A DNA stretch of 64,000 nt from Collinsella tanakaei YIT 12063 (lineage in GTDB: Bacteria; Actinomycetota; Coriobacteriia; Coriobacteriales; Coriobacteriaceae). The stretch covers positions 62,001-126,000 of the forward strand of contig NZ_JH126470.1 of NCBI RefSeq assembly GCF_000225705.1, in the 5' to 3' direction. Shown in pieces: positions 1 through 64,000 of this stretch. The notes beneath the pieces are model-generated. The model was not told the origin of the DNA. It saw only the letters and a program-made list of their open reading frames with translations, and searched no databases. A program made the position numbers and the translations under genes. Each line of letters starts with the position of its first letter. Position 1 is the stretch's first letter.

Positions 1-76
1 AATCGGGCCGTGTCGTTATCGCGGTTTGCCGCGTGTTGGGTGCTCGATGTGCTCGACGCTAAGCGATGAGCCGCGC

Positions 77-103
77 GATGCCGGGAGTCGCAAGCCGGGC
101 ATC
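77..103 (-). terminator. possible hairpin 3' of glnK
   Basis: An imperfect inverted repeat (GATGCC...GGCATC, with extra G-C pairs inside) lies about 30 bases past the glnK stop in the direction of its transcription. There is no clear T-run, so it may only protect the 3' end. Confidence 0.3.
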
Positions 104-129
104 AAACGCCGGGTACTAGAGCGTGCCTA

Positions 130-468
130 TTAGAGCGCGCCGCGTCCGTGCTCGCCGGTGCGAATACGGATGACGTCGTCGACCGGGGTGACAAAGATCT
201 TGCCGTCGCCCACGCCACCGGTGTGCGCGGCGCTGCAGATGACCTGGATCAAGCCATCTACCTGGTCCTCGTCCACCACAATGTCGAACTTGACCTTAGG
301 GATGGTGTTGAGAAGGACCTCGGTACCGCGGACGTATTCCTTCCAGCCGTGCTGGTTGCCGCAACCCTGCACCTGCGAGATGGTCATTCCACGGATGCCG
401 GCGTCGAACAGGGCCTCTTTGAGAACCTCGAGCTTCTCCTGGCGAATGATAGCGGTCAGTTGTTTCAT
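130..468 (-). CDS. glnK: PII nitrogen signalling protein (GlnK type)
   Basis: A 112-residue protein of normal PII length. PII trimers bind ATP/ADP and 2-oxoglutarate and, in the GlnK subgroup, plug the AmtB channel at the cytoplasmic face. Seen: N-terminal MKQLTAIIRQEKL, the T-loop segment (residues about 36-54), and the nucleotide-binding stretch GDGKIFVTPVDDVIRIRTGE near the C terminus. Aligned by eye with E. coli GlnB, the residue at position 51, the usual uridylylation or adenylylation tyrosine, is valine, and position 46 is also valine; the nearest tyrosine is Tyr45. It lies 62 bases downstream of amtB on the same strand, the classic amtB-glnK pair. Control by covalent modification at Tyr51 therefore looks impossible; sensing of 2-oxoglutarate and ATP/ADP is the likely mode (inference). 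Confidence 0.95.
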   Translation of the reverse strand: MKQLTAIIRQEKLEVLKEALFDAGIRGMTISQVQGCGNQHGWKEYVRGTEVLLNTIPKVKFDIVVDEDQVDGLIQVICSAAHTGGVGDGKIFVTPVDDVIRIRTGEHGRGAL

Positions 469-530
469 GGCTGCTCCTCCTCCAATTGATCTATGTGTTG
501 GTAATGATTCCTATGCCAGGGGCATAGCTG

Positions 531-1805
531 CTAGTCCAAGCCGGTGAACGCGGGGTAGGCGCTCTCGCCGTGCTCGGAGATATCAAGGCCAAGGGCTTCA
601 TCGGCCTCGTCAACGCGTAGGCTGCCGCCGCACAGGGCCTTAACCACAAGAACAAGGACAAGGTCGAGAATCAGGACGATGGCGATGGTGACCGCAATGC
701 CCAGAACCTGGGCGATCAGCATTGTGGGATCGCCGGTGTAGAACAAGCCGCCGAAGTCGGTCCAGGACAGCTCGGGCACGCAGAACAGGCCGGTGAGGAC
801 GCCGCCTACGATACCGCCGATACCGTGGCAGCCAAAGGCGTCGAGGGCGTCGTCATAACCAAAGCGGGCCTTGAGGTGCGAGATGGCGAAGAAGCAGACG
901 GGCGGAACGGCGGCGCCAATGATCAGCGCGGCCCAGGGCTCGACAAAGCCAGCGCCCGGAGTGATTGCGACCAGGCCGGCGACCAGGCCGGTGCTGGCGC
1001 CAACAAGCGTGGGCTTACCGGTGACCAGGCGCTCGACTACCAACCAGGAAGCCAGGCCGGCGGCGCTTGCGGTGACGGTGTTGAGCAGGGCGAGTGCGGC
1101 GACGCCGTCGACAGCGAACTCGGAGCCGCTGTTAAAGCCGAACCAACCAAACCACAGCAGGCCGGCGCCCAGGGCGACAAACGGAACGTTGTGCGGGCGA
1201 TAGCTCATAACGCCAAAGCCGCGGCGTCCACCAAGGGCAAGGCAGAGAACAAGACCGGTGAGGCCGGAGGAGATGTGGACAACGTCGCCGCCTGCAAAGT
1301 CGAGCGCGCCAATCTGCTCGCCAATGAGCGAGCCGGCACCGCCCCAGACCATGTGCGCCAGCGGGGCGTAGACAACAAGAACCCAGAATGCAAGGAACAA
1401 GGTGACGGCCTTGAACTTCATGCGGCCGGCGACGGAACCGGTGATGATGGCCGAGGTGATCATGGCAAACGCCATCTGGAACGCGATGTCAACGATAGAA
1501 GGATAGGTCGCGTCCGCGGGTGGGTTGGCCGCCTCGTCCAGAACCTGCTGGACAATGGGCAGGCAAAGCAGTTGGTCAAAGCCGCCAAAGAACGAGATGG
1601 AGCCGTCGCCGCCGTAGGCAAACGACCATCCGGCGACAACCCAGAGAACGCCAACGACGCCAATGACAATGAAGGTCATGAGCATGGTGTTGGTAACGTT
1701 CTTACGCCGGGCCAGTCCGCCGTAGAAAAAAGCAAGGCCAGGCGTCATAAGGAACACGAGCATGGTACAGACAAGCATAAAGCCGGTGGAACCTGTATCA
1801 AACAT
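531..1805 (-). CDS. amtB: ammonium transporter AmtB
   Basis: A 424-residue integral membrane protein of the Amt/Mep/Rh family with about 11 predicted membrane segments. It should import ammonium as a trimer in the cytoplasmic membrane. Seen: the twin-histidine pore motifs (DFAGGDVVHISSGLTG and DAFGCHGIGGIVGG), the Phe-gate region (FQMAFAMITSAIITGSVAGR), and the conserved N-terminal MTPGLAFFYGGL. The start at 1805 is an ATG preceded by GAGGGGGAAACAAC, a good ribosome binding site. It is the first gene of an amtB-glnK operon. The 234 bases upstream, shared with the tail of the response regulator gene, must hold the promoter; I found no clear binding site there. Length and motifs are typical, so the assignment is secure. 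Confidence 0.97.
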   Translation of the reverse strand: MFDTGSTGFMLVCTMLVFLMTPGLAFFYGGLARRKNVTNTMLMTFIVIGVVGVLWVVAGWSFAYGGDGSISFFGGFDQLLCLPIVQQVLDEAANPPADATYPSIVDIAFQMAFAMITSAIITGSVAGRMKFKAVTLFLAFWVLVVYAPLAHMVWGGAGSLIGEQIGALDFAGGDVVHISSGLTGLVLCLALGGRRGFGVMSYRPHNVPFVALGAGLLWFGWFGFNSGSEFAVDGVAALALLNTVTASAAGLASWLVVERLVTGKPTLVGASTGLVAGLVAITPGAGFVEPWAALIIGAAVPPVCFFAISHLKARFGYDDALDAFGCHGIGGIVGGVLTGLFCVPELSWTDFGGLFYTGDPTMLIAQVLGIAVTIAIVLILDLVLVLVVKALCGGSLRVDEADEALGLDISEHGESAYPAFTGLD

Positions 1806-2039
1806 GTTGTTTCCCCCTCACAAGTTCCGGTTTTATCGTAGAAGCCATTAGGACCGGTCGCGCCGCGCGGGTGCACGGCCGCGCAATTGCGACTTGCTCA
1901 TAATGGCATCGAGTTGGCGTGAAAAAAGCGGGGGATTATGCCGTTAACGTATGGATGCAAGGCGGAAACAGAGCCGTCGGCGCTTGGAACCGCGGCGCAA
2001 TCTTGGAAACCCGTTAGAAAAACGTGGGAAATATCGGTG

Positions 2040-2744
2040 CTATTCCACCAGTTTAAAGCCCATGCCCCAAACCGTTTTGAGGTAGCCGTCCGTTCCGGAC
2101 GCCTTGAGTTTGGATCGAATGTTGGAGACGTGCACGTTCACGGTGTTGTCGTCAGCGGCGTACGGCTCGCCCCAGGCTTGCTCAAAAAGCTCCTGCTTGG
2201 TGAACACGCGCTTGGGGTGGCGCATGAGGATCTCCGTGATGTTGAACTCGATGCGGGTGAGGGATAGCTGCTCGCCGGCGGCGCAAAAGACGCGTGCCTG
2301 AGGGTCCAGGGTCCAATCGCGAAAACGCAGCACGCCGTCGTTTGAGGTGGCGATGGCCGAGGAGCGCCCGTGGTGGCGAAGCTGCACCTCTATGCGCGCG
2401 AGCAGCTCGTCCAAATCGAAAGGTTTGGCTAGGTAATCGTCCGCGCCCAGCTTGAGAAGGTCTATCTTGTCGCTTGCGGCGGTGCGGGCGGAGATGACGA
2501 TGATGGGCGTGTCTTGGTCGCACTCGCGCATGAGCCGCACCAGCTCTTCGCCGGGAAGACCAGGGAGCATGAGATCGCAGATCACCACGTCGGCCATGGG
2601 GGAGTTGCCGGAATCGAGCAGCAACTTTGCCTCGGTGCCGGAAAACGCCTGCGTGCACGTGTAGCCGGCGCGCGTGAGGTGCGTCGCTACGATGTTGTTG
2701 ATGTCCGCATCGTCTTCAATGATCAGCACGCGCGTGCTCGCCAT
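2040..2744 (-). CDS. OmpR/PhoB-type response regulator (orphan)
   Basis: A 234-residue two-domain regulator. The receiver domain (about 1-120) has the acidic pair EDD near residue 9, the phospho-acceptor Asp in VVICDLMLPGLPGEE, and the Lys in ADDYLAKPFDLDELL. The C-terminal winged helix (about 140-234) ends NTVNVHVSNIRSKL...TVWGMGFKL, typical of PhoB/OmpR DNA binders. The start at 2744 is preceded by GGAGGACCC; the open frame runs further upstream to 2963, but the added part is basic, without homology and without a ribosome binding site. No histidine kinase gene lies beside it: the neighbours are amtB and a LacI repressor. Its input is therefore unknown from this window. A role in nitrogen control is only suggested by the nearby amtB-glnK operon. 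Confidence 0.9.
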   Translation of the reverse strand: MASTRVLIIEDDADINNIVATHLTRAGYTCTQAFSGTEAKLLLDSGNSPMADVVICDLMLPGLPGEELVRLMRECDQDTPIIVISARTAASDKIDLLKLGADDYLAKPFDLDELLARIEVQLRHHGRSSAIATSNDGVLRFRDWTLDPQARVFCAAGEQLSLTRIEFNITEILMRHPKRVFTKQELFEQAWGEPYAADDNTVNVHVSNIRSKLKASGTDGYLKTVWGMGFKLVE

Positions 2745-3000
2745 GGGTCCTCCGTGTTTTCCTGTAGGGCGAATGCCCTTGCCGGCCTGTATGAAACCTG
2801 CCGGCTGGAATTTGCCGCTTGATAGTTGTCTGCAGCCTGGCACAGATGCTAGCACCTTCACCGCGCCGGTTCCTTGTTGGAATGCATTAAGAAAGCCTAA
2901 GCGTTTGGAGCGTCGACGGCGAACAGATACTGACGGCGTGCAGATGCCGGCCGCGCCGGCCACTAGGAGGGGGCCTGGCCTGGCTGCGGGCGCGCCTTGC

Positions 3001-4044
3001 CTAGCGGACGGCCGCCGCTACGGTTGAGCGTTCGACCAAGGTGCCGGGGATACGCAGTGCAACGGGTGTCGCGGGCGCGTCCGCAATGGCGTGCCCGTAG
3101 ACCAATCGTCCACGTTTGCGCAGGTCAAAACGAACGGTTGTGAGTTCTATATTGGGCACCATGGCATCCATCGAGTCGTCGATGCCAACTACGCTCACGT
3201 CCTGGGGCACGCGGCGGCCGCGGGAGCGCAGGGCCGCGATGACGCCCATGGCCATCTGGTCGTTGGCGGCGTAGACCGCGGTCATCTCTTTGTCTTCGGC
3301 AAGCTTGAGGCCAATGCGGTAACCGCTATTTGCCGTCCAGTCGCCCGCCATGGGCTCTGCAGGCTGCAGGCCGCGCGCCGTCAGGGCGTCGCGCCAGCCC
3401 GCCTCTCGAAACGCGCTGTCGATTGAGAACGAGGGGCCGCTTACAAAGCGGATCTCCTTGTGGCCGTGGTCGAACAAGTGGTTCATCACCAGCGTCGAGC
3501 AACCGTAATGGTCCGAATCGATGGTGGTGCAGCGCGGATGGGCGTACATGGTGACAATGACCGTGTTCATGCCCGGTTGGGGGCAGAACTGCTCGAAGTC
3601 CGGCGCCATGCGGCTCATGCTTATGATCATGCCGTCGACGGGGAGCGCGGCTAGCCGACGGGACGCCCCGGCGAGGGTGAACGCGTCGGAATCCTCCATC
3701 TCTATCATAGTGACTGCGCATTCCTGCTCGCGGGCGGCGGCGAGAATGCCGTCGAGCATGGTGAGGTTGCCAATCTGCGTGACGTCGTAGACGCATAGCC
3801 CTACGGCGTTATATTTGCCTCCGCGCAGCGATCGGCCGGCGTAATTGGGCCTAAACCCCAGCCGCTGCATGGCGTCCAGCACTTGCTTGCGCGTCTTTTC
3901 GCTTACGTTGGGAGCCCCGTTGGCAACACGCGATACGGTTTGCTGCGATACGCCGGCAGCTGCTGCGACGTCGCACATGGATACGGGGCGTCCTGTGGCG
4001 GGGCGCTGCGTGGCCGGGCCGTTCTCAGTGGGATGGGTCTGCAT
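3001..4044 (-). CDS. LacI/GalR family repressor, probably of the gal operon
   Basis: A 347-residue regulator. The N-terminal helix-turn-helix (residues about 20-75: MCDVAAAAGVSQQTVSRVAN...PNYAGRSLRGG) is the LacI signature, followed by a periplasmic-binding-protein-like effector domain to the end (for example the motif DVSVVGIDDS near residue 285). It is transcribed away from galM-galK-galT with a 258-base intergenic region between, and two identical direct repeats sit in that region, so control of galactose use with a galactose-type inducer is the natural inference. About 20 extra residues precede the helix-turn-helix. No sugar specificity can be read from the sequence alone. Confidence 0.9.
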   Translation of the reverse strand: MQTHPTENGPATQRPATGRPVSMCDVAAAAGVSQQTVSRVANGAPNVSEKTRKQVLDAMQRLGFRPNYAGRSLRGGKYNAVGLCVYDVTQIGNLTMLDGILAAAREQECAVTMIEMEDSDAFTLAGASRRLAALPVDGMIISMSRMAPDFEQFCPQPGMNTVIVTMYAHPRCTTIDSDHYGCSTLVMNHLFDHGHKEIRFVSGPSFSIDSAFREAGWRDALTARGLQPAEPMAGDWTANSGYRIGLKLAEDKEMTAVYAANDQMAMGVIAALRSRGRRVPQDVSVVGIDDSMDAMVPNIELTTVRFDLRKRGRLVYGHAIADAPATPVALRIPGTLVERSTVAAAVR

Positions 4045-4215
4045 CTGCTTGTCCTTTCTGGCCTACAGGCTCCATGCGGCGCCCGCGCCGGGCGTTGCGC
4101 TCGCGAGGGCGTCTTGTTTTTACACACGGGACGCTCACGCGATCTGCAGGTATGCCGGGGCGGACCGTTTACGGCAATAAAGCTGCCGATTAAAAATCAT
4201 GGTGCCGTATGCTTG

Positions 4216-4246
4216 TGAGTACGTTAACATATGAGTACGTTAACAT
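4216..4246. promoter_or_regulatory. tandem 15-bp direct repeats, putative operators of gal repressor
   Basis: TGAGTACGTTAACAT occurs twice without mismatch, at 4216-4230 and 4232-4246, one base apart (16-base period). Each copy is an imperfect palindrome around a central CG, as in LacI-family sites, and contains GTTAAC. The pair lies 56 bases before galM and 171 bases before the divergent repressor gene. I could not place a convincing -35/-10 pair. The operator role is an inference from repeat and position. Confidence 0.6.
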
Positions 4247-4302
4247 CTTGCCTGAAGGCCGAGATGCGTGAAAAGGCATGTGGATAATGCAGGGAGAGCC
4301 CT

Positions 4303-5439
4303 ATGATCACCGCTGATATCTTTGGAAGCTTGCCGGACGGCCGCTGCGTAACCAAATACACGCTGTCGACGCACGGTGCATCCGTCTCCGTCATGGATTT
4401 TGGCGCAACCGTTCTGTCCGTTTGCATTCCCGACCGCACGGGCGCCGCCGCGGATGTGCTGCTGGGCTTTGGCGACCTTGCGGGTTATCTCGACAACCCG
4501 GCCTGCTACGGTTCGACCATTGCCCCCGTTGCAAACCGCACGGACCGAGCAGAGGTGCCCCTTGCCGGGCGCATCTACCATCTGCCCGCAAACGATGGTC
4601 CGGACCATGCGAACAACCTGCATACCGACCTTGCCCGGGGCCTGCACAAGCGCTTGTGGTCGGCGGAGCTTTTTGAGGACGATAGCGCCGTGCGCTTTAG
4701 CTGCGAGCTTGCGGACGGCGAGCTGGGCCTGCCCGGCAATCGCCGCTTCGCGGTCACCTATCGTTTGGACAAGGAGGACCAAAAAGACGGCGCGGACGGG
4801 GGCGTGCGCCTTGAAGTGGAGCATGTCTGCGAGACCGACGCCGAGACTTATGTGAACATGACCAATCACAGCTATTTCAACCTTGCCGGCCACGCGAGCG
4901 GCGTCTGCCTTTCACAGCGCGTCTCCATCGATGCGGAGACCTTCTTGCCGCTTCGCGCAGACAGCGTGTCTGCGGGTGAGTCCTTGTCGGTCGCGGATAC
5001 GCCGTTCGATTTTCGAAGCCTCAAGGAGCTCGGCGCGGACATTGAATGCGGCAGCGCACAGCTTGATCGCGCCCGTGGCTACGACCACTGCTTCTGCGTT
5101 GCCGGCTATGCGCGTGGCGCCGCGCCCCGCCATGCCCTGCGCGCGGTGGACGATGCATCCGGCCGCACGCTCGATATCTTCATTACCGCGCCGGGGGCGC
5201 ACTTGTATACGGGCAATTGGCTGGGGGATGAGGGCGCCAAGGACGCCGCGTCATATGGCCCGCATGATGGATTTGCCTTTGAGCCCGAGTACTATCCGGA
5301 TGCCGTGCACCATGCGGAATGGCCGCAGCCTGTCTGCGCGCCGGATCGTCCGTATCGCGAGCGCATCGTCTACCGTTTCGGCGTCGACCCTGATGCCGCC
5401 GGCGCCTCAGATGCCGCCGGTCCCGCCGGCGCTGCATAA
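4303..5439 (+). CDS. galM: aldose 1-epimerase (mutarotase)
   Basis: A 378-residue galactose mutarotase that interconverts beta- and alpha-D-galactose, supplying alpha-galactose to GalK. Seen: the N-terminal VSVMDFGATVLSV, substrate-loop NRTDRA, the catalytic-His motif MTNHSYFNLAGH (about residue 190), and the glutamate near the C terminus in FAFEPEYYPDAVHH. The ATG at 4303 follows GGGAGAGCCCT. It is the first gene of a galM-galK-galT operon that diverges from the LacI-type repressor. The last 15 residues are Ala/Gly/Pro-rich and probably disordered. Length is slightly above the usual 340-350 because of small insertions (for example DKEDQKDGADGG). Confidence 0.95.
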   Translation: MITADIFGSLPDGRCVTKYTLSTHGASVSVMDFGATVLSVCIPDRTGAAADVLLGFGDLAGYLDNPACYGSTIAPVANRTDRAEVPLAGRIYHLPANDGPDHANNLHTDLARGLHKRLWSAELFEDDSAVRFSCELADGELGLPGNRRFAVTYRLDKEDQKDGADGGVRLEVEHVCETDAETYVNMTNHSYFNLAGHASGVCLSQRVSIDAETFLPLRADSVSAGESLSVADTPFDFRSLKELGADIECGSAQLDRARGYDHCFCVAGYARGAAPRHALRAVDDASGRTLDIFITAPGAHLYTGNWLGDEGAKDAASYGPHDGFAFEPEYYPDAVHHAEWPQPVCAPDRPYRERIVYRFGVDPDAAGASDAAGPAGAA

Positions 5440-5515
5440 ACGGCCTTTCATCAACAGGCGCGCTGCGATAGAGACGGAGCGCGTTGACAACAGCTTTTTA
5501 AAGAGAGGATAGTCC

Positions 5516-6733
5516 ATGCCAGCAACAAACAACCAGGCCGCCCTTGCCGCGGCGCGCGAGCTGTTTGAGAAGACGTTCGGCGAGATCTCGTCCAACGCAA
5601 AGGTCTTGGCGGTCCACGCGCCCGGCCGCTCTGAAATCTCCGGCAACCATACCGACCATGAGGGAGGCCACGTTATTGCCGGCGCGCTCGATGTCGCCGT
5701 GGACGGCGTGGCCGTTGCTAACGGAACCAACGTGGTGCGCGTAATCGACGCCAACTTTCCGCTGGTAGAGGTCGACCTGAGCGACCTGTCCGTACGCGAG
5801 GACGAGCGCGAGACCACTGCCGCGCTGGTCCGCGGCATGGCGTTCGAGTTGGCCCAGACCGGGCGCACACCGGCGGGCTTTGATTTCGCCTCTGTCTGCT
5901 CCGTTCCCGCCGGCGGCGGTCTTTCCAGCTCGGCCGCGGTCGAGGCCGCGTACGGCCGCGCCATGGAGGCGCTGTGGGAGGGTCCCTCCATCGACCCCGT
6001 CGAGCTGGCCAAGATGAGCCAGTTTGCAGAGAACCGCTACTTTGGCAAGCCCTGCGGCCTTATGGACCAGGCCGCCGTTTGCCTGGGCGGGCTCGCCTAC
6101 ATGGACTTCGAGGTTCCCAGCGAGCCCAAGACCGCTAAGCTCGATTTCGATTTCGATAAGGCGGGTTACGCGCTGTGCCTGGTCAAGGTGGGGTCCGACC
6201 ACACCGACCTCACGTTTGAGTATGCCGCGATTCCGGATGAGATGCAGGCGATTGCGGGAGAGTTCGGCTGCAAGCGCCTATGCGAGGTCGACCCCGCCGT
6301 CTTCGACGCCGCCGTTCCCCAGCTGCGCGAAAAGTACGGTGATCGTGCGGTCCTGCGCGCTATCCACTATTGGTATGAGAACGGCTTGGTCGATAAACGC
6401 TGGGAAGACCTGGTCGCCGGGGACATCGAATCCTTCCTCGTCCACACGCGCGCATCCGGTGCCAGCTCCGCCATGTTCTTGCAAAACGTGTCCGCAACCG
6501 TTGGCGACGTGCGCGAGCAGCACGCCATGTTGGCATTGGGCCTGGCCGAGCGCATCTTGGATGGTCGTGGGGCGGCCCGTATTCACGGCGGCGGCTTTGG
6601 CGGCTCGATCCAGTGCTTTGTCCCGCTTGATTTGGTGGACGAGTTCATCGCCCGCATGGACGCGTGGCTGGGCGAGGGGTCGTGCCGTAAGTATTCCATT
6701 ACCGAGGAAGGCGCGTGCGCGACATGGATGTAA
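5516..6733 (+). CDS. galK: galactokinase
   Basis: A 405-residue GHMP-family kinase that phosphorylates alpha-D-galactose at C1 with ATP. Seen: the galactose-binding signature APGRSEISGNHTDHEGG (about residues 36-52), the ATP-binding loop VPAGGGLSSSAAVEAA (about 130-145), and the C-terminal GHMP motif RIHGGGFGGSIQCFVP (about 360-375). The galactose signature reads GRSEISGNHTDH where most galactokinases have GRVNLIGEHTDY; the same variant is common in clostridial-type enzymes. The ATG at 5516 follows AGAGAGGATAGTCC. Its end overlaps the start of galT by 19 bases, which points to translational coupling. Confidence 0.96.
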   Translation: MPATNNQAALAAARELFEKTFGEISSNAKVLAVHAPGRSEISGNHTDHEGGHVIAGALDVAVDGVAVANGTNVVRVIDANFPLVEVDLSDLSVREDERETTAALVRGMAFELAQTGRTPAGFDFASVCSVPAGGGLSSSAAVEAAYGRAMEALWEGPSIDPVELAKMSQFAENRYFGKPCGLMDQAAVCLGGLAYMDFEVPSEPKTAKLDFDFDKAGYALCLVKVGSDHTDLTFEYAAIPDEMQAIAGEFGCKRLCEVDPAVFDAAVPQLREKYGDRAVLRAIHYWYENGLVDKRWEDLVAGDIESFLVHTRASGASSAMFLQNVSATVGDVREQHAMLALGLAERILDGRGAARIHGGGFGGSIQCFVPLDLVDEFIARMDAWLGEGSCRKYSITEEGACATWM

Positions 6734-8304
6734 TCAAGGCCGCCGCACAGGCTCTTATCTCTTATGCGATTCGCTGCGGGCTGATCGAGGAGGCCGATCG
6801 CCGCTGGGCGTACAACGAGCTGCTTGATGCATGCGGCATCGAGGCGGTCGCGCCCGACCATGCGTGGGAGATCGGCGTGGACGAGTTTGATCCCGACGCT
6901 TTTGACCTGGACGCGACGCTGGCGGTTTTGGCCGATGCCGCCATCGGCGCCGGTCGCTTTGAGGACTCATCCGGCGGCCGCGACCGCGCGGCTATGGCGG
7001 TTATGGGCCGCTTGATGCCGCGTCCCTCGCAGGTCGCCGCAGAGTTTGCGCGCCGCTCGCAGGCCGGCTCCGCCACCGCGACCGACTGGTTCTACCGTCT
7101 GTGCTGCGATGCGGGTTACGTCCGCCGCAGCGCTATCGCGCGCAATATCGCCTGGACCACGCCCACAAGGTGGGGCGACCTTGAGATCACCATCAACCTC
7201 TCCAAGCCGGAAAAGGATCCGCGCGATATCGCCGCAGCCCTTTCTTGTCCCGCGGATGTTGAGCCGTATCCCGCCTGCCAGCTGTGCATGAGCAACGAAG
7301 GGTATGCGGGTCGCGCCGCCGCGAGCGCGCTGGGCGCGCACCCGGCCCGCCAGAACCTGCGAATTGTTCCCATCGAGCTGGGGGGAGAGCGCTGGGGCCT
7401 GCAGTATAGCCCGTATGCGTACTTTGAAGAGCACTGCATCGCCATGAGCGCGGAGCATCGGCCCATGCATGTTGATCGCGAGAACATGTCGCGCCTGCTC
7501 GACTTTGTCGACGCCTTGCCGCACTACTTTGTGGGTTCCAACGCGGACCTGCCTATTGTGGGCGGCTCCATTCTCACCCATGACCACTTCCAGGGCGGCC
7601 GCCATGTGTTTCCCATGATGCGCGCCAAGGTTGAGCGCGTTTTCGAGATCTCTGGTTTTAGCGATGTGCGCGCAGGGGTGCTGGTGTGGCCGCTGAGCGT
7701 GCTCAAGCTTTCGAGCTCCTCGCGCGATTCCGTGCTCGGCGCGGCGACCCGCGTGCTCGACGTGTGGCGCGACCATGATGATGTGGAGTGCGGTGTCATC
7801 TCGCATGACGCCGACGGCACTCGTCATAACACGGTCACGCCCGTGGTGGCCAAGGAGGGCGATGCCTATACGGTCTACCTGGCGTTGAGGTGCAACGTGA
7901 CAACGGCTGGGCATCCGCTGGGCGTCTTTCACCCGCATGCGGACAAGCATCATATCAAGAAGGAGAACATTGGCCTCATCGAGGTCATGGGCCTTGCGAT
8001 TTTGCCCCCGCGCCTAGTGGGCGAGTTGTCTCGCACCCAAGAGCTCCTGCTTGCCGCTCAGTCGCGCGGCGCCGGGCCGGAAGAGCTGCGCGCTGACTTG
8101 GAAGCGGATGAGCTGTCTGCGTCCCATGCGGCTTGGGCCGTGGAGGTTGCGCAGAAGCACCCTGCCCTTGCTCAAAGCGACGCCGAGCGCGTTTTGCGTG
8201 ATGAGGTCGGCCTGGTCTTTGGCCGGGTGCTCGAGGACGCGGGCGTGTATAAATGGGACGACGCCGGCCGTGCCGGGCTGGAACGTTTCTTGAGTCGCCT
8301 GTAA
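6715..8304 (+). CDS. galT: UDP-glucose--hexose-1-phosphate uridylyltransferase, class 2
   Basis: A protein of about 529 residues that exchanges UMP between UDP-glucose and galactose 1-phosphate (Leloir pathway, cytosol). The size and the motif ILTHDHFQGGRH (about residue 285) mark it as the class-2 enzyme of Firmicutes and relatives; class-1 enzymes are about 350 residues with HPHPH. Another block is LQYSPYAYFEEHCIAMS. Two starts are possible: GTG at 6715, four bases after GAGGAAG, or ATG at 6724, 13 bases after it. I list the GTG but the ATG is as likely. It overlaps galK, and a strong hairpin 60 bases after the stop ends the operon. No galE is present here. Confidence 0.95.
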   Translation: MRDMDVIKAAAQALISYAIRCGLIEEADRRWAYNELLDACGIEAVAPDHAWEIGVDEFDPDAFDLDATLAVLADAAIGAGRFEDSSGGRDRAAMAVMGRLMPRPSQVAAEFARRSQAGSATATDWFYRLCCDAGYVRRSAIARNIAWTTPTRWGDLEITINLSKPEKDPRDIAAALSCPADVEPYPACQLCMSNEGYAGRAAASALGAHPARQNLRIVPIELGGERWGLQYSPYAYFEEHCIAMSAEHRPMHVDRENMSRLLDFVDALPHYFVGSNADLPIVGGSILTHDHFQGGRHVFPMMRAKVERVFEISGFSDVRAGVLVWPLSVLKLSSSSRDSVLGAATRVLDVWRDHDDVECGVISHDADGTRHNTVTPVVAKEGDAYTVYLALRCNVTTAGHPLGVFHPHADKHHIKKENIGLIEVMGLAILPPRLVGELSRTQELLLAAQSRGAGPEELRADLEADELSASHAAWAVEVAQKHPALAQSDAERVLRDEVGLVFGRVLEDAGVYKWDDAGRAGLERFLSRL

Positions 8305-8366
8305 GCCGCGCGTGATCCGATTGCTGCCGAACGCGTTGGCGAAGAACAACTGAATAGTTGAGGTTG

Positions 8367-8402
8367 ACCCCGTTGCGCTAGCGAATATGCGCAACGGGGT
8401 TT
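8367..8402 (+). terminator. gal operon terminator
   Basis: A perfect 12-bp stem (ACCCCGTTGCGC paired with GCGCAACGGGGT) with a 10-base loop lies 62 bases after galT. The T-run is short (TTGTGGTT). Confidence 0.7.
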
Positions 8403-8601
8403 GTGGTTAGCTATGGGAAACTATTCTCGTCCAAAAAATGAAAACTAGTGTAGGATAGGGCGTTGAATGAATAGGGAACCGCGCCTGCCAAGGGCGCTTC
8501 CGAGCGCATTTGGCGGGCGCGCCCGCCGTCTTTAACGGTGCGGCCGGGCGAATGCGGTTGTGGGCGCGCTGGTGGATGGCGCGGTCGAGTAGGGGGCAGC
8601 T

Positions 8602-9021
8602 ATGTATCAAAACTCTATCCAGCTCATGCAGAGCATGCGTGAGGCGGGTATTGAGCATCGAAGCGATACGCCGCTGGATGATGAAAACCTCATCGACACC
8701 ATTCGCGTTGGATGGTCGGGCGCCAGCCTGCCTGCGACCGTGATCTTGTTTCGCGTGAACGATCGCGGCGCGCACCTGGAGGTCGAGGAGCTGGGGCGCG
8801 TGGCGCCGGGACTTCGCGCGCAGGCGCTCGAGCTGGTCAATGCGCTGAACGGGTCGTATCGCTGGATTACGTTTGTTGTGGAAGACGACGGGCGCATTGC
8901 CTGTTCGTCCGATGTGTTCATGGTTCCCGAGGTGGCGGGGCTGTTTGGCATCGCGGCGATGGGCCGCATGTTCGATACGCTCGATGAAGTCTACCCCAGG
9001 CTGCTTCGCGTGCTGGCGTAA
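8602..9021 (+). CDS. YbjN-domain-like protein of unknown function
   Basis: A 139-residue acidic soluble protein with no signal peptide or membrane segment. The stretch ALELVNALNGSYRWITFVVE (about residues 75-95) followed by DDGRIACSSDVFM resembles the YbjN / type III secretion chaperone-like fold, in which N-(A)-N-(x)4-W-(x)-(K/T)-(F) and a short acidic turn recur. The ATG at 8602 has only a weak ribosome binding site (GGGGGCAGCT). A TATTCTCGTCC promoter-like motif stands 170 bases upstream at 8422-8432. YbjN-type proteins have been tied to stress and motility control in other bacteria; nothing here fixes a job. Confidence 0.65.
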   Translation: MYQNSIQLMQSMREAGIEHRSDTPLDDENLIDTIRVGWSGASLPATVILFRVNDRGAHLEVEELGRVAPGLRAQALELVNALNGSYRWITFVVEDDGRIACSSDVFMVPEVAGLFGIAAMGRMFDTLDEVYPRLLRVLA

Positions 9022-9102
9022 GGGCACCTTACTTACTACGGGGTCCGCGGGCGCCCGGAGACCTGTTCTTGCTGTTTCTACTCGTTTTTGCTTGGAGGCG
9101 TT

Positions 9103-9915
9103 ATGTTATCTGCGAATATTGGCCAGGCGTTGCTGTGGGCGGCGCTGGGCTGCGGGTTTACCTGGCTTATGACTACCGCGGGTGCGGCCATGGTCTTCTT
9201 CTTTAGAAGCGACCGCAAGCTTATGCATCATATCTTCTTGGGTTTTGCGGCGGGCGTCATGATCGCGGCGTCCGTGTGGTCGCTGCTCAATCCTGCTATC
9301 GAGCAGGCGGAGGAGCTGGGTCAGATAGGGTGGATCCCCGCTGCCGGCGGCTTTTTGCTGGGCGTGGCCTTTCTGCTCGCGCTCGATACGTTCTTGCCCC
9401 ACCTGCATCCCGAGGAGGACCAGCCTGAGGGCATCCAGACCAGCTGGAAGCGAACCACGTTGCTGGTCTCTGCCGTCACGCTCCATAACATCCCCGAGGG
9501 CATGAGCGTTGGCCTGCTGTTTGCCATGGCGGCCCAGGCCTCCGGTGCCGCTGCGGACGCCTACCTTGGCATGGCATTTGCGCTCGCGCTGGGTATGGGC
9601 TTGCAGAACTTTCCCGAGGGCGCCGCGGTTTCGCTGCCCCTTGCGCGCGAGGGTATGAGCCGTACCAAGGCGTTTGCCATGGGCAGCCTTTCCGGCATCG
9701 TAGAGCCCATCTTTGGCATCGCGGTGGTTCTGGTCTCCGGCTGGATCACGCCGTTTATGCCCTGGATGCTGGCATTTGCCGCTGGAGCCATGATCTACGT
9801 GGTTGTCGAGGAGCTTATTCCGGAGGCGCACCTGGGAGAGCACTCCAACGTGGGCACGCTGGGCGTCATCGCGGGCTTTGTTCTCATGATGGTCCTGGAC
9901 GTTGCCCTGGGCTAG
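9103..9915 (+). CDS. ZIP-family metal transporter (ZupT/GufA type)
   Basis: A 270-residue membrane protein with about eight predicted membrane segments. Metal-binding helices carry SAVTLHNIPEGMSVGL (about 130-145) and LGMGLQNFPEGAAVSLP (about 165-180), the paired HNxPEG / NxPEG motifs of ZIP transporters. A His/Glu-rich loop (FLPHLHPEEDQPEG) lies between segments 3 and 4. It probably imports zinc, possibly iron or manganese. I chose the ATG at 9103, five bases after GGAGG, over the TTG at 9088. It stands alone, with a hairpin terminator about 170 bases downstream. Confidence 0.92.
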   Translation: MLSANIGQALLWAALGCGFTWLMTTAGAAMVFFFRSDRKLMHHIFLGFAAGVMIAASVWSLLNPAIEQAEELGQIGWIPAAGGFLLGVAFLLALDTFLPHLHPEEDQPEGIQTSWKRTTLLVSAVTLHNIPEGMSVGLLFAMAAQASGAAADAYLGMAFALALGMGLQNFPEGAAVSLPLAREGMSRTKAFAMGSLSGIVEPIFGIAVVLVSGWITPFMPWMLAFAAGAMIYVVVEELIPEAHLGEHSNVGTLGVIAGFVLMMVLDVALG

Positions 9916-10580
9916 GGGGCTTTGCGATCGCGGATTCGCATGTTTAGCTTACGGGTGGTAGCTATTGGCCGGTAGATTGAAACCGTGCCCGATCGGGATG
10001 GCAGTTGAACCGCTTCAAGCGGGGATTTTCAAGCCGTGTATAAAGCGATTTGGGCCGTTTGGCCGCGGAAAGAGAAGAAGAATGCAGAGGAGGTGCGGGC
10101 TGTCGCACCTCCTTTGCCGTAGAGGGGCCTTTTTAAGCCGAAATATGGAAACATCTGTATCAATAAAGTGGCCTAGCGCGTCCATAACGCGGTTGATAGA
10201 GGCGTTTCGCAAGGGGAGCGGGCACTGGGTTAGCCGGTTCTTACCCGCCTCGTGGTCCTCAGTGACCATTTCAAAACGGCACGGTTTTGCGGCGTTCAAT
10301 TCTTATGCAAGGCTTTGGCAGACGCGCAGGATGCACGGTGGCCGTTATGCATTTTGGCAAACGCGGTGCCCTTGCGTCGCGTTATGCTCCACATCGCCCT
10401 CGTGCGCACGCCGTGCCCATGCCCGCGCCGCCGCGCTTTTCGTCAAGGATGCGTACGACCTGTCTAACCACGGGCCAATCTGCTAACGTTTCGAGATGCG
10501 TGAGCGTGCAGCGGGCGCTGATGTAAGACGCCCGCCGCAACGTATGACACGCACAAGGAGCCTTGGAAGAGGGAGAACGA
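9916..10580. other. 665-base non-coding stretch
   Basis: No reading frame here is convincing on either strand. The first 170 bases hold several short hairpins (for example CCGC/GCGG near 10007-10022) and end in a terminator hairpin at 10088-10115, so a small RNA or a long 3' UTR of the ZIP gene is possible. The part from 10120 to 10580 shows no feature I recognise, except a GGGCG...CGCCC inverted repeat just before the HAD gene. Confidence 0.4.
10088..10115 (+). terminator. rho-independent terminator
   Basis: A perfect 10-bp stem (AGGAGGTGCG paired with CGCACCTCCT), six-base loop, then TTT. It is the first strong hairpin after the ZIP transporter gene. Confidence 0.65.
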
Positions 10581-11480
10581 ATGATCAAGCTGTTTGCGAG
10601 CGACCTGGATGGAACCCTGCTCAACGCAACCCATATGGTCGACCCCGTCATCGTGTCCGCTCTGCGAACGGTTACTAAAAGCGGTGCGCATTTCGCCGTC
10701 GCCACCGGCCGCACCATGCGCAGCCCCAATGACTTTGGTTTTCACGGCGTTGACATAGAGGCGGTGTGTTCCAACGGGTCCATCATTTTGGACCACGATG
10801 GCAACACCATCTACCATAGCGATGTGGACAAAGGGGTGCTCGAGGAAATGCTCCGCACATTCCCGCAGGTCTGCTTCGAGTGCGTGGGCCTGGATTGCAC
10901 GTATGTCACCGGTAGCCCGCAAGACCAGCTCGCCGGATTTGTCGCCACGGGCGCTATCGAGAAGGTGAAGATGGCCGCCATGCGTATTCGCCGCCGCCAA
11001 ATGCAGGCGGATTGCGTCCACAACCAAAGCGTCTCTGACGTGCTTTCCCGCAGCATCTGCAAAATCAACGCCCGCGTGAGCGACCCCTCGCTCGATAGCG
11101 AGCTCAAGGACTTCCTTTCCAGCCACGCGGACAAGGTGGTCAACGCCCCCTTTAGCCCCGTCATGTTCGAGATCACCAACGTCGGCGTCGACAAGGGCGC
11201 GGCGCTTGCATGGCTGGCTTCCTATTTTGGCTATTCCGCGGACGAAGTGTCCGTCTACGGCGACGGTGGCAACGACATCGCCATGCTCCAACGCTTTACG
11301 CACGCTTACGCCACCAGCAACGGAAGCGATGCCGCTAAGCTCGCCGCGGGCAACGTCATCGGTAGCTGCGCGTTTCATGCCGTGCCGCGCCACATGGTCA
11401 AGACGGTCCGCGAACAGGGGAGCGTTGCTTCTTCCAATGCGGATGCAGGCAAGGGCTCCGGCTACGTTCGAATCGAATAA
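10581..11480 (+). CDS. Cof-type HAD-IIB phosphatase
   Basis: A 299-residue cytosolic hydrolase. Seen: HAD motif I LFASDLDGTLLN at the N terminus (Asp nucleophile in DLDGT), motif II AVATGRT, the type-IIB cap in the middle, the Lys of motif III in GVDKGAALAWL, and motif IV VYGDGGNDIAML. These are the hallmarks of Cof/YbiV/YidA-like sugar-phosphate phosphatases, whose substrates are broad and not readable from sequence. The ATG at 10581 follows GAGGGAGAACGA; an upstream TTG at 10563 has no site. It is monocistronic, with the TetR gene following after 160 bases. Confidence 0.93.
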   Translation: MIKLFASDLDGTLLNATHMVDPVIVSALRTVTKSGAHFAVATGRTMRSPNDFGFHGVDIEAVCSNGSIILDHDGNTIYHSDVDKGVLEEMLRTFPQVCFECVGLDCTYVTGSPQDQLAGFVATGAIEKVKMAAMRIRRRQMQADCVHNQSVSDVLSRSICKINARVSDPSLDSELKDFLSSHADKVVNAPFSPVMFEITNVGVDKGAALAWLASYFGYSADEVSVYGDGGNDIAMLQRFTHAYATSNGSDAAKLAAGNVIGSCAFHAVPRHMVKTVREQGSVASSNADAGKGSGYVRIE

Positions 11481-11557
11481 TTCCCGTCTGCAGCCCTTCT
11501 GTAGACAAATGATTGATGGTTGTCAGGTTTCTGTAAGTGCTCCTCCACATTCGTTCA

Positions 11558-11581
11558 ATTATGCACACCGTGTGCAATAAT
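11558..11581. promoter_or_regulatory. palindrome before tetR-type gene, putative operator
   Basis: GCACAC-C-GTGTGC (11563-11575) is a perfect inverted repeat around one base, extended outward by ATTAT and AATAAT with one bulged base. It stands 63 bases before the TetR-type gene and overlaps an AT-rich stretch that could be a -10 element. Self-control by the TetR protein is inferred. Confidence 0.5.
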
Positions 11582-11643
11582 GCTCGGAGAGAGTAATATC
11601 GGGCCGCGTTACAACCACGGCCCCCTCAAGCCAAGGAGGGCCA

Positions 11644-12444
11644 GTGTCGAAAGAGGCCGTGGCCGAACAAAAATGCGACCGTCGCAGTCTCCGCTCCCAG
11701 CGCCTGCTGCGCCAAGCGCTCGCGCGGGAGATCGGGGCGACGGGCGACCTTTCTAGCGTCACCGTCGCCGGTCTCACGGATTGCGCGGGTCTCACGCGCC
11801 GCACGTTTTACAGCCATTACAAAGACATCCCAGACTTCATCGAGCAGGTAGAAGCTTCCATTTTGGACGAGGTGGGGCGCCATGTGCTCGCCATCTCCGC
11901 CTCCACGCTGGATGATCTGTATCGCAACATACATGAGCTGGAGCCGGCGTCGGGTTCGGTGGAGCTGCTGTCCTATCTCAAGAAAGATGGAGAGCTCATC
12001 GGCGCTCTGCTGGGCCCCGGCGGCGACCCGGCGTTTATCGAGAAGCTGCTCGATCTGGTGCGCGCTTGCGTGAGGCATCGAATGGAGACGGGCATCTTCC
12101 CGGATGCTCTGGGCACGTTCTTCGATTATTACCTCGATTCCGTTATCACGTCCGAGCTGGGCGTTATCAAGCGCTGGTTCCAAACGGGTCTCAAGGAGGC
12201 CCCGGAGACCATGGCGCGCATCATGACCGTGATCGCATTCGTCCGTCCCGGCGACCTGTACGGCAAGCCCATCGACATCAACGTGCCGGAGTACGGCATG
12301 AAGCTGCTGGGAAAAAGCGCCGCGCGGGACTTACGCAGCGTGCTGGAGGTTCTCGCTGCGTCAAACGCCGGTCCGCAGGCATCGCCGCTTTCATCATCAG
12401 GCGTCGAGCCGCGATCGAAAGCGGACGCCAAAGACACCATCTAG
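11644..12444 (+). CDS. TetR-family transcriptional regulator
   Basis: A 266-residue protein. The N-terminal TetR helix-turn-helix covers about residues 20-65 (LRQALAREIGA...VTVAGLTDCAGLTRRTFYSHYKD), with the TFYxHYxD signature; the rest is a ligand-binding or dimer domain without recognisable identity. The C-terminal 25 residues are Ser/Ala-rich and probably disordered. The GTG at 11644 follows AGGAGGGCCA. The next gene, the giant BadF/HgdB fusion, starts 10 bases after its stop, so the two form an operon and the regulator probably controls it. Confidence 0.88.
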   Translation: MSKEAVAEQKCDRRSLRSQRLLRQALAREIGATGDLSSVTVAGLTDCAGLTRRTFYSHYKDIPDFIEQVEASILDEVGRHVLAISASTLDDLYRNIHELEPASGSVELLSYLKKDGELIGALLGPGGDPAFIEKLLDLVRACVRHRMETGIFPDALGTFFDYYLDSVITSELGVIKRWFQTGLKEAPETMARIMTVIAFVRPGDLYGKPIDINVPEYGMKLLGKSAARDLRSVLEVLAASNAGPQASPLSSSGVEPRSKADAKDTI

Positions 12445-12454
12445 GGGGAGAGCT

Positions 12455-15400
12455 ATGAGTAACCAAGAAGTAGAGAATACCGTGGTCGAGTCCGTAGCTA
12501 TGGACCAGGCCGCGCGGGATGCGGCCGACGCGACGGCGGGTGCGCTTCAGTCCGCGCCTGCGTGCCCGCAGGCCCCGGTCGTTCCGGAGGACGCCATCTA
12601 CAATCCGCAAAACGCCACGGGTGATCTGCACCTGGGCATAGACGTGGGGTCAACCACGGTCAAGCTCGCCGTGCTCAACGACGCCAACCAGATCGTCTAC
12701 GCCAAGTACCAGCGCCACCACACCGACGTGCGCGCCTGCGCTCGCGACCTGTTTGCGGGCGCCGCCGGCGTGCTGGGAGATGCCCGCATGACCTGCGCCA
12801 TCACCGGTTCGGGCGGGCTTCTGCTCTCGCAGTGGTTGGATCTGGGGTTTGTCCAGGAGGTCATCGCCTCCAAGCGCGCCGTGGAGACCCTCATCCCGCA
12901 GACCGACGTCGCCATCGAACTGGGCGGCGAGGACGCCAAGATCATCTACTTCGATTCGGGCATCGAGCAGCGCATGAACGGCACCTGCGCGGGCGGCACC
13001 GGCGCCTTCATCGACCAGATGGCCACCCTGCTGCACACGGACGCCGCGGGCCTCAACAAGCTCGCCGCCGACGCGACCACTATCTACCCCATCGCCAGCC
13101 GCTGCGGCGTGTTCGCTAAGACGGACGTGCAGCCCCTGCTCAACGAGGGCGCCCGTCCGGAGGACGTCGCCGCGTCCATCTTCCAGGCCGTGGTGACCCA
13201 GACCATCTCCGGCCTGGCGTGCGGCCGTCCCATCCGCGGCTACGTCGCCTTCTTGGGCGGACCGCTGCAGTACCTCTCCGAGCTGCGCCGCCGCTTCTAC
13301 ATCACGCTTGATTTGGACGAGGAGCACCGCATCGTCCCCGACAACGCCCACCTCTTTGTGGCGTCCGGCGCCGCCATGGCGCACGAGTCCACCAAGCTGT
13401 CCACGTTTGGCGAGCTCATCGCGTCTATCGACGCGCTGGGCGACACCCAGGGCGCGGAGGTCGAGCGCCTCTCCCCGTTGTTTGCGAGCGAGGACGAGTA
13501 CGCCGAGTTCAAGGAGCGCCACAACAAGGAGGTCGTTCCCAAGGGCGATCCCGCCAGCTATGCCGGCGAGCGCGTCTTCATCGGCATCGACGCCGGCTCC
13601 ACCACCATGAAGGCCGCGATGGTGGGCGAGGACGGCCAGCTGCTGCATACCTGGTACGGCAACAACAACGGCGACATCCTGGGTACCGCCAAGGTGATCA
13701 TGGCCGATTTCTACCAGCACATCCCCGCCGGCGCGCGCATTGGCCACGTCACCACCACCGGCTACGGCGAGGCGCTGCTCATCGAGGCCCTCAAGGCCGA
13801 CTCCGGCGAGATCGAGACCGTCGCACACCTGCGCGGCAGCCGCGCGTTTCTGCCGGGCGTGGAGTTCATCCTGGACATCGGCGGCCAGGACATGAAGTGC
13901 CTGCGCGTGCGCGACGGCGTCATCGAGCACATCATGCTCAATGAGGCCTGCTCCAGCGGTTGCGGCAGCTTCATCGAGAGCTTCGCGGTCTCCATGAACA
14001 TGGACGTGCGCGCGTTCGCCCAGGCGGCCATCGAGGCCAAGGCGCCGGTCGACCTTGGCAGCCGTTGCACGGTCTTTATGAACAGCCGCGTCAAGCAGGC
14101 TCAAAAAGAGGGCGCCACCGTGGGCGACATCGCCGCGGGCCTGTCCTACTCCGTTATCAAGAACGCGCTGTTCAAGGTCATCAAGCTGCGCGACCCCAAA
14201 GAGATCGGCACACAGGTCATCGTCCAGGGCGGCACGTTTATGTCGGACGCCACGTTGCGCGCGTTTGAGCAGCTCACCGGTGTCAACGCGGTGCGCCCGG
14301 ACATCGCCGGCTGCATGGGCGCCTACGGAGCCGCCCTGCTGGCTCGCGACCGCGCTGGGGCGGATGGCATCTCAAACATCCTGTCTGCGGACCAGGTCGC
14401 GTCGCTCACGGTGACCCAGCGCCACGCGCGCTGCGGCCGCTGCTCCAACAACTGCCAGCTCACCATCAACGACTTTGGCGGCGGCCGTCGCTTCATCACG
14501 GGCAACCGCTGCGAAAAGGGCGCGGGCCATCGCTCCAACAAGACCGAGGCCCCCAACGTCTTCGCCCAGAAAAACGCCCTGCTGTTCGACCGCGAGTCGC
14601 TTGACCCTGATGCCGCGCCGCGCGGCACCGTGGGCATTCCCCGCGCGCTCAACATGTACGAGAACTACCCGTTCTGGCATACGTTCTTCACCAAGCTGGG
14701 TTTCTCCGTGGTGCTTTCGGACAACTCGACCAAGCAGACCTACGAGGCCGGCATCGAGTCCATGCCCAGCGAGTCCGTGTGCTATCCGGCTAAGCTCAGC
14801 CATGGCCACATCATGAACCTTATCGACAAGGACCCGGACTTTATCTGGATGCCCTGCGTGCGCTGGGAGCGCAAGGAGGATCCCACCGCGGGCAACTGCT
14901 ATAACTGCCCCATCGTTATGAGCTACCCCACGGCGCTGGGCCTGAACATCGATGAGATCTCCGAGAAGCACGTCGAGTTCATGTACCCCTTTGTGCCCTA
15001 CCATGACAAGATCGAGCTCAAGCGCCGCCTCTACGAGCTGATCGCCGTGGAGCGCGTGGCAGACGCCCAGGCGGGCCGCGGCCGCGTGCGCGGCCCCAAG
15101 ATCACCCGCACGGAGATCGACGCCGCCGTCAACGCCGCCTATGAGGAGGATGCCCGCTTCCACCAGCAGATCCAGACCATGGGCGAGGAAGCCGTGAAGT
15201 GGATCGAGGACAACGGCGGACACGGCATCGTGCTCGCCGGCCGCCCCTACCATAACGACCCGGAAATCAACCATGCCCTGCCCGAGCTGATCACCTCCTT
15301 TGGCTTCGCGGTCCTTACCGAGGACTCCGTGGCGCACCTGGTGAAGCCCGAGCGCCCCATCCGCGTGGTCGACCAGTGGATGTTCCATAGCCGCCTGTAC

Positions 15401-17170
15401 GCCGCCGCGCGCTTTGTCACCATGCGCAACGACCTCGACCTGGTGCAGATGAACTCCTTTGGCTGCGGCCTGGACGCCCTCACCACCGACCAGGTGCAGG
15501 AGATCCTGGAGGCGTCCGGTAAGATCTACACCGTGCTCAAGATCGACGAGGTCTCAAACCTTGGCGCCGCGCGCATCCGCATCCGCTCGCTCATGGCCGC
15601 GCTCAAGGACCAGGCGGCGGAGCGTGCCGCGGAGGCTGCCGCCGCGGGCGAGGAGTTCCAGGTTGGCGCCGCCAGCCCGGTTGAACCCTCCGCGGATCAG
15701 CCGGTGTTCGCCACGCATAAGTACGCCCTGGAGGCCCAGCGCGCGTCCAAGTCCGCGGCGTTCCCCAAGGTGAGCTTCACCCAGGAGATGAAGGACGCCG
15801 GCTACACCATCCTGTGCCCGCAGATGGCGCCCATCCACTTCGACCTCATCAAAGAGGTGTTCCGCGCGTCCGGTTACAACCTGGAGCTTCTGCCCTCCAC
15901 CGACCGCGGCGCCGTGGAGGCGGGCCTGCGCTACGTCAACAACGACATCTGCTACCCGTCCATCCTGGTCACGGGCCAGATCATGGAGGCCATCGAGAGC
16001 GGCCGCTACGACCTCTCCAAGACCGCCGTGGTCATCACCCAGACCGGCGGCGGCTGCCGTGCCACCAACTACATCGCCCTCATCCGCAAGGCTCTGCGCG
16101 ATTCCGGACATGCGGACATCCCGGTCATCTCGCTTTCCGCGGTCAAGTTGGACGAGGACAACCCCGGTTTCAAGTTGACGCCCACCATGCTTAAAGCCGC
16201 CGTCTACAGCGTGCTGTTTGGTGATGTCATGATGCAGATGCTCTACCGCTGCCGTCCGTATGAGGCCACGCCGGGCGCTGCCAACCAGCTGTTCGAGCAG
16301 TTCATGGACCGCGCGCGCAAGCTGGCGCCTGCTTTCAACCGCCGCAACTTCACCAAGCTGTCGCGTGAGGCGATCCGTGCGTTCGACACCATGCCGCTGG
16401 TGGGCGAGGGCACCAAGCCGCGCGTGGGCGTTGTGGGCGAGATCCTGGTCAAGTTCCACCCCACGGCCAACAACCACGTTGTCGACGTGATCGAGGCCGA
16501 GGGCTGCGAGGCTGTGGTCCCGGGTCTTCTGGACTTCTTCCTCTACTCCATGAGCAACGCCACCGTGCAGAAAAACGAGCTTGGCAGCTCCGCGGTAACG
16601 CGCGCCAGCATGGACGCCGCCATTGGCATGGTCGATTGGATGCGCAAGCCGGTTGAGGAGATGCTCGAGCAAAGCGAGCGCTTCGAGCGCCCCGAACCCA
16701 TCTCCGTTATGGCGCAAAAGGCCACGCAGGTGCTGTCGCTGTGCAACAACATGGGCGAGGGCTGGCTGCTCACGGCCGAGATGCTCGACCTCATCGACCA
16801 CGGTGCGCCCAACATCATCTGCACCCAGCCGTTCGCCTGCCTGCCCAACCACGTGGTGGGCAAGGCGGTCATCAAGGAGCTGCGCCGCCAGCACCCGGAG
16901 AGCAACATCGTGGCGGTGGACTACGACCCCGGCGCCTCGGAGGTCAACCAGCTCAACCGTATCAAGCTCATGATCTCCGTGGCCAAGGAGAACCTGCGCG
17001 CGGGCAAAGGCTTTGTGATGGAGCCCGTCCACCCGCTTGAGATGGACGCGGTCGATAGCAAGTTCCGTCCGCACCACTTCACCACGCCGGCAGAGGTCGC
17101 CGCGCACGAGGCAGAGGTCGAGGCGACCGCACGCCGTCTTGGCCGCGGCCTCAAGCGCCATAATAAGTAG
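12455..17170 (+). CDS. fused 2-hydroxyacyl-CoA dehydratase activase/HgdB-like protein (BadF/BadG/BcrA family)
   Basis: A single 1571-residue protein. After about 55 disordered residues come two ASKHA ATPase domains: the first has phosphate-1 motif GIDVGSTTVK (61-70) with Cys178 (GTCAGGTG) and Cys217 (SRCGVF); the second has GIDAGSTTMK (about 376-385) with Cys499/Cys503 (ACSSGCG) and Cys538 (SRCTVF). Activases of this family hold one [4Fe-4S] cluster between two subunits; here both halves lie in one chain. Next are CGRCSNNC (660-667), then DUF2229/HgdB-like regions with Cys776, 801, 815 and 818, and a second HgdB-like block with Cys1166 and Cys1201. The family couples ATP hydrolysis to low-potential electron transfer onto a dehydratase or double-cubane partner. 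Substrate unknown. The full-length fusion is known in anaerobes (family knowledge). It follows the TetR gene by 10 bases. Confidence 0.9.
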   Translation: MSNQEVENTVVESVAMDQAARDAADATAGALQSAPACPQAPVVPEDAIYNPQNATGDLHLGIDVGSTTVKLAVLNDANQIVYAKYQRHHTDVRACARDLFAGAAGVLGDARMTCAITGSGGLLLSQWLDLGFVQEVIASKRAVETLIPQTDVAIELGGEDAKIIYFDSGIEQRMNGTCAGGTGAFIDQMATLLHTDAAGLNKLAADATTIYPIASRCGVFAKTDVQPLLNEGARPEDVAASIFQAVVTQTISGLACGRPIRGYVAFLGGPLQYLSELRRRFYITLDLDEEHRIVPDNAHLFVASGAAMAHESTKLSTFGELIASIDALGDTQGAEVERLSPLFASEDEYAEFKERHNKEVVPKGDPASYAGERVFIGIDAGSTTMKAAMVGEDGQLLHTWYGNNNGDILGTAKVIMADFYQHIPAGARIGHVTTTGYGEALLIEALKADSGEIETVAHLRGSRAFLPGVEFILDIGGQDMKCLRVRDGVIEHIMLNEACSSGCGSFIESFAVSMNMDVRAFAQAAIEAKAPVDLGSRCTVFMNSRVKQAQKEGATVGDIAAGLSYSVIKNALFKVIKLRDPKEIGTQVIVQGGTFMSDATLRAFEQLTGVNAVRPDIAGCMGAYGAALLARDRAGADGISNILSADQVASLTVTQRHARCGRCSNNCQLTINDFGGGRRFITGNRCEKGAGHRSNKTEAPNVFAQKNALLFDRESLDPDAAPRGTVGIPRALNMYENYPFWHTFFTKLGFSVVLSDNSTKQTYEAGIESMPSESVCYPAKLSHGHIMNLIDKDPDFIWMPCVRWERKEDPTAGNCYNCPIVMSYPTALGLNIDEISEKHVEFMYPFVPYHDKIELKRRLYELIAVERVADAQAGRGRVRGPKITRTEIDAAVNAAYEEDARFHQQIQTMGEEAVKWIEDNGGHGIVLAGRPYHNDPEINHALPELITSFGFAVLTEDSVAHLVKPERPIRVVDQWMFHSRLYAAARFVTMRNDLDLVQMNSFGCGLDALTTDQVQEILEASGKIYTVLKIDEVSNLGAARIRIRSLMAALKDQAAERAAEAAAAGEEFQVGAASPVEPSADQPVFATHKYALEAQRASKSAAFPKVSFTQEMKDAGYTILCPQMAPIHFDLIKEVFRASGYNLELLPSTDRGAVEAGLRYVNNDICYPSILVTGQIMEAIESGRYDLSKTAVVITQTGGGCRATNYIALIRKALRDSGHADIPVISLSAVKLDEDNPGFKLTPTMLKAAVYSVLFGDVMMQMLYRCRPYEATPGAANQLFEQFMDRARKLAPAFNRRNFTKLSREAIRAFDTMPLVGEGTKPRVGVVGEILVKFHPTANNHVVDVIEAEGCEAVVPGLLDFFLYSMSNATVQKNELGSSAVTRASMDAAIGMVDWMRKPVEEMLEQSERFERPEPISVMAQKATQVLSLCNNMGEGWLLTAEMLDLIDHGAPNIICTQPFACLPNHVVGKAVIKELRRQHPESNIVAVDYDPGASEVNQLNRIKLMISVAKENLRAGKGFVMEPVHPLEMDAVDSKFRPHHFTTPAEVAAHEAEVEATARRLGRGLKRHNK

Positions 17171-17180
17171 CGCGCGTTTT

Positions 17181-17231
17181 TGGACGAGGACGGGCGGCTG
17201 CGATGTAACCTTTGCGGACCGTCCTCGTCCA
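17181..17231. repeat. perfect 13-bp inverted repeat
   Basis: TGGACGAGGACGG (17181-17193) is repeated inverted at 17219-17231 with 25 bases between. It begins 10 bases after the stop of the giant gene and may end its transcript, although no T-run follows. The arms contain the CTCGTCCA word that recurs near other promoters in the window. Confidence 0.55.
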
Positions 17232-17547
17232 TACGCTGCCGAGATCGGCTGCCGGCCAACTTTCCATTTGGGGAACGCTTTTGGCGTTTGTTCCGCTCCC
17301 GTTGCTGGCATTTGCGCACACGCGCTCGATCAAGAAAGCGGTGGTATGGGCGCTTGCGATTGCGATTCTCATTGAGCCGCTGCAGTTGGTCATCGATCTT
17401 GCCACCGGCTTCCCCAGCTTTGTCGTCGATGTGGACGACATGATGCTTCAGGTGCTGGGAAGCGCCGCGGGCATTGTCCTCATGGCGCTCATGGTTCGCG
17501 TTTCCTCGGGCAGCAAGGGCAACGGGCTGGCGCCAGATAGGGGTTAG
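17212..17547 (+). pseudogene. truncated VanZ-like membrane protein
   Basis: The readable part (111 residues from a TTG) matches only the second half of a VanZ-like domain: LLAFVPLPLLAF, then a basic turn, then LIEPLQLVIDLATG...VVDVDDMMLQVLGSAAGIVL, with the typical E-x-x-Q and D-(V)-D-D polar residues in membrane segments. The first membrane segments and any normal start are missing, and the front overlaps a 13-bp inverted repeat. I take it as a remnant, though a short expressed protein cannot be excluded. Confidence 0.55.
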
Positions 17548-17601
17548 CGAGGGCGCAAGGCAAAGAACTTGCTTGGGAGTCTGCCTACTCTGTTTTCCAT
17601 T

Positions 17602-17648
17602 AAGCCTCTCGACGTCGGTGTAAATGCGCCCGGCGCCGAGAGGCTTTT
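17602..17648. terminator. terminator hairpin between convergent genes
   Basis: A 10-bp perfect stem (AAGCCTCTCG paired with CGAGAGGCTT) followed by TTTT on the plus strand and preceded by AT-rich bases for the minus strand. It lies between the VanZ remnant and the minus-strand membrane protein gene and could serve both. Confidence 0.7.
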
Positions 17649-17652
17649 GTCG

Positions 17653-18663
17653 TTAGCGGTTCGCCTGCAGGAAGATGCTGATCCTTGGCGAGCTGTACTC
17701 GTCAAACTCATCGCGCGAATCAGTTGAGAACGTTGCCCATGCGCGCAGGTCCCCGGTGTTGTCCAAGTCGACATCAAGCGGGGTGTAGTAGTCGCCTGCA
17801 AGGAAGGATTCGCGAAACTCTGCGGGTAGCTGGGGTTTGTTGAACAGACCTGCGGCGACTTGGGGCGCATCGACGTCGGCGATAAGCTCATAGAGGCGGT
17901 CGATATTCTCGTCCGCAAACGCCAAATTATCCTGTGCGGCCCTTTCGATATCGACACTTGCGGTGTAGACTACGCCGTCCACCGCGCCCTGAGAATCCGT
18001 TTCGATGGATATACGGGCGACGATGTCTCCATCTTGGTCGGTGACGTTGCCGCTGACCTGGTAGCCGCTGTCCTGTCGGCGCTCAAGGGGGTCGTCGGCC
18101 ATGACGTAGGAGACGCCGGGCTCCAGAGCGTCTTGGAATGCGGAAAGGGTCTGGGCTGCGCTGTTTTGCGCGGAGGATGCCTGTGCCGCCGAGTCGATGA
18201 AGCGCGGGGTAAACGCGAGGACGAGCAGCAAGATGGGCGCGAGAAAGACGGTTGCTGCGGCGCGGCCCTGCCTTGGCAGCGCGATGCCTTGTTTGTGTGC
18301 GATGGCGGCGGCCGAGCTGCCGAGAAGGTCCATGAGCGCGAAGACGTTGAGCCCGCTTGCGGAATCCGGGCACACTGGTCCGCCGTGCGTTTCGCGTTCG
18401 ATCGCTCTCCAGCGCTCGCTGCGCAGCGTGGCTTTAGCCGAGAGGCCGCAGGCAATGGTGAGGATTCCCTCGGCAATCATGATGGAGGATATGGCTATGA
18501 GCTGCAGGTTGCCAAGTCCGTTCGAGCCCAGGGCGATGTTGTCGATCATTACGAGCAAAATAGCCGCCGTGCCCGTGGGGAAGAGCGATAGCAGGGAGTA
18601 TCGCGCGATCTTGGGAACGAGATAGCACTTCTTAACGAGCTTTGCTTTGTTTTCGCTCAGCAT
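17653..18663 (-). CDS. membrane protein of unknown function
   Basis: A 336-residue protein starting at the ATG 18663 (after GGGAGGCTCC); the longer frame to 18723 has no ribosome binding site. Seen: two hydrophobic segments near residues 22-75 (LLSLFPTGTAAILLVMIDNIAL, split by a short loop), a cytoplasmic or linker part, a third segment (AATVFLAPILLLVLAFTPRFI) and then about 180 acidic residues that should lie outside. That last part contains DQDGDIVARISIETD and DNTGDLRAWATFS, beta-rich looking. I do not recognise a family. It has no operon partner; a decayed ATPase gene lies upstream on the other strand. Confidence 0.7.
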   Translation of the reverse strand: MLSENKAKLVKKCYLVPKIARYSLLSLFPTGTAAILLVMIDNIALGSNGLGNLQLIAISSIMIAEGILTIACGLSAKATLRSERWRAIERETHGGPVCPDSASGLNVFALMDLLGSSAAAIAHKQGIALPRQGRAAATVFLAPILLLVLAFTPRFIDSAAQASSAQNSAAQTLSAFQDALEPGVSYVMADDPLERRQDSGYQVSGNVTDQDGDIVARISIETDSQGAVDGVVYTASVDIERAAQDNLAFADENIDRLYELIADVDAPQVAAGLFNKPQLPAEFRESFLAGDYYTPLDVDLDNTGDLRAWATFSTDSRDEFDEYSSPRISIFLQANR

Positions 18664-18845
18664 GGAGCCTCCCGGAACGTGGATGCGCGGGCGCGCGATG
18701 CGAATCTGCCTCATCCACAGCATGACGGGGGCGCAAGGCGGTGGGGGCGCGGTTTTGGCTTTCGGCGCGATTCTGGTGGCGACCGCCTAGTTTACACGCG
18801 CGCCAAACGGCAGCAGCGACAGCTTTGCCATCTTGAACGACTGCA

Positions 18846-19819
18846 GGCCAAAGGGGTTACGGCAAGACGGTGCTGCTATGGGAGCTTGCAGACCGCGCGG
18901 CCGCCATGGGGTATGTGGTGGCGCACCCAACCATCGCGTCATCGGGGATGCTTGACCGAATTGTTGAGAAAGTACAGCAAGACGGCCGCAGGCACCTGGG
19001 GAGCAAGAGCGTTCGGCTTGCGAACGCGTCAATTGGCGCGTATGGTTCTCCGCTGGATTGGAGTTCACACGAGAGGTTCAAGAAGGCAAATCTTCTCAGT
19101 TCAAGCTCACCCAGCTGGCTAGAAAGCTCACGGCAGAAGGCCATGGCATGCTGATTTTGATCGATGAGCTGCAGGCGAACTCAGAGGAAATACGTCAGTT
19201 GGTTTCGCTCTATCAAGAGCTGGTGGGGGAGCGTCTCAATGTTGCGCTTGTTATGGCCGGCCTTCCCGGCGCCGTTTCCGCCACGCTGAACGACAAGGTC
19301 CTAACGTTTCTTAACCGAGCGCGTAAGGTGAGCCTGCCGCCGCTTTCCCTGGGCGATGTCGACGCGTATTACGCGCGGGCGTTTGAGGAACTGGGCGTCT
19401 GCATTTTGGACGGCGAGCGAAAGCGCATAGTAAAGGAGAGCATGGGGTCTCCGTACCTCATGCAGCTCTTGGGTCACAATGTGGTGGTGCGCGCAGCAGA
19501 CCAGGGGCAGCTAAGCGGCTCTATGATTGATGCGGCGGTCGAGGCGGCGCGAGCGGATTTTGAGAACGATGTTTGCGGCACGCTGTTGGCCGCGCTATCG
19601 GTTCGAGACGTTCAGTTCCTCAGCGCGATGGCCCGGGACGAAGGCGATAGCAGCATCTCTGCCATTGCCGAGCGCATGAACGTTACGCAGGACTATGCGC
19701 AAAAGTACCGAAAGCGCTTGATCGATGCCGGGGCGATCGAGCCCGCCGGCTGGGGCCTCATTAGGTTTGCCGTGCCGTATCTGGCGGACTACCTGCGCAG
19801 GGAGACTGGAGTGTGGTAG
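18846..19819 (+). pseudogene. AAA/archaeal-ATPase-like gene, truncated and frameshifted
   Basis: The remnant begins with a Walker A motif GQRGYGKT coded at 18846-18869, in a frame that is closed by TGA at 18834, so the usual N terminus is gone. This frame continues as LLWELADRAAAMGYVV and runs to about 19055, where the protein resumes in another frame as FTREVQEG...GHGMLILIDELQ (Walker B, ILIDELQ) and continues to 19819 through an AAA lid and a winged-helix tail (ISAIAERMNVTQDYAQKYRKRL). Both parts fit one protein of the AAA_16 / ATP-binding family of about 400 residues. The downstream frame of 253 residues might still be translated, but without a P-loop. Confidence 0.75.
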
Positions 19820-20006
19820 CGTCTTTCTGACGGGGCGGGTGGATGAGTATATGTTGGATCATGCGCCCGTCCGGCTCCTGCTCGACTTGCTGCCAAGCTC
19901 AGCCAGGTGTCAGGCTCCTCGTCCATATCCACAACATCTTCGCTTACAAGCGTTCGCGAAATCTGATAGGGTATTCCCCACGGCTGCAATATTCAATGTA
20001 TCAGTT

Positions 20007-20039
20007 GGCGTCACCGCGCGAATCGGTGGCGCCTTTTTT
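20007..20039 (+). terminator. rho-independent terminator
   Basis: A 10-bp stem (GGCGTCACCG with CGGTGGCGCC, one G-U pair), seven-base loop, then six T. It ends whatever is transcribed through the ATPase remnant. Confidence 0.8.
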
Positions 20040-20095
20040 GTTGCCGTGATGGTCGATTTGCCGCGGCTGCGCGGCGCTAAACGAAAGGACAAGGG

Positions 20096-20581
20096 ATGCC
20101 CACCAACAAACGAGAAAGCTTGATCTTCACCTTTATTATGTGCTTTGCCATGGTGCTTTGGATGTCCATCTACAACGTGGCGCTGCATCAGGGGGCGCTT
20201 ACCATGGGCGCCGTTGCGCAGGCGTGGCTTGGATTCCCCGTGGCCTACGTGTTCGCCATGTGCGCCGACTGGTTTGTCGCCGTGCCGCTTGCCAAGGGTT
20301 TTGCGTTTCGTTTTTTGGTGACGCCCGGCAAGAGCTCGCCGCTGGCCATGACGCTGGCCGTGAGCAGCTGCATGGTTGTGCCCATGGTGATCATCATGTC
20401 GCTGTTCGGCGCCGTTGAGGTCGCTTCTCAAACTGGTGAGTTTGCCGCGATCCCCTTTATGTGGATTTCCAACATCCCCACCAACTTCATCATGGCGCTG
20501 CCGTGGAACCTGCTGGTGGCGGGGCCCGTTTCTCGCTTTGTATTCCGCCGGGCGTTCCCCGTTGGCACCGTTCTTGCCTAG
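20096..20581 (+). CDS. DUF2798-type small membrane protein
   Basis: A 161-residue protein with four predicted membrane segments in two similar halves: LIFTFIMCFAMVLWMSIYNV then AWLGFPVAYVFAMCADWFVA, and AMTLAVSSCMVVPMVIIMSL then FIMALPWNLLVAGPVSRFVF. This two-fold pattern with a conserved W/P in each half is that of DUF2798, a family without a known function. The ATG at 20096 follows AAGGACAAGGG. It is flanked by terminators on both sides, so it is a single-gene unit. Confidence 0.8.
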   Translation: MPTNKRESLIFTFIMCFAMVLWMSIYNVALHQGALTMGAVAQAWLGFPVAYVFAMCADWFVAVPLAKGFAFRFLVTPGKSSPLAMTLAVSSCMVVPMVIIMSLFGAVEVASQTGEFAAIPFMWISNIPTNFIMALPWNLLVAGPVSRFVFRRAFPVGTVLA

Positions 20582-20648
20582 CGTGGGTGGACGGTATGCG
20601 TAGCGCGGCATGAGGCCCTGTGGACTCTAAGTGAGGCGGGGACTGGAG

Positions 20649-20679
20649 AAGGTCATCGTCAAAAGACGGTGGCCTTTTT
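20649..20679 (+). terminator. rho-independent terminator of the DUF2798 gene
   Basis: A 12-bp stem (AAGGTCATCGTC with GACGGTGGCCTT, two G-U pairs), AAAA loop, then TTTTT. It stands 67 bases after the stop. Confidence 0.85.
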
Positions 20680-20865
20680 CATTCCCGCTGCAGGTCAAAT
20701 TCGCGTTACGGATCCAGCTGGTCCTCTCACATCACGTCATAATGGTCGAAAAACAATCGGGGCGGGACGCTGTCGTCGCGGCTTGCGGAGAATCGTTGCT
20801 GACGTCTGCGCAAAAGGGTGTGCGCAAAAGGCGTAGAGGCAACGTCCATGGCAAAAGGGGGAGCA

Positions 20866-21345
20866 ATGTCTTTTGAGGCCGCAAAGGCGCATTTGGAACA
20901 ATACGGGCTGGCAGATCGCGTGATTGTATTTGATCAGTCTTCTGCCACCGTGGCGATGGCGGCCCAGGCGGCCGGGACCAGCGAGGCGGAGATTGCCAAA
21001 ACGCTCTCGTTTTTGGTGGACGATGCAGCGGTCCTCATCGTCGCGGCGGGCGACGCGAAGGTGAACAGCTCCAAGTTCAAGGCGAAGTTCCACATCAAGG
21101 CGAAGATGGTCCCGGCTGATCGCGTGGAAGAGTTGGTAGGTCACGCTCCCGGCGGTGTGTGCCCCTTTGCCGTGCGCATTGGCGTGGCGGTGTATTTGGA
21201 CGAGTCTCTCCGTCGTTTCGAATACGTCTACCCCGCATGCGGAAGCTCCAACAGCGCCGTGCGCCTTACGCCCGCGGAACTAGAGCGCGCATCCGGCTGT
21301 GTTGAGTGGGTCGGCGTGTGCAAGCTGCCAGAAATGGCGCAGTAA
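20866..21345 (+). CDS. YbaK/EbsC-family aminoacyl-tRNA deacylase
   Basis: A 159-residue trans-editing domain protein that should hydrolyse mischarged tRNA, typically Cys-tRNA(Pro) in the YbaK branch. Seen: FDQSSATVAMAAQAAGTSEAEIAKTLSFL, then AAGDAKVNSSKFKAKF with the conserved Lys, and GGVCPFAVRIGVAVYLDESLRRFEYVYPACGS, the family's G-x-x-x-P-x-G and D-x-S-(L) blocks. The ATG at 20866 follows AAGGGGGAGCA; an in-frame upstream start at 20818 lacks a site. A short decayed copy of its middle part lies near 26036, and a ProX-type relative is broken near 24 kb, so this is the only intact member here. Confidence 0.9.
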   Translation: MSFEAAKAHLEQYGLADRVIVFDQSSATVAMAAQAAGTSEAEIAKTLSFLVDDAAVLIVAAGDAKVNSSKFKAKFHIKAKMVPADRVEELVGHAPGGVCPFAVRIGVAVYLDESLRRFEYVYPACGSSNSAVRLTPAELERASGCVEWVGVCKLPEMAQ

Positions 21346-21430
21346 CTGCTCCCATGTTCAAGAAGATCGGTTGATTTCTCTTCGGGAACAATGACGAGCG
21401 CTATGCTCCTTTGACCTCATAGGGGCGGCT

Positions 21431-21718
21431 GCTGAAAACGCCCTCCAGTTGGACTTGGTGCTCTGCTAAAAATGAGGTCCAGTTCACACGGGATGCTGAA
21501 AATGGCCTCCAGTTGGACTTGGCATTGGCGGGCGCCTGGTGCGCGTGGTTTCTATCCTGCGCTTTTGCGACGGCTCCTCGCTGGCCGCTGGATCAAAGTC
21601 CAACTGGAGCTCGTTTTCAGCGCCGCCAAGTTCAACTGGACCCAAAAAGTAGATGGTGGGTGTAAACGGAGGCTGTTTTCAGCAGAGACCCCAAGTCCAA
21701 CCGAAGCCCAAAAACAGC
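21431..21718. repeat. 288-bp imperfect inverted-repeat element, copy 1
   Basis: This copy and the one at 56160-56447 have the same length and align along their whole length with at most one-base shifts. Inner boxes TCCAGTTGGACTT occur at 21444 and 21508 and in the opposite sense (AAGTCCAACTGGA or near) at 21596, 21628 and 21691. The outer 90 bases on each side are imperfect complements of each other (CTCTGCTAAAA pairs with TTTTCAGCAGAG). The element lies between the ybaK-type gene and a minus-strand terminator. No known repeat family fits. It could be a non-autonomous mobile element or a structured RNA. Confidence 0.85.
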
Positions 21719-21726
21719 AAGGAGAC

Positions 21727-21757
21727 AAAAAAAGAGCGCTTCCTTGTCGAAGCGCCC
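21727..21757 (-). terminator. terminator of the 35-residue membrane protein gene
   Basis: On the minus strand GCGCTTC pairs with GAAGCGC around a six-base loop and is followed by seven T. It stands 23 bases after the stop of the small gene. Confidence 0.85.
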
Positions 21758-21779
21758 TTAAGAATCTTTTTGTAGGATG

Positions 21780-21887
21780 CTATGCGAAGAATATCCTGTT
21801 GATCATTATGTAGAGGATGATGATTGCGGCAATCATGGCTACGGCGATTTGTACGCCGGAACTCCCGTCGTTGTTGTTCTTACTCAT
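21780..21887 (-). CDS. 35-residue single-pass membrane protein
   Basis: A short gene coding MSKNNNDGSSGVQ followed by one hydrophobic segment (about residues 12-34, with AVAMIAAIIILYIMI) and ending FFA. The ATG overlaps the stop of the reading frame upstream (CATGAGTAA), so the two were translated as an operon. A strong terminator follows. An AAAGG site lies about nine bases before the start. No family is recognised; a Gly/Asn-rich head with one membrane helix is the usual layout of small membrane-bound regulators, but function cannot be inferred. Confidence 0.7.
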   Translation of the reverse strand: MSKNNNDGSSGVQIAVAMIAAIIILYIMINRIFFA

Positions 21888-22119
21888 GTTTACTGACCTT
21901 TCTGCTGGAATCTGACTTCAAGAGTGGCTCCCTCGGGTATCGCATCCCCGCGAAGAGGCCCTTGAAGGTGGTCTTCGCATTTCGCTGTGCTTCTTCGTAA
22001 AGTCCCAGGGATTTTGCTCTGTCGACCATAGGGGCCTTCTGGCTTTCGATCCAACTCGACCCTTCGCCGGCCTTGATTGTTCCGTCAAGCTGTAACCGTG
22101 GAATGAAGATGTCCTTTCG
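21880..22119 (-). pseudogene. C-terminal fragment of a DUF4230-like protein
   Basis: An open frame of 79 codons runs from a TGA at 22122-22120 to TAA at 21880. It has no usable start at its beginning. The end, MVDRAKSLGLYEEAQRNAKT then FKGLFAGMRY, resembles the C-terminal helix of DUF4230 proteins (rule: basic-x-x-G-L-x-x-x-A-x-x-N-A). The front (FIPRLQLDGTIKAGEG) could be its beta part. The stop overlaps the ATG of the 35-residue gene. Probably the 5' part was lost when the SatD region was placed or rearranged next to it. The family match is from memory of the pattern and is tentative. Confidence 0.4.
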
Positions 22120-22288
22120 TCATAAAGTGCAACCTCTTGACGCGGGTGCGCCATCACCCATTGCTCAGACTGTTGGACATCTCATTTATTCTAGAGCTAT
22201 CTTAATAGCAAAGAAAAAACGTGCAATCAGAAATAGTGCAGAAAAAGCGTGCTATTATGAAGACGTATTAAACTGCGAGTTGTTTGGA

Positions 22289-23134
22289 ATGGCTATGCAA
22301 CAATGTGCGGCTCTTATGGTGGATGTTCGTGATTCTCGCAAAATGAAGGACGAGAAACGCGTTGATGCGCAACGCCTGCTTGCCGCTTCGATAGCTTATC
22401 TCAACGGGCTGTTTCGTCGTGATCTTCTTTGCGATGTGGTCTTTAGCGCAGGCGATGAGGTGCAGGGCTTGTTTGCTGACGCTGCTGCCGCGTTCCTCTA
22501 TTTCCGACAGCTATCCCTTCTTATGGCTCCCGTCGAGTTGCGGGGCGGCGTGGGAATGGGCGGTTGGGAGATGAAGATCGAAGGGGCGCCGTCTACTGTT
22601 CAAGATGGAACTGCGTATCATCATGCCCGCGATGCAATCGCTACGTCGAAGAAAAGCCGGTTGTACGGTTTTACAATTTCATCTTCCACTCCAATGCCAG
22701 AGCAAACTGTGATTGCTAACTATCCCTTGCTGCTGGCATCTGCAAGGACGGCACGCCAAGCTGAGCTCGCGCGTCATGTGGAGTTGCTCTTTCCGCTGGC
22801 TGCCCAAGCGGACGCCCTTGCCTGCACAGAAGCACGGGGGGCGTTGGAAGTGCTGCTGGCTGCTCTCGAGCGAATGGATGGGCGCGCTATTCTTCATAAC
22901 TGGAAGGCGGAGCCTCCTTGTCCGGTGGATGCTGCGAAGCTGAATTCGGCGGGGATGGTTGAACTGCCATCGCAATTGTCGGGATTATCATATAGGATGG
23001 AAACGTACGCTGGCCGCACCAGGCAGTCGCTCGATAGGCTGTTGGATGGGGGGATGGTAAATCAAGAGCGTGTTGCCGCTGTAATGGCAGCACGTTTCTT
23101 GGGGGAGAAGGAAGCCGGTGGTGAGCTTGGGTGA
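22289..23134 (+). CDS. SatD-family protein
   Basis: The recognisable protein starts near MAMQQCAALMVDVRDSRKM (ATG at 22289; ATG at 22295 is also possible) and has about 281 residues. Seen: the nucleotide-cyclase-like pattern of SatD proteins: a first strand with D (MVDVRDSRKM), VVFSAGDEVQGLF about 50 residues on, and ELRGGVGMGGWEMKIEGAPSTVQDGTAYHHAR. The C-terminal third has a helical putative DNA-binding part. SatD was named from an acid-tolerance locus in Streptococcus; the biochemical role is unsettled. No clear ribosome binding site precedes either start; TATTAT at 22253-22258 could be the -10. The upstream 140 bases are visibly AT-rich. It overlaps the DUF3307 gene by 17 bases, the usual pairing. 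Confidence 0.8.
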   Translation: MAMQQCAALMVDVRDSRKMKDEKRVDAQRLLAASIAYLNGLFRRDLLCDVVFSAGDEVQGLFADAAAAFLYFRQLSLLMAPVELRGGVGMGGWEMKIEGAPSTVQDGTAYHHARDAIATSKKSRLYGFTISSSTPMPEQTVIANYPLLLASARTARQAELARHVELLFPLAAQADALACTEARGALEVLLAALERMDGRAILHNWKAEPPCPVDAAKLNSAGMVELPSQLSGLSYRMETYAGRTRQSLDRLLDGGMVNQERVAAVMAARFLGEKEAGGELG

Positions 23135-23864
23135 AACGCTGTGCCTGCTGCTTTTGGGGCACGTTGTGGGGGATTTTTACTTTCAATCCGATGAAATGGC
23201 GATCGCTAAAGAGCGCTCTTATGCCGAGAGGGTGCGCCACGGCGTCTTCTACGCACTGGGCATGGCGCCTGTATTAGTAGCGATCGCTATTTTCTTGGGA
23301 AGCCCTCTTGTGTTGGCTGTGGTGGCGTGGATGGTGTTGTCCGCAATGCATGGCGTGATTGACTTCATGATTCGTCCGAGGATAAAGAGCATGACTCACG
23401 GGGAGGTGCAGGCTTTTCTGCTGGACCAGGCCCTACATGTGGGTTGTTGCGTAGTGGCGGGCGTGTTTTTGGCAAAGAATGCCTCAAGGGAGCTTTCGCC
23501 ATATTGGGCCGAAACGCTTGTGTGGACCGCCTCGCTTGCTCTTTGCATTGTACCTTCATGCGTGTTGGTCAAATTACTGCTGGGTTCTCTGCGAAGAGAT
23601 GCGGCTTTTCCTGGTGGATTCAGGAAAGATGCTGCCAATTCTGGGCGTGCAATAGGAATGCTTGAGCGTGCGATTGTAGGCGTACTTACCCTGTTGGGAC
23701 AGTACGATGCGATTGCGTTTGTGGTGGCAGCGAAGAGCATCGCGCGATACGAGAAGCTGAAGGACGATAAAACGTTCGCGGAGGTGTACCTGGTGGGCAC
23801 GCTGGCGAGCGTTGCGACCGCAATATTTCTTCCGCTGTTTGTACGTTGGGCCATGGTGCTGTGA
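23118..23864 (+). CDS. DUF3307 membrane protein
   Basis: A 248-residue membrane protein with about six predicted segments. The N-terminal LLLLGHVVGDFYFQSDEMA and later MVLSAMHGVIDFMIRP match the DUF3307 family (H-x-x-x-D-(F/W)-x-x-Q, and H-x-x-x-D), in which the His/Asp pairs sit inside membrane helices. It starts at GTG 23118 after GGAGAAGGAAGCC and overlaps the SatD gene. SatD/DUF3307 gene pairs are widespread (family knowledge) and imply a joint role; what they do is unknown. Confidence 0.8.
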   Translation: MVSLGETLCLLLLGHVVGDFYFQSDEMAIAKERSYAERVRHGVFYALGMAPVLVAIAIFLGSPLVLAVVAWMVLSAMHGVIDFMIRPRIKSMTHGEVQAFLLDQALHVGCCVVAGVFLAKNASRELSPYWAETLVWTASLALCIVPSCVLVKLLLGSLRRDAAFPGGFRKDAANSGRAIGMLERAIVGVLTLLGQYDAIAFVVAAKSIARYEKLKDDKTFAEVYLVGTLASVATAIFLPLFVRWAMVL

Positions 23865-23929
23865 GCCATTTATGCATGACTGTGATGTCGGAACGATGTT
23901 GATAGGTGACGCCAGAAAAGCCACGTTAA

Positions 23930-24248
23930 ACAGGATCGCAAGCAACGGGCGACAGGCGCGTCGACCTTAAGGAGTTCAGGCGAAGGTACGGTACGCGCCC
24001 GCTCTCGTTTGCGTCTGCCGACGGCCTTAGGTCCATTATGGGGCTCGAGTCGGGTTCCGTGACGCCCCTGGGACTTCTCAACGACGAGGGACGGGAGGCG
24101 ACGGTCTTTCTGGACGCCGATCTCGCAAGCGGCATCATCGGGGTCCACCCCCAACGACAACACCGCCACCGTTTGGATGCAGGCGGCGGATCTTGTGCGC
24201 GTTGTCGAGAACCATGGCAACGAGGTGTGCGTCGTCTGGCTCATGTAG
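23930..24248 (+). pseudogene. frameshifted ProX-type prolyl-tRNA deacylase remnant
   Basis: The first frame reads DLKEFRRRYGTRPLSFASA then MGLESGSVTPLGLLNDEG, typical of ProX/PrdX-like YbaK-domain enzymes. In the run GTCCACCCCCAAC there is one C too many: removing it gives VHPNDNTATVWM and a second frame that ends NHGNEVCVVWL at the TAG of 24246. The N-terminal third is missing (a TAA stands at 23927). So the gene is truncated and frameshifted. Confidence 0.75.
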
Positions 24249-24444
24249 GCTGCAGCCTCTTTTCGCTCGATCCAAACGCATGCGAGGTCGTTTCCCGATT
24301 CGAAGGTCGGGGCGTGCCTCGCTTTATTCCATTCTAGCTCGCATTCGGTTCCGCCTGGACAGAGGTGGGCGATGATTCCAAGAAGGACTTGCCGTGATTG
24401 CCGAGGCAGGCTAGCGGGCGACATGGGCGGAGTCTTGCGGGGCG

Positions 24445-24663
24445 CTACCAGCTCCAAGGGTCGCTATCGGGTGAAATTAGCAGGATACGTAGGGCGGTGA
24501 GCGGCTTTTCTTCGTCCGTATTATTTGAACGATAGACCAGTTGGTACTGCTCTTGCTCAGACGTGGTGACGTCGCTGCGGATGTCCAGCGTTGCCTTGAT
24601 AGTGCGACGCGAGGCGTCCAGATCCGTGCGGCCGGCGACTATGCGAGCGATGCTCGATAGCAC
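24445..24663 (-). pseudogene. hypothetical fragment, possibly decayed
   Basis: A minus-strand frame of 72 codons from a GTG at 24663, open further upstream to a TAA at 24726. It reads LYERIHVLSSIARIVAGRTD and later RSNNTDEEKPLTALRILL, ordinary-looking protein, but no family is recognised. Its front overlaps the 5' part of the XRE gene on the other strand, so both can hardly be intact. Confidence 0.25.
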
Positions 24664-24680
24664 ATGGATGCGTTCGTAAA

Positions 24681-24914
24681 GTGATTGGGGCCAACGCGGG
24701 CCGCTTGCGCTCTGAGCGCAGGATTAGCCAGTCAGAACTTGCCCGCACGCTTGAAGTGAATCGATCGCATATCAACCAGTTTGAAGCTGGCAAGCAAAAC
24801 GTCTCGATAGACTACCTTGTCAAGATTGCCGACGGCCTCGATGTATCTGTGGTTGAGTTTTTCTCCGGCCTTGGAGGGGCTTCGCCAAGAAGGATTGTCG
24901 AAAAAGAAGAATAG
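24681..24914 (+). CDS. XRE-family helix-turn-helix regulator
   Basis: A 77-residue Cro/CI-type DNA-binding protein. The HTH covers about residues 8-62: LRSERRISQSELARTLEVNR then INQFEAGKQNVSIDYLVKIADGLDVSVVEFF. The GTG at 24681 has no good ribosome binding site. The gene has no functional partner: a decayed frame lies upstream and an IS110-like remnant downstream. It could be the antitoxin or repressor left from a mobile element or restriction locus (inference). Confidence 0.7.
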   Translation: MIGANAGRLRSERRISQSELARTLEVNRSHINQFEAGKQNVSIDYLVKIADGLDVSVVEFFSGLGGASPRRIVEKEE

Positions 24915-25053
24915 CTATTACCTCGCATTGATTTTGCTGATCGACGGCGTTTTATAACGCGCTGAGGTCTGCCCACCTATTTGGCGCGGGCGCCACCGAG
25001 AGTTACCGCGAAGACTTCTTGCGGCTGCAGCTTTTAATATGAGAAAGCCATTG

Positions 25054-25431
25054 TCAAGTAGCAAAATCTTCCAGGTCCCAATTTTCCATATGGGACCTGT
25101 CCTCGTTCCAGCCGGTGGGCCCGCGCGGATGCTCGTTAGTCGTCGCTCGCCTGGCAAGCTAATATCCGCGGGCTCTGTGGCGCGGCATCGGGTCAGATTA
25201 TGTCGCCGCGCGCTACCTCATTTCGTTTCTCCGTCCGGGGCCGTCGGATGAAAGTCCCTGAGTCTTCGTGATCGGGCGCGGCCTGCGGGCTGCCCATAAA
25301 AAAGGACGTGAGCCGACCCCGGCGATGCGTCGAAGCGCGGGCCCTCCCGGCGGGAAGGTTGTGTGGTCGAAGGCGCACGCCGATGCCGAGCGGGCGTGTA
25401 CGTCCAGCCCGATGGAGGTAACATGTGACAT
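25054..25431 (-). mobile_element. IS110-like transposase remnant
   Basis: On the minus strand an ATG at 25431 starts MSHVTSIGLDVHARSASACA, the N terminus of an IS110-family (DEDD) transposase; the first catalytic Asp is in GLDVH. After about 25 residues the similarity breaks off. A second open stretch (25140 down to a TGA at 25056-25054) ends NWDLEDFAT and may be the C terminus. Total length about 380 bases against about 1.2 kb for a full gene, so most of the transposase is deleted. The C-terminal part is tentative. Confidence 0.5.
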
Positions 25432-25594
25432 GGGGAGCCTCCTCCCTTACGTGCGGTACGGCGGCACCGCAGGGTGACGATACAACACCATTGCTCCCGC
25501 CCAGCCCGCGAGCCTGTATGCCGCGGGGAGGCTCTTCGCCCAATGGCTTTCCCATATCGTCTCTTTGGATTGCCGCGCGAGGATTGGAGCTCCC

Positions 25595-26032
25595 ATGCCG
25601 CTGCCCGTAGTTGCCATCGTTTTGCCCTTGGTCCTGTTTGGGATCATGGCCGTTGTGCTGTTTGTGGCATATCGCCGGGCGGCGCGTGCGATCGATGAGC
25701 TGTCGTTGCCAGTGGTTGTCCGCTGCGGCGCATGCGGTGTGGAGTTTAGGATCACGACGGCCGAGCTGCGCGGCGCCAAGATGACCAAGTCGGTCTCACG
25801 AACAAGCACGCGCGTCCACGGCCCCGCGCTGGTCACGCGTAAGAGCTACTCACGGTACCAGAAGCGCCTGACGTGTCCCGCATGCGGGGAGCACGGCTGG
25901 TGCGAGGTGCTCAACATAGGCCAGTTGCAGGCAGCGTCTACGCGCGTGGCGATAAAGTATCTTGGCGGCGCTCTCGTCCTTCTAATTTTGCTGGGCTTTG
26001 TCTTGAACGCGCTGTCCAACGCGATTCTATAG
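25595..26032 (+). CDS. membrane protein with a four-Cys zinc ribbon
   Basis: A 145-residue protein: an N-terminal membrane segment (VVAIVLPLVLFGIMAVVLFV), a cytoplasmic or external zinc ribbon formed by RCGACGVEF (about residue 44) and TCPACGEHGWC (about 95), and a C-terminal membrane segment (GGALVLLILLGFVLNAL). The two CxxC pairs about 50 residues apart would bind one metal ion. The ATG at 25595 follows GGAGCTCCC; the frame opens earlier at 25565 without a site. Family unknown. It sits between an IS110-like remnant and a short decayed ybaK fragment. Confidence 0.7.
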   Translation: MPLPVVAIVLPLVLFGIMAVVLFVAYRRAARAIDELSLPVVVRCGACGVEFRITTAELRGAKMTKSVSRTSTRVHGPALVTRKSYSRYQKRLTCPACGEHGWCEVLNIGQLQAASTRVAIKYLGGALVLLILLGFVLNALSNAIL

Positions 26033-26035
26033 CGC

Positions 26036-26110
26036 GCAAAGGGCAAGATGGTCCCGGGCGATTGCGTGGAAGAGCTGGTCGACTGCGCTCCCGACGGCGT
26101 GCGCCCCCTG
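26036..26110 (+). pseudogene. short decayed copy of part of the ybaK-type gene
   Basis: GCAAAGGGCAAGATGGTCCC... codes AKGKMVPGDCVEELVDCAPDG, closely similar to IKAKMVPADRVEELVGHAPGG in the intact gene (about 21096-21165). The similarity covers about 75 bases and stops abruptly. It starts four bases after the stop of the zinc-ribbon gene. It is a remnant of a second copy. Confidence 0.7.
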
Positions 26111-26144
26111 ATGCGGCGTGCGGCCGGACGTGCTCTGCCGTAGG

Positions 26145-27341
26145 TTACTCCACCCTAAACTCCACGCGGTCCAGGTTCTTCACGTCCAGGCGGATGAGTT
26201 CCTCCGCCATGGTCCGGTCCTCGCTATCGAGCTCCTCGTCCGTGAAAACGCGCGCTACCAGCTCTTCGTCCATAGAAGAGCCGTCAGAAGCGGGCTCGGC
26301 TTGCAGACCAACGGTGTACTCCTTGAAACCGGGGCAGACCACGGCGAGCTCGCGCGCGGTCTCGGCGGCGCCGTAGGAATCGGGCGTGGGGTCGTCTGCC
26401 GCCCTCACCATGTTCGACGTGAGGATGATGCAGGGGATGGCGAAGATGGCGGTGCCAATGAGGATGCGCCACCGTACGGTGTGGGCACGCGAGCGCGCAT
26501 CGGCGTCTTCCTGCGCGGTTACCACCCCATCGTCGTTGAGGTCGCGTTTAAGCGGGGTGCCCAGCAGCAACAGGACGAGCATGGCGGAAAGCGCGATAAA
26601 GACCACGTTGATGCCGAACTCGTACAGCGCGCTCAGCGAGAGCCCCAGGTTCATGGCGGCGATGCCGTAGCCCGCGGCGCACAGCGGCGGCATCAGCGCG
26701 GTAGCCACGGCGACGCCCGAGATGAGCGTGGCGGGCTCCTGGTCGCGCGAGTTGCCCAGGCCTCCTGCAAAACCGCCTACCAGCGCCAGGATGAGGTCCC
26801 ATACCGTGGGGCTCGAGTTGTCCGCCATGGCCTGCGTCATGCCGGCGACGGGGGAGAGATTGAAGTAGAGCGTCGAGGTGATGAGGCAGAAAACCATCTG
26901 GACGATGAGCCCCGCCGCGGCGTCGCGCGCCAGGGTGCGGTCAAGCGTCGCCGCGGCGTACGCGATGGCGAGCACCGATCCCATGAGGGGGCAGATGAGC
27001 ATGGCGCCCACGATGGCGATGTCCGAGTTGGTATCCAGGCCAATGCACGCGATAACCATGGCGACGATGAGGATGCACAGGTGGTTGCCGTTGAGTCGCG
27101 CCCCGTTGACAAAGCGTTTGCGGATCACATGGTAGGGCGCGCGTCCCTCGCGAATATTGAAGGTGTGCTTGAAAAAGGTGGCGACGCTGCGCCAAATCCG
27201 TTGCAGCGCGGGTCTTTCGCCATGGCGCCGGCGATGGCGGTCGATGTATTTTTGCAGGTCTATGGCGGCGGAACGGCCTGCGCGCTCGCCGTGATGGTCT
27301 TCGCGCCGATTGTTGTGCTGGCTGCTGCGTTGGTCCGCCAT
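26145..27341 (-). CDS. DUF389 membrane protein
   Basis: A 398-residue protein with about six membrane segments in its middle (for example HLCILIVAMVIACIGLDTNS and AIVGAMLICPLMGSVLAIAY). The sequence IVGAMLICPLMGSVLA and ATLISGVAVATALMPPLCAAG are the hallmarks of the DUF389 family. A basic His/Arg-rich head of about 50 residues and a soluble acidic tail of about 100 residues (ending DVKNLDRVEFRVE) flank it. I chose ATG 27341, five bases after GGTGG, over the GTG at 27350. Function unknown; transport is a guess. It is a single-gene unit, divergent from nifU. Confidence 0.85.
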   Translation of the reverse strand: MADQRSSQHNNRREDHHGERAGRSAAIDLQKYIDRHRRRHGERPALQRIWRSVATFFKHTFNIREGRAPYHVIRKRFVNGARLNGNHLCILIVAMVIACIGLDTNSDIAIVGAMLICPLMGSVLAIAYAAATLDRTLARDAAAGLIVQMVFCLITSTLYFNLSPVAGMTQAMADNSSPTVWDLILALVGGFAGGLGNSRDQEPATLISGVAVATALMPPLCAAGYGIAAMNLGLSLSALYEFGINVVFIALSAMLVLLLLGTPLKRDLNDDGVVTAQEDADARSRAHTVRWRILIGTAIFAIPCIILTSNMVRAADDPTPDSYGAAETARELAVVCPGFKEYTVGLQAEPASDGSSMDEELVARVFTDEELDSEDRTMAEELIRLDVKNLDRVEFRVE

Positions 27342-27485
27342 AGTGTCCACCTGCCGTGTTGGTAGTCCTCGTCCCCATCATCACGATCGCCGCAACCGCC
27401 GCGGGGCGGGGGCATCTCAACGCATTCTTGCCCCTTGCGCCGCACCTGTCAACGCACCGGGCACATACGCCTTGCGCCAACATGG

Positions 27486-27491
27486 TATAGT
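27486..27491 (+). promoter_or_regulatory. extended -10 box before the NifU-like gene
   Basis: TGGTATAGT fits an extended -10 element (TGn then TATAGT), 89 bases before the start. No matching -35 is needed or seen. Confidence 0.5.
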
Positions 27492-27579
27492 GTACGTTTG
27501 CGCGGGTACATCCCGTGGAAGCCAATATGAGACGCGTGCGCCACCTTATTCGACGCGCGCTCGTTGAAAGGACTGCCCC

Positions 27580-27855
27580 ATGGCAGTAAATGAACAGCTT
27601 TTGCTTGAAGTTCTTGAGCAGATCCGCCCCAACCTGCAAGCTGACGGCGGCGACATGGCCTACGTGGGCGTGGACGATGACGGCGTTGTTTCCCTTGAGC
27701 TGCAGGGCGCCTGCGCCGGCTGCCCCATGAGCCAGCTGACGCTCTCCATGGGCGTGGAGCGCATCCTCAAGGAGCACGTCCCCGGCGTGACCCGCGTTGA
27801 GGCCGTCAACAACGGTCCCGCTGCAGATATGTACGACGAGTACGCGCCGTTCTAG
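27580..27855 (+). CDS. NifU-like iron-sulfur scaffold protein
   Basis: A 91-residue protein that is only the C-terminal NifU (Nfu) domain: EQIRPNLQADGGDMAYVGVD, then GACAGCPMSQLTLSMGVERI, with the CxxC pair that binds a [4Fe-4S] cluster between two subunits. It delivers clusters to target proteins. The ATG at 27580 follows AAAGGACTGCCCC. An extended -10 precedes it. The next gene is dcd, 60 bases downstream in the same direction, perhaps in one transcript. No suf or isc genes are in the window. Confidence 0.92.
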   Translation: MAVNEQLLLEVLEQIRPNLQADGGDMAYVGVDDDGVVSLELQGACAGCPMSQLTLSMGVERILKEHVPGVTRVEAVNNGPAADMYDEYAPF

Positions 27856-27915
27856 GCGATTGCCGTTTCAAAGCGTTTTGCCCCGTGCCGCGCGCGGGGT
27901 TGATGGAGGTCCGCA

Positions 27916-28491
27916 ATGGTTCTCTCTGACCACGACATCAAGATCGAGATCGAGAAGGGGCGCATCGTCCTCGACCCGTTCTGCGCCGAGCTGATCCAGC
28001 CCGCTTCGATCGACGTGCGCCTTGGCAATGATTTCCGCGTGTTCCGCAACTCCGACCACGTGGCGATCGACCCCGAGCTGCACCAGCCCGATCTTACCGA
28101 GCAGATCATTGTTTCCGACGGGGACGCCTTTGTGCTGCACCCCGGTCAGTTTGTTTTGGGCACTACGCTGGAGCGCATCTGCGTTCCGGATGACGTGCTG
28201 GGCAAGCTTGAGGGCAAGAGCTCTTTGGGTCGCCTGGGCCTGATGATCCACTCCACCGCCGGCTACATCGATCCGGGCTGGAACGGCCAGATCACGCTGG
28301 AGCTTTCCAACGTGGCGAACCTGCCCATCCTGCTTCGCCCCGGCATGCGCATCGGCCAGATCAGCTTCGAGCGCATGAGCTCCCCGGTCGATGTGCCCTA
28401 CGGCGCCCCCGGCTTGGGCAGCCATTACCAGGGTCAGGTGGGAGCCACCGCAGGCAGCCCGCTCACCAGGCCCGGAGTCGCCCGTGGCTAG
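27916..28491 (+). CDS. dcd: dCTP deaminase, probably bifunctional with dUTPase
   Basis: A 191-residue member of the dUTPase fold family. It deaminates dCTP to dUTP and, in the actinobacterial type, also hydrolyses dUTP to dUMP. Seen: GKLEGKSSLGRLGLMIHSTA then GYIDPGWNGQITLELSN with the catalytic Glu, and the C-terminal SHYQGQVGAT. In the one-activity enzymes of E. coli the middle motif reads HVTAHRIDPGW; the HSTAGYIDPG form here is that of M. tuberculosis and Methanocaldococcus bifunctional enzymes (family knowledge). The ATG at 27916 follows GGAGGTCCGCA. The last eight bases overlap the start of the Cys-rich gene. Confidence 0.95.
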   Translation: MVLSDHDIKIEIEKGRIVLDPFCAELIQPASIDVRLGNDFRVFRNSDHVAIDPELHQPDLTEQIIVSDGDAFVLHPGQFVLGTTLERICVPDDVLGKLEGKSSLGRLGLMIHSTAGYIDPGWNGQITLELSNVANLPILLRPGMRIGQISFERMSSPVDVPYGAPGLGSHYQGQVGATAGSPLTRPGVARG

Positions 28492-28885
28492 CGAGATCCC
28501 CGCGCCCCAGTCGCCCATGCCGGCGCGGGGCGCGTCTTGTATGCCGGCACCGGGCGGCGCGCCCATGCCCGGCGACCGCGACGTGGCGGTCGAGGATCCT
28601 CGCGGCGAGGACGGTGTGGTGCGCTGCTGGGAAGTGCGCGGCTGTGCCGGCCTGTACGGTTTTTCCGGCTTTATGCAGGACGAGTGCCCGCACAATGAAA
28701 AGGACCGCTATATGCCGTGCCCCGCAACCTGCGCCTTTACGCGCTGCCAGCGCCCGTGGCACAAAGACGCGGTCACGCTGGAGGACCTTACCGATCCAAC
28801 CGTGGATCGCATGGCCACCATTAAGGAGCAGTGCCGCCACTGCCTGCACTTCATTAAAAACGGTCCGCGGGCATCTGCCCGCTAG
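28484..28885 (+). CDS. Cys-rich protein of unknown function
   Basis: A 133-residue protein from a GTG at 28484 that overlaps the end of dcd by eight bases, with GGAG seven bases before it. The first 40 residues are Pro/Ala/Gly-rich and probably disordered. The rest has at least nine cysteines: CWEVRGC, DECPHN, MPCPATCAFTRC, and QCRHCLHF, with several His nearby. This could bind zinc or an iron-sulfur cluster. The overlap suggests that it is made together with Dcd. No family is recognised with confidence. Confidence 0.75.
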   Translation: MASEIPAPQSPMPARGASCMPAPGGAPMPGDRDVAVEDPRGEDGVVRCWEVRGCAGLYGFSGFMQDECPHNEKDRYMPCPATCAFTRCQRPWHKDAVTLEDLTDPTVDRMATIKEQCRHCLHFIKNGPRASAR

Positions 28886-28938
28886 CGTGCCGGCGCCCGT
28901 TCCCGCGCGGGGCGACCTATAAGAGAAAGGGAGCCATT

Positions 28939-29763
28939 TTGCTCAACGACCTCTATCACATGCTCGATCCCATCGCGTTTTCAGCGGGCCCCATCACCAT
29001 CTACTGGTACGGCATCGCCTACGTGGTGGGCTCCATTCTCGCCGGTTTCGTTATGTATCGCGTGCAGCGCCGCTGGAACATGGGCCTCACCGTGGATGAT
29101 GTCTGGATGCTGGTAACGGGTGCGGTCTTTGGCCTCATCATTGGCGGCAGGCTGTTCTACGTCATCTTTTACGGCGACGGGTACTACTTCACCCACCCGC
29201 TTGAGATCTTCGCGACCAACCAGGGCGGCATGAGCTTCCACGGGGGCTTGGTAGGGGGCTTGGTAGGGGGCTACATCGTGTGCCGCATGCTCAAGTTGTC
29301 TGCCTGGACCATTGCCGACCTCGCCATCATAGGCGTGCCGCTGGCGCTGGCGCTGGGCCGCTGCGCCAACTTTGTGAACGGAGAGCTGTGGGGCAAGCCC
29401 ACGGACCTGCCTTGGGGCGTGGTCTTTGGCGGGTCGGCCGGCGAGATCCCCCGTCATCCCTCCCAGCTTTACGAGGCGTTTCTAGAGGGCATCGTCCTTT
29501 TTGTGATCCTGTACTCCATGAGCCGTAAGAAGAAGCTGCCGCCACAGGGCGCCTTTATAGGCACGTTTGTGCTGGGCTATGGTGTTGTCCGCTTCCTTAT
29601 CGAGTTCGTTCGCGTGCCCGATGCGCAGCTGGGCTATCTCTTTGGCGGCTTCATCACCATGGGCCAGCTGCTGAGCCTGCCCTTGATTGTGATCGGTGCC
29701 GCCTTGTTGTTCTATGCATACAAGGCTTCTCGTCCACAGCATGCGTTTTTGGACGAGGACTAG
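28939..29763 (+). CDS. lgt: prolipoprotein diacylglyceryl transferase
   Basis: A 274-residue seven-helix membrane enzyme that transfers diacylglyceryl from phosphatidylglycerol to the lipobox cysteine of prolipoproteins. Seen: the signature LGRCANFVNGELWG (about residue 137-150) and MSFHGGLVGG with the His of the active site. The start is TTG at 28939, seven bases after AAAGGGAG. A run of repeated GGGGGCTTGGTAG codes GLVGGLVGG. Lipoproteins in this window that would be its substrates are MetQ and the binding protein at 30758. Confidence 0.96.
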   Translation: MLNDLYHMLDPIAFSAGPITIYWYGIAYVVGSILAGFVMYRVQRRWNMGLTVDDVWMLVTGAVFGLIIGGRLFYVIFYGDGYYFTHPLEIFATNQGGMSFHGGLVGGLVGGYIVCRMLKLSAWTIADLAIIGVPLALALGRCANFVNGELWGKPTDLPWGVVFGGSAGEIPRHPSQLYEAFLEGIVLFVILYSMSRKKKLPPQGAFIGTFVLGYGVVRFLIEFVRVPDAQLGYLFGGFITMGQLLSLPLIVIGAALLFYAYKASRPQHAFLDED

Positions 29764-29798
29764 CGGGCAGCGGGGCAAGCGAGCAAGTGGAAAGGCCT

Positions 29799-30560
29799 AT
29801 GAGGAAAAAGACGTTTTGTAGCGCCCTCGCACACGCGGGGGCGTATTTGGTTTCGATTGCCGTGCTGCTGGGGCTGTGGCACCTGGCTGCCGTGGTGATT
29901 TCAAGTCCGGCGCTACCAACCCCGGGGGCGACGGTGGCGGTGTTTCGCGAATATGTTCCCGATCTGGCCCCCGCGTTTGCGGTGAGTCTGTATAGAGTGC
30001 TCGCGTCGCTTGGCATCGCGTCGGTGCTGGCGGTGCCCGCGGGCTTGGCTCTGGGGAGATCACCGCGCCTCGATGCGGCGGTGTCTCCGGCGCTGCACGT
30101 GCTGTACCCCATTCCCAAGGTGGTCTTGCTGCCGGTGTTCTTGGTGCTGTTGGGGCTGGGCGATGCAGCCAAGATCGCCCTGATGTCCGTCACGGTGTTC
30201 TTCCAGGTGCTGGTGAGCGTGCGAGACGCCGCGGCGTGCGTTCCGCGCGAGTCGATCCTGGCGGCGCGGAGCCTGGGTGCCGGCCGCGTGGTGACCTGCC
30301 TTCACGTGGTGGTTCCGGCGGTGCTGCCCGAGCTGCTCACGGCGCTTCGCGTTGGCTCTGGTACCGCGGTGGCGATTCTCTTTTTGGCCGAGTCCATCGC
30401 TGGTTCGACTGGATTGGGCTATTTCATTGTGGATGCATGGTCGATGGTGGACTACCCGCGGATGTTTGCCGGCATGATTGGCATGGCGGTGCTGGGCGTG
30501 GGAATCTACGAGGTGCTTGCCCTGGTGGAACGCCTGCTCACTCCATGGCGGCGCGCCTAG
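29799..30560 (+). CDS. ABC transporter permease (SsuC/TauC/NrtB type)
   Basis: A 253-residue permease with about six membrane segments. Seen: the ATPase-contact motif with E-A-A-like spacing (ESILAARSLGAGRVVTCLHVVVPAVLPELL, residues about 150-175), and SGTAVAILFLAESIAGSTGLGYFI, typical of aliphatic sulfonate, taurine or nitrate type permeases. The ATG at 29799 follows GGAAAGGCCT. The only likely partner in sight is the lipoprotein binding protein gene converging on it from the other strand. No ATPase gene lies near. Confidence 0.87.
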   Translation: MRKKTFCSALAHAGAYLVSIAVLLGLWHLAAVVISSPALPTPGATVAVFREYVPDLAPAFAVSLYRVLASLGIASVLAVPAGLALGRSPRLDAAVSPALHVLYPIPKVVLLPVFLVLLGLGDAAKIALMSVTVFFQVLVSVRDAAACVPRESILAARSLGAGRVVTCLHVVVPAVLPELLTALRVGSGTAVAILFLAESIAGSTGLGYFIVDAWSMVDYPRMFAGMIGMAVLGVGIYEVLALVERLLTPWRRA

Positions 30561-30605
30561 CGCGTGTCGCGCGGTTATGCGCGGGCGGCCTCTGCTTAAG
30601 GCCGT

Positions 30606-30629
30606 GGGGTTGCTGAAAAGCCCCCTTTT
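30606..30629 (+). terminator. probable terminator of the permease gene
   Basis: GGGG and GCT pair with AGC and CCCC around a GAAA loop with a two-base bulge, followed by TTTT. Confidence 0.5.
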
Positions 30630-30680
30630 GTCGCCTTGATGACCGCAGCAAGGCAGCGGGTATTTCCCGAGGCGGGCAAA

Positions 30681-30721
30681 TGGACGTTTATTACTGGGGT
30701 TAGCCATCGGTAAAACGTCCA
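30681..30721. repeat. 9-bp inverted repeat between convergent genes
   Basis: TGGACGTTT (30681-30689) and AAACGTCCA (30713-30721), 23 bases apart, lie between the permease and the binding-protein genes. It may act as a terminator for the minus strand, without a T-run. Confidence 0.4.
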
Positions 30722-30757
30722 AATGTCCGTCTCAAGGGATGGGTGCCTGGCGGCAGG

Positions 30758-31792
30758 CTACTTTACCGGTCCAAATTCGCCGGTCTGCTCGTCAAAGAAC
30801 AGGGCGTTTTTAAGGTAGCCGCGCGCGAGCATCCAATCCAGCTGCGGCTGGATCATGTCGCAGGTGGGCTTGGCGCTCGCGGGGTACTCCGCGATGGGGT
30901 AGGTCTTCTTGAGGGGGTCGGCCAGGTTGGTCTTCTCAATAAGCAGGTCGCGGTAGCTCTCCGGGTCGCTATTGATGGCCTGGGCGGCAAGGTCCCAGCC
31001 GCGGGCCACGTCGGCCACGGCATCGCGGCCGCCCTCCTCGTCCTCAAACGCCTCGCGGACCACCACAACGGACTGGGAGAGGTTTTGGCCGTCGGAGTCC
31101 TGGGCGTCGTTCATGATAACGGTGCACCCGTTGATCTTGCCCAGTTCCAAAAGGCTGTTGGGCAGCGCCGCGGCGTCCACCTTGCCAGATGTCATCATCT
31201 CAAAGCGAACGGGCATCTTCTTGATTTCCTCTTTGGTGAAGTCGCCCTCGCCAATGCCCTGGATTTCCAGGAGCTTGTCCATCACGTACTCGGGCACGGT
31301 ATTTGAGCCCACGCCAATGGAGGCGCCGCGCAGCTGATCGGCGGTCTTGATGGCGGAGTCCGGACCTACCATGATGCCGAAGATGCCCTGTTGGGGCGTG
31401 GCGCCAAGGGCGATCCAGCGCATGCGCACCGGCGTGCCGCCCGCGGTGAGCGAGGCGGAGACCTGCGGGTCGGTCATGGCCATGTCGATTTCACCGGCGG
31501 TCACGGCGGCGGAAAGCTCCTGAGCGCTTTGGAACTCGGTGACCTCCACGTTGACGCTTGCGGGGAACATCTGCTCCTTCGCGGCAACCCAGCCGGGAAG
31601 GAAGTCCTCGGTCATCATGGTGCCCATGCGCACGGTCCGCGCGTTGGCCCCGGTGCCCGCGCCGGAGCCCGCGGCAGATCCCGATACGGCTCCCTTATTG
31701 GTGCATCCTGCGAGCATCATGGCTCCCAGGGCGCCGGCGCCGGCAAGAAAGCCGCGGCGCGTGGGGCAGGGTTTGGTGGGTTGTACGGTCAT
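30758..31792 (-). CDS. ABC transporter substrate-binding lipoprotein (SsuA/TauA/NMT1 type)
   Basis: A 344-residue secreted lipoprotein: an Arg pair and FLAGAGALGAMMLAGC put the lipobox Cys at residue 30, with the arginine pair at 12-13 suggesting Tat or Sec export. A Gly/Ser/Ala linker follows, then a periplasmic-binding fold with FQSAQELSAAVTAGEIDMAM then LRGASIGVGSNTVPEYVMD and later DSPES-like loops, of the kind that binds aliphatic sulfonates, taurine, nitrate or pyrimidine precursors. The ligand cannot be told. It is transcribed toward the permease gene. The ATG at 31792 follows GGAGGCGATCGCT. The lgt gene is close by. Confidence 0.9.
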   Translation of the reverse strand: MTVQPTKPCPTRRGFLAGAGALGAMMLAGCTNKGAVSGSAAGSGAGTGANARTVRMGTMMTEDFLPGWVAAKEQMFPASVNVEVTEFQSAQELSAAVTAGEIDMAMTDPQVSASLTAGGTPVRMRWIALGATPQQGIFGIMVGPDSAIKTADQLRGASIGVGSNTVPEYVMDKLLEIQGIGEGDFTKEEIKKMPVRFEMMTSGKVDAAALPNSLLELGKINGCTVIMNDAQDSDGQNLSQSVVVVREAFEDEEGGRDAVADVARGWDLAAQAINSDPESYRDLLIEKTNLADPLKKTYPIAEYPASAKPTCDMIQPQLDWMLARGYLKNALFFDEQTGEFGPVK

Positions 31793-32065
31793 AGCGATCG
31801 CCTCCTGTGTCGTGGTTGCGTATCACTCTCGCGCCAGTCGATGTATATGTCGCTTGCGCGTCGAGCATGGGCAGTATAGATGCCGCCGCAAGTCCGTTTG
31901 TGAGCTTTCGTTACAATGAACCATTGGTTTTTTGCAACGGGCTCGCTTGGTCGAGTTTTTGGACGAGTTCTGGCGGAGCGTCTTAGCGCGCAGGCGGTGC
32001 CCTTGGGTTTTGCGCGGGCCCCTGCGTGCGACGCCGCGGGGCGACCGCGTGCGGTAGGGGGCCAT

Positions 32066-34243
32066 ATGGCGCAAGAGAGTATAACGAATGTGGACGACGA
32101 TAGCGCCTTGGCGCCCATGAAATCCGCGGGCCCCGGCAACCTGGCGGGGGAGTCCGCGCCTGCGCCTGCCCCTGTTTCGCCCGCTGCGGGAACGGCCCGC
32201 AAAGACGCCATCCGCCTGCTGTGGTTCAGGCACTATCCCCTGTGGCAAAGCGCGATCGCCTTCTTGCTGGGCTTGCTCGCGACGGCGGCGCTCTCCATCG
32301 ACCTTGCACCCGTGTCCTATAAAACAATCACCAAGCTCGACCCCACTGCCACCGGTGCGCTTTACATCTGCTATGAGGTGCTTCTTTCCTTTGCTGGGCA
32401 CAGCGACGCGATCGTGCTGTTGGCGCTGGCCCTGCTGTTGGTGCTCCCTATACGCTACGTACTGTTTGGAAAGGGCGATTCGCTTAGGCCATCGGTTGTG
32501 CTTCCGGCGGCGGCGTTTGCCCTGTGCACGGTCTTTGGTATGAGCTATGACCTCACGGATAGCGCCGCGCTGGTGGCGGGCGGCATCTCGCAGGCGATCA
32601 AGGCCGTCATCATGGGAGCCGGCTGCGCAGTGCTGGGGCATACGGGCTTCTACTTGTTCTACGACTGCCTGGATTGGTTGGGTACCCAGCGCCCGGCGTT
32701 TAGCGAGTCGCGCTTTGGCGTTGCCTGGCGCGCGGCGCACGCCGCACTGGATCGCCGGCCGTTCCTCGTTCCGTTGGCGCTCATCGCGCTGGCGTGGTCG
32801 CCCTCCTTTATCGCGGCGATGCCGGGCATTTTTATGGGGGATACCGGCGCCCAGATTCGGCAGTGGTTCAATCTGCCTAACGGCACCAGCGACTACCTTA
32901 ACCTCATCAATCCCAACGTGCTGCTCAACGGCCACCACCCGGTGGCGCACACGGCGCTGGTTGGCGGCTGCGTGCAGCTAGGCATGCAGGTTTTTGGGGA
33001 CGAGAACGCGGGCCTGCTTATCTACACCGCCTTGCAGTTCTTCATCACGGCGGCGACGGTCGCCTACCTGGTGTGCTCGCTGCGTCGGTTTGGCTGCGGG
33101 CTTGCGCCCCGCGCGGCGTCGCTGCTGTTTTTTGCGCTCATGCCCCTGTTCTCAAATTATGCGGTGCTCATCACCAAAGACGTCCTCTTTGCGGACGCTT
33201 TGGCGGTGCTGGTGGTGCAGACGGCGTCGCTGCTGGCTGCGGGAACAGGTCATGGCGTGACCATGTGCCCCCGCGACTGGGCGCTACTGGTCATCTCTTC
33301 GATCGGGTGTACGTTTTTGCGCAACGGAGGCTTGGTGTTTCCACTGGCCGCGTGTGGGCTGGCCGCCATATTCGCAGCACGGGGCGCGCGGGTGCCGCGC
33401 CGCCGTTGGGTCGCCATCGTTGGGGTAGCGGCGCTTGTCCTTGTCCTCAACATGGCCTTTGCGCGTGTGGTCATGCCGGCGCTCGACATCACCCCGGGTA
33501 GCCGCCGCGAGATGCTCTCCATCCCATTTCAGCAGACCGCGCGGTTTGTGCAGAAGCACGATGCCGCCAACGCCGGCATCGAGGGCGGCGTCGACGATGG
33601 GTTGGTGAGCGAGGAGGAGCGTCGGGTAATCGACCGCGTGCTGGGGTACGACACCCTGGCCTCGCGCTACGACCCCGACAAATCGGATGCGGTCAAGAAC
33701 GGCTTCAACGAGGATGCGACCACGCAGGACCTAGCGGCGTATTTTGCGGTGTGGGCCAAGATGTTCCTACGCGATCCAGAGAGCTACATCTCTGCGGTGG
33801 TGAACAACTATTACGGCTACTTTTATCCCAGCGAGCGCGACGTATGGTTCTACAGCACAATCGAGGGCGCCAAGATTATGGCAAGGGAAGAGAACCGCGC
33901 CTACTTTGATTTTCACCCGGTTGAAAACTCGCTGGTAGAAGCCTGCGGGCATGCGGTGAACCTGTACCGCGTGGCAATACAGCGCGTGCCGTTGGTGTCG
34001 CTTACCATGAGCTCGGCATCGTATACGTGGTTGCTTATCGCCGTGGGCGTCTACCTGCTGAGAAGCGGACAGTGGCGTTCGCTGGCGATGATGGTGCCGT
34101 TGTTTGGCGTGCTGGCGGTCTGCCTCGTTGGCCCGTGCAATGGCTCCACCTACATGCGCTATCTCTATCCAGCCATCCTGTCTCTGCCCTTCGCCTTGTC
34201 CGTGGCGCTTGCCTGGCCGCGGCGTCTGTGGCGAGCAAGGTAG
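32066..34243 (+). CDS. large polytopic membrane protein (DUF6020-like)
   Basis: A 725-residue protein from the ATG 32066 (after GTAGGGGGCCAT; the frame opens earlier at 31916 without a site). The first 60 residues are disordered and Ala/Pro-rich. About 12 to 14 membrane segments follow, for example LWQSAIAFLLGLLATAALSI. A large loop with GDTGAQIRQWF and NGHHPVAHTALVGG, and later an external part (about residues 480-640) with YYGYFYPSERDVWFYS, resemble lipid-linked-sugar glycosyltransferases of the GT-C class as in DUF6020 proteins. Its role in cell-wall or glycan assembly is inferred only. It stands alone. Confidence 0.75.
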   Translation: MAQESITNVDDDSALAPMKSAGPGNLAGESAPAPAPVSPAAGTARKDAIRLLWFRHYPLWQSAIAFLLGLLATAALSIDLAPVSYKTITKLDPTATGALYICYEVLLSFAGHSDAIVLLALALLLVLPIRYVLFGKGDSLRPSVVLPAAAFALCTVFGMSYDLTDSAALVAGGISQAIKAVIMGAGCAVLGHTGFYLFYDCLDWLGTQRPAFSESRFGVAWRAAHAALDRRPFLVPLALIALAWSPSFIAAMPGIFMGDTGAQIRQWFNLPNGTSDYLNLINPNVLLNGHHPVAHTALVGGCVQLGMQVFGDENAGLLIYTALQFFITAATVAYLVCSLRRFGCGLAPRAASLLFFALMPLFSNYAVLITKDVLFADALAVLVVQTASLLAAGTGHGVTMCPRDWALLVISSIGCTFLRNGGLVFPLAACGLAAIFAARGARVPRRRWVAIVGVAALVLVLNMAFARVVMPALDITPGSRREMLSIPFQQTARFVQKHDAANAGIEGGVDDGLVSEEERRVIDRVLGYDTLASRYDPDKSDAVKNGFNEDATTQDLAAYFAVWAKMFLRDPESYISAVVNNYYGYFYPSERDVWFYSTIEGAKIMAREENRAYFDFHPVENSLVEACGHAVNLYRVAIQRVPLVSLTMSSASYTWLLIAVGVYLLRSGQWRSLAMMVPLFGVLAVCLVGPCNGSTYMRYLYPAILSLPFALSVALAWPRRLWRAR

Positions 34244-34462
34244 GCGCGGAAAGGGAAGGTCGGCACAAGGGGCTTTCGACGTCTCTTGCGGCGTATTGGC
34301 GGCGACGTCGCCCCGTGAGTATTGCGTGTTACCGCGCGGTGACTATAAAATTCATGCTTTCGCAGCTCGCGCATTCGGTATATCATTTCCAGCGTCTGTT
34401 TCTACAGGGTCACCGATCCGCCGCGACCGAGCGACCGAGCGCATATTCGATAGGAGTCTCGC

Positions 34463-35269
34463 ATGTCCGGACACTCTAAATGGGCAACAACCAAGCATCG
34501 TAAGGGCGCACAGGACGCCAAGCGTTCCGCCCTGTTCTCCAAGCTGAGCCGTAACATCACCGTTGCCGCCCGCCTTGGTAACGACCCCAACCCCGACAAC
34601 AACGCCTCCCTGGCCGCCGCCGTCGCCAAGGCCAAGGCTCAGTCCATGCCCAAGGACAAGATCAAGGCCGCTATCGACAAGGCTTTTGGCTCGGGTGCCG
34701 ATGCCGCCGTGTACGAGAACATCGTGTACGAGGGCTATGGCCCCGCAGGTGTCGCCGTGTACGTCGAGTGCCTGACCGACAACCGCAACCGCACCGCTGC
34801 CGACGTCCGCTCCGCGTTCTCCCACGCTGGCGGCAACCTGGGCACCACCGGTTCCGTCGCCTTCCAGTTTGAGCGCAAGGGCCAGGTTGTGGTCTCCAAG
34901 GAGATCCTCGATCCCAACGCCAAGAAGGAAACCATGATGGCCAACGGCGCCGCGGGCGATGAGGAAGAGTTCATGATGGCTATCGCCGAGGCCGGCGGCG
35001 ACGATTACGAGGACGCCGGCGAGGAGTGGGTTGTCTGGACCGCCGCTGGCGACCTGATGGCCGTTTCCAAGGCCATCGAGGCCCAGGGCATCGAGGTCAA
35101 GGGCGCCGAGCTCACCATGGTTCCCACCACCCCCACCGCCGTTTCCGGCACCGACGCCAAGAAGGTCCAGCGCCTGATCGACCGTCTCGAGGAGCTCGAC
35201 GACGTCCAGGACGTGTACTCCACCATGGACATGACCGACGAGGTCATCGCCGCCCTCGAGGAGGAGTAG
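34463..35269 (+). CDS. yebC: YebC/PmpR-family regulatory protein
   Basis: A 268-residue protein. The start MSGHSKWATTKHRKGAQDAK is the hallmark of YebC/TACO1, and the stretch YGPAGVAVYVECLTDNRNRT is highly conserved. Members act as transcription regulators, and recent work on the family also gives them a role in helping ribosomes through proline stretches. The C-terminal half is acidic with three sub-domains of normal length. The slight length excess (268 against about 245) is in an Ala/Glu-rich insert near residue 165. The ATG at 34463 follows TAGGAGTCTCGC. No ruvC is seen after it, unlike in many bacteria. Confidence 0.95.
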   Translation: MSGHSKWATTKHRKGAQDAKRSALFSKLSRNITVAARLGNDPNPDNNASLAAAVAKAKAQSMPKDKIKAAIDKAFGSGADAAVYENIVYEGYGPAGVAVYVECLTDNRNRTAADVRSAFSHAGGNLGTTGSVAFQFERKGQVVVSKEILDPNAKKETMMANGAAGDEEEFMMAIAEAGGDDYEDAGEEWVVWTAAGDLMAVSKAIEAQGIEVKGAELTMVPTTPTAVSGTDAKKVQRLIDRLEELDDVQDVYSTMDMTDEVIAALEEE

Positions 35270-35311
35270 GAACTTTTTAGACCCTTAGGGTTTCATTAAG
35301 AAGACTGCCTG

Positions 35312-35350
35312 CGAGCCGGGCCCGCCAACGCGTCGGGTCCGGCTCGTTTT
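35312..35350 (+). terminator. terminator of yebC
   Basis: A 13-bp stem (CGAGCCGGGCCCG with CGGGTCCGGCTCG, one G-U), nine-base loop, then TTTT. It stands 43 bases after the stop. Confidence 0.9.
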
Positions 35351-35531
35351 ATAATCGTTTTTGTACCCGCGCCCCGTGCTCGCCGCAGCGCGTGCCCGTC
35401 TGCCGTGCGCCGCCATGCGGATGCATCGTCCACGGCATAGCGGGGTACAAGGTACTAATCTGCGCGCGGTGCAGGTCTTTGTCCGCAACGCGCATTCGAT
35501 AGTTCTACTCGTCCATATGAGGGGAGGCGGT

Positions 35532-36065
35532 ATGGGTAGGTTTAAAAAGCTCTGTACCGTGGTGTACCTGCTTTCCTGCGTTGTCGCGCTGGGCACCTTC
35601 GCCGCTTCGCTGTTTGGCCCCGCTGCCGGCCGTGTGGAGGCGTTGCTTGATAAGCCCGCCTTTCGCATCGTGCTGGCCGTATGCCTGGTTATCTGCGCGC
35701 TGCAGGCTCTGTGGGTGCTGTTGCGCGTGATTATTGAGCGCCCTGAGCCCGATTGCGTGCGCATCGATGCCGCGGGGGAGGTTCAGGTGACGTTGACCGC
35801 CATCGAGTCCGTGGCGCGCGCCGCCGCGCGCGAGGAGGACGTGCTGGTCGAGGAGGTGCGCGGCCGCATTACGGGCAGGGACTCTTCCGGCGTCCGCGTG
35901 GCCATCGACGCCATCGCCTTGACGGAGACGGGTTTGGACGATGCGGCCCAGCGCATGCGCCAGCGCGTTGAGGCGGCGCTTGAAACCATGTTGGGAACGC
36001 CCGCGGCATCGGTGCGCGTGCGCTTTCTTCCCAGTAAGACCACTACCGTGACCAGGGAGGTTTAA
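35532..36065 (+). CDS. amaP: AmaP-type membrane anchor of Asp23
   Basis: A 177-residue protein with two N-terminal membrane segments (TVVYLLSCVVALGTFAASLF and IVLAVCLVICALQALWVLL) and a C-terminal Asp23-like domain (VQVTLTAIESVARAAAREED to the end). In Staphylococcus AmaP ties Asp23 to the membrane. I chose ATG 35532, right after GGGGAGGCGGT; the open frame runs back to 35361. It begins a three-gene unit with DUF2273 and Asp23 proteins. A CTCGTCC word lies just upstream (35506). Confidence 0.85.
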   Translation: MGRFKKLCTVVYLLSCVVALGTFAASLFGPAAGRVEALLDKPAFRIVLAVCLVICALQALWVLLRVIIERPEPDCVRIDAAGEVQVTLTAIESVARAAAREEDVLVEEVRGRITGRDSSGVRVAIDAIALTETGLDDAAQRMRQRVEAALETMLGTPAASVRVRFLPSKTTTVTREV

Positions 36066-36067
36066 CG

Positions 36068-36442
36068 GTGAGCGATAGCAAGAGTACCGGTCGCGGCCCT
36101 CGCGCCGTGATTGAGCAGGAGCCCGAGTGGGCGCATGCGGATGAGCGCGCAGCCGAGCGCGAAGCCGGGGACCATGCCTCGTCCAAGAGTTTTCAGGATG
36201 CGACCATTGGATTTTTCACCGGGGTGGGCCGTCGCGCTTGGCGCTATGCCGACGCGCACCCGCATACCGTGCTGTACGGATGCATTGGCTTGGTGCTCGC
36301 CGTGTTGATCTTGTGGCTGGGCCTGTGGGACACCATCGTCATCGCGATCTTTGTTGGCGTCGGTGCGGCGATGGGCCAGGTACGCGACGGCGACGGCGGC
36401 ATCTACCGCTTCTTCAACCGTCTGTTTGGCGGTAGGCGCTAG
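36068..36442 (+). CDS. DUF2273 small membrane protein
   Basis: A 124-residue protein: about 75 acidic and polar residues, then two membrane segments (TVLYGCIGLVLAVLILWLGL and TIVIAIFVGVGAAMG) ending in GQVRDGDGGIYRFFNRLF. The last part matches DUF2273, which always travels with Asp23/AmaP. The GTG at 36068 is three bases after the amaP stop and follows AGGGAGGTTTAACG, within amaP. Confidence 0.85.
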   Translation: MSDSKSTGRGPRAVIEQEPEWAHADERAAEREAGDHASSKSFQDATIGFFTGVGRRAWRYADAHPHTVLYGCIGLVLAVLILWLGLWDTIVIAIFVGVGAAMGQVRDGDGGIYRFFNRLFGGRR

Positions 36443-36541
36443 CGGCGACGCACGTTGGCGGCACCGGAGTCCACGGCACGCAAACCATGCTCGCAAGGCA
36501 AGATTTTGAGGCTTGATCAAGCTTGAAAGGGGATAGGCATC

Positions 36542-37090
36542 ATGGCGGAAAAGGAAGTTATCGAGATGGCCGATGGGGCAAGCGAGGTCTCCACGGAGCA
36601 GACGCCCGCCCAGGATTTCGCGGCCAAGCTCAATGAGGATGATACCGTTGAGGCCGAGGGCGATGCCGAGGTGGAGGGCGAAGAGGACGAGCTCGATACG
36701 GATGATTCGCTGACCTATTCCAACGGCGTGATCGAGAAGATTGTAGCGCTGGCGACGCGCGAGGTGCCGCATGTGCTGGGCATGAAGGGCAACCTGATGC
36801 ACTTTGTGCAGGAGCAGTTTGGTGCGGAGAACCTCACCAAGGGCGTAACCGTTGAGGTTACGGACGATAACCGCGTTGTGGTGAACATCTCCGTCATCAT
36901 CGAGTACGGCGCCTACGCCCCGGATATCTTCGACGACGTGAAGACCCGCGTGACCGAGCGCCTGGCCGCGATGACCGGCCTCGAAGTCGCGGGCATCAAC
37001 CTGCGCATCGACGACGTGGTGACGCCGGAGGAGTACGCGGAGCGCCAGAAGCACCTGATCGACAATCTCAAAGCGGACGACGAAGACTAA
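36542..37090 (+). CDS. Asp23/Gls24 envelope stress protein
   Basis: A 182-residue protein. A 60-residue acidic head precedes the Asp23 domain: YSNGVIEKIVALATREVPHV then VEVTDDNRVVVNISVIIEYG, and LEVAGINLRIDDVVTPEE at the end. Family members line the membrane and respond to alkaline or cell-wall stress. The ATG at 36542 follows GAAAGGGGATAGGCATC. It is the third gene of the AmaP unit, with a terminator after it. Confidence 0.9.
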   Translation: MAEKEVIEMADGASEVSTEQTPAQDFAAKLNEDDTVEAEGDAEVEGEEDELDTDDSLTYSNGVIEKIVALATREVPHVLGMKGNLMHFVQEQFGAENLTKGVTVEVTDDNRVVVNISVIIEYGAYAPDIFDDVKTRVTERLAAMTGLEVAGINLRIDDVVTPEEYAERQKHLIDNLKADDED

Positions 37091-37167
37091 GTCTGGTCTG
37101 GTGGCTCCCATTGGAAGCCGTGCATCTCTATCCGCTTTGCGGAAGCGCGGTTCTATCTGTCATTTTT

Positions 37168-37195
37168 GCCCGGGTCTCCTGGCTCGGGCTTTCTT
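37168..37195 (+). terminator. terminator of the AmaP-Asp23 unit
   Basis: An 8-bp stem (GCCCGGGT with GGCTCGGGC, including G-U pairs) around a six-base loop, then TTTCTT. It stands 77 bases after the Asp23 gene. Confidence 0.7.
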
Positions 37196-37295
37196 ATGCG
37201 AGCGGGGAGGGCGGACGGGCGTGCCCCGCTGCCGGCGCCAGCGCCCCGCGCCGTTGCTTGCGACGTTCACGAATCGGTAACAGTGCGATAAAGGG

Positions 37296-37325
37296 TTGCG
37301 CCTGCAAATGCTACCGTGCTATTCT
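37296..37325 (+). promoter_or_regulatory. promoter of the met leader and metNIQ, predicting a leaderless mRNA
   Basis: TTGCGC (37296-37301) and TATTCT (37320-37325) are 18 bases apart. The ATG of the Met-rich leader starts 8 bases after the -10, so transcription should begin at or next to the ATG. No ribosome binding site precedes that ATG. The -10 is part of the 11-base word TATTCTCGTCC that also occurs at 8422 and 52939. Confidence 0.55.
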
Positions 37326-37332
37326 CGTCCGC

Positions 37333-37446
37333 ATGATTACTTACGCTGAACATATCACGATGATGATGGTCATGGAGATGCCCTCGCCCGGGCACTTTGC
37401 CATGCCGCGCGATAGCCGGCGTGGGGAGACCGGGCGCCTCGATTAG
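37333..37446 (+). CDS. methionine-rich leader peptide (putative)
   Basis: A 37-codon frame: MITYAEHITMMMVMEMPSPG then HFAMPRDSRRGETGRLD. Seven of the first 24 residues are Met, with MMMVMEM (codons 10-16) clustered. It lies 64 bases before metN, whose product imports methionine. It has no ribosome binding site but sits at the predicted transcription start, which fits a leaderless mRNA. Downstream RNA can fold in two mutually exclusive ways, as expected of an attenuator. The small size, Met clustering and the place together are the evidence; no homologue is known to me. Confidence 0.65.
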   Translation: MITYAEHITMMMVMEMPSPGHFAMPRDSRRGETGRLD

Positions 37447-37478
37447 GCCGTCTCCGGCGGGAGACGGTCCGTCTTCTC
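37423..37478 (+). promoter_or_regulatory. putative attenuator of metNIQ
   Basis: Segment A (GGAGAC, 37425-37430, inside the leader gene) can pair with B (GTCTCC, 37450-37455), helped by GCCT/AGGC inside. B can instead pair with C: CCGTCTCC (37448-37455), loop GGCG, GGAGACGG (37460-37467), a perfect 8-bp stem followed by TCCGTCTTCTC. A ribosome stalled at the Met codons leaves A free to hold B, so C is unpaired. A ribosome that reaches the stop covers A and lets B:C form. The T-run is poor, so termination or blocked translation of metN are both possible. Confidence 0.5.
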
Positions 37479-37509
37479 ATACAACCAATCATCGAGCGGA
37501 GTTTCACTC

Positions 37510-38406
37510 GTGATCAGCATCCAACATGTTTCCAAAACCTATGACGTTCCTAAAAAGGCCGCGCGCAGGGCTCGCGGTAAGTCTGCGGGCATCGACACCA
37601 GCTACGCGGCATCCGTGAGCGGCAATGCCGTCCTTGCGGGGGCGGCAGTGTCCCAGGCTGCAGCCGAGGTCGCCGATGCCCTGCGTCCCGCGGTGCGCGA
37701 CGGCGTGGTGTATGCGCTGGACGATATCAACATCGAGATCGCCGACGGCGATATCTTCGGCATCATTGGCATGAGCGGCGCGGGCAAGTCCACCTTGGTG
37801 CGCACCATCAACTTGCTGGAACGCCCCACGTCCGGTCGCATTGTGGTCGACGGGCAGGATGTCACCGACCTTGCCGGAAGCGCGCTGCGTGCGTATCGCC
37901 GCCGCGTCGCCATGATTTTCCAGAACTTTGGCCTGCTTGCCCAGAAGACGGTAATCGATAACGTGTGCTTCCCGTATCTCGCGGCAAACGGCAAGGTGAC
38001 GGAGGCGAACCGTGTCCACGCCCTGGAGCTGCTCGATCGCGTTGGTCTTGCTGAGAAGGCGCATTCTTATCCCAGCCAGCTTTCCGGCGGCCAGCAGCAG
38101 CGCGTCGCCATTGCCCGCGCCCTTGCCTGCGAGCCGGAAGTCATTCTCTGCGATGAAGCCACCTCTGCGCTGGATCCCAAGAGTACCAATACCATCTTGA
38201 AGCTTCTGAGGGACATCAACCAAGAGACCGGCGTCACCTTGGTGGTCATCACCCACTCTATGGACGTTGTCCAAAAGATCTGCAAGAACGTAGCCGTGTT
38301 GGACTCCGGCCGCGTGGTGGAGACCGGCGAGGTCGCTCGCGTCTTTGCCGAGCCCGCTGCCGAGGCTACGCGCGTTTTGCTTGGAAAGGTGGACTGGGAT
38401 GCTTAA
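37510..38406 (+). CDS. metN: methionine ABC transporter ATPase MetN, without the regulatory domain
   Basis: A 298-residue ATPase for D/L-methionine import with MetI and MetQ. Seen: Walker A GMSGAGKS at 87-94, Q-loop FQNFGL, signature LSGGQQQR (about 193-200), Walker [13 protein letters not shown] and the switch His in VVITHSMDV. Two oddities: residues about 13-65 ([13 protein letters not shown] through an Ala-rich stretch) are inserted between the first two strands, so Walker A is about 45 residues later than usual; and the protein ends after the ABC domain, with no C-terminal NIL/ACT-like domain that lets methionine inhibit the E. coli transporter. The GTG at 37510 follows GAGCGGAGTTTCACTC. 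It overlaps metI by eight bases. Confidence 0.93.
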
Positions 38407-39064
38407 CGAATTTCTGGCCAACTTCTCCGGATTGCTCGCCCAAGGTACCCTCGACACCCTGGTGATGGTCTTTGTCTCGACCGCTATCGCCTATGTTTTT
38501 GGTACCGCATTGGGCGTGGTGCTGCATCTAACCGCTGCGAGCGGCCTGCGACCCATGCCCGTTCTTAACGCGGTCTTGGGCTGGGTGGTCAATATTGGCC
38601 GCTCGCTGCCGTTTATCATTCTGCTTATCGCGCTTATGCCGTGGACTGCGGCGATTGTGGGCGTCTCCACCGGCGTTCGCGGCGTTATTCCGCCCTTGGT
38701 GGTCGCCACAGCTCCCTTTGTCGCCCGCATGATCGAGCAGTCTTTGGCCGAGGTTTCGCATGACGCCGTAGAGGCCGCCGAGGCATGTGGAGCGTCCGTG
38801 CCGCGCATCGTCTTCTCCGCCCTCCTTCCTGAGGCGCTGCCCTCCATTGTGCGCGGAGTCGCGGTCACTTTGATCGCCGTGCTGGGCTACACCGCCATCG
38901 CCGGCGCCGTGGGTGCGGGTGGACTTGGCGATATCGCTATCCGCTACGGTTACTACCGCTACGAGAACGAGGTCATGATCGTCACGGTGGTGTTGCTGAT
39001 CATTCTCGTCCAGCTTATCCAGACCGTGTGCAATTTCATCGCACGCAAGGTGGACCATCGCTAG
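38399..39064 (+). CDS. metI: methionine ABC transporter permease MetI
   Basis: A 221-residue permease with five membrane segments. Seen: [20 protein letters not shown] and [20 protein letters not shown], then [21 protein letters not shown] with the ATPase-contact EAA-like loop, and [21 protein letters not shown] chose ATG 38399, which overlaps the metN stop by eight bases and follows GGAAAGGTGGACTGGG. It is part of metNIQ. Confidence 0.95.
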
Positions 39065-39234
39065 ATTGGGCTGCACGTAAGCGGGCATGCCTGCTGGCTT
39101 GGCATAAATCGCGCTTCTTTTGAAGGGTCGCGCGTCCATGCGGCCCCTACCTGTTCTATACGATTTCTGCTGAATCGCGCATCTAAGGCGCATTTCGCAC
39201 CGTTTTCAACATCGATTTTGAAAGGGGTTATCCC

Positions 39235-40125
39235 ATGGCTACATTTACTGGCAACCATAGCGATCGTTTCGACGCCGCCGTCTCTCGCCGCTTTGTCCTC
39301 AAGGCTGGGTTTGCCGGCCTTGGCGCCGTCGCCCTGGGCGGCCTTACCGCTTGCGGCGCAGGCGATGCCAGCGGTTCCGGCGCTGTCGAGGCGTCCAAGA
39401 AGCTCACCGTTGCCGCCAGCCCCGCGCCCCACGCGGAGATCCTCAATTCCTTTGCCGCGTCCAAGCTTAAGGAAGAAGGCATCGAGCTGGTGGTTAAGGA
39501 GTATACGGATTACATCCTGCCCAACAAGGACACCACGTCCGGCTCGGTCGACGCCAACTACTTCCAGCACATCAACTACCTTGAGAACTACAACAAGGAG
39601 AACGGCACCGATCTTATCTCCGTGGGCTCCATCCACTACGAGCCCATGGCCGTCTACGCCGGCAAGTCTTCTGACCTCGCCGCCATAGCGGACGGCGCCA
39701 CCATCGCGGTTCCCAACGATCCCACCAACGAGGGCCGCGCGCTGCTGCTGCTCCAGGACCAGGGCCTGATCACCCTCAAGGACCCCACCAACCTGGAGGC
39801 CACGCCCAACGACATCGCCGAGAACCCGCACGGCATCGTCTTCCAGGAGCTCGAGGCGGCCGCGGTGCCGCGCGCCCTCGAGTCCGTTGACTTCGCCGTC
39901 ATCAACGGCAACTACGCCATCGAGGCCGGTTACCACGTCAAGGACGCCCTGGTGCATGAGGAGACCGGCTCCACCACGGTCGAGCAGTACGCCAACATCG
40001 TCTGCACCACACCGGAGAAGGAGGAGGACGAGAACATCCAGGCGCTGGTCAAGGTCCTGCAGTCCGACGACTTCAAGGCGTATCTGGAAGAGAGCTACGG
40101 TCAGGACGTTCTTCCTGCCTTCTAA
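39235..40125 (+). CDS. metQ: methionine-binding lipoprotein MetQ
   Basis: A 296-residue lipoprotein of the NlpA/MetQ family. The signal peptide has Arg18-Arg19, a hydrophobic core and lipobox LTAC with Cys40. The mature part starts with a flexible linker and has VAASPAPHAEILNSFAASKL, then VDANYFQHINYLENYN, typical of MetQ, where the Gln/His and Tyr side chains hold methionine. The ATG at 39235 follows AAAGGGGTTATCCC. The gap from metI (170 bases) holds no terminator that I can see, so it is in the operon. Confidence 0.95.
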   Translation: MATFTGNHSDRFDAAVSRRFVLKAGFAGLGAVALGGLTACGAGDASGSGAVEASKKLTVAASPAPHAEILNSFAASKLKEEGIELVVKEYTDYILPNKDTTSGSVDANYFQHINYLENYNKENGTDLISVGSIHYEPMAVYAGKSSDLAAIADGATIAVPNDPTNEGRALLLLQDQGLITLKDPTNLEATPNDIAENPHGIVFQELEAAAVPRALESVDFAVINGNYAIEAGYHVKDALVHEETGSTTVEQYANIVCTTPEKEEDENIQALVKVLQSDDFKAYLEESYGQDVLPAF

Positions 40126-40140
40126 TCAACAATAGGGGAG

Positions 40141-40181
40141 TAGCGCCCGGCATCGTCGTTGAAGAGCGGTGCCGGGCGCTA
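40141..40181 (+). terminator. hairpin after metQ
   Basis: A perfect 12-bp stem (TAGCGCCCGGCA with TGCCGGGCGCTA) with a 17-base loop, 15 bases after the stop. T-run absent. Confidence 0.65.
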
Positions 40182-40461
40182 TGTATGAGGATGAGAACAG
40201 TAGGTCGAGAACCACGGCGGGTCTCCGTCCGATTGTCCCGGTTGGGCAAGGGCCTGCCAAAGTTATGGAATCGCCTGCACAGAATAACTTTTTGTAGCGT
40301 TCTTTACGCAAAGGGCGTATAGTAACGAATGTTTTGTCGGCTCCTGCCGTCAAATCGTCATGCCGCGAACAGCCAGATGCGGCGTGATGTATACGTCAGG
40401 AGGCACGAGGACAACCCGCAGTGGCCAAGCCCCGTGCTTAAAACCCCATGAAGGAGTGAAA
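40182..40461 (+). promoter_or_regulatory. leader region of the ribosomal protein operon
   Basis: No gene is seen here. TATAGT at 40318-40323 is a good -10 candidate; the best -35 upstream is unclear. The 139 bases from there to rplE form the leader. rplN and rplX, which precede rplE in most bacteria, are absent from this part of the genome, and no fragment of them was found. Confidence 0.5.
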
Positions 40462-41019
40462 ATGGCTGAAGAGAAGTATGTCCCGCGTCTGAAGACCAAG
40501 TACAACGACGAGGTCAAGCAGCTTATGCAGGACAAGTTCCAGTACAAGAACGTCATGGAGATCCCCAAGTTCGAGAAGATCGTCGTCAACATGGGTGTTG
40601 GCGAGGCCGCTACGGACTCCAAGGCTATCGACGGCGCCGTCCGCGACCTGCGCGTCATCACCGGCCAGCAGCCCATGGTGACCCGCGCCCGCAAGTCCAT
40701 CGCATCCTTCCGCCTGCGTGCCGGTATGCCCATCGGTGCCAAAGTCACCCTGCGCGGCGACCGCATGTGGGAGTTCTTCGATCGTCTGACCTCCGTCGCG
40801 ATCCCCCGTATCCGCGACTTCCGCGGCATTTCCGCCAAGTCCTTCGACGGCCGTGGCAACTTCTCCATGGGCGTTACCGAGCAGCTTATCTTCCCCGAGG
40901 TTGACTTCGACTCCGTCGATCACACCCGTGGTATGGATATCACCATCGTCACCACCGCCAAGACCGATGAAGAGGCCAAGGCCCTTCTGGACGCCTTCGG
41001 CTTCCCGTTCAAGAAATAG
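40462..41019 (+). CDS. rplE: 50S ribosomal protein L5
   Basis: 185 residues. Seen: the uL5 blocks [26 protein letters not shown] and [19 protein letters not shown], then [20 protein letters not shown]. It binds 5S rRNA. The ATG at 40462 follows AAGGAGTGAAA; the open frame upstream is chance. It is the first gene of the cluster, which is unusual because rplN and rplX normally precede it. Confidence 0.98.
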
Positions 41020-41106
41020 GTTCTAATGTTCCGGGTCGCGGGCGGTGCGCGAAGAGCACGTGCCGCCCGTCCGGAATGAACAATACTCAATGTGAGGAGG
41101 AAATAA

Positions 41107-41292
41107 GTGGCTAAGACATCGATGATCGTCAAGTGCAATCGCGAGCCGAAGTTCTCGACGCGCAAGTACAGCCGTTGCCAGCGTTGCGGCCGTCCGCATT
41201 CGGTCTACCGCAAGTTCGGCATCTGCCGTGTCTGCTTCCGCGAGCTGGCACTGAAGGGCGAGCTTCCCGGCATCAAGAAGGCCAGCTGGTAA
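41107..41292 (+). CDS. rpsN: 30S ribosomal protein S14, zinc type
   Basis: 61 residues. The two pairs CQRCGR and CRVCFREL make the zinc ribbon of the type-Z uS14, the actinobacterial and Firmicute form. GTG start at 41107 after GAGGAGGAAATAA. Confidence 0.97.
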
Positions 41293-41418
41293 GTCACTGC
41301 CAGCGCGCGCGGACGAACGACTCGTCCGTTCGCACGGAAGAACGTGCTGTCCTGGCTTGTTCGCTAAGGGCGAAGAAGGACCGCAGCACGTGTTCATCAA
41401 GAACGAAGGAGAATCTGC

Positions 41419-41817
41419 ATGAACGTCACAGACTCGATCGCAGACATGCTTACTCGCATTCGCAATGCGAACTCTGCGAACAAGGCTGAGGTCTCGATGC
41501 CGAGCAGCAAGAAGCTCGTCGAGATCGCTCGCGTTATCTGCGAGGAGGGTTACGTCGAGAGCTATTACGTCGAGGACACCGCTCCGGCCAAGACCCTGCA
41601 CATCACGCTCAAGTACGGCCGCAAGAAGGCCAAGGTCATCAACGGCATCAAGCGCATTTCCAAGCCCGGTCTGCGCAAGTACGCCGGCGCCAAGGACCTT
41701 CCCCGCGTTCGCGGCGGCCTCGGCACTGCAATCATTTCCACCAGCCAGGGTGTTATGACCGACCGCGATGCCCGTAAGCTCGGCATCGGCGGCGAGGTCA
41801 TCGCATTCGTTTGGTAA
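41419..41817 (+). CDS. rpsH: 30S ribosomal protein S8
   Basis: 132 residues. Seen: N-terminal [17 protein letters not shown], the central [18 protein letters not shown], and C-terminal [16 protein letters not shown]. It binds 16S rRNA helix 21 and, in E. coli, represses the spc operon. The ATG at 41419 follows GAAGGAGAATCTGC. Confidence 0.98.
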
Positions 41818-41851
41818 ATCGCTTCGGCGTGTAGAAGGAAAGGAGACCACC

Positions 41852-42388
41852 GTGTCTCGTATCGGTAGGAAGCCTGTCCAGATTCCCGCTGGAGTCGAAG
41901 TGACAGTCAATGGCAACACCTGCGTCGTCAAGGGCCCCAAGGGCACCCTTCAGCAGGATTTCCATGAGAACATCACCGTGACCGTTGAGGAGAACGAGGT
42001 CATCGTTGACCGTGCCAACGACGAGCGCGAGTCCCGCGCCCAGCACGGCCTGACCCGCGCCCTCATCCAGAACATGGTCACCGGCGTTTCCGAGGGCTTC
42101 ACCAAGTCCCTCGAGCTCGCTGGCGTTGGCTACCGTGTTCAGCTCAAGGGTACCTCCCTTGATTTCTCCCTTGGTTACTCTCACCCGGTCGTCGTCGAGG
42201 CTCCCGTGGGCATCACCTTCGAGGTTCCCGACAACACCCACATCAACGTCAAGGGCATCAACAAGCAGCAGGTCGGCCAGATCGCCGCTGAGATCCGTGC
42301 GAAGCGTCCGCCCGAGCCTTACAAGGGCAAGGGTATCCACTACGTTGGCGAGCACATCCGCCGCAAGCTCGGCAAGGCCGCTAAGTAG
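41852..42388 (+). CDS. rplF: 50S ribosomal protein L6
   Basis: 178 residues, two similar uL6 domains. Seen: [16 protein letters not shown] and C-terminal [20 protein letters not shown]. The GTG at 41852 follows AAAGGAGACCACC; the longer frame from 41768 runs into rpsH and is not real. Confidence 0.98.
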
Positions 42389-42459
42389 TAACGCGTTTAC
42401 CTCGCACATAAGACCAGCACCCCGTTAGGTGTTGGCATGACTTCTTAAGGAGTTTCAGC

Positions 42460-42822
42460 ATGAACAAGAACAAGGCGAAGCAGGCAGGCCTCAAGCGCCG
42501 TCAGCGTCGCGTTCGCGGCAAGATCTTCGGCACCCCCGAGCGTCCGCGTCTGCGCGTCGTTCGCACCAATGCGAACATCTACGCCATGATCGTTAACGAT
42601 AACGAGGGCAAGACCCTGGTTTCCGCTTCCACTCTTGAGGCCGAGTTCAAGGGCACCAAGACTGGTAACAAGGATGCTGCCGAGAAGGTCGGCGAGCTCG
42701 TTGGCAAGCGCGCCATCGAGGCTGGCATCACCCAGGTCACCTTCGACCGCGGTGGCCGCATCTATCACGGTCGCGTCAAGGCCCTGGCTGACGGTGCTCG
42801 TGCCGCCGGCCTGGTCTTCTAG
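42460..42822 (+). CDS. rplR: 50S ribosomal protein L18
   Basis: 120 residues. Basic head ([20 protein letters not shown]), then [20 protein letters not shown] and [20 protein letters not shown]. It binds 5S rRNA with L5. The ATG at 42460 follows AAGGAGTTTCAGC. Confidence 0.98.
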
Positions 42823-42835
42823 GAGGTATTAAGCA

Positions 42836-43360
42836 ATGGCTCGTAATATCAAGCAGCAGCGCGAGGCCTCCGAGTTCGAGGAGCGCGTCGTTTTCATCAA
42901 CCGTGTTGCTAAGACCGTCAAGGGCGGTCGTCGCATGTCCCTGGTGGCTCTCGTGGTCGTCGGCGACGGCAAGGGCAACGTTGGTCTGGGTATGGGCAAG
43001 TCCGCTGAGGTGCCCCTGGCCATCTCTAAGGCTACCCTGGACGCCAAGAAGCACATGTTCCACGTGCCCGTCACCGAGGAAGGCACCATTCCTCATGACG
43101 TTCTCGGCAAGTTCGGTGCCGCTAGCATCCTGATCAAGCCCGCTGTCGAGGGTACCGGCGTTATCGCCGGCGGCGCAGTGCGTCCCCTCTTCGAGCTCGC
43201 TGGCATCAAGAACGTTCTTTCCAAGTCGCTCGGTTCCGACAACGGCCTCAACATCATCAAGGCCGCTGCTGAGGGCCTCAAGGAGCTCTCCAGCCCCCAG
43301 GATATCGCTGAGCGCCGTGGCCTGACCGTCGCCGAGATGTTCGTCGGTAAGGAGAACTAA
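42836..43360 (+). CDS. rpsE: 30S ribosomal protein S5
   Basis: 174 residues. Seen: the dsRNA-binding block [20 protein letters not shown] and [20 protein letters not shown], with [20 protein letters not shown]. It takes part in decoding accuracy. The ATG at 42836 follows AGGAGGTATTAAGCA; 13 bases after rplR. Confidence 0.98.
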
Positions 43361-43362
43361 GC

Positions 43363-43545
43363 ATGGCTAACACCATTAAGATTAAGCAGGTCCGCAGCAC
43401 CAACGGTTGCAAGCAGGATCAGGTCAGGACCGTTCGCGCCCTCGGCCTCAAGAAGATGAACGCCACGCGCGAGATTGCCGACAATGACGGCGTCCGCGGC
43501 ATGATCTTCAAGGTCAAGCACCTTGTCGAGATTGTAGAGGAGTAA
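43363..43545 (+). CDS. rpmD: 50S ribosomal protein L30
   Basis: 60 residues. Seen: IKIKQVRSTNGCKQDQVRTV, LGLKKMNATREIADN and the C-terminal FKVKHLVEIVEE. Two bases separate it from rpsE, so reinitiation is likely (site GGTAAGGAGAACTAAGC). Confidence 0.97.
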   Translation: MANTIKIKQVRSTNGCKQDQVRTVRALGLKKMNATREIADNDGVRGMIFKVKHLVEIVEE

Positions 43546-43547
43546 CA

Positions 43548-43997
43548 ATGCAGCTTCATGATCTTACTCCGGCACCGGGTTCCAACAAGCGTCGCAAGCG
43601 CGTCGGCCGTGGTAACTCGTCCGGTAAGGGTACTTATTCCGGTCGCGGCCAGAACGGCCAGGGTTCCCGCTCCGGCGGCACCAAGGGCGCTGGCTTCGAG
43701 GGCGGTCAGACTCCGCTTGCGATGCGTCTCCCCAAGCTCCCCGGCTTTGTGAGCCCCCGTCGCATCGAGTACACCGCTATCAACGTCTCCGATCTCGAGG
43801 CCCGCTTTGAGAACGACGCCGTCGTCGACGGTGCTGCTCTGATGGCTGCCCGCCTCGTCAAGAGCGAGTTCGAGCCCGTTAAGGTGCTCGGCAACGGCGA
43901 GATTACCAAGAAGCTCACGGTCAAGGTTGACAAGATCTCCGCCTCCGCTAAGGCCAAGATCGAGGCCGCGGGCGGAAAGGTCGAGCTCCCGTGCTAA
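43548..43997 (+). CDS. rplO: 50S ribosomal protein L15
   Basis: 149 residues. The head MQLHDLTPAPGSNKRRKRVG, the Gly/Ser/Arg-rich loop (GRGNSSGKGTYSGRGQNG), and PLAMRLPKLPGF mark it. It is a late assembly protein. Its stop overlaps the secY start by seven bases. Confidence 0.98.
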   Translation: MQLHDLTPAPGSNKRRKRVGRGNSSGKGTYSGRGQNGQGSRSGGTKGAGFEGGQTPLAMRLPKLPGFVSPRRIEYTAINVSDLEARFENDAVVDGAALMAARLVKSEFEPVKVLGNGEITKKLTVKVDKISASAKAKIEAAGGKVELPC

Positions 43998-45274
43998 ATG
44001 GTTTGAAGAACACGTTCCGCATCAAGGAATTGCGCGGAAAGATTCTTTTCACCATCGCTATGCTCGTGGTGTACCGTATCGGTGCACACGTTCCTGTGCC
44101 CGGTATCCCCTTCCAGGGGATGCTGGGCCTTTTCCAGTCTGCGGGTGATTCCGTAGCTTCTGGAGCGATGGCCCTGCTGAACCTTTTCTCCGGTGGCGCA
44201 CTTTCCTACGTGTCGGTATTCTCGCTGGGCATCATGCCCTACATCACAGGCTCGATCATCCTCCAGATGCTTCAGAGCGTTGTGCCTTCCCTGCATGCGC
44301 TCGCTCGCGAGGGCGAGGTTGGTCAGACCAAGATCACCCAGTACACACGCTACCTTACGCTTGGACTGGCGATCGTAAACGCCATTGGCTACCTTTTCCT
44401 CTTCAAGAGCTTCGGTATCAGCTTCAATGGTGCGGGCGCGCCCGGGATCATCTTCGATATCATGATCGTCGGCACGCTCACTGCGGGTGCGATGCTCATC
44501 ATGTGGATCGGCGAGCTCATTACCCAGCGTGGTATTGGCAACGGCATGAGCCTTATCATCTTCGCTAATATCATGGCCGGCCTTCCCCAGGCTATCTTCT
44601 CCTCTGTTGAGGGCACCGCGGGCGTAATCACCACGGTGGTTATCTTCGTGATCATCCTGTGCGTCATCCCGCTGATCGTCTTCATCGAGCGCGGCCAGCG
44701 CCGCATCCCGGTCCAGTACGCCAAGCGCGTTGTGGGTCGTCGCATCATGGGTGGCCAGTCCACCTATCTGCCCATCAAGGTCAACACCGCCGGCGTCATT
44801 CCCATCATCTTCGCCAGCGCGCTGCTGTACTTCCCGGCGCAGATCGCGGTCTTCTTCCCCAACATCGGTTGGATTCAGACCGTCGCTAACGCGATGTCCA
44901 CCGGCTGGATCAACTGGATCCTCAACGTGTTGCTGATTGTCTTCTTTGCATACTTCTACACCTCCATGGTGTTCAACCCGGATGATACGGCAGACAATCT
45001 CAAGAAGCAGGGTGGCTTCATCCCGGGCGTCCGTCCCGGTAAGGCGACCGCGAATTACATCAAGAACGCGCTCAATAAGATCACCCTTCCTTCCGCCATC
45101 TTCCTGGCAATCATCGCTATCGTCCCGTCGATCGTGTTTTCCTTCACGGGCAACCAGCTGATCCAGGCTTTTGGCGGCACCTCTGTTCTCATCATGGTCG
45201 GTGTCGTTCTCGACACTATTTCCAAGGTTGAGAGCCAGCTTAAGATGTACGATTACGACGGGTTCTTTAAATAA
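43991..45274 (+). CDS. secY: preprotein translocase subunit SecY
   Basis: 427 residues, ten membrane helices. Seen: LFTIAMLVVYRIGAHVPVPG in helix 1, and later loops with the basic GQRRIPVQYAKRVVGRR (cytoplasmic loop 4) and FIPGVRPGKAT (loop 5). It is the channel for protein export. The GTG at 43991 overlaps the rplO stop; a TTG at 44003 is an alternative start. Its site, GGAAAGG, is about 10 bases off. Confidence 0.98.
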   Translation: MLNGLKNTFRIKELRGKILFTIAMLVVYRIGAHVPVPGIPFQGMLGLFQSAGDSVASGAMALLNLFSGGALSYVSVFSLGIMPYITGSIILQMLQSVVPSLHALAREGEVGQTKITQYTRYLTLGLAIVNAIGYLFLFKSFGISFNGAGAPGIIFDIMIVGTLTAGAMLIMWIGELITQRGIGNGMSLIIFANIMAGLPQAIFSSVEGTAGVITTVVIFVIILCVIPLIVFIERGQRRIPVQYAKRVVGRRIMGGQSTYLPIKVNTAGVIPIIFASALLYFPAQIAVFFPNIGWIQTVANAMSTGWINWILNVLLIVFFAYFYTSMVFNPDDTADNLKKQGGFIPGVRPGKATANYIKNALNKITLPSAIFLAIIAIVPSIVFSFTGNQLIQAFGGTSVLIMVGVVLDTISKVESQLKMYDYDGFFK

Positions 45275-45293
45275 CAGCTGAGAGGAGACTCCC

Positions 45294-45920
45294 ATGAACA
45301 TCGTTCTTTTGGGTGCACCGGGCGCCGGCAAGGGCACGCAGGCCCAGCGTCTTGTGCGCGACTTTGGCGTAGCCCACATCTCCACTGGCGATTTGCTTCG
45401 CGCCGCCGTCAAGGGTGGTACGGAGCTGGGAATCCAAGCTAAGAAGTACATGGATGCCGGCGAGCTCGTTCCCGACCAGCTCGTTATCGATCTGGTTAAG
45501 GAGCGCCTTGCTGAGGACGACGCCCAGCAGGGCTTCCTCCTCGACGGCTTCCCCCGCAACACCTTGCAGGCCGTGACGCTCGATTCCGAGCTCTCTGAGC
45601 TTGGTCGCGAGCTTGATTGCGCCCTGCTGATCGACGTCGACCGAGACGTCATCATCAACCGTCTGTCCTCTCGCCGTACCTGCCGCGCTTGCGGCTACAC
45701 CGGCACCGCTGCTGACGAGGTATGCCCCTCTTGTGGCGGAGAGATGTACCAGCGCGACGACGATAAGGCTGAGACCATCGCCAACCGCATGGATGTCTAC
45801 GAGAAGCAGACGAGCCCCCTGGTCGAGTACTATCGCGGCCAGAACATCTTGAAGACCATCGATGGCGATCGTGACGTCGACGTCGTCTACGCGGACGTCA
45901 AGGAAGTCCTCGGTCTATGA
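45294..45920 (+). CDS. adk: adenylate kinase
   Basis: 208 residues. Seen: P-loop LLGAPGAGKGTQAQ, AMP site STGDLLRAAVKGGTE and LDGFPRN, and a LID with CRACGYTG and CPSCGG, four Cys for zinc as in Gram-positive enzymes. It equilibrates AMP, ADP and ATP. The ATG at 45294 follows GAGAGGAGACTCCC. Overlaps map by four bases (ATGA). Confidence 0.98.
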   Translation: MNIVLLGAPGAGKGTQAQRLVRDFGVAHISTGDLLRAAVKGGTELGIQAKKYMDAGELVPDQLVIDLVKERLAEDDAQQGFLLDGFPRNTLQAVTLDSELSELGRELDCALLIDVDRDVIINRLSSRRTCRACGYTGTAADEVCPSCGGEMYQRDDDKAETIANRMDVYEKQTSPLVEYYRGQNILKTIDGDRDVDVVYADVKEVLGL

Positions 45921-46711
45921 TCAAGATAAAGTCTGCGGATGAAATCGAGCAGATGAAGGTTGCCGGAGCGCTGTCTAAGATGGCGCTCCGGCGCGTTGGT
46001 GCCATGGTTCGCCCCGGCGTTTCCACCTTTGAGCTCGATCAGCTTGCCGAGCAGATTATCCGCATGCACGGTGGCAAGCCAGCGTTTAAAGGATATGGTG
46101 GATTTCCTGGTTCCATCTGTGCTTCTTTGAACGACGCCGTGGTCCACGGCATTCCCAATCCCGACATCATCCTTCGCGATGGCGATATCGTGTCCATAGA
46201 CACCGGCGCCGTGGTCGATGGTTGGGTTGGCGACAACGCCTGGACCTTCTTCTGCGGAACCCCTTCGCCCGAAGCTAAGGCTTTGTGCGAGGTAACGCTC
46301 GATTGCCTGAAGGCGGCTATAGAGCAGGCGGTACCTGGTAAACATATCGGAGATATAGGGTATGCTGTTCAGTCCCTTGCCGAGTCACATGGCTACGGTG
46401 TCCTGCGCGATTATGTTGGCCATGGTGTCGGGCGCGTTATGCATGAAGAGCCCAATGTTCCCAACTACGGCAAGAAGGGGAGGGGCGTTAAGCTCCATGC
46501 CGGTATGGTCATCGCCATCGAGCCGATGATCACCATGGGTTCCCCGCGCGTGAAGGTTGGACGTGACGGTTGGCTTGTTTCTACCAAAGATCACCTGCCT
46601 GCTGCCCACTTCGAGAACACCGTTGCCATTACCAACGATGGGCCGGTCATCATCACCTCCGATGAGTCCGGTGCTTGGTGCGATATGCAAGGTGGATCGC
46701 TAGTTGTGTAG
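45917..46711 (+). CDS. map: methionine aminopeptidase, type I
   Basis: 264 residues. It removes the starting Met of new proteins using two metal ions. The metal ligands are in DIVSIDTGAVVDGWVGDNAW (two Asp), then GHGVGRVMHEEPNVP (His) and AIEPMI (Glu), and the last Glu after VAITNDGPVI is near its expected place. ATG overlaps adk by four bases. Confidence 0.98.
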   Translation: MIKIKSADEIEQMKVAGALSKMALRRVGAMVRPGVSTFELDQLAEQIIRMHGGKPAFKGYGGFPGSICASLNDAVVHGIPNPDIILRDGDIVSIDTGAVVDGWVGDNAWTFFCGTPSPEAKALCEVTLDCLKAAIEQAVPGKHIGDIGYAVQSLAESHGYGVLRDYVGHGVGRVMHEEPNVPNYGKKGRGVKLHAGMVIAIEPMITMGSPRVKVGRDGWLVSTKDHLPAAHFENTVAITNDGPVIITSDESGAWCDMQGGSLVV

Positions 46712-46724
46712 CGATTGGGGAATT

Positions 46725-46754
46725 TTGCTAAATCGCGAATGTGTGTTGTATCAT
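46725..46754 (+). promoter_or_regulatory. probable promoter of infA
   Basis: TTGCTA (46725-46730) and TATCAT (46749-46754) with an 18-base spacer, 44 bases before the infA start. It may add to read-through from map. Confidence 0.5.
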
Positions 46755-46797
46755 TCGCTATTGCTGTCGTTTTCAACGTAGAGAAAGATGATTGCTT

Positions 46798-47016
46798 GTG
46801 AAGAAGGAAGATGCTATCGAACTCGAGGGCACGGTAACCGAGCCGCTGCCTAACGCTATGTTCCGCGTCGAGCTCGAGAACGGTCATTCGGTCCTTTGCT
46901 CGATTTCGGGCAAGATTCGTATGAATTACATCCGTATTCTCCCGGGCGACAAGGTTGTGGTGGAGCTTTCCCCGTATGACCTTACCCGTGGCCGCATCAC
47001 CTATCGCTATAAGTAA
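46798..47016 (+). CDS. infA: translation initiation factor IF-1
   Basis: 72 residues, an OB fold. Seen: [20 protein letters not shown], then [41 protein letters not shown] take the GTG at 46798; the TTG at 46792 is upstream. There is only a weak ribosome binding site (GAAAGATGATT). Followed by 148 bases without a gene, then rpmJ. Confidence 0.96.
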
Positions 47017-47164
47017 CGATAGCAGCCATCCACTGTCAGTCTCGATCGCTAAGAAGTGCTCAGCCTAGCGGTCGTATTGGCATGTGTAGACCAGCCAGTG
47101 TTAAACGCCTGCGGCTGGGCGAGTAGATAGTACTGTTGTTTGAGCACTACCGAAAGGAAGAACG

Positions 47165-47278
47165 ATGAAGGTACGTCCTTCGGTCAAGAAGATGTGCGAT
47201 AAGTGCAAGATCATTAGGCGCCATGGCAAGGTTCTCGTCATCTGCGAGAATCCCCGCCACAAGCAGCGTCAGGGTTAA
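47165..47278 (+). CDS. rpmJ: 50S ribosomal protein L36
   Basis: 37 residues, [20 protein letters not shown] to ...HKQRQG. Cys11, Cys14, Cys27 and His32 are the zinc-binding set of the C+ form. The ATG at 47165 follows GAAAGGAAGAACG. Sits in its usual place between infA and rpsM. Confidence 0.97.
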
Positions 47279-47293
47279 GAGAGGAGACCAACG

Positions 47294-47668
47294 TTGGCCC
47301 GTATTAATGGTGTCGACCTTCCGCGCGAGAAGCGCGTCGAGATCGGTCTGACCTACATCTACGGCATCGGCCGCACTACTGCTACCAAGATCTGCAACGA
47401 ATGCCAGATCAACGTCGATACCCGCGTTAAGGACCTTACTGAAGATGAGGTTAACGCTATTCGCGAGTACATCGACAAGAACGCTATCATGGTCGAGGGT
47501 GACCTCCGCCGTGAGCGCACCCAGAATGTTAAGCGCCTTATGGACATCGGCTGCAACCGTGGCCTGCGTCACCGCAAGGGCCTGCCGGTCCGCGGCCAGC
47601 GCACCCACACCAACGCTCGCACCCGCAAGGGTCCGAAGCGTCAGATCGGTGCTAAGAAGAAGAAATAG
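47294..47668 (+). CDS. rpsM: 30S ribosomal protein S13
   Basis: 124 residues. Seen: [37 protein letters not shown], and the basic tail [20 protein letters not shown]. It bridges the two subunits. TTG start at 47294 after GAGAGGAGACCAACG. Confidence 0.98.
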
Positions 47669-47683
47669 GGAGTTTGACGCATA

Positions 47684-48091
47684 ATGGCTACTGCTAAGAA
47701 CAAGCGCGGCGCCGCTTCTCGCATCAAGCGTTCCGACCGCAAGAACATCTCCGTGGGCCAGGCTCACATCCGTTCCACGTTCAATAACACCATCGTTTCG
47801 ATCACCGACGCTCAGGGCAATGTCATTGCCTGGAAGTCTGCCGGCACCGTGGGTTTCAAGGGCTCCCGTAAGTCCACCCCGTTCGCCGCTCAGATGGCTG
47901 CTGAGGCTTGCGCCAAGATCGCCATGGAGCACGGCATGCACAAGGTTTCCGTGTTCGTGAAGGGCCCCGGCTCTGGTCGCGAGACCGCCATCCGCTCCCT
48001 CCAGGCTGCTGGCCTCGAGGTTTCGAGCATCCAGGACAAGACCCCCATCCCGCACAACGGCTGCCGCCCCAAGAAGCGTCGCCGCGTGTAA
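47684..48091 (+). CDS. rpsK: 30S ribosomal protein S11
   Basis: 135 residues. Seen: [37 protein letters not shown], and the tail [17 protein letters not shown]. It sits in the 30S platform near mRNA. The ATG at 47684 is 15 bases after rpsM. Confidence 0.98.
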
Positions 48092-48110
48092 CTGAAAGGA
48101 TCGAAAAACT

Positions 48111-48707
48111 ATGGCAATCGATAGGACTCCGGTTCTCAAGCGCTGCCGTCAGCTCGGGATCGATCCCGCTGAGCTCGGTTACAGCAGCAAGAAGGAATCT
48201 ATTCGCCAGCCCAAGCGCCGTCGCAAGGAATCTGAGTACGGCATGCAGCTGCGCGAGAAGCAGAAGGTTAAGTTCATTTACGGCGTTCTGGAGAAGCAGT
48301 TCCATCACTACTTCGACCGCGCTCGTAAGATGAACGGCATCACCGGTGAGAATCTTCTCATTCTCCTGGAGAGCCGTCTCGACAACGTCGTGTTCCGTCT
48401 CGGCTTTGCTCGCACCCGCAAGGAGGCTCGTCAGACTGTCCGCCACGGCCACTTCACCGTTAACGGCCGTCGCGTTGACATCCCCTCCTATCAGGTCAAG
48501 CCTGGCGACGTCGTCGCCGTTGGCGAGAAGTTCCGTGATCTTCTCCCCATCAAGGAGGCCCTGATTTCCTCTGAGCGTTTCGAGGTTCCCGGCTGGCTCG
48601 AGGTCGATATCGAGAAGCTGTCTGGCAACGTTCTGGCTATGCCCGTTCGTGAGCAGATCAGCGGCGATATCAAAGAGCAGCTCATCGTCGAGCTCTACTC
48701 TAAGTAG
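48111..48707 (+). CDS. rpsD: 30S ribosomal protein S4
   Basis: 198 residues. The head has a single Cys (KRCRQLG), so this is the zinc-free form. The S4 RNA-binding domain (about 88-150) has RLDNVVFRLGFARTRKEARQ and NGRRVDIPSYQVKPGDVVAV. ATG at 48111. It is an assembly initiator and, in E. coli, the repressor of the alpha operon. Confidence 0.98.
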   Translation: MAIDRTPVLKRCRQLGIDPAELGYSSKKESIRQPKRRRKESEYGMQLREKQKVKFIYGVLEKQFHHYFDRARKMNGITGENLLILLESRLDNVVFRLGFARTRKEARQTVRHGHFTVNGRRVDIPSYQVKPGDVVAVGEKFRDLLPIKEALISSERFEVPGWLEVDIEKLSGNVLAMPVREQISGDIKEQLIVELYSK

Positions 48708-48739
48708 TCCTTTTGGGCTGCTGAGGCTGGAGGTATTAC

Positions 48740-49681
48740 ATGTCAGAATTCATTAGGCCCCAGGTTCAGGTCGAGGAAATCAACGATACGTGCGCCCGCG
48801 TATCCGTCGAGCCGCTTGAGCGCGGCTACGGCGATACGCTCGGCAACTCGCTTCGTCGCGTGCTGCTGTCCTCTCTCGAGGGCGCAGCCGTCGAGGCGAT
48901 TCAGATCGATGGCGCTCAGCATGAGTTCATGTCGATCGATAACATGGTCGAGGATGTCACCGACATTGTCCTGAACGTTAAGGGCCTGGTGTTCCATTCG
49001 CTCGGTACCACGGATGAGGCTACCGCGACCATCTCGGTCGACGGCCCGTGCGAGGTTACCGGTGCGGACTTCTTCATCCCGTCGGAGTTCGAGCTCGTGA
49101 ACCCCGAGCAGCACATTGCAACCCTCACCGAGGGCGGACACCTCACCATGAGCATGCGCATCGGCTACGGTCGCGGCTACGTTTCTTACGAGGCCAACAA
49201 GCGTGACAACGATCCCATCGGCGTCATTCACGTTGACTCCTTGTATTCGCCGGTCCGTCGTTGCGCCAAGCTCGTCGAGGCTTGCCGCGTTGGCCAGCAC
49301 ACCGACTACGATCGCCTTGTTCTCGAGATCGAGACCAACGGCGCCGTCGCTCCGCGTGAGGCTGTTGTTCAGGCCGCCAATATCATTAACCAGCATATGG
49401 CTGCCTTCATGAACCTTGCCGACGCCCCCGAGGAAGAGGAGGAGATTTCGATCTTCGCTCCCGAGCAGGCTAACGATAACGCCGAGCTCGACAAGCAGAT
49501 CGAGGATCTCGACCTTTCGGTGCGCTCCTACAACTGCCTGAAGCGTGCGAGCATCCACTCTGTGCGCCAGCTTGTGGAGTTCTCCGAGAACGATCTGCTG
49601 AACATCCGCAACTTCGGTGTGAAGTCGATCGAGGAAGTCAAGGACAAGCTTGAGTCCATGGGCCTGAGCCTGAAGGCTTAA
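48740..49681 (+). CDS. rpoA: RNA polymerase alpha subunit
   Basis: 313 residues. N-terminal dimer domain with EPLERGYGDTLGNSLRRVLL; linker rich in Glu (about 230-245); C-terminal domain with SYNCLKRASIHSVRQLVEFS and NIRNFGVKSIEEVKDKL, which binds UP elements and activators. The ATG at 48740 follows GGAGGTATTAC. Confidence 0.98.
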   Translation: MSEFIRPQVQVEEINDTCARVSVEPLERGYGDTLGNSLRRVLLSSLEGAAVEAIQIDGAQHEFMSIDNMVEDVTDIVLNVKGLVFHSLGTTDEATATISVDGPCEVTGADFFIPSEFELVNPEQHIATLTEGGHLTMSMRIGYGRGYVSYEANKRDNDPIGVIHVDSLYSPVRRCAKLVEACRVGQHTDYDRLVLEIETNGAVAPREAVVQAANIINQHMAAFMNLADAPEEEEEISIFAPEQANDNAELDKQIEDLDLSVRSYNCLKRASIHSVRQLVEFSENDLLNIRNFGVKSIEEVKDKLESMGLSLKA

Positions 49682-49710
49682 GGGACCGTGTTTTAGAGGA
49701 GAACCAGACC

Positions 49711-50187
49711 ATGCGTCACAACAAGAAGAAGGGCCTGAAGCTCGGTACTGATACGAGCCATACCAAGGCCATGAAGAAGAGCCTTGCCAAGGCGCTCTTC
49801 GAGAACGACCGCATCAAGACCACCGAGACCCGTGCTAAGGCGCTGCGCAGCGTCGTCGAGCCCATCATCACCTGGGCCAAGAAGGGCGACCTGCACTCTC
49901 GTCGTCTCGCTATCGCCAAGCTGGGCGATAAGAACCTCGTGGCCGAGATCTTCGATAAGGCCGATCAGGGCATGTGGGCCGACCGCAACGGCGGTTACAC
50001 TCGCATCATGAAGCTCGGCACCCGCAAGGGCGACAATGCCGAGATGGTCATCATCGAGCTCGTCACCGAGCCGGTCGTCAAGAAGGCCCCCAAGAAGGCT
50101 GCTGCTCCCAAGAAGGTTGCCGAGAAGGTCGAGGCTGCCGAGGAGACCGCCGAGGTTGAGGCTTCTGCCGAGGAGACCGCTGAGTAA
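49711..50187 (+). CDS. rplQ: 50S ribosomal protein L17
   Basis: 158 residues. Head MRHNKKKGLKLGTDTSHTKA, then LAKALFENDRIKTTETRAKA and GYTRIMKLGTRKGDNAEM. After residue 120 there is a Lys/Ala and then Glu-rich tail of about 38 residues (KKAPKKAAAPKKVAEKVEAA), as in several actinobacteria. A terminator follows. Confidence 0.98.
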   Translation: MRHNKKKGLKLGTDTSHTKAMKKSLAKALFENDRIKTTETRAKALRSVVEPIITWAKKGDLHSRRLAIAKLGDKNLVAEIFDKADQGMWADRNGGYTRIMKLGTRKGDNAEMVIIELVTEPVVKKAPKKAAAPKKVAEKVEAAEETAEVEASAEETAE

Positions 50188-50221
50188 CATCAGCCGTATG
50201 GCGATATTGCTTAAGGTATAT

Positions 50222-50250
50222 GAGGGGTGCTGAGAGGCGCCCCTCTTTTT
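50222..50250 (+). terminator. terminator of the ribosomal protein operon
   Basis: GAGGGGTGC and GCGCCCCTC (one G-U pair), six-base loop, then TTTTT. It stands 35 bases after rplQ, so the ECF genes need their own promoter or read-through. Confidence 0.9.
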
Positions 50251-50313
50251 GTATTTATGCAAAGTGCACTTTGGACGATAGTGCGGATTGGAACGATTGG
50301 GGGAGGGCGAACA

Positions 50314-52071
50314 ATGATTGAGGTTTCCGGGGTCTCGGCATGCTATATCTCCGCTGATACGGGTGGGGACATTTGCGATCTCATCACTTCTCAATACGCC
50401 CTCAACGGCGTCTCCTGCTCGTTTTCGCCCGGCGAAGTCGTTAGTCTGGCCGGCTTGAACGGCTCTGGCAAGTCCACGCTGTCTCGCTTACTTTGCGCTA
50501 TGCGCTTGGCTGACGCGGGCTCTGTTGTTGTCGATGGAGTTGATCCTGCAAAAAGCGAGCATGATCGCCTGGCCGTCCGCAAGGCCGTGGGTTTTGTCCA
50601 GCAAGATCCTGCCGATCAGATTGTTTCAACGCTCGTGTTTGATGAAGTTGCTTTTGGCCCCCGCAATCTTGGCTTGGACGAGGATGACGCATGCGAGCGC
50701 GTTCGTGCCTCGCTTGCCGCCGTGGGCCTCGACGGATTTGAAAAGCGCGATGTGAGCGGGTTGTCCGGCGGCGAGCAACAGCGTCTGGCGCTTGCCGGCG
50801 TATTGGCGATGGATCCGGCGTATTTGGTCCTCGATGAGGCGACATCTCATTTGGATAGCGCCGCCCGCCCCGCTTTCCGCGCACTGGTGGACGATCTCGC
50901 CCATAAGCGCGGTCTTGGAATCGTCCAGGTAACCCATGACCCGGTTGAACTGCTGGCATCCGATCGCGTGATGGTGCTCGATGCTGGCCGCCTTATATGG
51001 CAGGGCTCGCCCGAGGCCCTTCTTATGGGGAAGCACGACCTATGGGATTCCCTCACGCTGCAATCGATGTATGTCTCAGCCGTTCAGATGGCCCTAGAAG
51101 GCGGTGCATTCTTATCTAGCATTCGCAGTCCACATATGTTGGCCACGTGGCTTAAAGCGCCGTCTGGTAGCTTTGTACGTTCCCGCATTGCAAACGACGG
51201 ACGCTTCTCCTCCTATGGACAAAATGAGCTTGATACCCAAAGCGCGACGAGCCGTCAGAATGGACGCGGCGGTATAGAGGTCCGTGACGTCTCGTTTGCC
51301 TATGATGACGCGCGCCCGGTTCTTCGGAGCGTGTCGCTTCGCGCCGAACCCGGCAGGCTCATGTTGCTTGCGGGCCGCTCGGGTTCCGGAAAGTCGACGC
51401 TTGCCATGTTGCTTGCCGGCCTTTCGCGACCAGACGCCGGGGAGATCTTTATCGACGGGCTGGCGGCGCATCCCGCGCGCTGCAGTCTTGCGTTCCAGCG
51501 CCCCGAGAACCAGTTGTTCTCGCAAACCGTGCGCGAAGAGATCGCTTTCGCGCCCCGCAACGCCGGAGTGGGGGCGGGGGAGCTTGATGGGCGCGTGCGC
51601 GAGATCGCCGCCCGTGTTGGCTTGGACGAGGAACTGCTCGATCGCTCACCCTTTGAGCTTTCCGGGGGGCAGGCCCGCCGCGTCGGCTTGGCGTGCGTGC
51701 TCTCGCTTGGTGCCCCCGCGTATGTGCTCGATGAGCCCACGGCGGGTTTGGACGCGCCGGGGCGTCGAGATTTGCACCGGCTTGTGAGGGAGCTTGCAGC
51801 TGAGGGGTCAGCGGTTGTGCTGATCAGCCATGATTTGGACGAGTGGCTTTGCGAGGTGGACGACGTCGCGCTGATGGCAGACGGTCGCATCGCGTGGTCG
51901 GGGCCTGCGGGCGAGCTGTGGGAAAGTCCGGGGATTTATCGTTCGGCTAGAATAGAGCCACCGGATAGCGCGATGCTGCTCGAAGCGCTTTGGGCTGCGG
52001 GAGTGCAACGTTCGGCGGATGCAAAACGGGTTGACGGGGGAATGGGGGTGTTCGATGGCGAGCATGAATAA
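50314..52071 (+). CDS. ecfA: ECF transporter ATPase, two domains fused (EcfA1-EcfA2)
   Basis: A 585-residue protein with two ABC domains. First: Walker A LAGLNGSGKSTLSR (about 46-58), QQDPADQIVSTLVFDEVAFG, signature LSGGEQQRLALAG and YLVLDEATSHLD. Second: LAGRSGSGKSTLAM (about 357-370), FQRPENQLFSQTVREEIAFA, then LSGGQARRVGLAC and AYVLDEPTAGLDAPG. The Q-loop QxPxxQ(I/L)x(S/F)xTVxxE pattern is that of ECF ATPases. A third small insert of about 60 residues links the halves. I chose the ATG 50314 after GGGGGAGGGCGAACA. It energises vitamin uptake with EcfT and unlinked S components. Confidence 0.92.
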   Translation: MIEVSGVSACYISADTGGDICDLITSQYALNGVSCSFSPGEVVSLAGLNGSGKSTLSRLLCAMRLADAGSVVVDGVDPAKSEHDRLAVRKAVGFVQQDPADQIVSTLVFDEVAFGPRNLGLDEDDACERVRASLAAVGLDGFEKRDVSGLSGGEQQRLALAGVLAMDPAYLVLDEATSHLDSAARPAFRALVDDLAHKRGLGIVQVTHDPVELLASDRVMVLDAGRLIWQGSPEALLMGKHDLWDSLTLQSMYVSAVQMALEGGAFLSSIRSPHMLATWLKAPSGSFVRSRIANDGRFSSYGQNELDTQSATSRQNGRGGIEVRDVSFAYDDARPVLRSVSLRAEPGRLMLLAGRSGSGKSTLAMLLAGLSRPDAGEIFIDGLAAHPARCSLAFQRPENQLFSQTVREEIAFAPRNAGVGAGELDGRVREIAARVGLDEELLDRSPFELSGGQARRVGLACVLSLGAPAYVLDEPTAGLDAPGRRDLHRLVRELAAEGSAVVLISHDLDEWLCEVDDVALMADGRIAWSGPAGELWESPGIYRSARIEPPDSAMLLEALWAAGVQRSADAKRVDGGMGVFDGEHE

Positions 52072-52858
52072 ACCCCTGGGGTCTTTTGTGGCTGCGGACA
52101 CGCCGCTTGCCCGCGTCGATGCGCGCGTCAAGTTGCTTTTGCTGCTTGCGCTTACCGTATTGGTTTTTGCAGCGGACAAGCTATGGGCCATCGCGTGTAT
52201 CTACGCCTTTTTGGCCCTTGTTATGCGTCTATTGCGTATGAGTCCGCGCGCGATAGCGTCCACGGCTAAACCGGTCTCGGTAATCCTGGCGTTTACGCTG
52301 ATGGCGAACCTGGTGTCATGCGATGGCACGGGTGCCGTGGCGTTGGCTGGGCCGGTGTCGCTTGACCCCGCGGGCGGCGTACGCGGGCTTTTGGCGGTCC
52401 TTCGCATTGTTGCCCTGCTGGGCTTTTCGCTGTGCGTCTCGGCATCTACCACGCCGCCGCAGCTTAGCGACGCCTGCATCCGGCTCATGTCGCCGCTTGC
52501 GCACCTGGGCGTGCCCGTGGCGGATATAGGCTCGGTGTTGTCGCTGGCGCTGCGCTTCATCTCTGTTGTGGGCGAGGAGTTTCAGCGCATCCAGCTGGCT
52601 CAGCGCGCCCGCGGCGTCGAGTTTGACCAAGGGACCCTGCGCCATCGCATCAGCGTGTGGACGTCTGTGTTCACGCCGTTGATTGTGGGGCTGTTTAGGC
52701 GCGCGGACCGCCTGGCGGAGTCCATGGCCGCCCGATGCTATGCTGAGGGTTCCACGGCCGCTCCTCGTCCCGCCCCGCTTGCCGCGCGCGATCGCGCCAT
52801 CTTGATGGGCGGGCTGGCATCCATGTTGGCGCTGGGCGCCGCGAGCCTGCTTCTCTAG
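52055..52858 (+). CDS. ecfT: ECF transporter transmembrane protein EcfT
   Basis: A 267-residue membrane protein with about five segments. The two coupling motifs AQRARGVEF (about 190) and MAARCYAEG (about 225) contact the ATPases. I chose ATG 52055 which overlaps ecfA by 17 bases. No S component is in the window, so the module probably serves several S components coded elsewhere (group II, inference). Confidence 0.92.
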   Translation: MASMNKPLGSFVAADTPLARVDARVKLLLLLALTVLVFAADKLWAIACIYAFLALVMRLLRMSPRAIASTAKPVSVILAFTLMANLVSCDGTGAVALAGPVSLDPAGGVRGLLAVLRIVALLGFSLCVSASTTPPQLSDACIRLMSPLAHLGVPVADIGSVLSLALRFISVVGEEFQRIQLAQRARGVEFDQGTLRHRISVWTSVFTPLIVGLFRRADRLAESMAARCYAEGSTAAPRPAPLAARDRAILMGGLASMLALGAASLLL

Positions 52859-53001
52859 TGTCGCGGGCTGCGTGCCGTAACGCGCGCCGCGCCCCGCGCG
52901 GGGGCATGCGAAGCCCATGCGCGCGGCCAACCTTGTAGTATTCTCGTCCAAAACGCGAACGCCCATACGGGCGGCATCGCTTGAGCTTTGGAGCTGTTGA
53001 T

Positions 53002-53838
53002 ATGACGCAAACACCCATTACCCAGTACCCCGAGCGCGAGGTTTTGGATGGAACCATCGTGCTGTGCGTGGGCTATGACGGCGCGCGCTTTAGCGGGTAT
53101 GCCGAGCAACCCGGACAGCTGACCGTGGCGGGCGAGATCCGTCGTGCCCTGCAGGTCTTTTTGCGCCGCGACGTGGAGCTGACGTGCGCGGGCCGTACCG
53201 ACGCCGGGGTTCATGCCATATCCCAGTACGTGAGCTTTCCTGCCTATGAGAGCGAGCTTGAGATTTTGCGAAAGCGCTGGATGAGGGCCATGGCGGCGCT
53301 GCTTCCCTCGGACATCTCGCTTAACCAGGTCTATCATGCCTCGCCCGGCTTCTCCGCGCGCTTCGATGCCCGCGCCCGCACCTATACGTACCGCATCGCC
53401 ACGGGCGAGTCCAAGCCCTTGTTGACGCGAAACTATTGCTGGTGGCATCGCATGCCCCTGGACGTGGGCGCTATGGAGCGCGCGGCGGCGTGCTTGGTGG
53501 GCGAGCATGACTTTAAGAGTTTTTGCAAGGTGGCGTCTGCCGTGGGCAAGCCCACGTGCCGTTTTGTGCGCGAGGTATCGTTTGCAAGCGAGCGTCAGCT
53601 GGGTGAGGAACTGATTGCGTTCACCATTACGGGCAACGCGTTTCTGCACTCCATGGTTCGCACCATTGTGGGCAGCCTGGTGGAGGTTGGATCGGGTCGC
53701 AGGGACGAGGAATGGCTTGCGCAGGCGCTGGCTGCATGCGACCGCCTTGCCGCCGGTCCCACCGCTCCTGCCCAGGGATTATGCTTTATGAACGTCGAGT
53801 ATGATGACGGCGTGCTGCTGCCCTGCCCCGTTGCGTAG
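53002..53838 (+). CDS. truA: tRNA pseudouridine(38-40) synthase
   Basis: A 278-residue enzyme that makes pseudouridine in the anticodon arm. Seen: the catalytic Asp in CAGRTDAGVHAISQ, the RxTY block ARARTYTYRIATG, and FLHSMVRTIVGSLVEVGSG near the end. The ATG at 53002 follows GGAGCTGTTGAT. A TATTCTCGTCC motif lies 53 bases upstream. Its place after ecfT is shared by many Firmicutes and Coriobacteriia. Confidence 0.96.
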   Translation: MTQTPITQYPEREVLDGTIVLCVGYDGARFSGYAEQPGQLTVAGEIRRALQVFLRRDVELTCAGRTDAGVHAISQYVSFPAYESELEILRKRWMRAMAALLPSDISLNQVYHASPGFSARFDARARTYTYRIATGESKPLLTRNYCWWHRMPLDVGAMERAAACLVGEHDFKSFCKVASAVGKPTCRFVREVSFASERQLGEELIAFTITGNAFLHSMVRTIVGSLVEVGSGRRDEEWLAQALAACDRLAAGPTAPAQGLCFMNVEYDDGVLLPCPVA

Positions 53839-54099
53839 GAATCCGGGACGTTGCCGAGTTCTGCGCGCCTGCGCTGGGTTGCGCCCGCATCCGCTCGCCC
53901 GCATTCGCTCGCGGGCGCTTCGCATGGCGCGGGGCGTGCTTTAAGCGACGCCTGTTTACCGGCATGAGACGAATTATGGTGCATGGGTGTTGAGCCTCTG
54001 TACTTGCCGTGCACGGGAGAGTTCATGATAAAGGGACGCGCACGCTGAGATACCATGACCAAAGACATCAAATGCTCAGTCTCTAACGGAGGAATATCC

Positions 54100-55170
54100 T
54101 TGGTTCGTCGTGCTCCAAAGCGTCCCTGCGTCTCGGTGGTTCTTGCGGCCCATAATGCCGGAGAGCACCTAACGCGCGCTATAGAGAGCGTACTTAACCA
54201 GGACTACGAAGACCTTGAGCTTATTGTTGCCAACTGCGCTTCGAGCGATAGGACCGCATCGGTGTGCGAACGTTTTGTTGACCGTGATATACGCGTTGAA
54301 GCGGTCTCGGTGGACAACAATTCGATGTCGTGCGGCCGCGCCGCCGCATGCAGCGTCGCCCGCGGGCGCTATCTGCTGTTTGTGGGGCAGGACGATTGGC
54401 TGGGTGCGGGCTTTTTGGATGCGATGGTCGCCGCCGCGCGCGAGCATGATGCACAGATGGTGACCCCCGAGTTCTCCGTTGATACCGAGCAGGCAGATGG
54501 CAGCCGTGTATTTGCAACCCTGTCTCATGAGTCTTGTTTTTGGGATGGTGCGGAGGCGTTTCATCAGGGCGCCGCCCCTTTTGTAGAAAACGGCGTGTTG
54601 GCGTTTGCCGCGGGGAAGCTCTTTGCGCGCGAGTGCATAGAGGCCATGGCCGAGCTACCCGATATGTGCCATAACGAGGTCTCCTTTATGACCGGGTGCG
54701 TTCGAGACCTTGAGCGCGTCGCCGTGGTAGAGGGCGCCCGCTACCATTTGCTTCAGCCTTCCACCCCCGCGCACGCTGCTTTTGATCCGGGCATGTTCGC
54801 TCGCTGCCAAGAGGATTACCGCCGTCTGCGCGATCTTTATGAGTATTGGGGCTTGCTGGATGACGCCGCTGCCATGAGCGCCGTGCACCGCAGGTATCTT
54901 CGTGAGCTTATTCGCTGTATTGAGAACGTGTGCGCATCGAGCAACCGCCTTTCCGCTGCGGAGCGTCGAGATCGCGTGCAGGATATGTTGGATGCTGCGC
55001 CTACGCGCGAAGCAATCGAGGCCGTCAAGGAATCGAGCCACGAGTTTGGCATCATGTATGCGCCGATTGCCCGCCGCAGCGTCATGGCGTGTTTCATGGG
55101 CGCGCGTATCCAGGATATTGTGGGCAGGGCTCTGCTGCCGTTTGTGTCTTATGCCGAGGCGCGCCTATAG
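54100..55170 (+). CDS. family 2 glycosyltransferase
   Basis: About 356 residues if started at TTG 54100, which follows CGGAGGAATATCC; the ATG at 54055 is a second choice with a poor site. GT-A fold: CVSVVLAAHNAGEHLTRAIESV, then NQDYEDLELIVANCASSDRT, and the metal-binding QDDWLGAGFLD. The C-terminal half is helical with RRYLRELIRCIENV; no membrane segment is clear. It should transfer a sugar from a nucleotide-sugar donor. The target is unknown. It stands alone after truA, 270 bases away. Confidence 0.85.
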   Translation: MVRRAPKRPCVSVVLAAHNAGEHLTRAIESVLNQDYEDLELIVANCASSDRTASVCERFVDRDIRVEAVSVDNNSMSCGRAAACSVARGRYLLFVGQDDWLGAGFLDAMVAAAREHDAQMVTPEFSVDTEQADGSRVFATLSHESCFWDGAEAFHQGAAPFVENGVLAFAAGKLFARECIEAMAELPDMCHNEVSFMTGCVRDLERVAVVEGARYHLLQPSTPAHAAFDPGMFARCQEDYRRLRDLYEYWGLLDDAAAMSAVHRRYLRELIRCIENVCASSNRLSAAERRDRVQDMLDAAPTREAIEAVKESSHEFGIMYAPIARRSVMACFMGARIQDIVGRALLPFVSYAEARL

Positions 55171-55191
55171 CCCTTGCGTTGAGTCACTATA

Positions 55192-55210
55192 TGCATGTTT
55201 GTGCATGCAC
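55192..55210. promoter_or_regulatory. inverted repeats before argR
   Basis: GTGCATGCAC (55201-55210) is a perfect palindrome, and TGCATG (55192-55197) with CATGCA (55204-55209) also pair. A second inverted repeat, ATCGTT (55357-55362) with AACGAT (55371-55376), stands 30 bases before the start. They could be sites for ArgR or a partner; neither matches the E. coli ARG box well. Confidence 0.3.
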
Positions 55211-55406
55211 CGCTCGTCCACAAGATAATCACTTATACAAATAGGTTGCAACTTCGGCCTACGGTTATGCACCGCCTACCGACATATCGCCAAATGATTG
55301 CCCACTTTAAGTCATCTTTGTAAAATGAATGGGATGAGGACTAATTCGTTTTAGTAATCGTTAAGCTTGAAACGATACACAAGCTAGGTGATCGGGGTGA
55401 AGCAAG

Positions 55407-55844
55407 ATGGCTAAAAAGCGCAACGGGCGCCAAGACGCCATTCGCGATATTGTACGCAACAAGGATGTTCGCACCCAGCGCATGCTGGTAGACGAGCTGA
55501 AGGCGTGCGGATTTGATTGCACGCAGGCAACGGTGTCGCGCGATATCGCGGACATGGGTTTGCGCAAATTGCCCGAGGGCGTTTACGTGCTGGCAGAGGA
55601 CCTTCACCTGCAGCGTATGGTCTCCGAATTGGTGACTGGCGTGCAGCGCACCGATAACCTGGTATTGGTTAAAGCGCAGCCCGGCACCGCGTCTGGCATT
55701 GCGGCTGCGGTCGACGCAGCGGAGCTGCCTGATGTGTTGGGTTCGTTGGCGGGTAATGATACGATTCTGGTAATCGCCCAGACCGCTGAGGATGGCGAGA
55801 AGTTCGAAAGCCTGATTACCAAGTTGAGGAGCGTACGCAAATAG
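55407..55844 (+). CDS. argR: arginine repressor
   Basis: A 145-residue regulator. N-terminal winged helix (GRQDAIRDIVRNKDVRTQRM then ACGFDCTQATVSRDIADMG) and C-terminal hexamer domain with GTASGIAAAVDAAELPDVLG and GNDTILVIAQTAEDGEKF, where arginine binds. The ATG at 55407 follows GGTGAAGCAAG. No arg genes are beside it. A 36-codon membrane ORF begins one base after its stop. Confidence 0.95.
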   Translation: MAKKRNGRQDAIRDIVRNKDVRTQRMLVDELKACGFDCTQATVSRDIADMGLRKLPEGVYVLAEDLHLQRMVSELVTGVQRTDNLVLVKAQPGTASGIAAAVDAAELPDVLGSLAGNDTILVIAQTAEDGEKFESLITKLRSVRK

Positions 55845-55845
55845 T

Positions 55846-55956
55846 ATGGTCGCCTTTGCACACATCGCAATGATTTCGCTGGTTATATTGCTGCCCATCG
55901 CCCTGGTGGCACTGTTGGTGGCGTATTGGATGAAGTCGCGCCGTTCGCGCGGGTAG
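55846..55956 (+). CDS. 36-residue single-pass membrane protein, downstream of argR
   Basis: MVAFAHIAMISLVILLPIAL then VALLVAYWMKSRRSRG: a membrane segment followed by a positive tail, so the C terminus should face the cytoplasm. It starts one base after the argR stop, which favours coupled translation. The nearest AGGAG lies 15 bases upstream in argR, a long gap. A terminator follows after 60 bases. Size and layout suit a small regulatory protein; no function can be read. Confidence 0.5.
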   Translation: MVAFAHIAMISLVILLPIALVALLVAYWMKSRRSRG

Positions 55957-56159
55957 CGAGGACCTTGCATCTCGCGATGCGGACGTCCCCGCGCGGACTG
56001 AGGCAACGCAGAAGTTTAAGCCGGGTTGGGATTGTTCCTAGCCCGGCTTTTTGCGTGCGGCGCGGATTTGCGCGCGGTGTTGAATCCGGGCCGAATGGGC
56101 GGGGCGCCGTGTGCGGTTTTGTCCGTAGCTGCGGGCGTGGCCGCGTTTGCGGCGTCGAC
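55957..56159. other. argR downstream region
   Basis: Holds the terminator at 56018-56052. The rest, up to the 288-bp element, shows no gene; a plus-strand frame opens from 56026 through the element but looks like chance. Confidence 0.4.
56018..56052 (+). terminator. terminator of the argR unit
   Basis: AAGCCGGG and CCCGGCTT pair across a 16-base loop, then five T. Confidence 0.85.
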
Positions 56160-56447
56160 GCTGTTTTCGAGCTTCAGTTGGACTTCGCCCTCTGCTGAAA
56201 TGGGCCTCCGATTCACTCCGCTTGCTATTAATGCGGTCCAGTTGGAGTTGCGTGGATTGCGGAATACAAAGAGCGTGGCTTCTACCTGCGCTTTCTCGCA
56301 AGAGATTGCATTAGCCCGCTGGGAGAAGTCCAACTGGACGTCATTTTCAGCATCCCCAAGTCCAACTGGACCTAAAAAGTAGCATGAGGGTGCGCACGGA
56401 CCTCAATTTCAGCAGAGGACGAAGTCCAACTGGAGCTCGAAAATAGC
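56160..56447. repeat. 288-bp imperfect inverted-repeat element, copy 2
   Basis: The outer 28 bases are complementary (26 of 28): GCTGTTTTCGAGCTTCAGTT... at the left, CGAAGTCCAACTGGAGCTCG... at the right. Inner boxes: TTCAGTTGGACTT at 56173, TCCAGTTGGAGTT at 56237, and AAGTCCAACTGGA at 56326, 56358 and 56422. Same length and order as copy 1 (21431-21718). It lies between the argR terminator and the terminator of the penicillin-binding protein gene. Confidence 0.85.
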
Positions 56448-56605
56448 GTGATCATCGAATGCCCGCCAGCGAGGCGAAGAGAAGTCGAGTCCAGGCTTGT
56501 CGACGGCGCCGGTGGTGACGACGTCGATGTTGCCGCGCCGCCGTGCAAGTAGGGCCCCGCGCCGGCGTAGTAGGCGCCATGGTGTGGCGGCGAGCAAAGA
56601 TAAAG

Positions 56606-56635
56606 AAGAAGGCCCGGGAAGCTCCGAGCCTTCTT
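56606..56635 (-). terminator. terminator of the penicillin-binding protein gene
   Basis: On the minus strand AAGAAGGC and GCCTTCTT pair, extended by CGG/CCG, then CTTT. It stands 32 bases past the stop. Confidence 0.8.
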
Positions 56636-56666
56636 GAGTCACCGTATGTATGCGTATTAATGCGGA

Positions 56667-58988
56667 TTAGGATGTGGTGCCACCCGTGCCGCCGCCGGTC
56701 TCACCGCCACCGGAGGGAGGTGGAGTTTCGCCACCGCCCGTGTTGCCGCCACCGGTGCCGCCGCCGGTGCCGCCGCCGGAAGGAGGTGTGGTCTCGCCGC
56801 CGCCCGTGTTGCCGCCGCCGGTGTCGCCACCGCCAGTATTCCCTCCGCCGGTGTTACCACCACCGGCGTTGCCGCCACCGGTGCTACCACCGGTATTGCC
56901 GCCAGTGTTGCCACCGGTGGTACCGCCCGTGTTGCCGCCGGTTGAGCCGCCCGTGTTGCCGCCGGTCTCGGTACCCTCGCTGGGAGTCTCGGTGCCCTCC
57001 TCTTCCTCTTTGTTCTCGTCCTCTTCTTCCTCATCCGGGTCCTTGTACTTGCTACCGGAGAAATCCCAGGACGAATTCGCCTTGTAATCGGGTGTGTCGC
57101 CCTCGGGGAACTCCTCGCGGGCAACGCCGGAGAGCGCCTGGGTCATAAACGCCTTGAAGATGGGCAGGGGAAGGTCTGCGGTGCCGTAGCCGGAGAACGA
57201 GGCGTTGGTGCCGGAGCGCCCGGTCCAGATGGAGCAGACCAGCTCGGGGGTGTAGCCGACAAACCACAAGTCAGAGGTGCGGTTTGCGGTGCCCGCGGTA
57301 CCGGTCTTGCCCGCGACGGGTTGGTCGATGTTGGGACGGCCGTAGTAGCCGGTGCCGCCGCTGGACATAACGCCCTTAAGAACGTCCGTCACGGCCTCCG
57401 CCTCGCCGGTGGTCATGATCTGGTCCGGATTATCCTCATGCTGGTAGATCACCTTGCCGGTGCGGGATGTGATCTCGGTGATGGCGACCGCCTCGCGATG
57501 GTAGCCGCCGTTTGCCAGCGCCGTGTAGGCCTCGGCCATCTCCAGCGGGGTGATGCTGGCGGTGCCCAGAGTGAGCGAGGGCACGTCCTGGAAGTTGGCG
57601 ATCTCATCGGTGGTGTCGATGCCCATGCTGGCGCACATGTCGATGATCTTCTGGTTGCCAATGGCCTCTGCCACCTGCACGTAGCCGGTGTTGGAAGAGA
57701 CCGCTGTGGCGGAGGCGAGGGTGCGCTCGCCGTAGTTGTGGTTGCCGTAGTTGCTGAACTCGGTGCCCCAGACCTTGAGGGGGGAGGAGCAGTTGAGCAG
57801 CACGTTGGGGCTCATGCCGGCCTTGATGGCGGCGGCAAGCGTGAAGGTTTTGAACGAGGAGCCCGTGGAGCGGCGCGACAGGGCGTGGTTCACGTGGTTC
57901 TCGTCCGCGTAATAATCCTTGCCGCCCACCATGGCCTTGATGTAGCCGGTCTTGGGGTCAACAACAACCATGCCCACCTGGAGCTCGTCGGCGCCTTCGG
58001 CGTTCATGCGCTCGACGGCGGTCTGCTCGGCCAGCGCCTGCAGGTTGGGATCGATGGTGGTCTTTACGGTGAGGCCGCCCTTGAAGATCATGTCGGAGGA
58101 GAACTCCTCCTGCAGTAGCGACTTTACGTAGTCGACGAAGTAGGGGTGGGCGAGCGTGCCGCTCTCGGGGATGCTGTTCACGTTGAGGGTGAGCGGCTCT
58201 GCCTGCGCGGCATCGCGCTCTTCCTCGGTGATCTTGCCGTTGGAGCACATGCGGTTCAAAACCGTGTTGCGGCGCTGGACGGCGTAGTCGGGGTTGACCG
58301 TGGGGTCGTAGCGCGACGGGGCGTTGGGCAGGCCCACAAGAAGCGCCGCCTCGGCCAGGGTGAGGTCCTTTGCGGACTTGCTCAGGTAGGTCTGCGCGGC
58401 GGTCTCGATGCCGTAGGCGCCATGGCCGTAGTAGATGGTGTTGAGGTACATCATCAGGATCTCTTCCTTTGAGTACACCTCTTCCATCTTGATGGCGATA
58501 AAGGCCTCGCGGACCTTGCGCTCGATGGTGTTGTCGAACTGCTCCTCTGAGAGGATGGTGTTGCGTACCAGCTGCTGGGTGATGGTGGACGCGCCCTCCG
58601 AGCCGCCGGTGAGCTGCACCATGACGGCGCGCGCGATGCCGATGAGGTCGACGCCGTTGTGCTCGTAGAAGCGCTCGTCCTCCGTGGCGACGGTGCCGTC
58701 AAGCACGTACTGCGACACCTGGTCGATGGTCACGCTCTCGCGGTTCTGCACGTAGAGGGTCGCGATCTCGGTGCCGTTGGCATCGAGCACCGTGGTGGGC
58801 TCGCTTACCATGTACTGGTCCGGATCCGTGTAGTCTGGCAGGTCGGACAGCCAGCGGTTGATGTTTCCCAGCATGCCGACGCCAAAGGCGATGCCGGCGA
58901 TGAACAGGAATCCAACCAGCGAGACGATGATGAGGGGAATGGCGTGTGTCTTTGAGCGTTGGCGCATGTGCCGCTCGCGAGAACCCAT
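56667..58988 (-). CDS. class A penicillin-binding protein with Gly/Thr/Asn-rich tail
   Basis: A 773-residue bifunctional cell-wall synthase. Short cytoplasmic head, one membrane anchor (IPLIIVSLVGFLFIAGIAFG), glycosyltransferase domain (ATEDERFYEHNGVD with the catalytic Glu, then GASTITQQLVRN), transpeptidase domain (SSFKTFT with the Ser-x-x-Lys, SSNTGY and GKTGTAG). An acidic stretch (EEEEDENKEEEE) and then 109 residues of GGNTGG/GGGNTGGGE type follow, coded by imperfect tandem DNA repeats at 56670-56993. The ATG at 58988 follows GGAGGTTTCT; the longer frame to 59165 has no homology. The tail lies outside the membrane and may pass through or bind the wall. Confidence 0.95.
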   Translation of the reverse strand: MGSRERHMRQRSKTHAIPLIIVSLVGFLFIAGIAFGVGMLGNINRWLSDLPDYTDPDQYMVSEPTTVLDANGTEIATLYVQNRESVTIDQVSQYVLDGTVATEDERFYEHNGVDLIGIARAVMVQLTGGSEGASTITQQLVRNTILSEEQFDNTIERKVREAFIAIKMEEVYSKEEILMMYLNTIYYGHGAYGIETAAQTYLSKSAKDLTLAEAALLVGLPNAPSRYDPTVNPDYAVQRRNTVLNRMCSNGKITEEERDAAQAEPLTLNVNSIPESGTLAHPYFVDYVKSLLQEEFSSDMIFKGGLTVKTTIDPNLQALAEQTAVERMNAEGADELQVGMVVVDPKTGYIKAMVGGKDYYADENHVNHALSRRSTGSSFKTFTLAAAIKAGMSPNVLLNCSSPLKVWGTEFSNYGNHNYGERTLASATAVSSNTGYVQVAEAIGNQKIIDMCASMGIDTTDEIANFQDVPSLTLGTASITPLEMAEAYTALANGGYHREAVAITEITSRTGKVIYQHEDNPDQIMTTGEAEAVTDVLKGVMSSGGTGYYGRPNIDQPVAGKTGTAGTANRTSDLWFVGYTPELVCSIWTGRSGTNASFSGYGTADLPLPIFKAFMTQALSGVAREEFPEGDTPDYKANSSWDFSGSKYKDPDEEEEDENKEEEEGTETPSEGTETGGNTGGSTGGNTGGTTGGNTGGNTGGSTGGGNAGGGNTGGGNTGGGDTGGGNTGGGETTPPSGGGTGGGTGGGNTGGGETPPPSGGGETGGGTGGTTS

Positions 58989-59165
58989 AGAAACCTCCAA
59001 CCGGTTGCGCGGGGCGAAACCTCCCTGCGCGCGGGTACTTACCAAATGAACTACAAATAGATATAGATTAGCGCAAGTGCCAGGTGCGGGTCCGTTGTAT
59101 CCTGTGGCTGCTACAAACAACAGACGCGCTGCATACGCCGTGCAAGGGGGAGGTTCGCGCACCAC

Positions 59166-61358
59166 ATGGCCTCATCGTCCACACCTATACGCTACCGCGC
59201 GCCGGAGCTGCTGGCGCCCGCCGGCACGCTCGACGCCTTTCTCGCCGCGCTGGATGCCGGCGCCGACGCTGTCTACACCGGTGCCGGCGCCTTCAACGCC
59301 CGTGCCGCGGCAGATGACCTGACCTGCGAGGAGCTTGCCTGGGCGTGCGAGGTTGCGCACGGGATGGGCGCGCGGGTCTACGTGACCATGAACATCTTTG
59401 TTCGCGACGATGAGCTGGGGGAGTGCGTCGCCCTTGCCCGCCGCGTGCTCGACGCCGGTGCCGATGCCTTGATTGTGGCCGATTTAGGATTGTGCCGCCG
59501 CCTGCGCAGGGAGGTGCCGGACGTCGAGATCCATCTGTCGACCCAAGCGGGCGTGCATGCCGCCGCTGGCGCCGTGCTGGCCGCAGAGCAGCTTGGGGCG
59601 TCGCGCGTGACGTGCGGTCGCGAGCTTACGGTGAGCGAGATTGGGGCCATGGCGGCGACGGGCGTCGAGATCGAGGCGTTTTGCCACGGCGCCATCTGCA
59701 TTTGCTACGCGGGGGCGTGTTCGTTTTCCGCGCGCCGGCGGGGCCGCTCGGCCAATCGCGGCGATTGCACCCAGCCCTGCCGCGTGCCTTACCAGCTGGT
59801 AGACGGTGTGGGCCGGCGCGTGGATGCGCGCGACGGCGACCTGTTGCTGTGCCCATGCGACTACCTGTCTGCCGGGCATTTGGACGAGCTGGTCCGCTCG
59901 GGCGTCGGGGCCCTCAAGATCGAGGGGCGCATGAAGAATCCGGATTACGTCTACAACGTGGTCTCGTGCTACCGTGAGGCGCTGGATGCCGCGGTGGCGC
60001 GCGTGAATGCCGGTGAGAGCGGTGCCGGGAGCGTCGCTGCCGGCGCGACCGCGAAGGCCGTCAGACGCTTGGCGCGCTCCTTTAACCGCGGGTTCACCGA
60101 CGGCTATTTGACGGGAAGGACCGGGGCGAACCTTATGAGTTGGGAGCGTTCTTGCAACCAGGGCGTGCGCGTGGGCAGGGTCATAGACCGCCGGCATGAG
60201 GAGGTGCTGGTGGCATTTGAAGACGCGGTCGACGCCGGCGACACGCTGGAGGTGCGCTTTATACCAGGGCCCAACACCGCCAAGGATGCGCCCAAGCGCT
60301 GGCCCATGGTGCCCGCCCCGGTTGATGCCGCAGCCGGCGATAGCGTGTGGGTTCGCTGCAAGCGAAAGGTCGAGGTGGGCGCTCAGGTCAACCTTGTCCG
60401 CAGCGAGCGCTTGATAGATGCCGCGCGCGAAAGGGTGGCCGCCCTGCGCGCCGCCGGTCCGGACCCTGCCTCTGGACGCGATGACGCCGCGGGCCATCGC
60501 GCCGCCGAGCGGTCCTTGTCCAAGAACCAGGGGGCGAGCATACGAGGGGAGGCGGGCGACGCGGCTTGCGACGCTGCGGCCTGCGACGCCGAGTCGGTGC
60601 GAGCCGTCTGCATTGTCGACGACCCCCAAGCGGCGTCCGACCTGCTCGATGGATGTTATCCAGATGCCCTTTTAAGCTGGCGCCCGCAGGGGTTGGACGT
60701 GGTGCCTGCGGTGTTTGAGCACCGGCTGCTGGAGGCTGATGCCGACGCGTGGACGCGGCTTGTGCCGGCGCTGGGCGTGGTGCTGGACGAGGTGTCGCGT
60801 GAAGGCGATGCCCGGCGCCAGCGCGATCTGTGCCGCAGGGCCGCGTTTGTGGTGTGCCGCAACCTGACGCAGGTCGCTTACGCGCGCGAAGTTGGATGCG
60901 CCTTTGAGGTGGCCTCTCCCGTGACCGCCGCCAACGGCGAGACGGTGCGAGAGCTGTCCCGTCTTGGCGCGCGGTGCGTATGGCTTCCCGAGGAGATGGG
61001 GGAGGAGCGCATCGAGGAGATCTCGCGGACCCTTTCCGGTGGGGTCCGCCTCGCCGTGTGGGCGCACGGAGAGGCGCGCCTGATGGTGTGCGAGCACTGT
61101 GTGCTTACCGCCGAGGGGCCCTGCACGGAGACGTGCCTTGTCTGTCCGCGCCGCCTGGCGCCGCGCCTTTTGGTGGAGCGCGACGGCTCGCGCCTGCCGG
61201 TGGCGGTGGACGCCTTGGGCAGGACGCGCATCTTCGACGAGACGCCGCTCGATCTTGCGCACGCGGTGCCCCGGGTGATTTCGGCCGGCGTGACCGAGCT
61301 GGTGTATGACCTCACCAAGCTTCGCTCCCGCGTCGAGCTGTGCGCAAAAGAGGGATGA
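59166..61358 (+). CDS. U32-family peptidase/hydroxylation-associated protein
   Basis: A 730-residue protein of the U32 family (RlhA/YhbU/PrtC relatives). Seen: ELLAPAGTLDAFLAALDAGA, VYVTMNIFVRDDELGE, VEIHLSTQAGVHAAAG, and the Cys-rich FCHGAICICYAGACSF with RGDCTQPCR, which in RlhA-like proteins are needed for 23S rRNA hydroxylation (family knowledge), probably by holding an iron-sulfur cluster. KIEGRMKNPDYVYNVVSCYR is the signature. The C-terminal domain has another set: CEHCVL...CTETCLVCPRR. The ATG at 59166 has a weak site. An insert of about 60 residues lies near 430-490. It is followed 150 bases later by tyrS. Confidence 0.9.
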   Translation: MASSSTPIRYRAPELLAPAGTLDAFLAALDAGADAVYTGAGAFNARAAADDLTCEELAWACEVAHGMGARVYVTMNIFVRDDELGECVALARRVLDAGADALIVADLGLCRRLRREVPDVEIHLSTQAGVHAAAGAVLAAEQLGASRVTCGRELTVSEIGAMAATGVEIEAFCHGAICICYAGACSFSARRRGRSANRGDCTQPCRVPYQLVDGVGRRVDARDGDLLLCPCDYLSAGHLDELVRSGVGALKIEGRMKNPDYVYNVVSCYREALDAAVARVNAGESGAGSVAAGATAKAVRRLARSFNRGFTDGYLTGRTGANLMSWERSCNQGVRVGRVIDRRHEEVLVAFEDAVDAGDTLEVRFIPGPNTAKDAPKRWPMVPAPVDAAAGDSVWVRCKRKVEVGAQVNLVRSERLIDAARERVAALRAAGPDPASGRDDAAGHRAAERSLSKNQGASIRGEAGDAACDAAACDAESVRAVCIVDDPQAASDLLDGCYPDALLSWRPQGLDVVPAVFEHRLLEADADAWTRLVPALGVVLDEVSREGDARRQRDLCRRAAFVVCRNLTQVAYAREVGCAFEVASPVTAANGETVRELSRLGARCVWLPEEMGEERIEEISRTLSGGVRLAVWAHGEARLMVCEHCVLTAEGPCTETCLVCPRRLAPRLLVERDGSRLPVAVDALGRTRIFDETPLDLAHAVPRVISAGVTELVYDLTKLRSRVELCAKEG

Positions 61359-61508
61359 GGTAAGAAACTTTGGAAAGCTCACCCGCATAATTCGCGGCGT
61401 GGGCTACACTAAACAAATTGTGTATTCAAGCACCGCCGCGGGGCGCGAATCCCCTTTGGCGAGTATGCCGGGCGAGGGTGCTATTCGATTTAGCAGGAGG
61501 ACAGAGTC

Positions 61509-62723
61509 TTGTTGCCAGTTGACGAGCAGATGCGAATCATCACCTCCGGCACGGCGAAGATCGTGCCCGAGGCCGACCTCAAGAAGAAGCTTGAGAAGGG
61601 CGAGCCCCTGAACATCAAGCTGGGCGTCGACCCCACCAGCCCGGACCTGCACCTGGGCCACGCCGTGCCGCTGCGCAAGATGCGCCAGTTCCAGGACCTG
61701 GGTCATCGCGTGACCTTGATCATCGGCAACGGAACCGCCACCATCGGCGATCCGTCCGGCAAGAACACTACCCGTCCGCAGCTTTCCCAGGAGCAGGTCG
61801 AGGCCAACGCGGAGACCTACGTCGCCCAGGCCATGAAGATCCTGGACCCCGAGAAGACCACCATCGTCCATAACGGCGACTGGATGTTCCCCATGGGCCT
61901 GAAGGAGCTGCTGGCCGTCGCGAGCAAGTTCACCGTCGCCCGCATCCTGGAGCGCGACGACTTCACTAAGCGCTACCAGTCCCAGACCCCCATCGCCCTG
62001 CACGAGTTCCTCTACCCCGTGATGCAGGCTTATGACTCCGTCATGATTAACGCCGACGTGGAGATGGGCGGTACCGACCAGCTCTTCAACCTGCTTGCCG
62101 GTCGCGAGCTCATGGAGAAGACGGGTATGGAGCCCCAGGTCGCGCTCACCATGCCGCTGCTCGAGGGCACCGATGGCGTCCGTAAGATGTCCAAGTCCTA
62201 CGGCAACTACATCGGTCTGACCGATGCGCCTGCAGACATGTTTGGCAAGACCATGTCCATCCCGGACGAGATGATCGCCAAGTACTATCGCCTGGCTTCC
62301 TCCAAGTCCCTCGACGAGGTCGAGGCGATCGAGGCCTCCCTGACGGACGGCACCGGCGATCCCTACCAGCTCAAGCGCGCCCTCGCCCGCGACCTCATCA
62401 CCACCTACCACTCCGCCGAGGACGCCGTGGCGGCAGAGGCTGAGTTCGACCGCGTCTTCAAGGAGAACCAGCTTCCCGAGGATATCGCCGAGGTCTCCCT
62501 TGACCTCACCCCCGGCGAGGACGGCACCGTGTACCTTGCCGGTCTTTTGAAGGATGCGGGTCTAGCGCCTTCTGCCGGCGAGGCCCGTCGCCTGATCGAC
62601 GGCGGCGGCGTCAAGATCGACGGCGAGGCCGTGGCTCCCAAGAGCTATAACATCGATCCCGCATGCCTGAAGAGCGGCGTGGTGCTCCAGGTTGGCAAGC
62701 GCAAGTTCGCCCGTCTGGCCTAA
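61509..62723 (+). CDS. tyrS: tyrosyl-tRNA synthetase
   Basis: 404 residues. Seen: the class-I HIGH motif as DLHLGHAVP, the KMSKS motif as GVRKMSKSYGNYIGL, and a C-terminal S4-like domain (AGEARRLIDGGGVKIDGEAV). HGND-like YDSVMINADVEMGGTDQLFN is the tyrosine/adenylate site. The TTG at 61509 is eight bases after AGGAGG. The 150-base leader has no T-box element (AGGGTGGNACCGCG not seen). Confidence 0.97.
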   Translation: MLPVDEQMRIITSGTAKIVPEADLKKKLEKGEPLNIKLGVDPTSPDLHLGHAVPLRKMRQFQDLGHRVTLIIGNGTATIGDPSGKNTTRPQLSQEQVEANAETYVAQAMKILDPEKTTIVHNGDWMFPMGLKELLAVASKFTVARILERDDFTKRYQSQTPIALHEFLYPVMQAYDSVMINADVEMGGTDQLFNLLAGRELMEKTGMEPQVALTMPLLEGTDGVRKMSKSYGNYIGLTDAPADMFGKTMSIPDEMIAKYYRLASSKSLDEVEAIEASLTDGTGDPYQLKRALARDLITTYHSAEDAVAAEAEFDRVFKENQLPEDIAEVSLDLTPGEDGTVYLAGLLKDAGLAPSAGEARRLIDGGGVKIDGEAVAPKSYNIDPACLKSGVVLQVGKRKFARLA

Positions 62724-62757
62724 AAGCCCCCGTGCCCGCGCGGCATAGAACGCAGAT

Positions 62758-62799
62758 AAGCCGGCGATCGGTTCCCGTAAGGGGCCGGTCGCCGGCTTT
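62758..62799 (+). terminator. terminator of tyrS
   Basis: AAGCCGGCGA and TCGCCGGCTT pair exactly; the inner CGG/CCG adds pairs. TTTATT follows. It stands 35 bases past the stop. Confidence 0.85.
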
Positions 62800-62802
62800 A
62801 TT

Positions 62803-63136
62803 CATGTATCGGTCCGTATTGTGCGGTTTTATACATGGGTTTTGGAGCATGGAAAACCGTCCTCCTTCGGGTTGGTCAATGAGTGCCACGAGGTGGGTAG
62901 GGTTTCTGCTATTAGGCGGTTTATAGGCATGCCTTTAAGGTGGTCCAGCGCTTCCGATGACGTGTGGGGCCGTTCTTGAGCGGCGGTTTAGTCAAGTTGT
63001 TAAACACCTGTCGCAAAAAAGTACAGGATAAGGAGGGTTTTGCCTTTCTCAAACGCGATAAGATCGCAATTTTGAAATGTATAAAGAAAGCAGTCCCCGC
63101 CTGAAGCGTTTCAATTGCCAAACCGATCGGTTGCGA
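62803..63136. other. non-coding stretch of about 330 bases
   Basis: No reading frame is convincing. A hairpin CCTGT...ACAGG (about 63009-63029) with an A-rich loop and an AAGGAGGG word close by stand in the middle, and the last 80 bases are AT-rich. Possibly a small RNA or repeat; nothing known is recognised. Confidence 0.35.
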
Positions 63137-63138
63137 TA

Positions 63139-63172
63139 TAAAAACGCCCCGGAGAAAGGTCCCCGGGGCGTT
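63139..63172 (-). terminator. terminator of the phosphonatase-like gene
   Basis: AACGCCCCGG and CCGGGGCGTT pair; on the minus strand TTTT and ATA follow. It stands about 90 bases past the stop. Confidence 0.8.
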
Positions 63173-63261
63173 GCGAAATCCCTATCAGGGTGCAGCCCGC
63201 GCTCTAACGGCGATGCGTGGCGCGAGCGGGCACGCGCGCGGTGTGCGGTGCGATCGAAGCG

Positions 63262-64000
63262 CTACAGCTGGCGAAGAAGCGCGGGTAGCTCCGCTAAGGT
63301 GCCGATGACGGCGTCTGCCCCCGCCGCGCGGAACACGGATTCGACGCGCTCGCGTGCAGCGGTCTGCTCGTCGGTGCCGAGTGCCTCGAACTCATCCTGC
63401 GTCATCGCCATCTCCGAGGATCCCTCGATAACGCCGATGGAGATGCAGCCGGCGTTTTTACCCTCGCGGATGTCCGAGACGGTGTCGCCCACCTTGGCAA
63501 CGCGGCGCGCGTCGATGACGCCCAGCGCTTCCATGTTGCGGAACATCATGTAGGGGTAGGGGCGGCCGTGGCCACCCACGGCGTCCGGCGTGATGATGAG
63601 GTCCGGCTCATAACCGGCTTCGCGCGCGGCGGGCGCCACAATGGCCATCATCTTATCGTTGTAGCCCGTGGTCGAGCCGATGCGAACGTCCGCCACCCTC
63701 AACTGGGCAACGGCGTCCAACACATGCGGCTTCGGCTCTGCGAAGTTGTGCAGAATCGAAAGAAGGCGCTGCTCGTAGGGCTCGTAGAGCGCATGGACGT
63801 CGTCTTCGCAAGGGGCCGCGCCGTGCACGCGCTCCCATTCGGCGGCGATGCGGTCCATCTTAAGCATGGTGCGGATGTGGTCGATCTGGAGCATGCCCAT
63901 GGGCTCGCGCGTTTCCTCCATGGTGGGCTCCACGCCTGCCGCCTTGAAGGTCTCGATAAACGCTTGCACCGGGGCAAAGCACCCATAGTCCACCGTGGTT
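63262..64000 (-). CDS. phosphonatase-like HAD hydrolase, partial
   Basis: The 5' end is cut by the window; 246 residues are readable, beginning TTVDYGCFAPVQAFIETFKA. This, EPMGMLQIDHIRTMLKMDRI, DVRIGSTTGYNDKMM, GGHGRPYPYMMFRNMEALGV and VAKVGDTVSDIREGKNAGCI match phosphonoacetaldehyde hydrolase (PhnX) nearly block by block. The motif that carries the Schiff-base Lys in PhnX (MGLLKIDH) reads MGMLQIDH here, so the key Lys is Gln. The nucleophilic Asp should lie just past the window. The enzyme may have another substrate, or be a broken phosphonatase. No phn genes are visible. Confidence 0.85.
   Translation of the reverse strand, partial: TTVDYGCFAPVQAFIETFKAAGVEPTMEETREPMGMLQIDHIRTMLKMDRIAAEWERVHGAAPCEDDVHALYEPYEQRLLSILHNFAEPKPHVLDAVAQLRVADVRIGSTTGYNDKMMAIVAPAAREAGYEPDLIITPDAVGGHGRPYPYMMFRNMEALGVIDARRVAKVGDTVSDIREGKNAGCISIGVIEGSSEMAMTQDEFEALGTDEQTAARERVESVFRAAGADAVIGTLAELPALLRQL

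Follow-up and report, generated by a model that had tools for sequence, protein, structure and literature searches.

Thirteen intergenic arrays of inverted boxes in Collinsella tanakaei, a possible double-stranded DNA target for a putative protein

The stretch of DNA under study, termed the window, comprises 64,000 nucleotides of Collinsella tanakaei YIT 12063 and corresponds to C4:62001-126000 in an assembly of 2.49 Mb and 20 unordered contigs. It contains two copies of an intergenic element at 21431-21718 and 56160-56447, which a first-pass annotation of the sequence had described as equal in length and box order, and both were confirmed as such. The true ends of copy 1 read TGCTG...CAGCA and lie at ~21430-21719, giving an element of ~290 bp. 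On the minus strand, an open reading frame for a membrane peptide of 35 residues (MSKNNNDGSSGVQIAVAMIAAIIILYIMINRIFFA) occupies positions 21780-21887, and an intrinsic terminator follows it at 21759-21732, just beyond copy 1. The parts of the two copies are as follows.

21430..21719, plus strand: element copy 1, whole array TGCTG...CAGCA, oriented by the central core
21430..21458, plus strand: copy 1 box U1, A-tract type
21464..21489, plus strand: copy 1 box U2, variant
21494..21522, plus strand: copy 1 box U3
21521..21595, plus strand: copy 1 center, 75 bp, unconserved apart from the core
21551..21568, plus strand: copy 1 asymmetric core TCTATCCTGCGCTTTTGC (family consensus TCTACCTGCGnTTTCTC), at the midpoint
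21596..21621, minus strand: copy 1 box R1
21628..21653, minus strand: copy 1 box R2, T-tract type
21659..21687, minus strand: copy 1 box R3, variant, counterpart of U2
21691..21719, minus strand: copy 1 box R4, T-tract type
56159..56449, plus strand: element copy 2, whole array
56159..56187, plus strand: copy 2 box U1, T-tract type
56193..56219, plus strand: copy 2 box U2, variant
56223..56251, plus strand: copy 2 box U3
56250..56325, plus strand: copy 2 center, 76 bp, with core TTCTACCTGCGCTTTCTC at ~56280-56297
56326..56352, minus strand: copy 2 box R1
56358..56383, minus strand: copy 2 box R2
56389..56417, minus strand: copy 2 box R3, variant
56420..56449, minus strand: copy 2 box R4

Oriented by the center, each array reads U1-U2-U3-center-R1-R2-R3-R4, with the R boxes in the opposite sense to the U boxes. 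The opposite sense of the two sides had been recognized earlier; the number of boxes had been given as six, three per side, whereas we count seven, three on the left and four on the right. A box consists of TGCTG, an A- or T-tract, CGNNN and TCCAGTTGGACTTGG. This unit of ~28 bp shows a weak inner dyad only and does not form a stable stem by itself, and the boxes follow one another every 31-32 bp, i.e., at about three helical turns. Some boxes had been considered degenerate. For U2 and R3, the second and sixth boxes, this does not hold, as they represent a consistent variant of the CTCCGTTTCACC type, carrying a TTTCACCC-like sequence in place of TTGGACTT, rather than random decay. U1 and R4, the outermost boxes, are inverted relative to each other, so that terminal inverted repeats are present. 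At these two boxes the A and T runs swap as blocks, which suggests an exchange of modules, and the number of outer boxes varies in four copies of the family (L095, L097, L098 and L099).

The center is 76 bp long in 12 of the 13 copies that we describe below and 75 bp in copy 1; correspondingly, the U3 and R1 cores start at a distance of 89 bp in 12 copies and of 88 bp in copy 1 of the window. It is almost unconserved except for the asymmetric core at its exact midpoint, and a search for a dyad or hairpin within the center gave no signal over column-shuffled controls. The first-pass description of the center as GC-rich applies to some copies (63-72%) and fails for others, copy 2 among them (47-55%; window 61%).

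A query of the whole genome with copy 1 returned related sites on contigs C1, C2, C3, C4, C6 and C8. We aligned the copies and derived from their middle 161 positions a model based on sequence alone, which found exactly 13 full copies in the genome (92-108 bits, E 3e-26 to 5e-31). The same model found no copy in 44 congeners, the sole other match being a marginal one in G065 (E 0.005). It also found none in an order-wide search of 298 other sampled genomes, where the filters were stricter and weak matches can be lost. No family member was recovered by blastn from plasmid and phage collections. A two-box pattern scan of 84,980 genomes and IMG/VR, which called for two exact boxes and would overlook a relative that has diverged, gave matches with few or no further boxes that we judged to be chance or low-complexity hits. 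Searches of the literature on Collinsella and repeats yielded nothing relevant. As judged from these searches, the family is found in one species only among the relatives and collections covered. The earlier statement that the element matches no known repeat family is supported. The species carries more than two copies, and the element was not found to be a piece of a known transposon or a decayed gene. Within the genome, the motif TCCAACTGRA occurs 57 times (reversed control, 12), and the 13 full elements account for 54 of these sites. Virtually no box stands alone, and the array itself is therefore the unit.

Five copies lie within 91 kb and another four within 67 kb, a clustering of nine of the 13 copies with a joint P of ~5e-5 under random placement; on contig C3, copies occur in both orientations within 95 kb. 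All 13 are located in non-coding DNA according to codon score and ORF/domain checks. The neighboring genes are convergent in some cases (e.g., ybaK with a small ORF, or argR with a penicillin-binding protein), divergent in three (lacI and glmS, fdx and dnaK, and the genes of a lectin-domain protein and an oxidoreductase) and in tandem in others (AI-2E to alaS, dxs to ftsE-like, lacI to uxaC). As the settings are of all three kinds and always non-coding, the copies are unlikely to serve as terminators or operators. The orthologous loci of congeners keep the genes, lack the element and have shorter spacers. Such empty sites, a check proposed with the first-pass annotation, were found at alaS (shorter by ~364 bp, G032), uxaC (~458 bp, G025) and dnaK (~325 bp, G025).

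The neighboring genomes have repeats of their own. The argR-PBP spacer of the congener G029 (L144:1160-1310; copies L150-L161) carries a distinct intergenic family of ~12 copies of 145 bp with TGTGCG...TTTGAAAC boxes in alternating sense. It shows strong compensatory changes in its first hairpin and is present in G029 only, none being found when 44 further genomes of the genus were searched. Five congeners (G029, G025, G060, G032 and G018; L208-L215) encode RAYT-like Y1 genes, most of them adjoined by inverted or palindromic repeats, and the samples of G025 and G032 contain other dispersed palindrome families as well. Compared with five congeners, which have between 3 and 28 rve matches, the genome of C. 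tanakaei is poor in transposases, with no Y1_Tnp and one weak rve match.

Comparison of the 13 copies shows that the center changes faster than the arms. Mean identity between copies is 0.40 in the center and 0.70-0.71 in the arms, with pairwise center identities mostly of 29-53%, and the minimum change per column amounts to 4.31 and 1.80, respectively. The copy tree is star-like with long tips. From U2 to R3, parsimony requires at least 595 substitutions and a single internal indel. Neutral bacterial DNA acquires roughly one indel per ten substitutions, and we therefore conclude that the length of the element is under constraint. The earlier observation that boxes and spacing are conserved despite many base differences thus extends from two copies to 13.

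Copy 2 (C4:118160) and the copy at C4:127185 belong to a common, older duplication of ~600 bp that includes flanking DNA and has diverged by ~17%. The differences are dense on the left, and none occur over 336 bp (L093/L094 2061-2396), an identical tract that stems from recent gene conversion between element copies. As conversion between copies occurs, concerted evolution may contribute to the conservation of the boxes. At the second locus (L094:1866-2668; C4:127.05-127.85 kb), an ABC-transporter ATPase gene is apparently cut after ~77 residues, and the 600-bp copy of the argR-PBP spacer, together with its element, begins at this break; a transaminase gene and a phosphonoacetaldehyde-hydrolase-like gene come next.

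With this anatomy at hand, we favor, at about even confidence, a reading in which the element is a double-stranded DNA target for a putative protein, its copies going back to an old burst and being kept by selection. The protein, probably as a multimer, would bind the seven boxes, which at a spacing of 32 bp (about three turns) share one helix face. Three of them flank the fixed 76-bp center with its asymmetric core on the left, and the other four, of opposite sense, on the right. The two bound arms would most likely be brought together, looping or bending the center and presenting the core. The thirteen intergenic sites would have arisen in an old burst of a small element in this lineage and would since have been retained by selection that acts on the boxes and their geometry rather than on base pairing. 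The proposal in the first-pass annotation of a multi-site protein target is supported by the sequence evidence. Bridging of the arms might serve the host or be a leftover of synapsis in a mobile element. Retention that benefits the host is favored because 13 long-diverged copies keep boxes and geometry while the remainder is near saturation, and dead insertions would not be expected to do so. Against this, the clustering of nine copies fits local spread as well as function, gene conversion does occur, the number of outer boxes varies, and mobile REPINs likewise show conserved ends around a variable spacer whose length is constant (PMC3116915).

A possible but less probable explanation is a miniature element (MITE) whose two ends each carry several transposase sites, as in the Tn7/Mu/Tn5053 group, the host gaining nothing and the boxes being conserved because they are needed for movement. 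The inverted arrays of like boxes, the outer TG...CA ends and the unequal counts of three and four would all fit such ends; in CAST elements, TnsB (shTnsB) binds three sites at the left and five at the right end (PMC9527255). Dispersed copies, a star-like tree and the empty congener loci with their shorter spacers are likewise expected from transposition. However, no target-site duplication was seen by eye in the aligned flanks of these old and diverged copies, no sharp element boundary was found, and the exact insertion junctions could not be aligned with congeners because the flanking intergenic DNA is too diverged. Neither a longer, gene-bearing relative nor an autonomous partner with the same ends was found in the genome, where no boxes occur outside the 13 elements. 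The only rve match of the genome is weak, resembles the istA of IS21 and lies on the small contig C12, which has no boxes. To our knowledge, strict 32-bp spacing and a conserved midpoint core are not features of Tn7/Mu/Tn5053-type ends. Finally, the centers are near saturation, yet length and boxes are kept, which is unexpected for dead insertions. The miniature mobile element suggested by the first-pass annotation is a possible origin of the family, in view of its 13 dispersed copies and the empty loci, although we found neither a terminal duplication nor an autonomous partner or sharp boundary.

Movement of a REP/REPIN-type repeat by a RAYT (Y1) transposase appears very improbable. In REPINs, too, the spacer varies in sequence at constant length, and like our family they are lineage-specific and intergenic and form inverted pairs (PMC3116915); moreover, congeners carry RAYT-like genes with adjoining palindromes. 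Yet PF01797 (Y1_Tnp) has no match in the genome of C. tanakaei and is present in five of five congeners tested. Compensatory changes, which are common in REPINs, are absent, and a single box forms no stable stem. A REP unit is a high-copy palindrome of 20-40 bp with a GTAG/CGTC head; here we find a unit of ~28 bp in 13 arrays.

The first-pass annotation had inferred selection for a long hairpin in transcribed RNA. Such an RNA might act at mRNA ends or have a regulatory role. Single copies do fold more strongly than shuffled sequence (z -4.7 and -13.1), a property that every inverted array necessarily has, and several copies lie between convergent genes. The arms, however, pair no better within a copy (0.734/0.666/0.814) than across copies (0.749/0.683/0.803). 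In a control, the same comparison gave 0.896 within and 0.704 between copies for the 145-bp family of G029. When the pairs U1:R4, U2:R3 and U3:R2 were imposed, 71.5% of the cells were paired compared to 73.1% in shuffles, and 497 of 500 shuffles paired as well or better; the pairs are not kept across copies by covariation. In nine of eleven copies, the U1:R4 helix is interrupted where A-tracts oppose each other, so that full pairing of the arms is, if anything, avoided. Such heterology has been proposed to shield inverted REP pairs from SbcCD-type cleavage (PMC3733652). In addition, three copies lie between divergent genes, and no Rfam covariance model matched at the gathering score. Taken together, these data refute the hairpin, which we regard as highly unlikely; the selection for structure that had been postulated holds for boxes and spacing and fails for base pairing. 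Least credible of all is intrinsically curved DNA that acts through its shape alone. A/T-tracts do occur repeatedly close to multiples of the helical repeat, and runs of A and of T interchange, but a wedge model revealed no excess curvature, either in the arms or in complete elements, and the GTCCAAC half of the box is kept as sequence.

Returning to the double-stranded DNA target, a more specific version, which we consider rather unlikely, is that the 13 arrays are the sites of an undescribed nucleoprotein system, which might for example bridge the chromosome, anchor it or recombine DNA site-specifically at the central core. If true, this system would operate in a single species on two paired arms, one with three and one with four protein boxes, all on the same helix face, and a counterpart of different sequence might exist in others.

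Among known repeats, the family resembles REPINs and GTAG REP-RAYT systems in being lineage-specific and intergenic, with conserved ends in inverted orientation and a spacer that varies in sequence but hardly in length (PMC3116915, PMC3733652). It differs from them in the lack of a Y1 transposase in the genome, of compensatory pairing and of singletons, in its copy number of 13, and in its seven long boxes per array in contrast to the two short palindromes of a REPIN. The streptococcal BOX element (boxA-boxB(n)-boxC) is likewise a small, modular interspersed repeat, whose module number varies and which is confined to few related species (PMC3049150). BOX, however, has unlike end modules, tandem boxB modules between them and a predicted RNA fold, whereas our family consists of like boxes with dyad symmetry about a fixed center and shows no covariation; unlike end modules, tandem middle modules and a conserved RNA fold are all absent from it. 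The nearest architectural match is provided by Tn7/Mu/Tn5053-type ends, including those of CAST elements, with several inverted boxes per end, TG...CA tips and unequal site numbers (PMC9527255). Unlike these, the family has neither cargo nor transposase, and it shows exact 32-bp spacing and a midpoint core in a fixed 76-bp center.

The sites parS, matS and Noc are modest in number, scattered between genes and kept by selection; they are single short palindromes common to related species. Our family shares with them conserved sites scattered between genes and differs in having arrays of 290 bp that occur in one species. The interspersed repeats of bacteria are mostly interpreted as remnants of mobile elements that form hairpins. 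In the present family, the spacer sequence is near saturation, while length, box register and midpoint core are fixed in 13 places and the arms do not covary, a combination that points to a DNA-protein machine, and the sites could be used as bait for finding it. The hairpin-type repeats of the neighboring species G029 can be told apart from this family by comparing pairing within and between copies.
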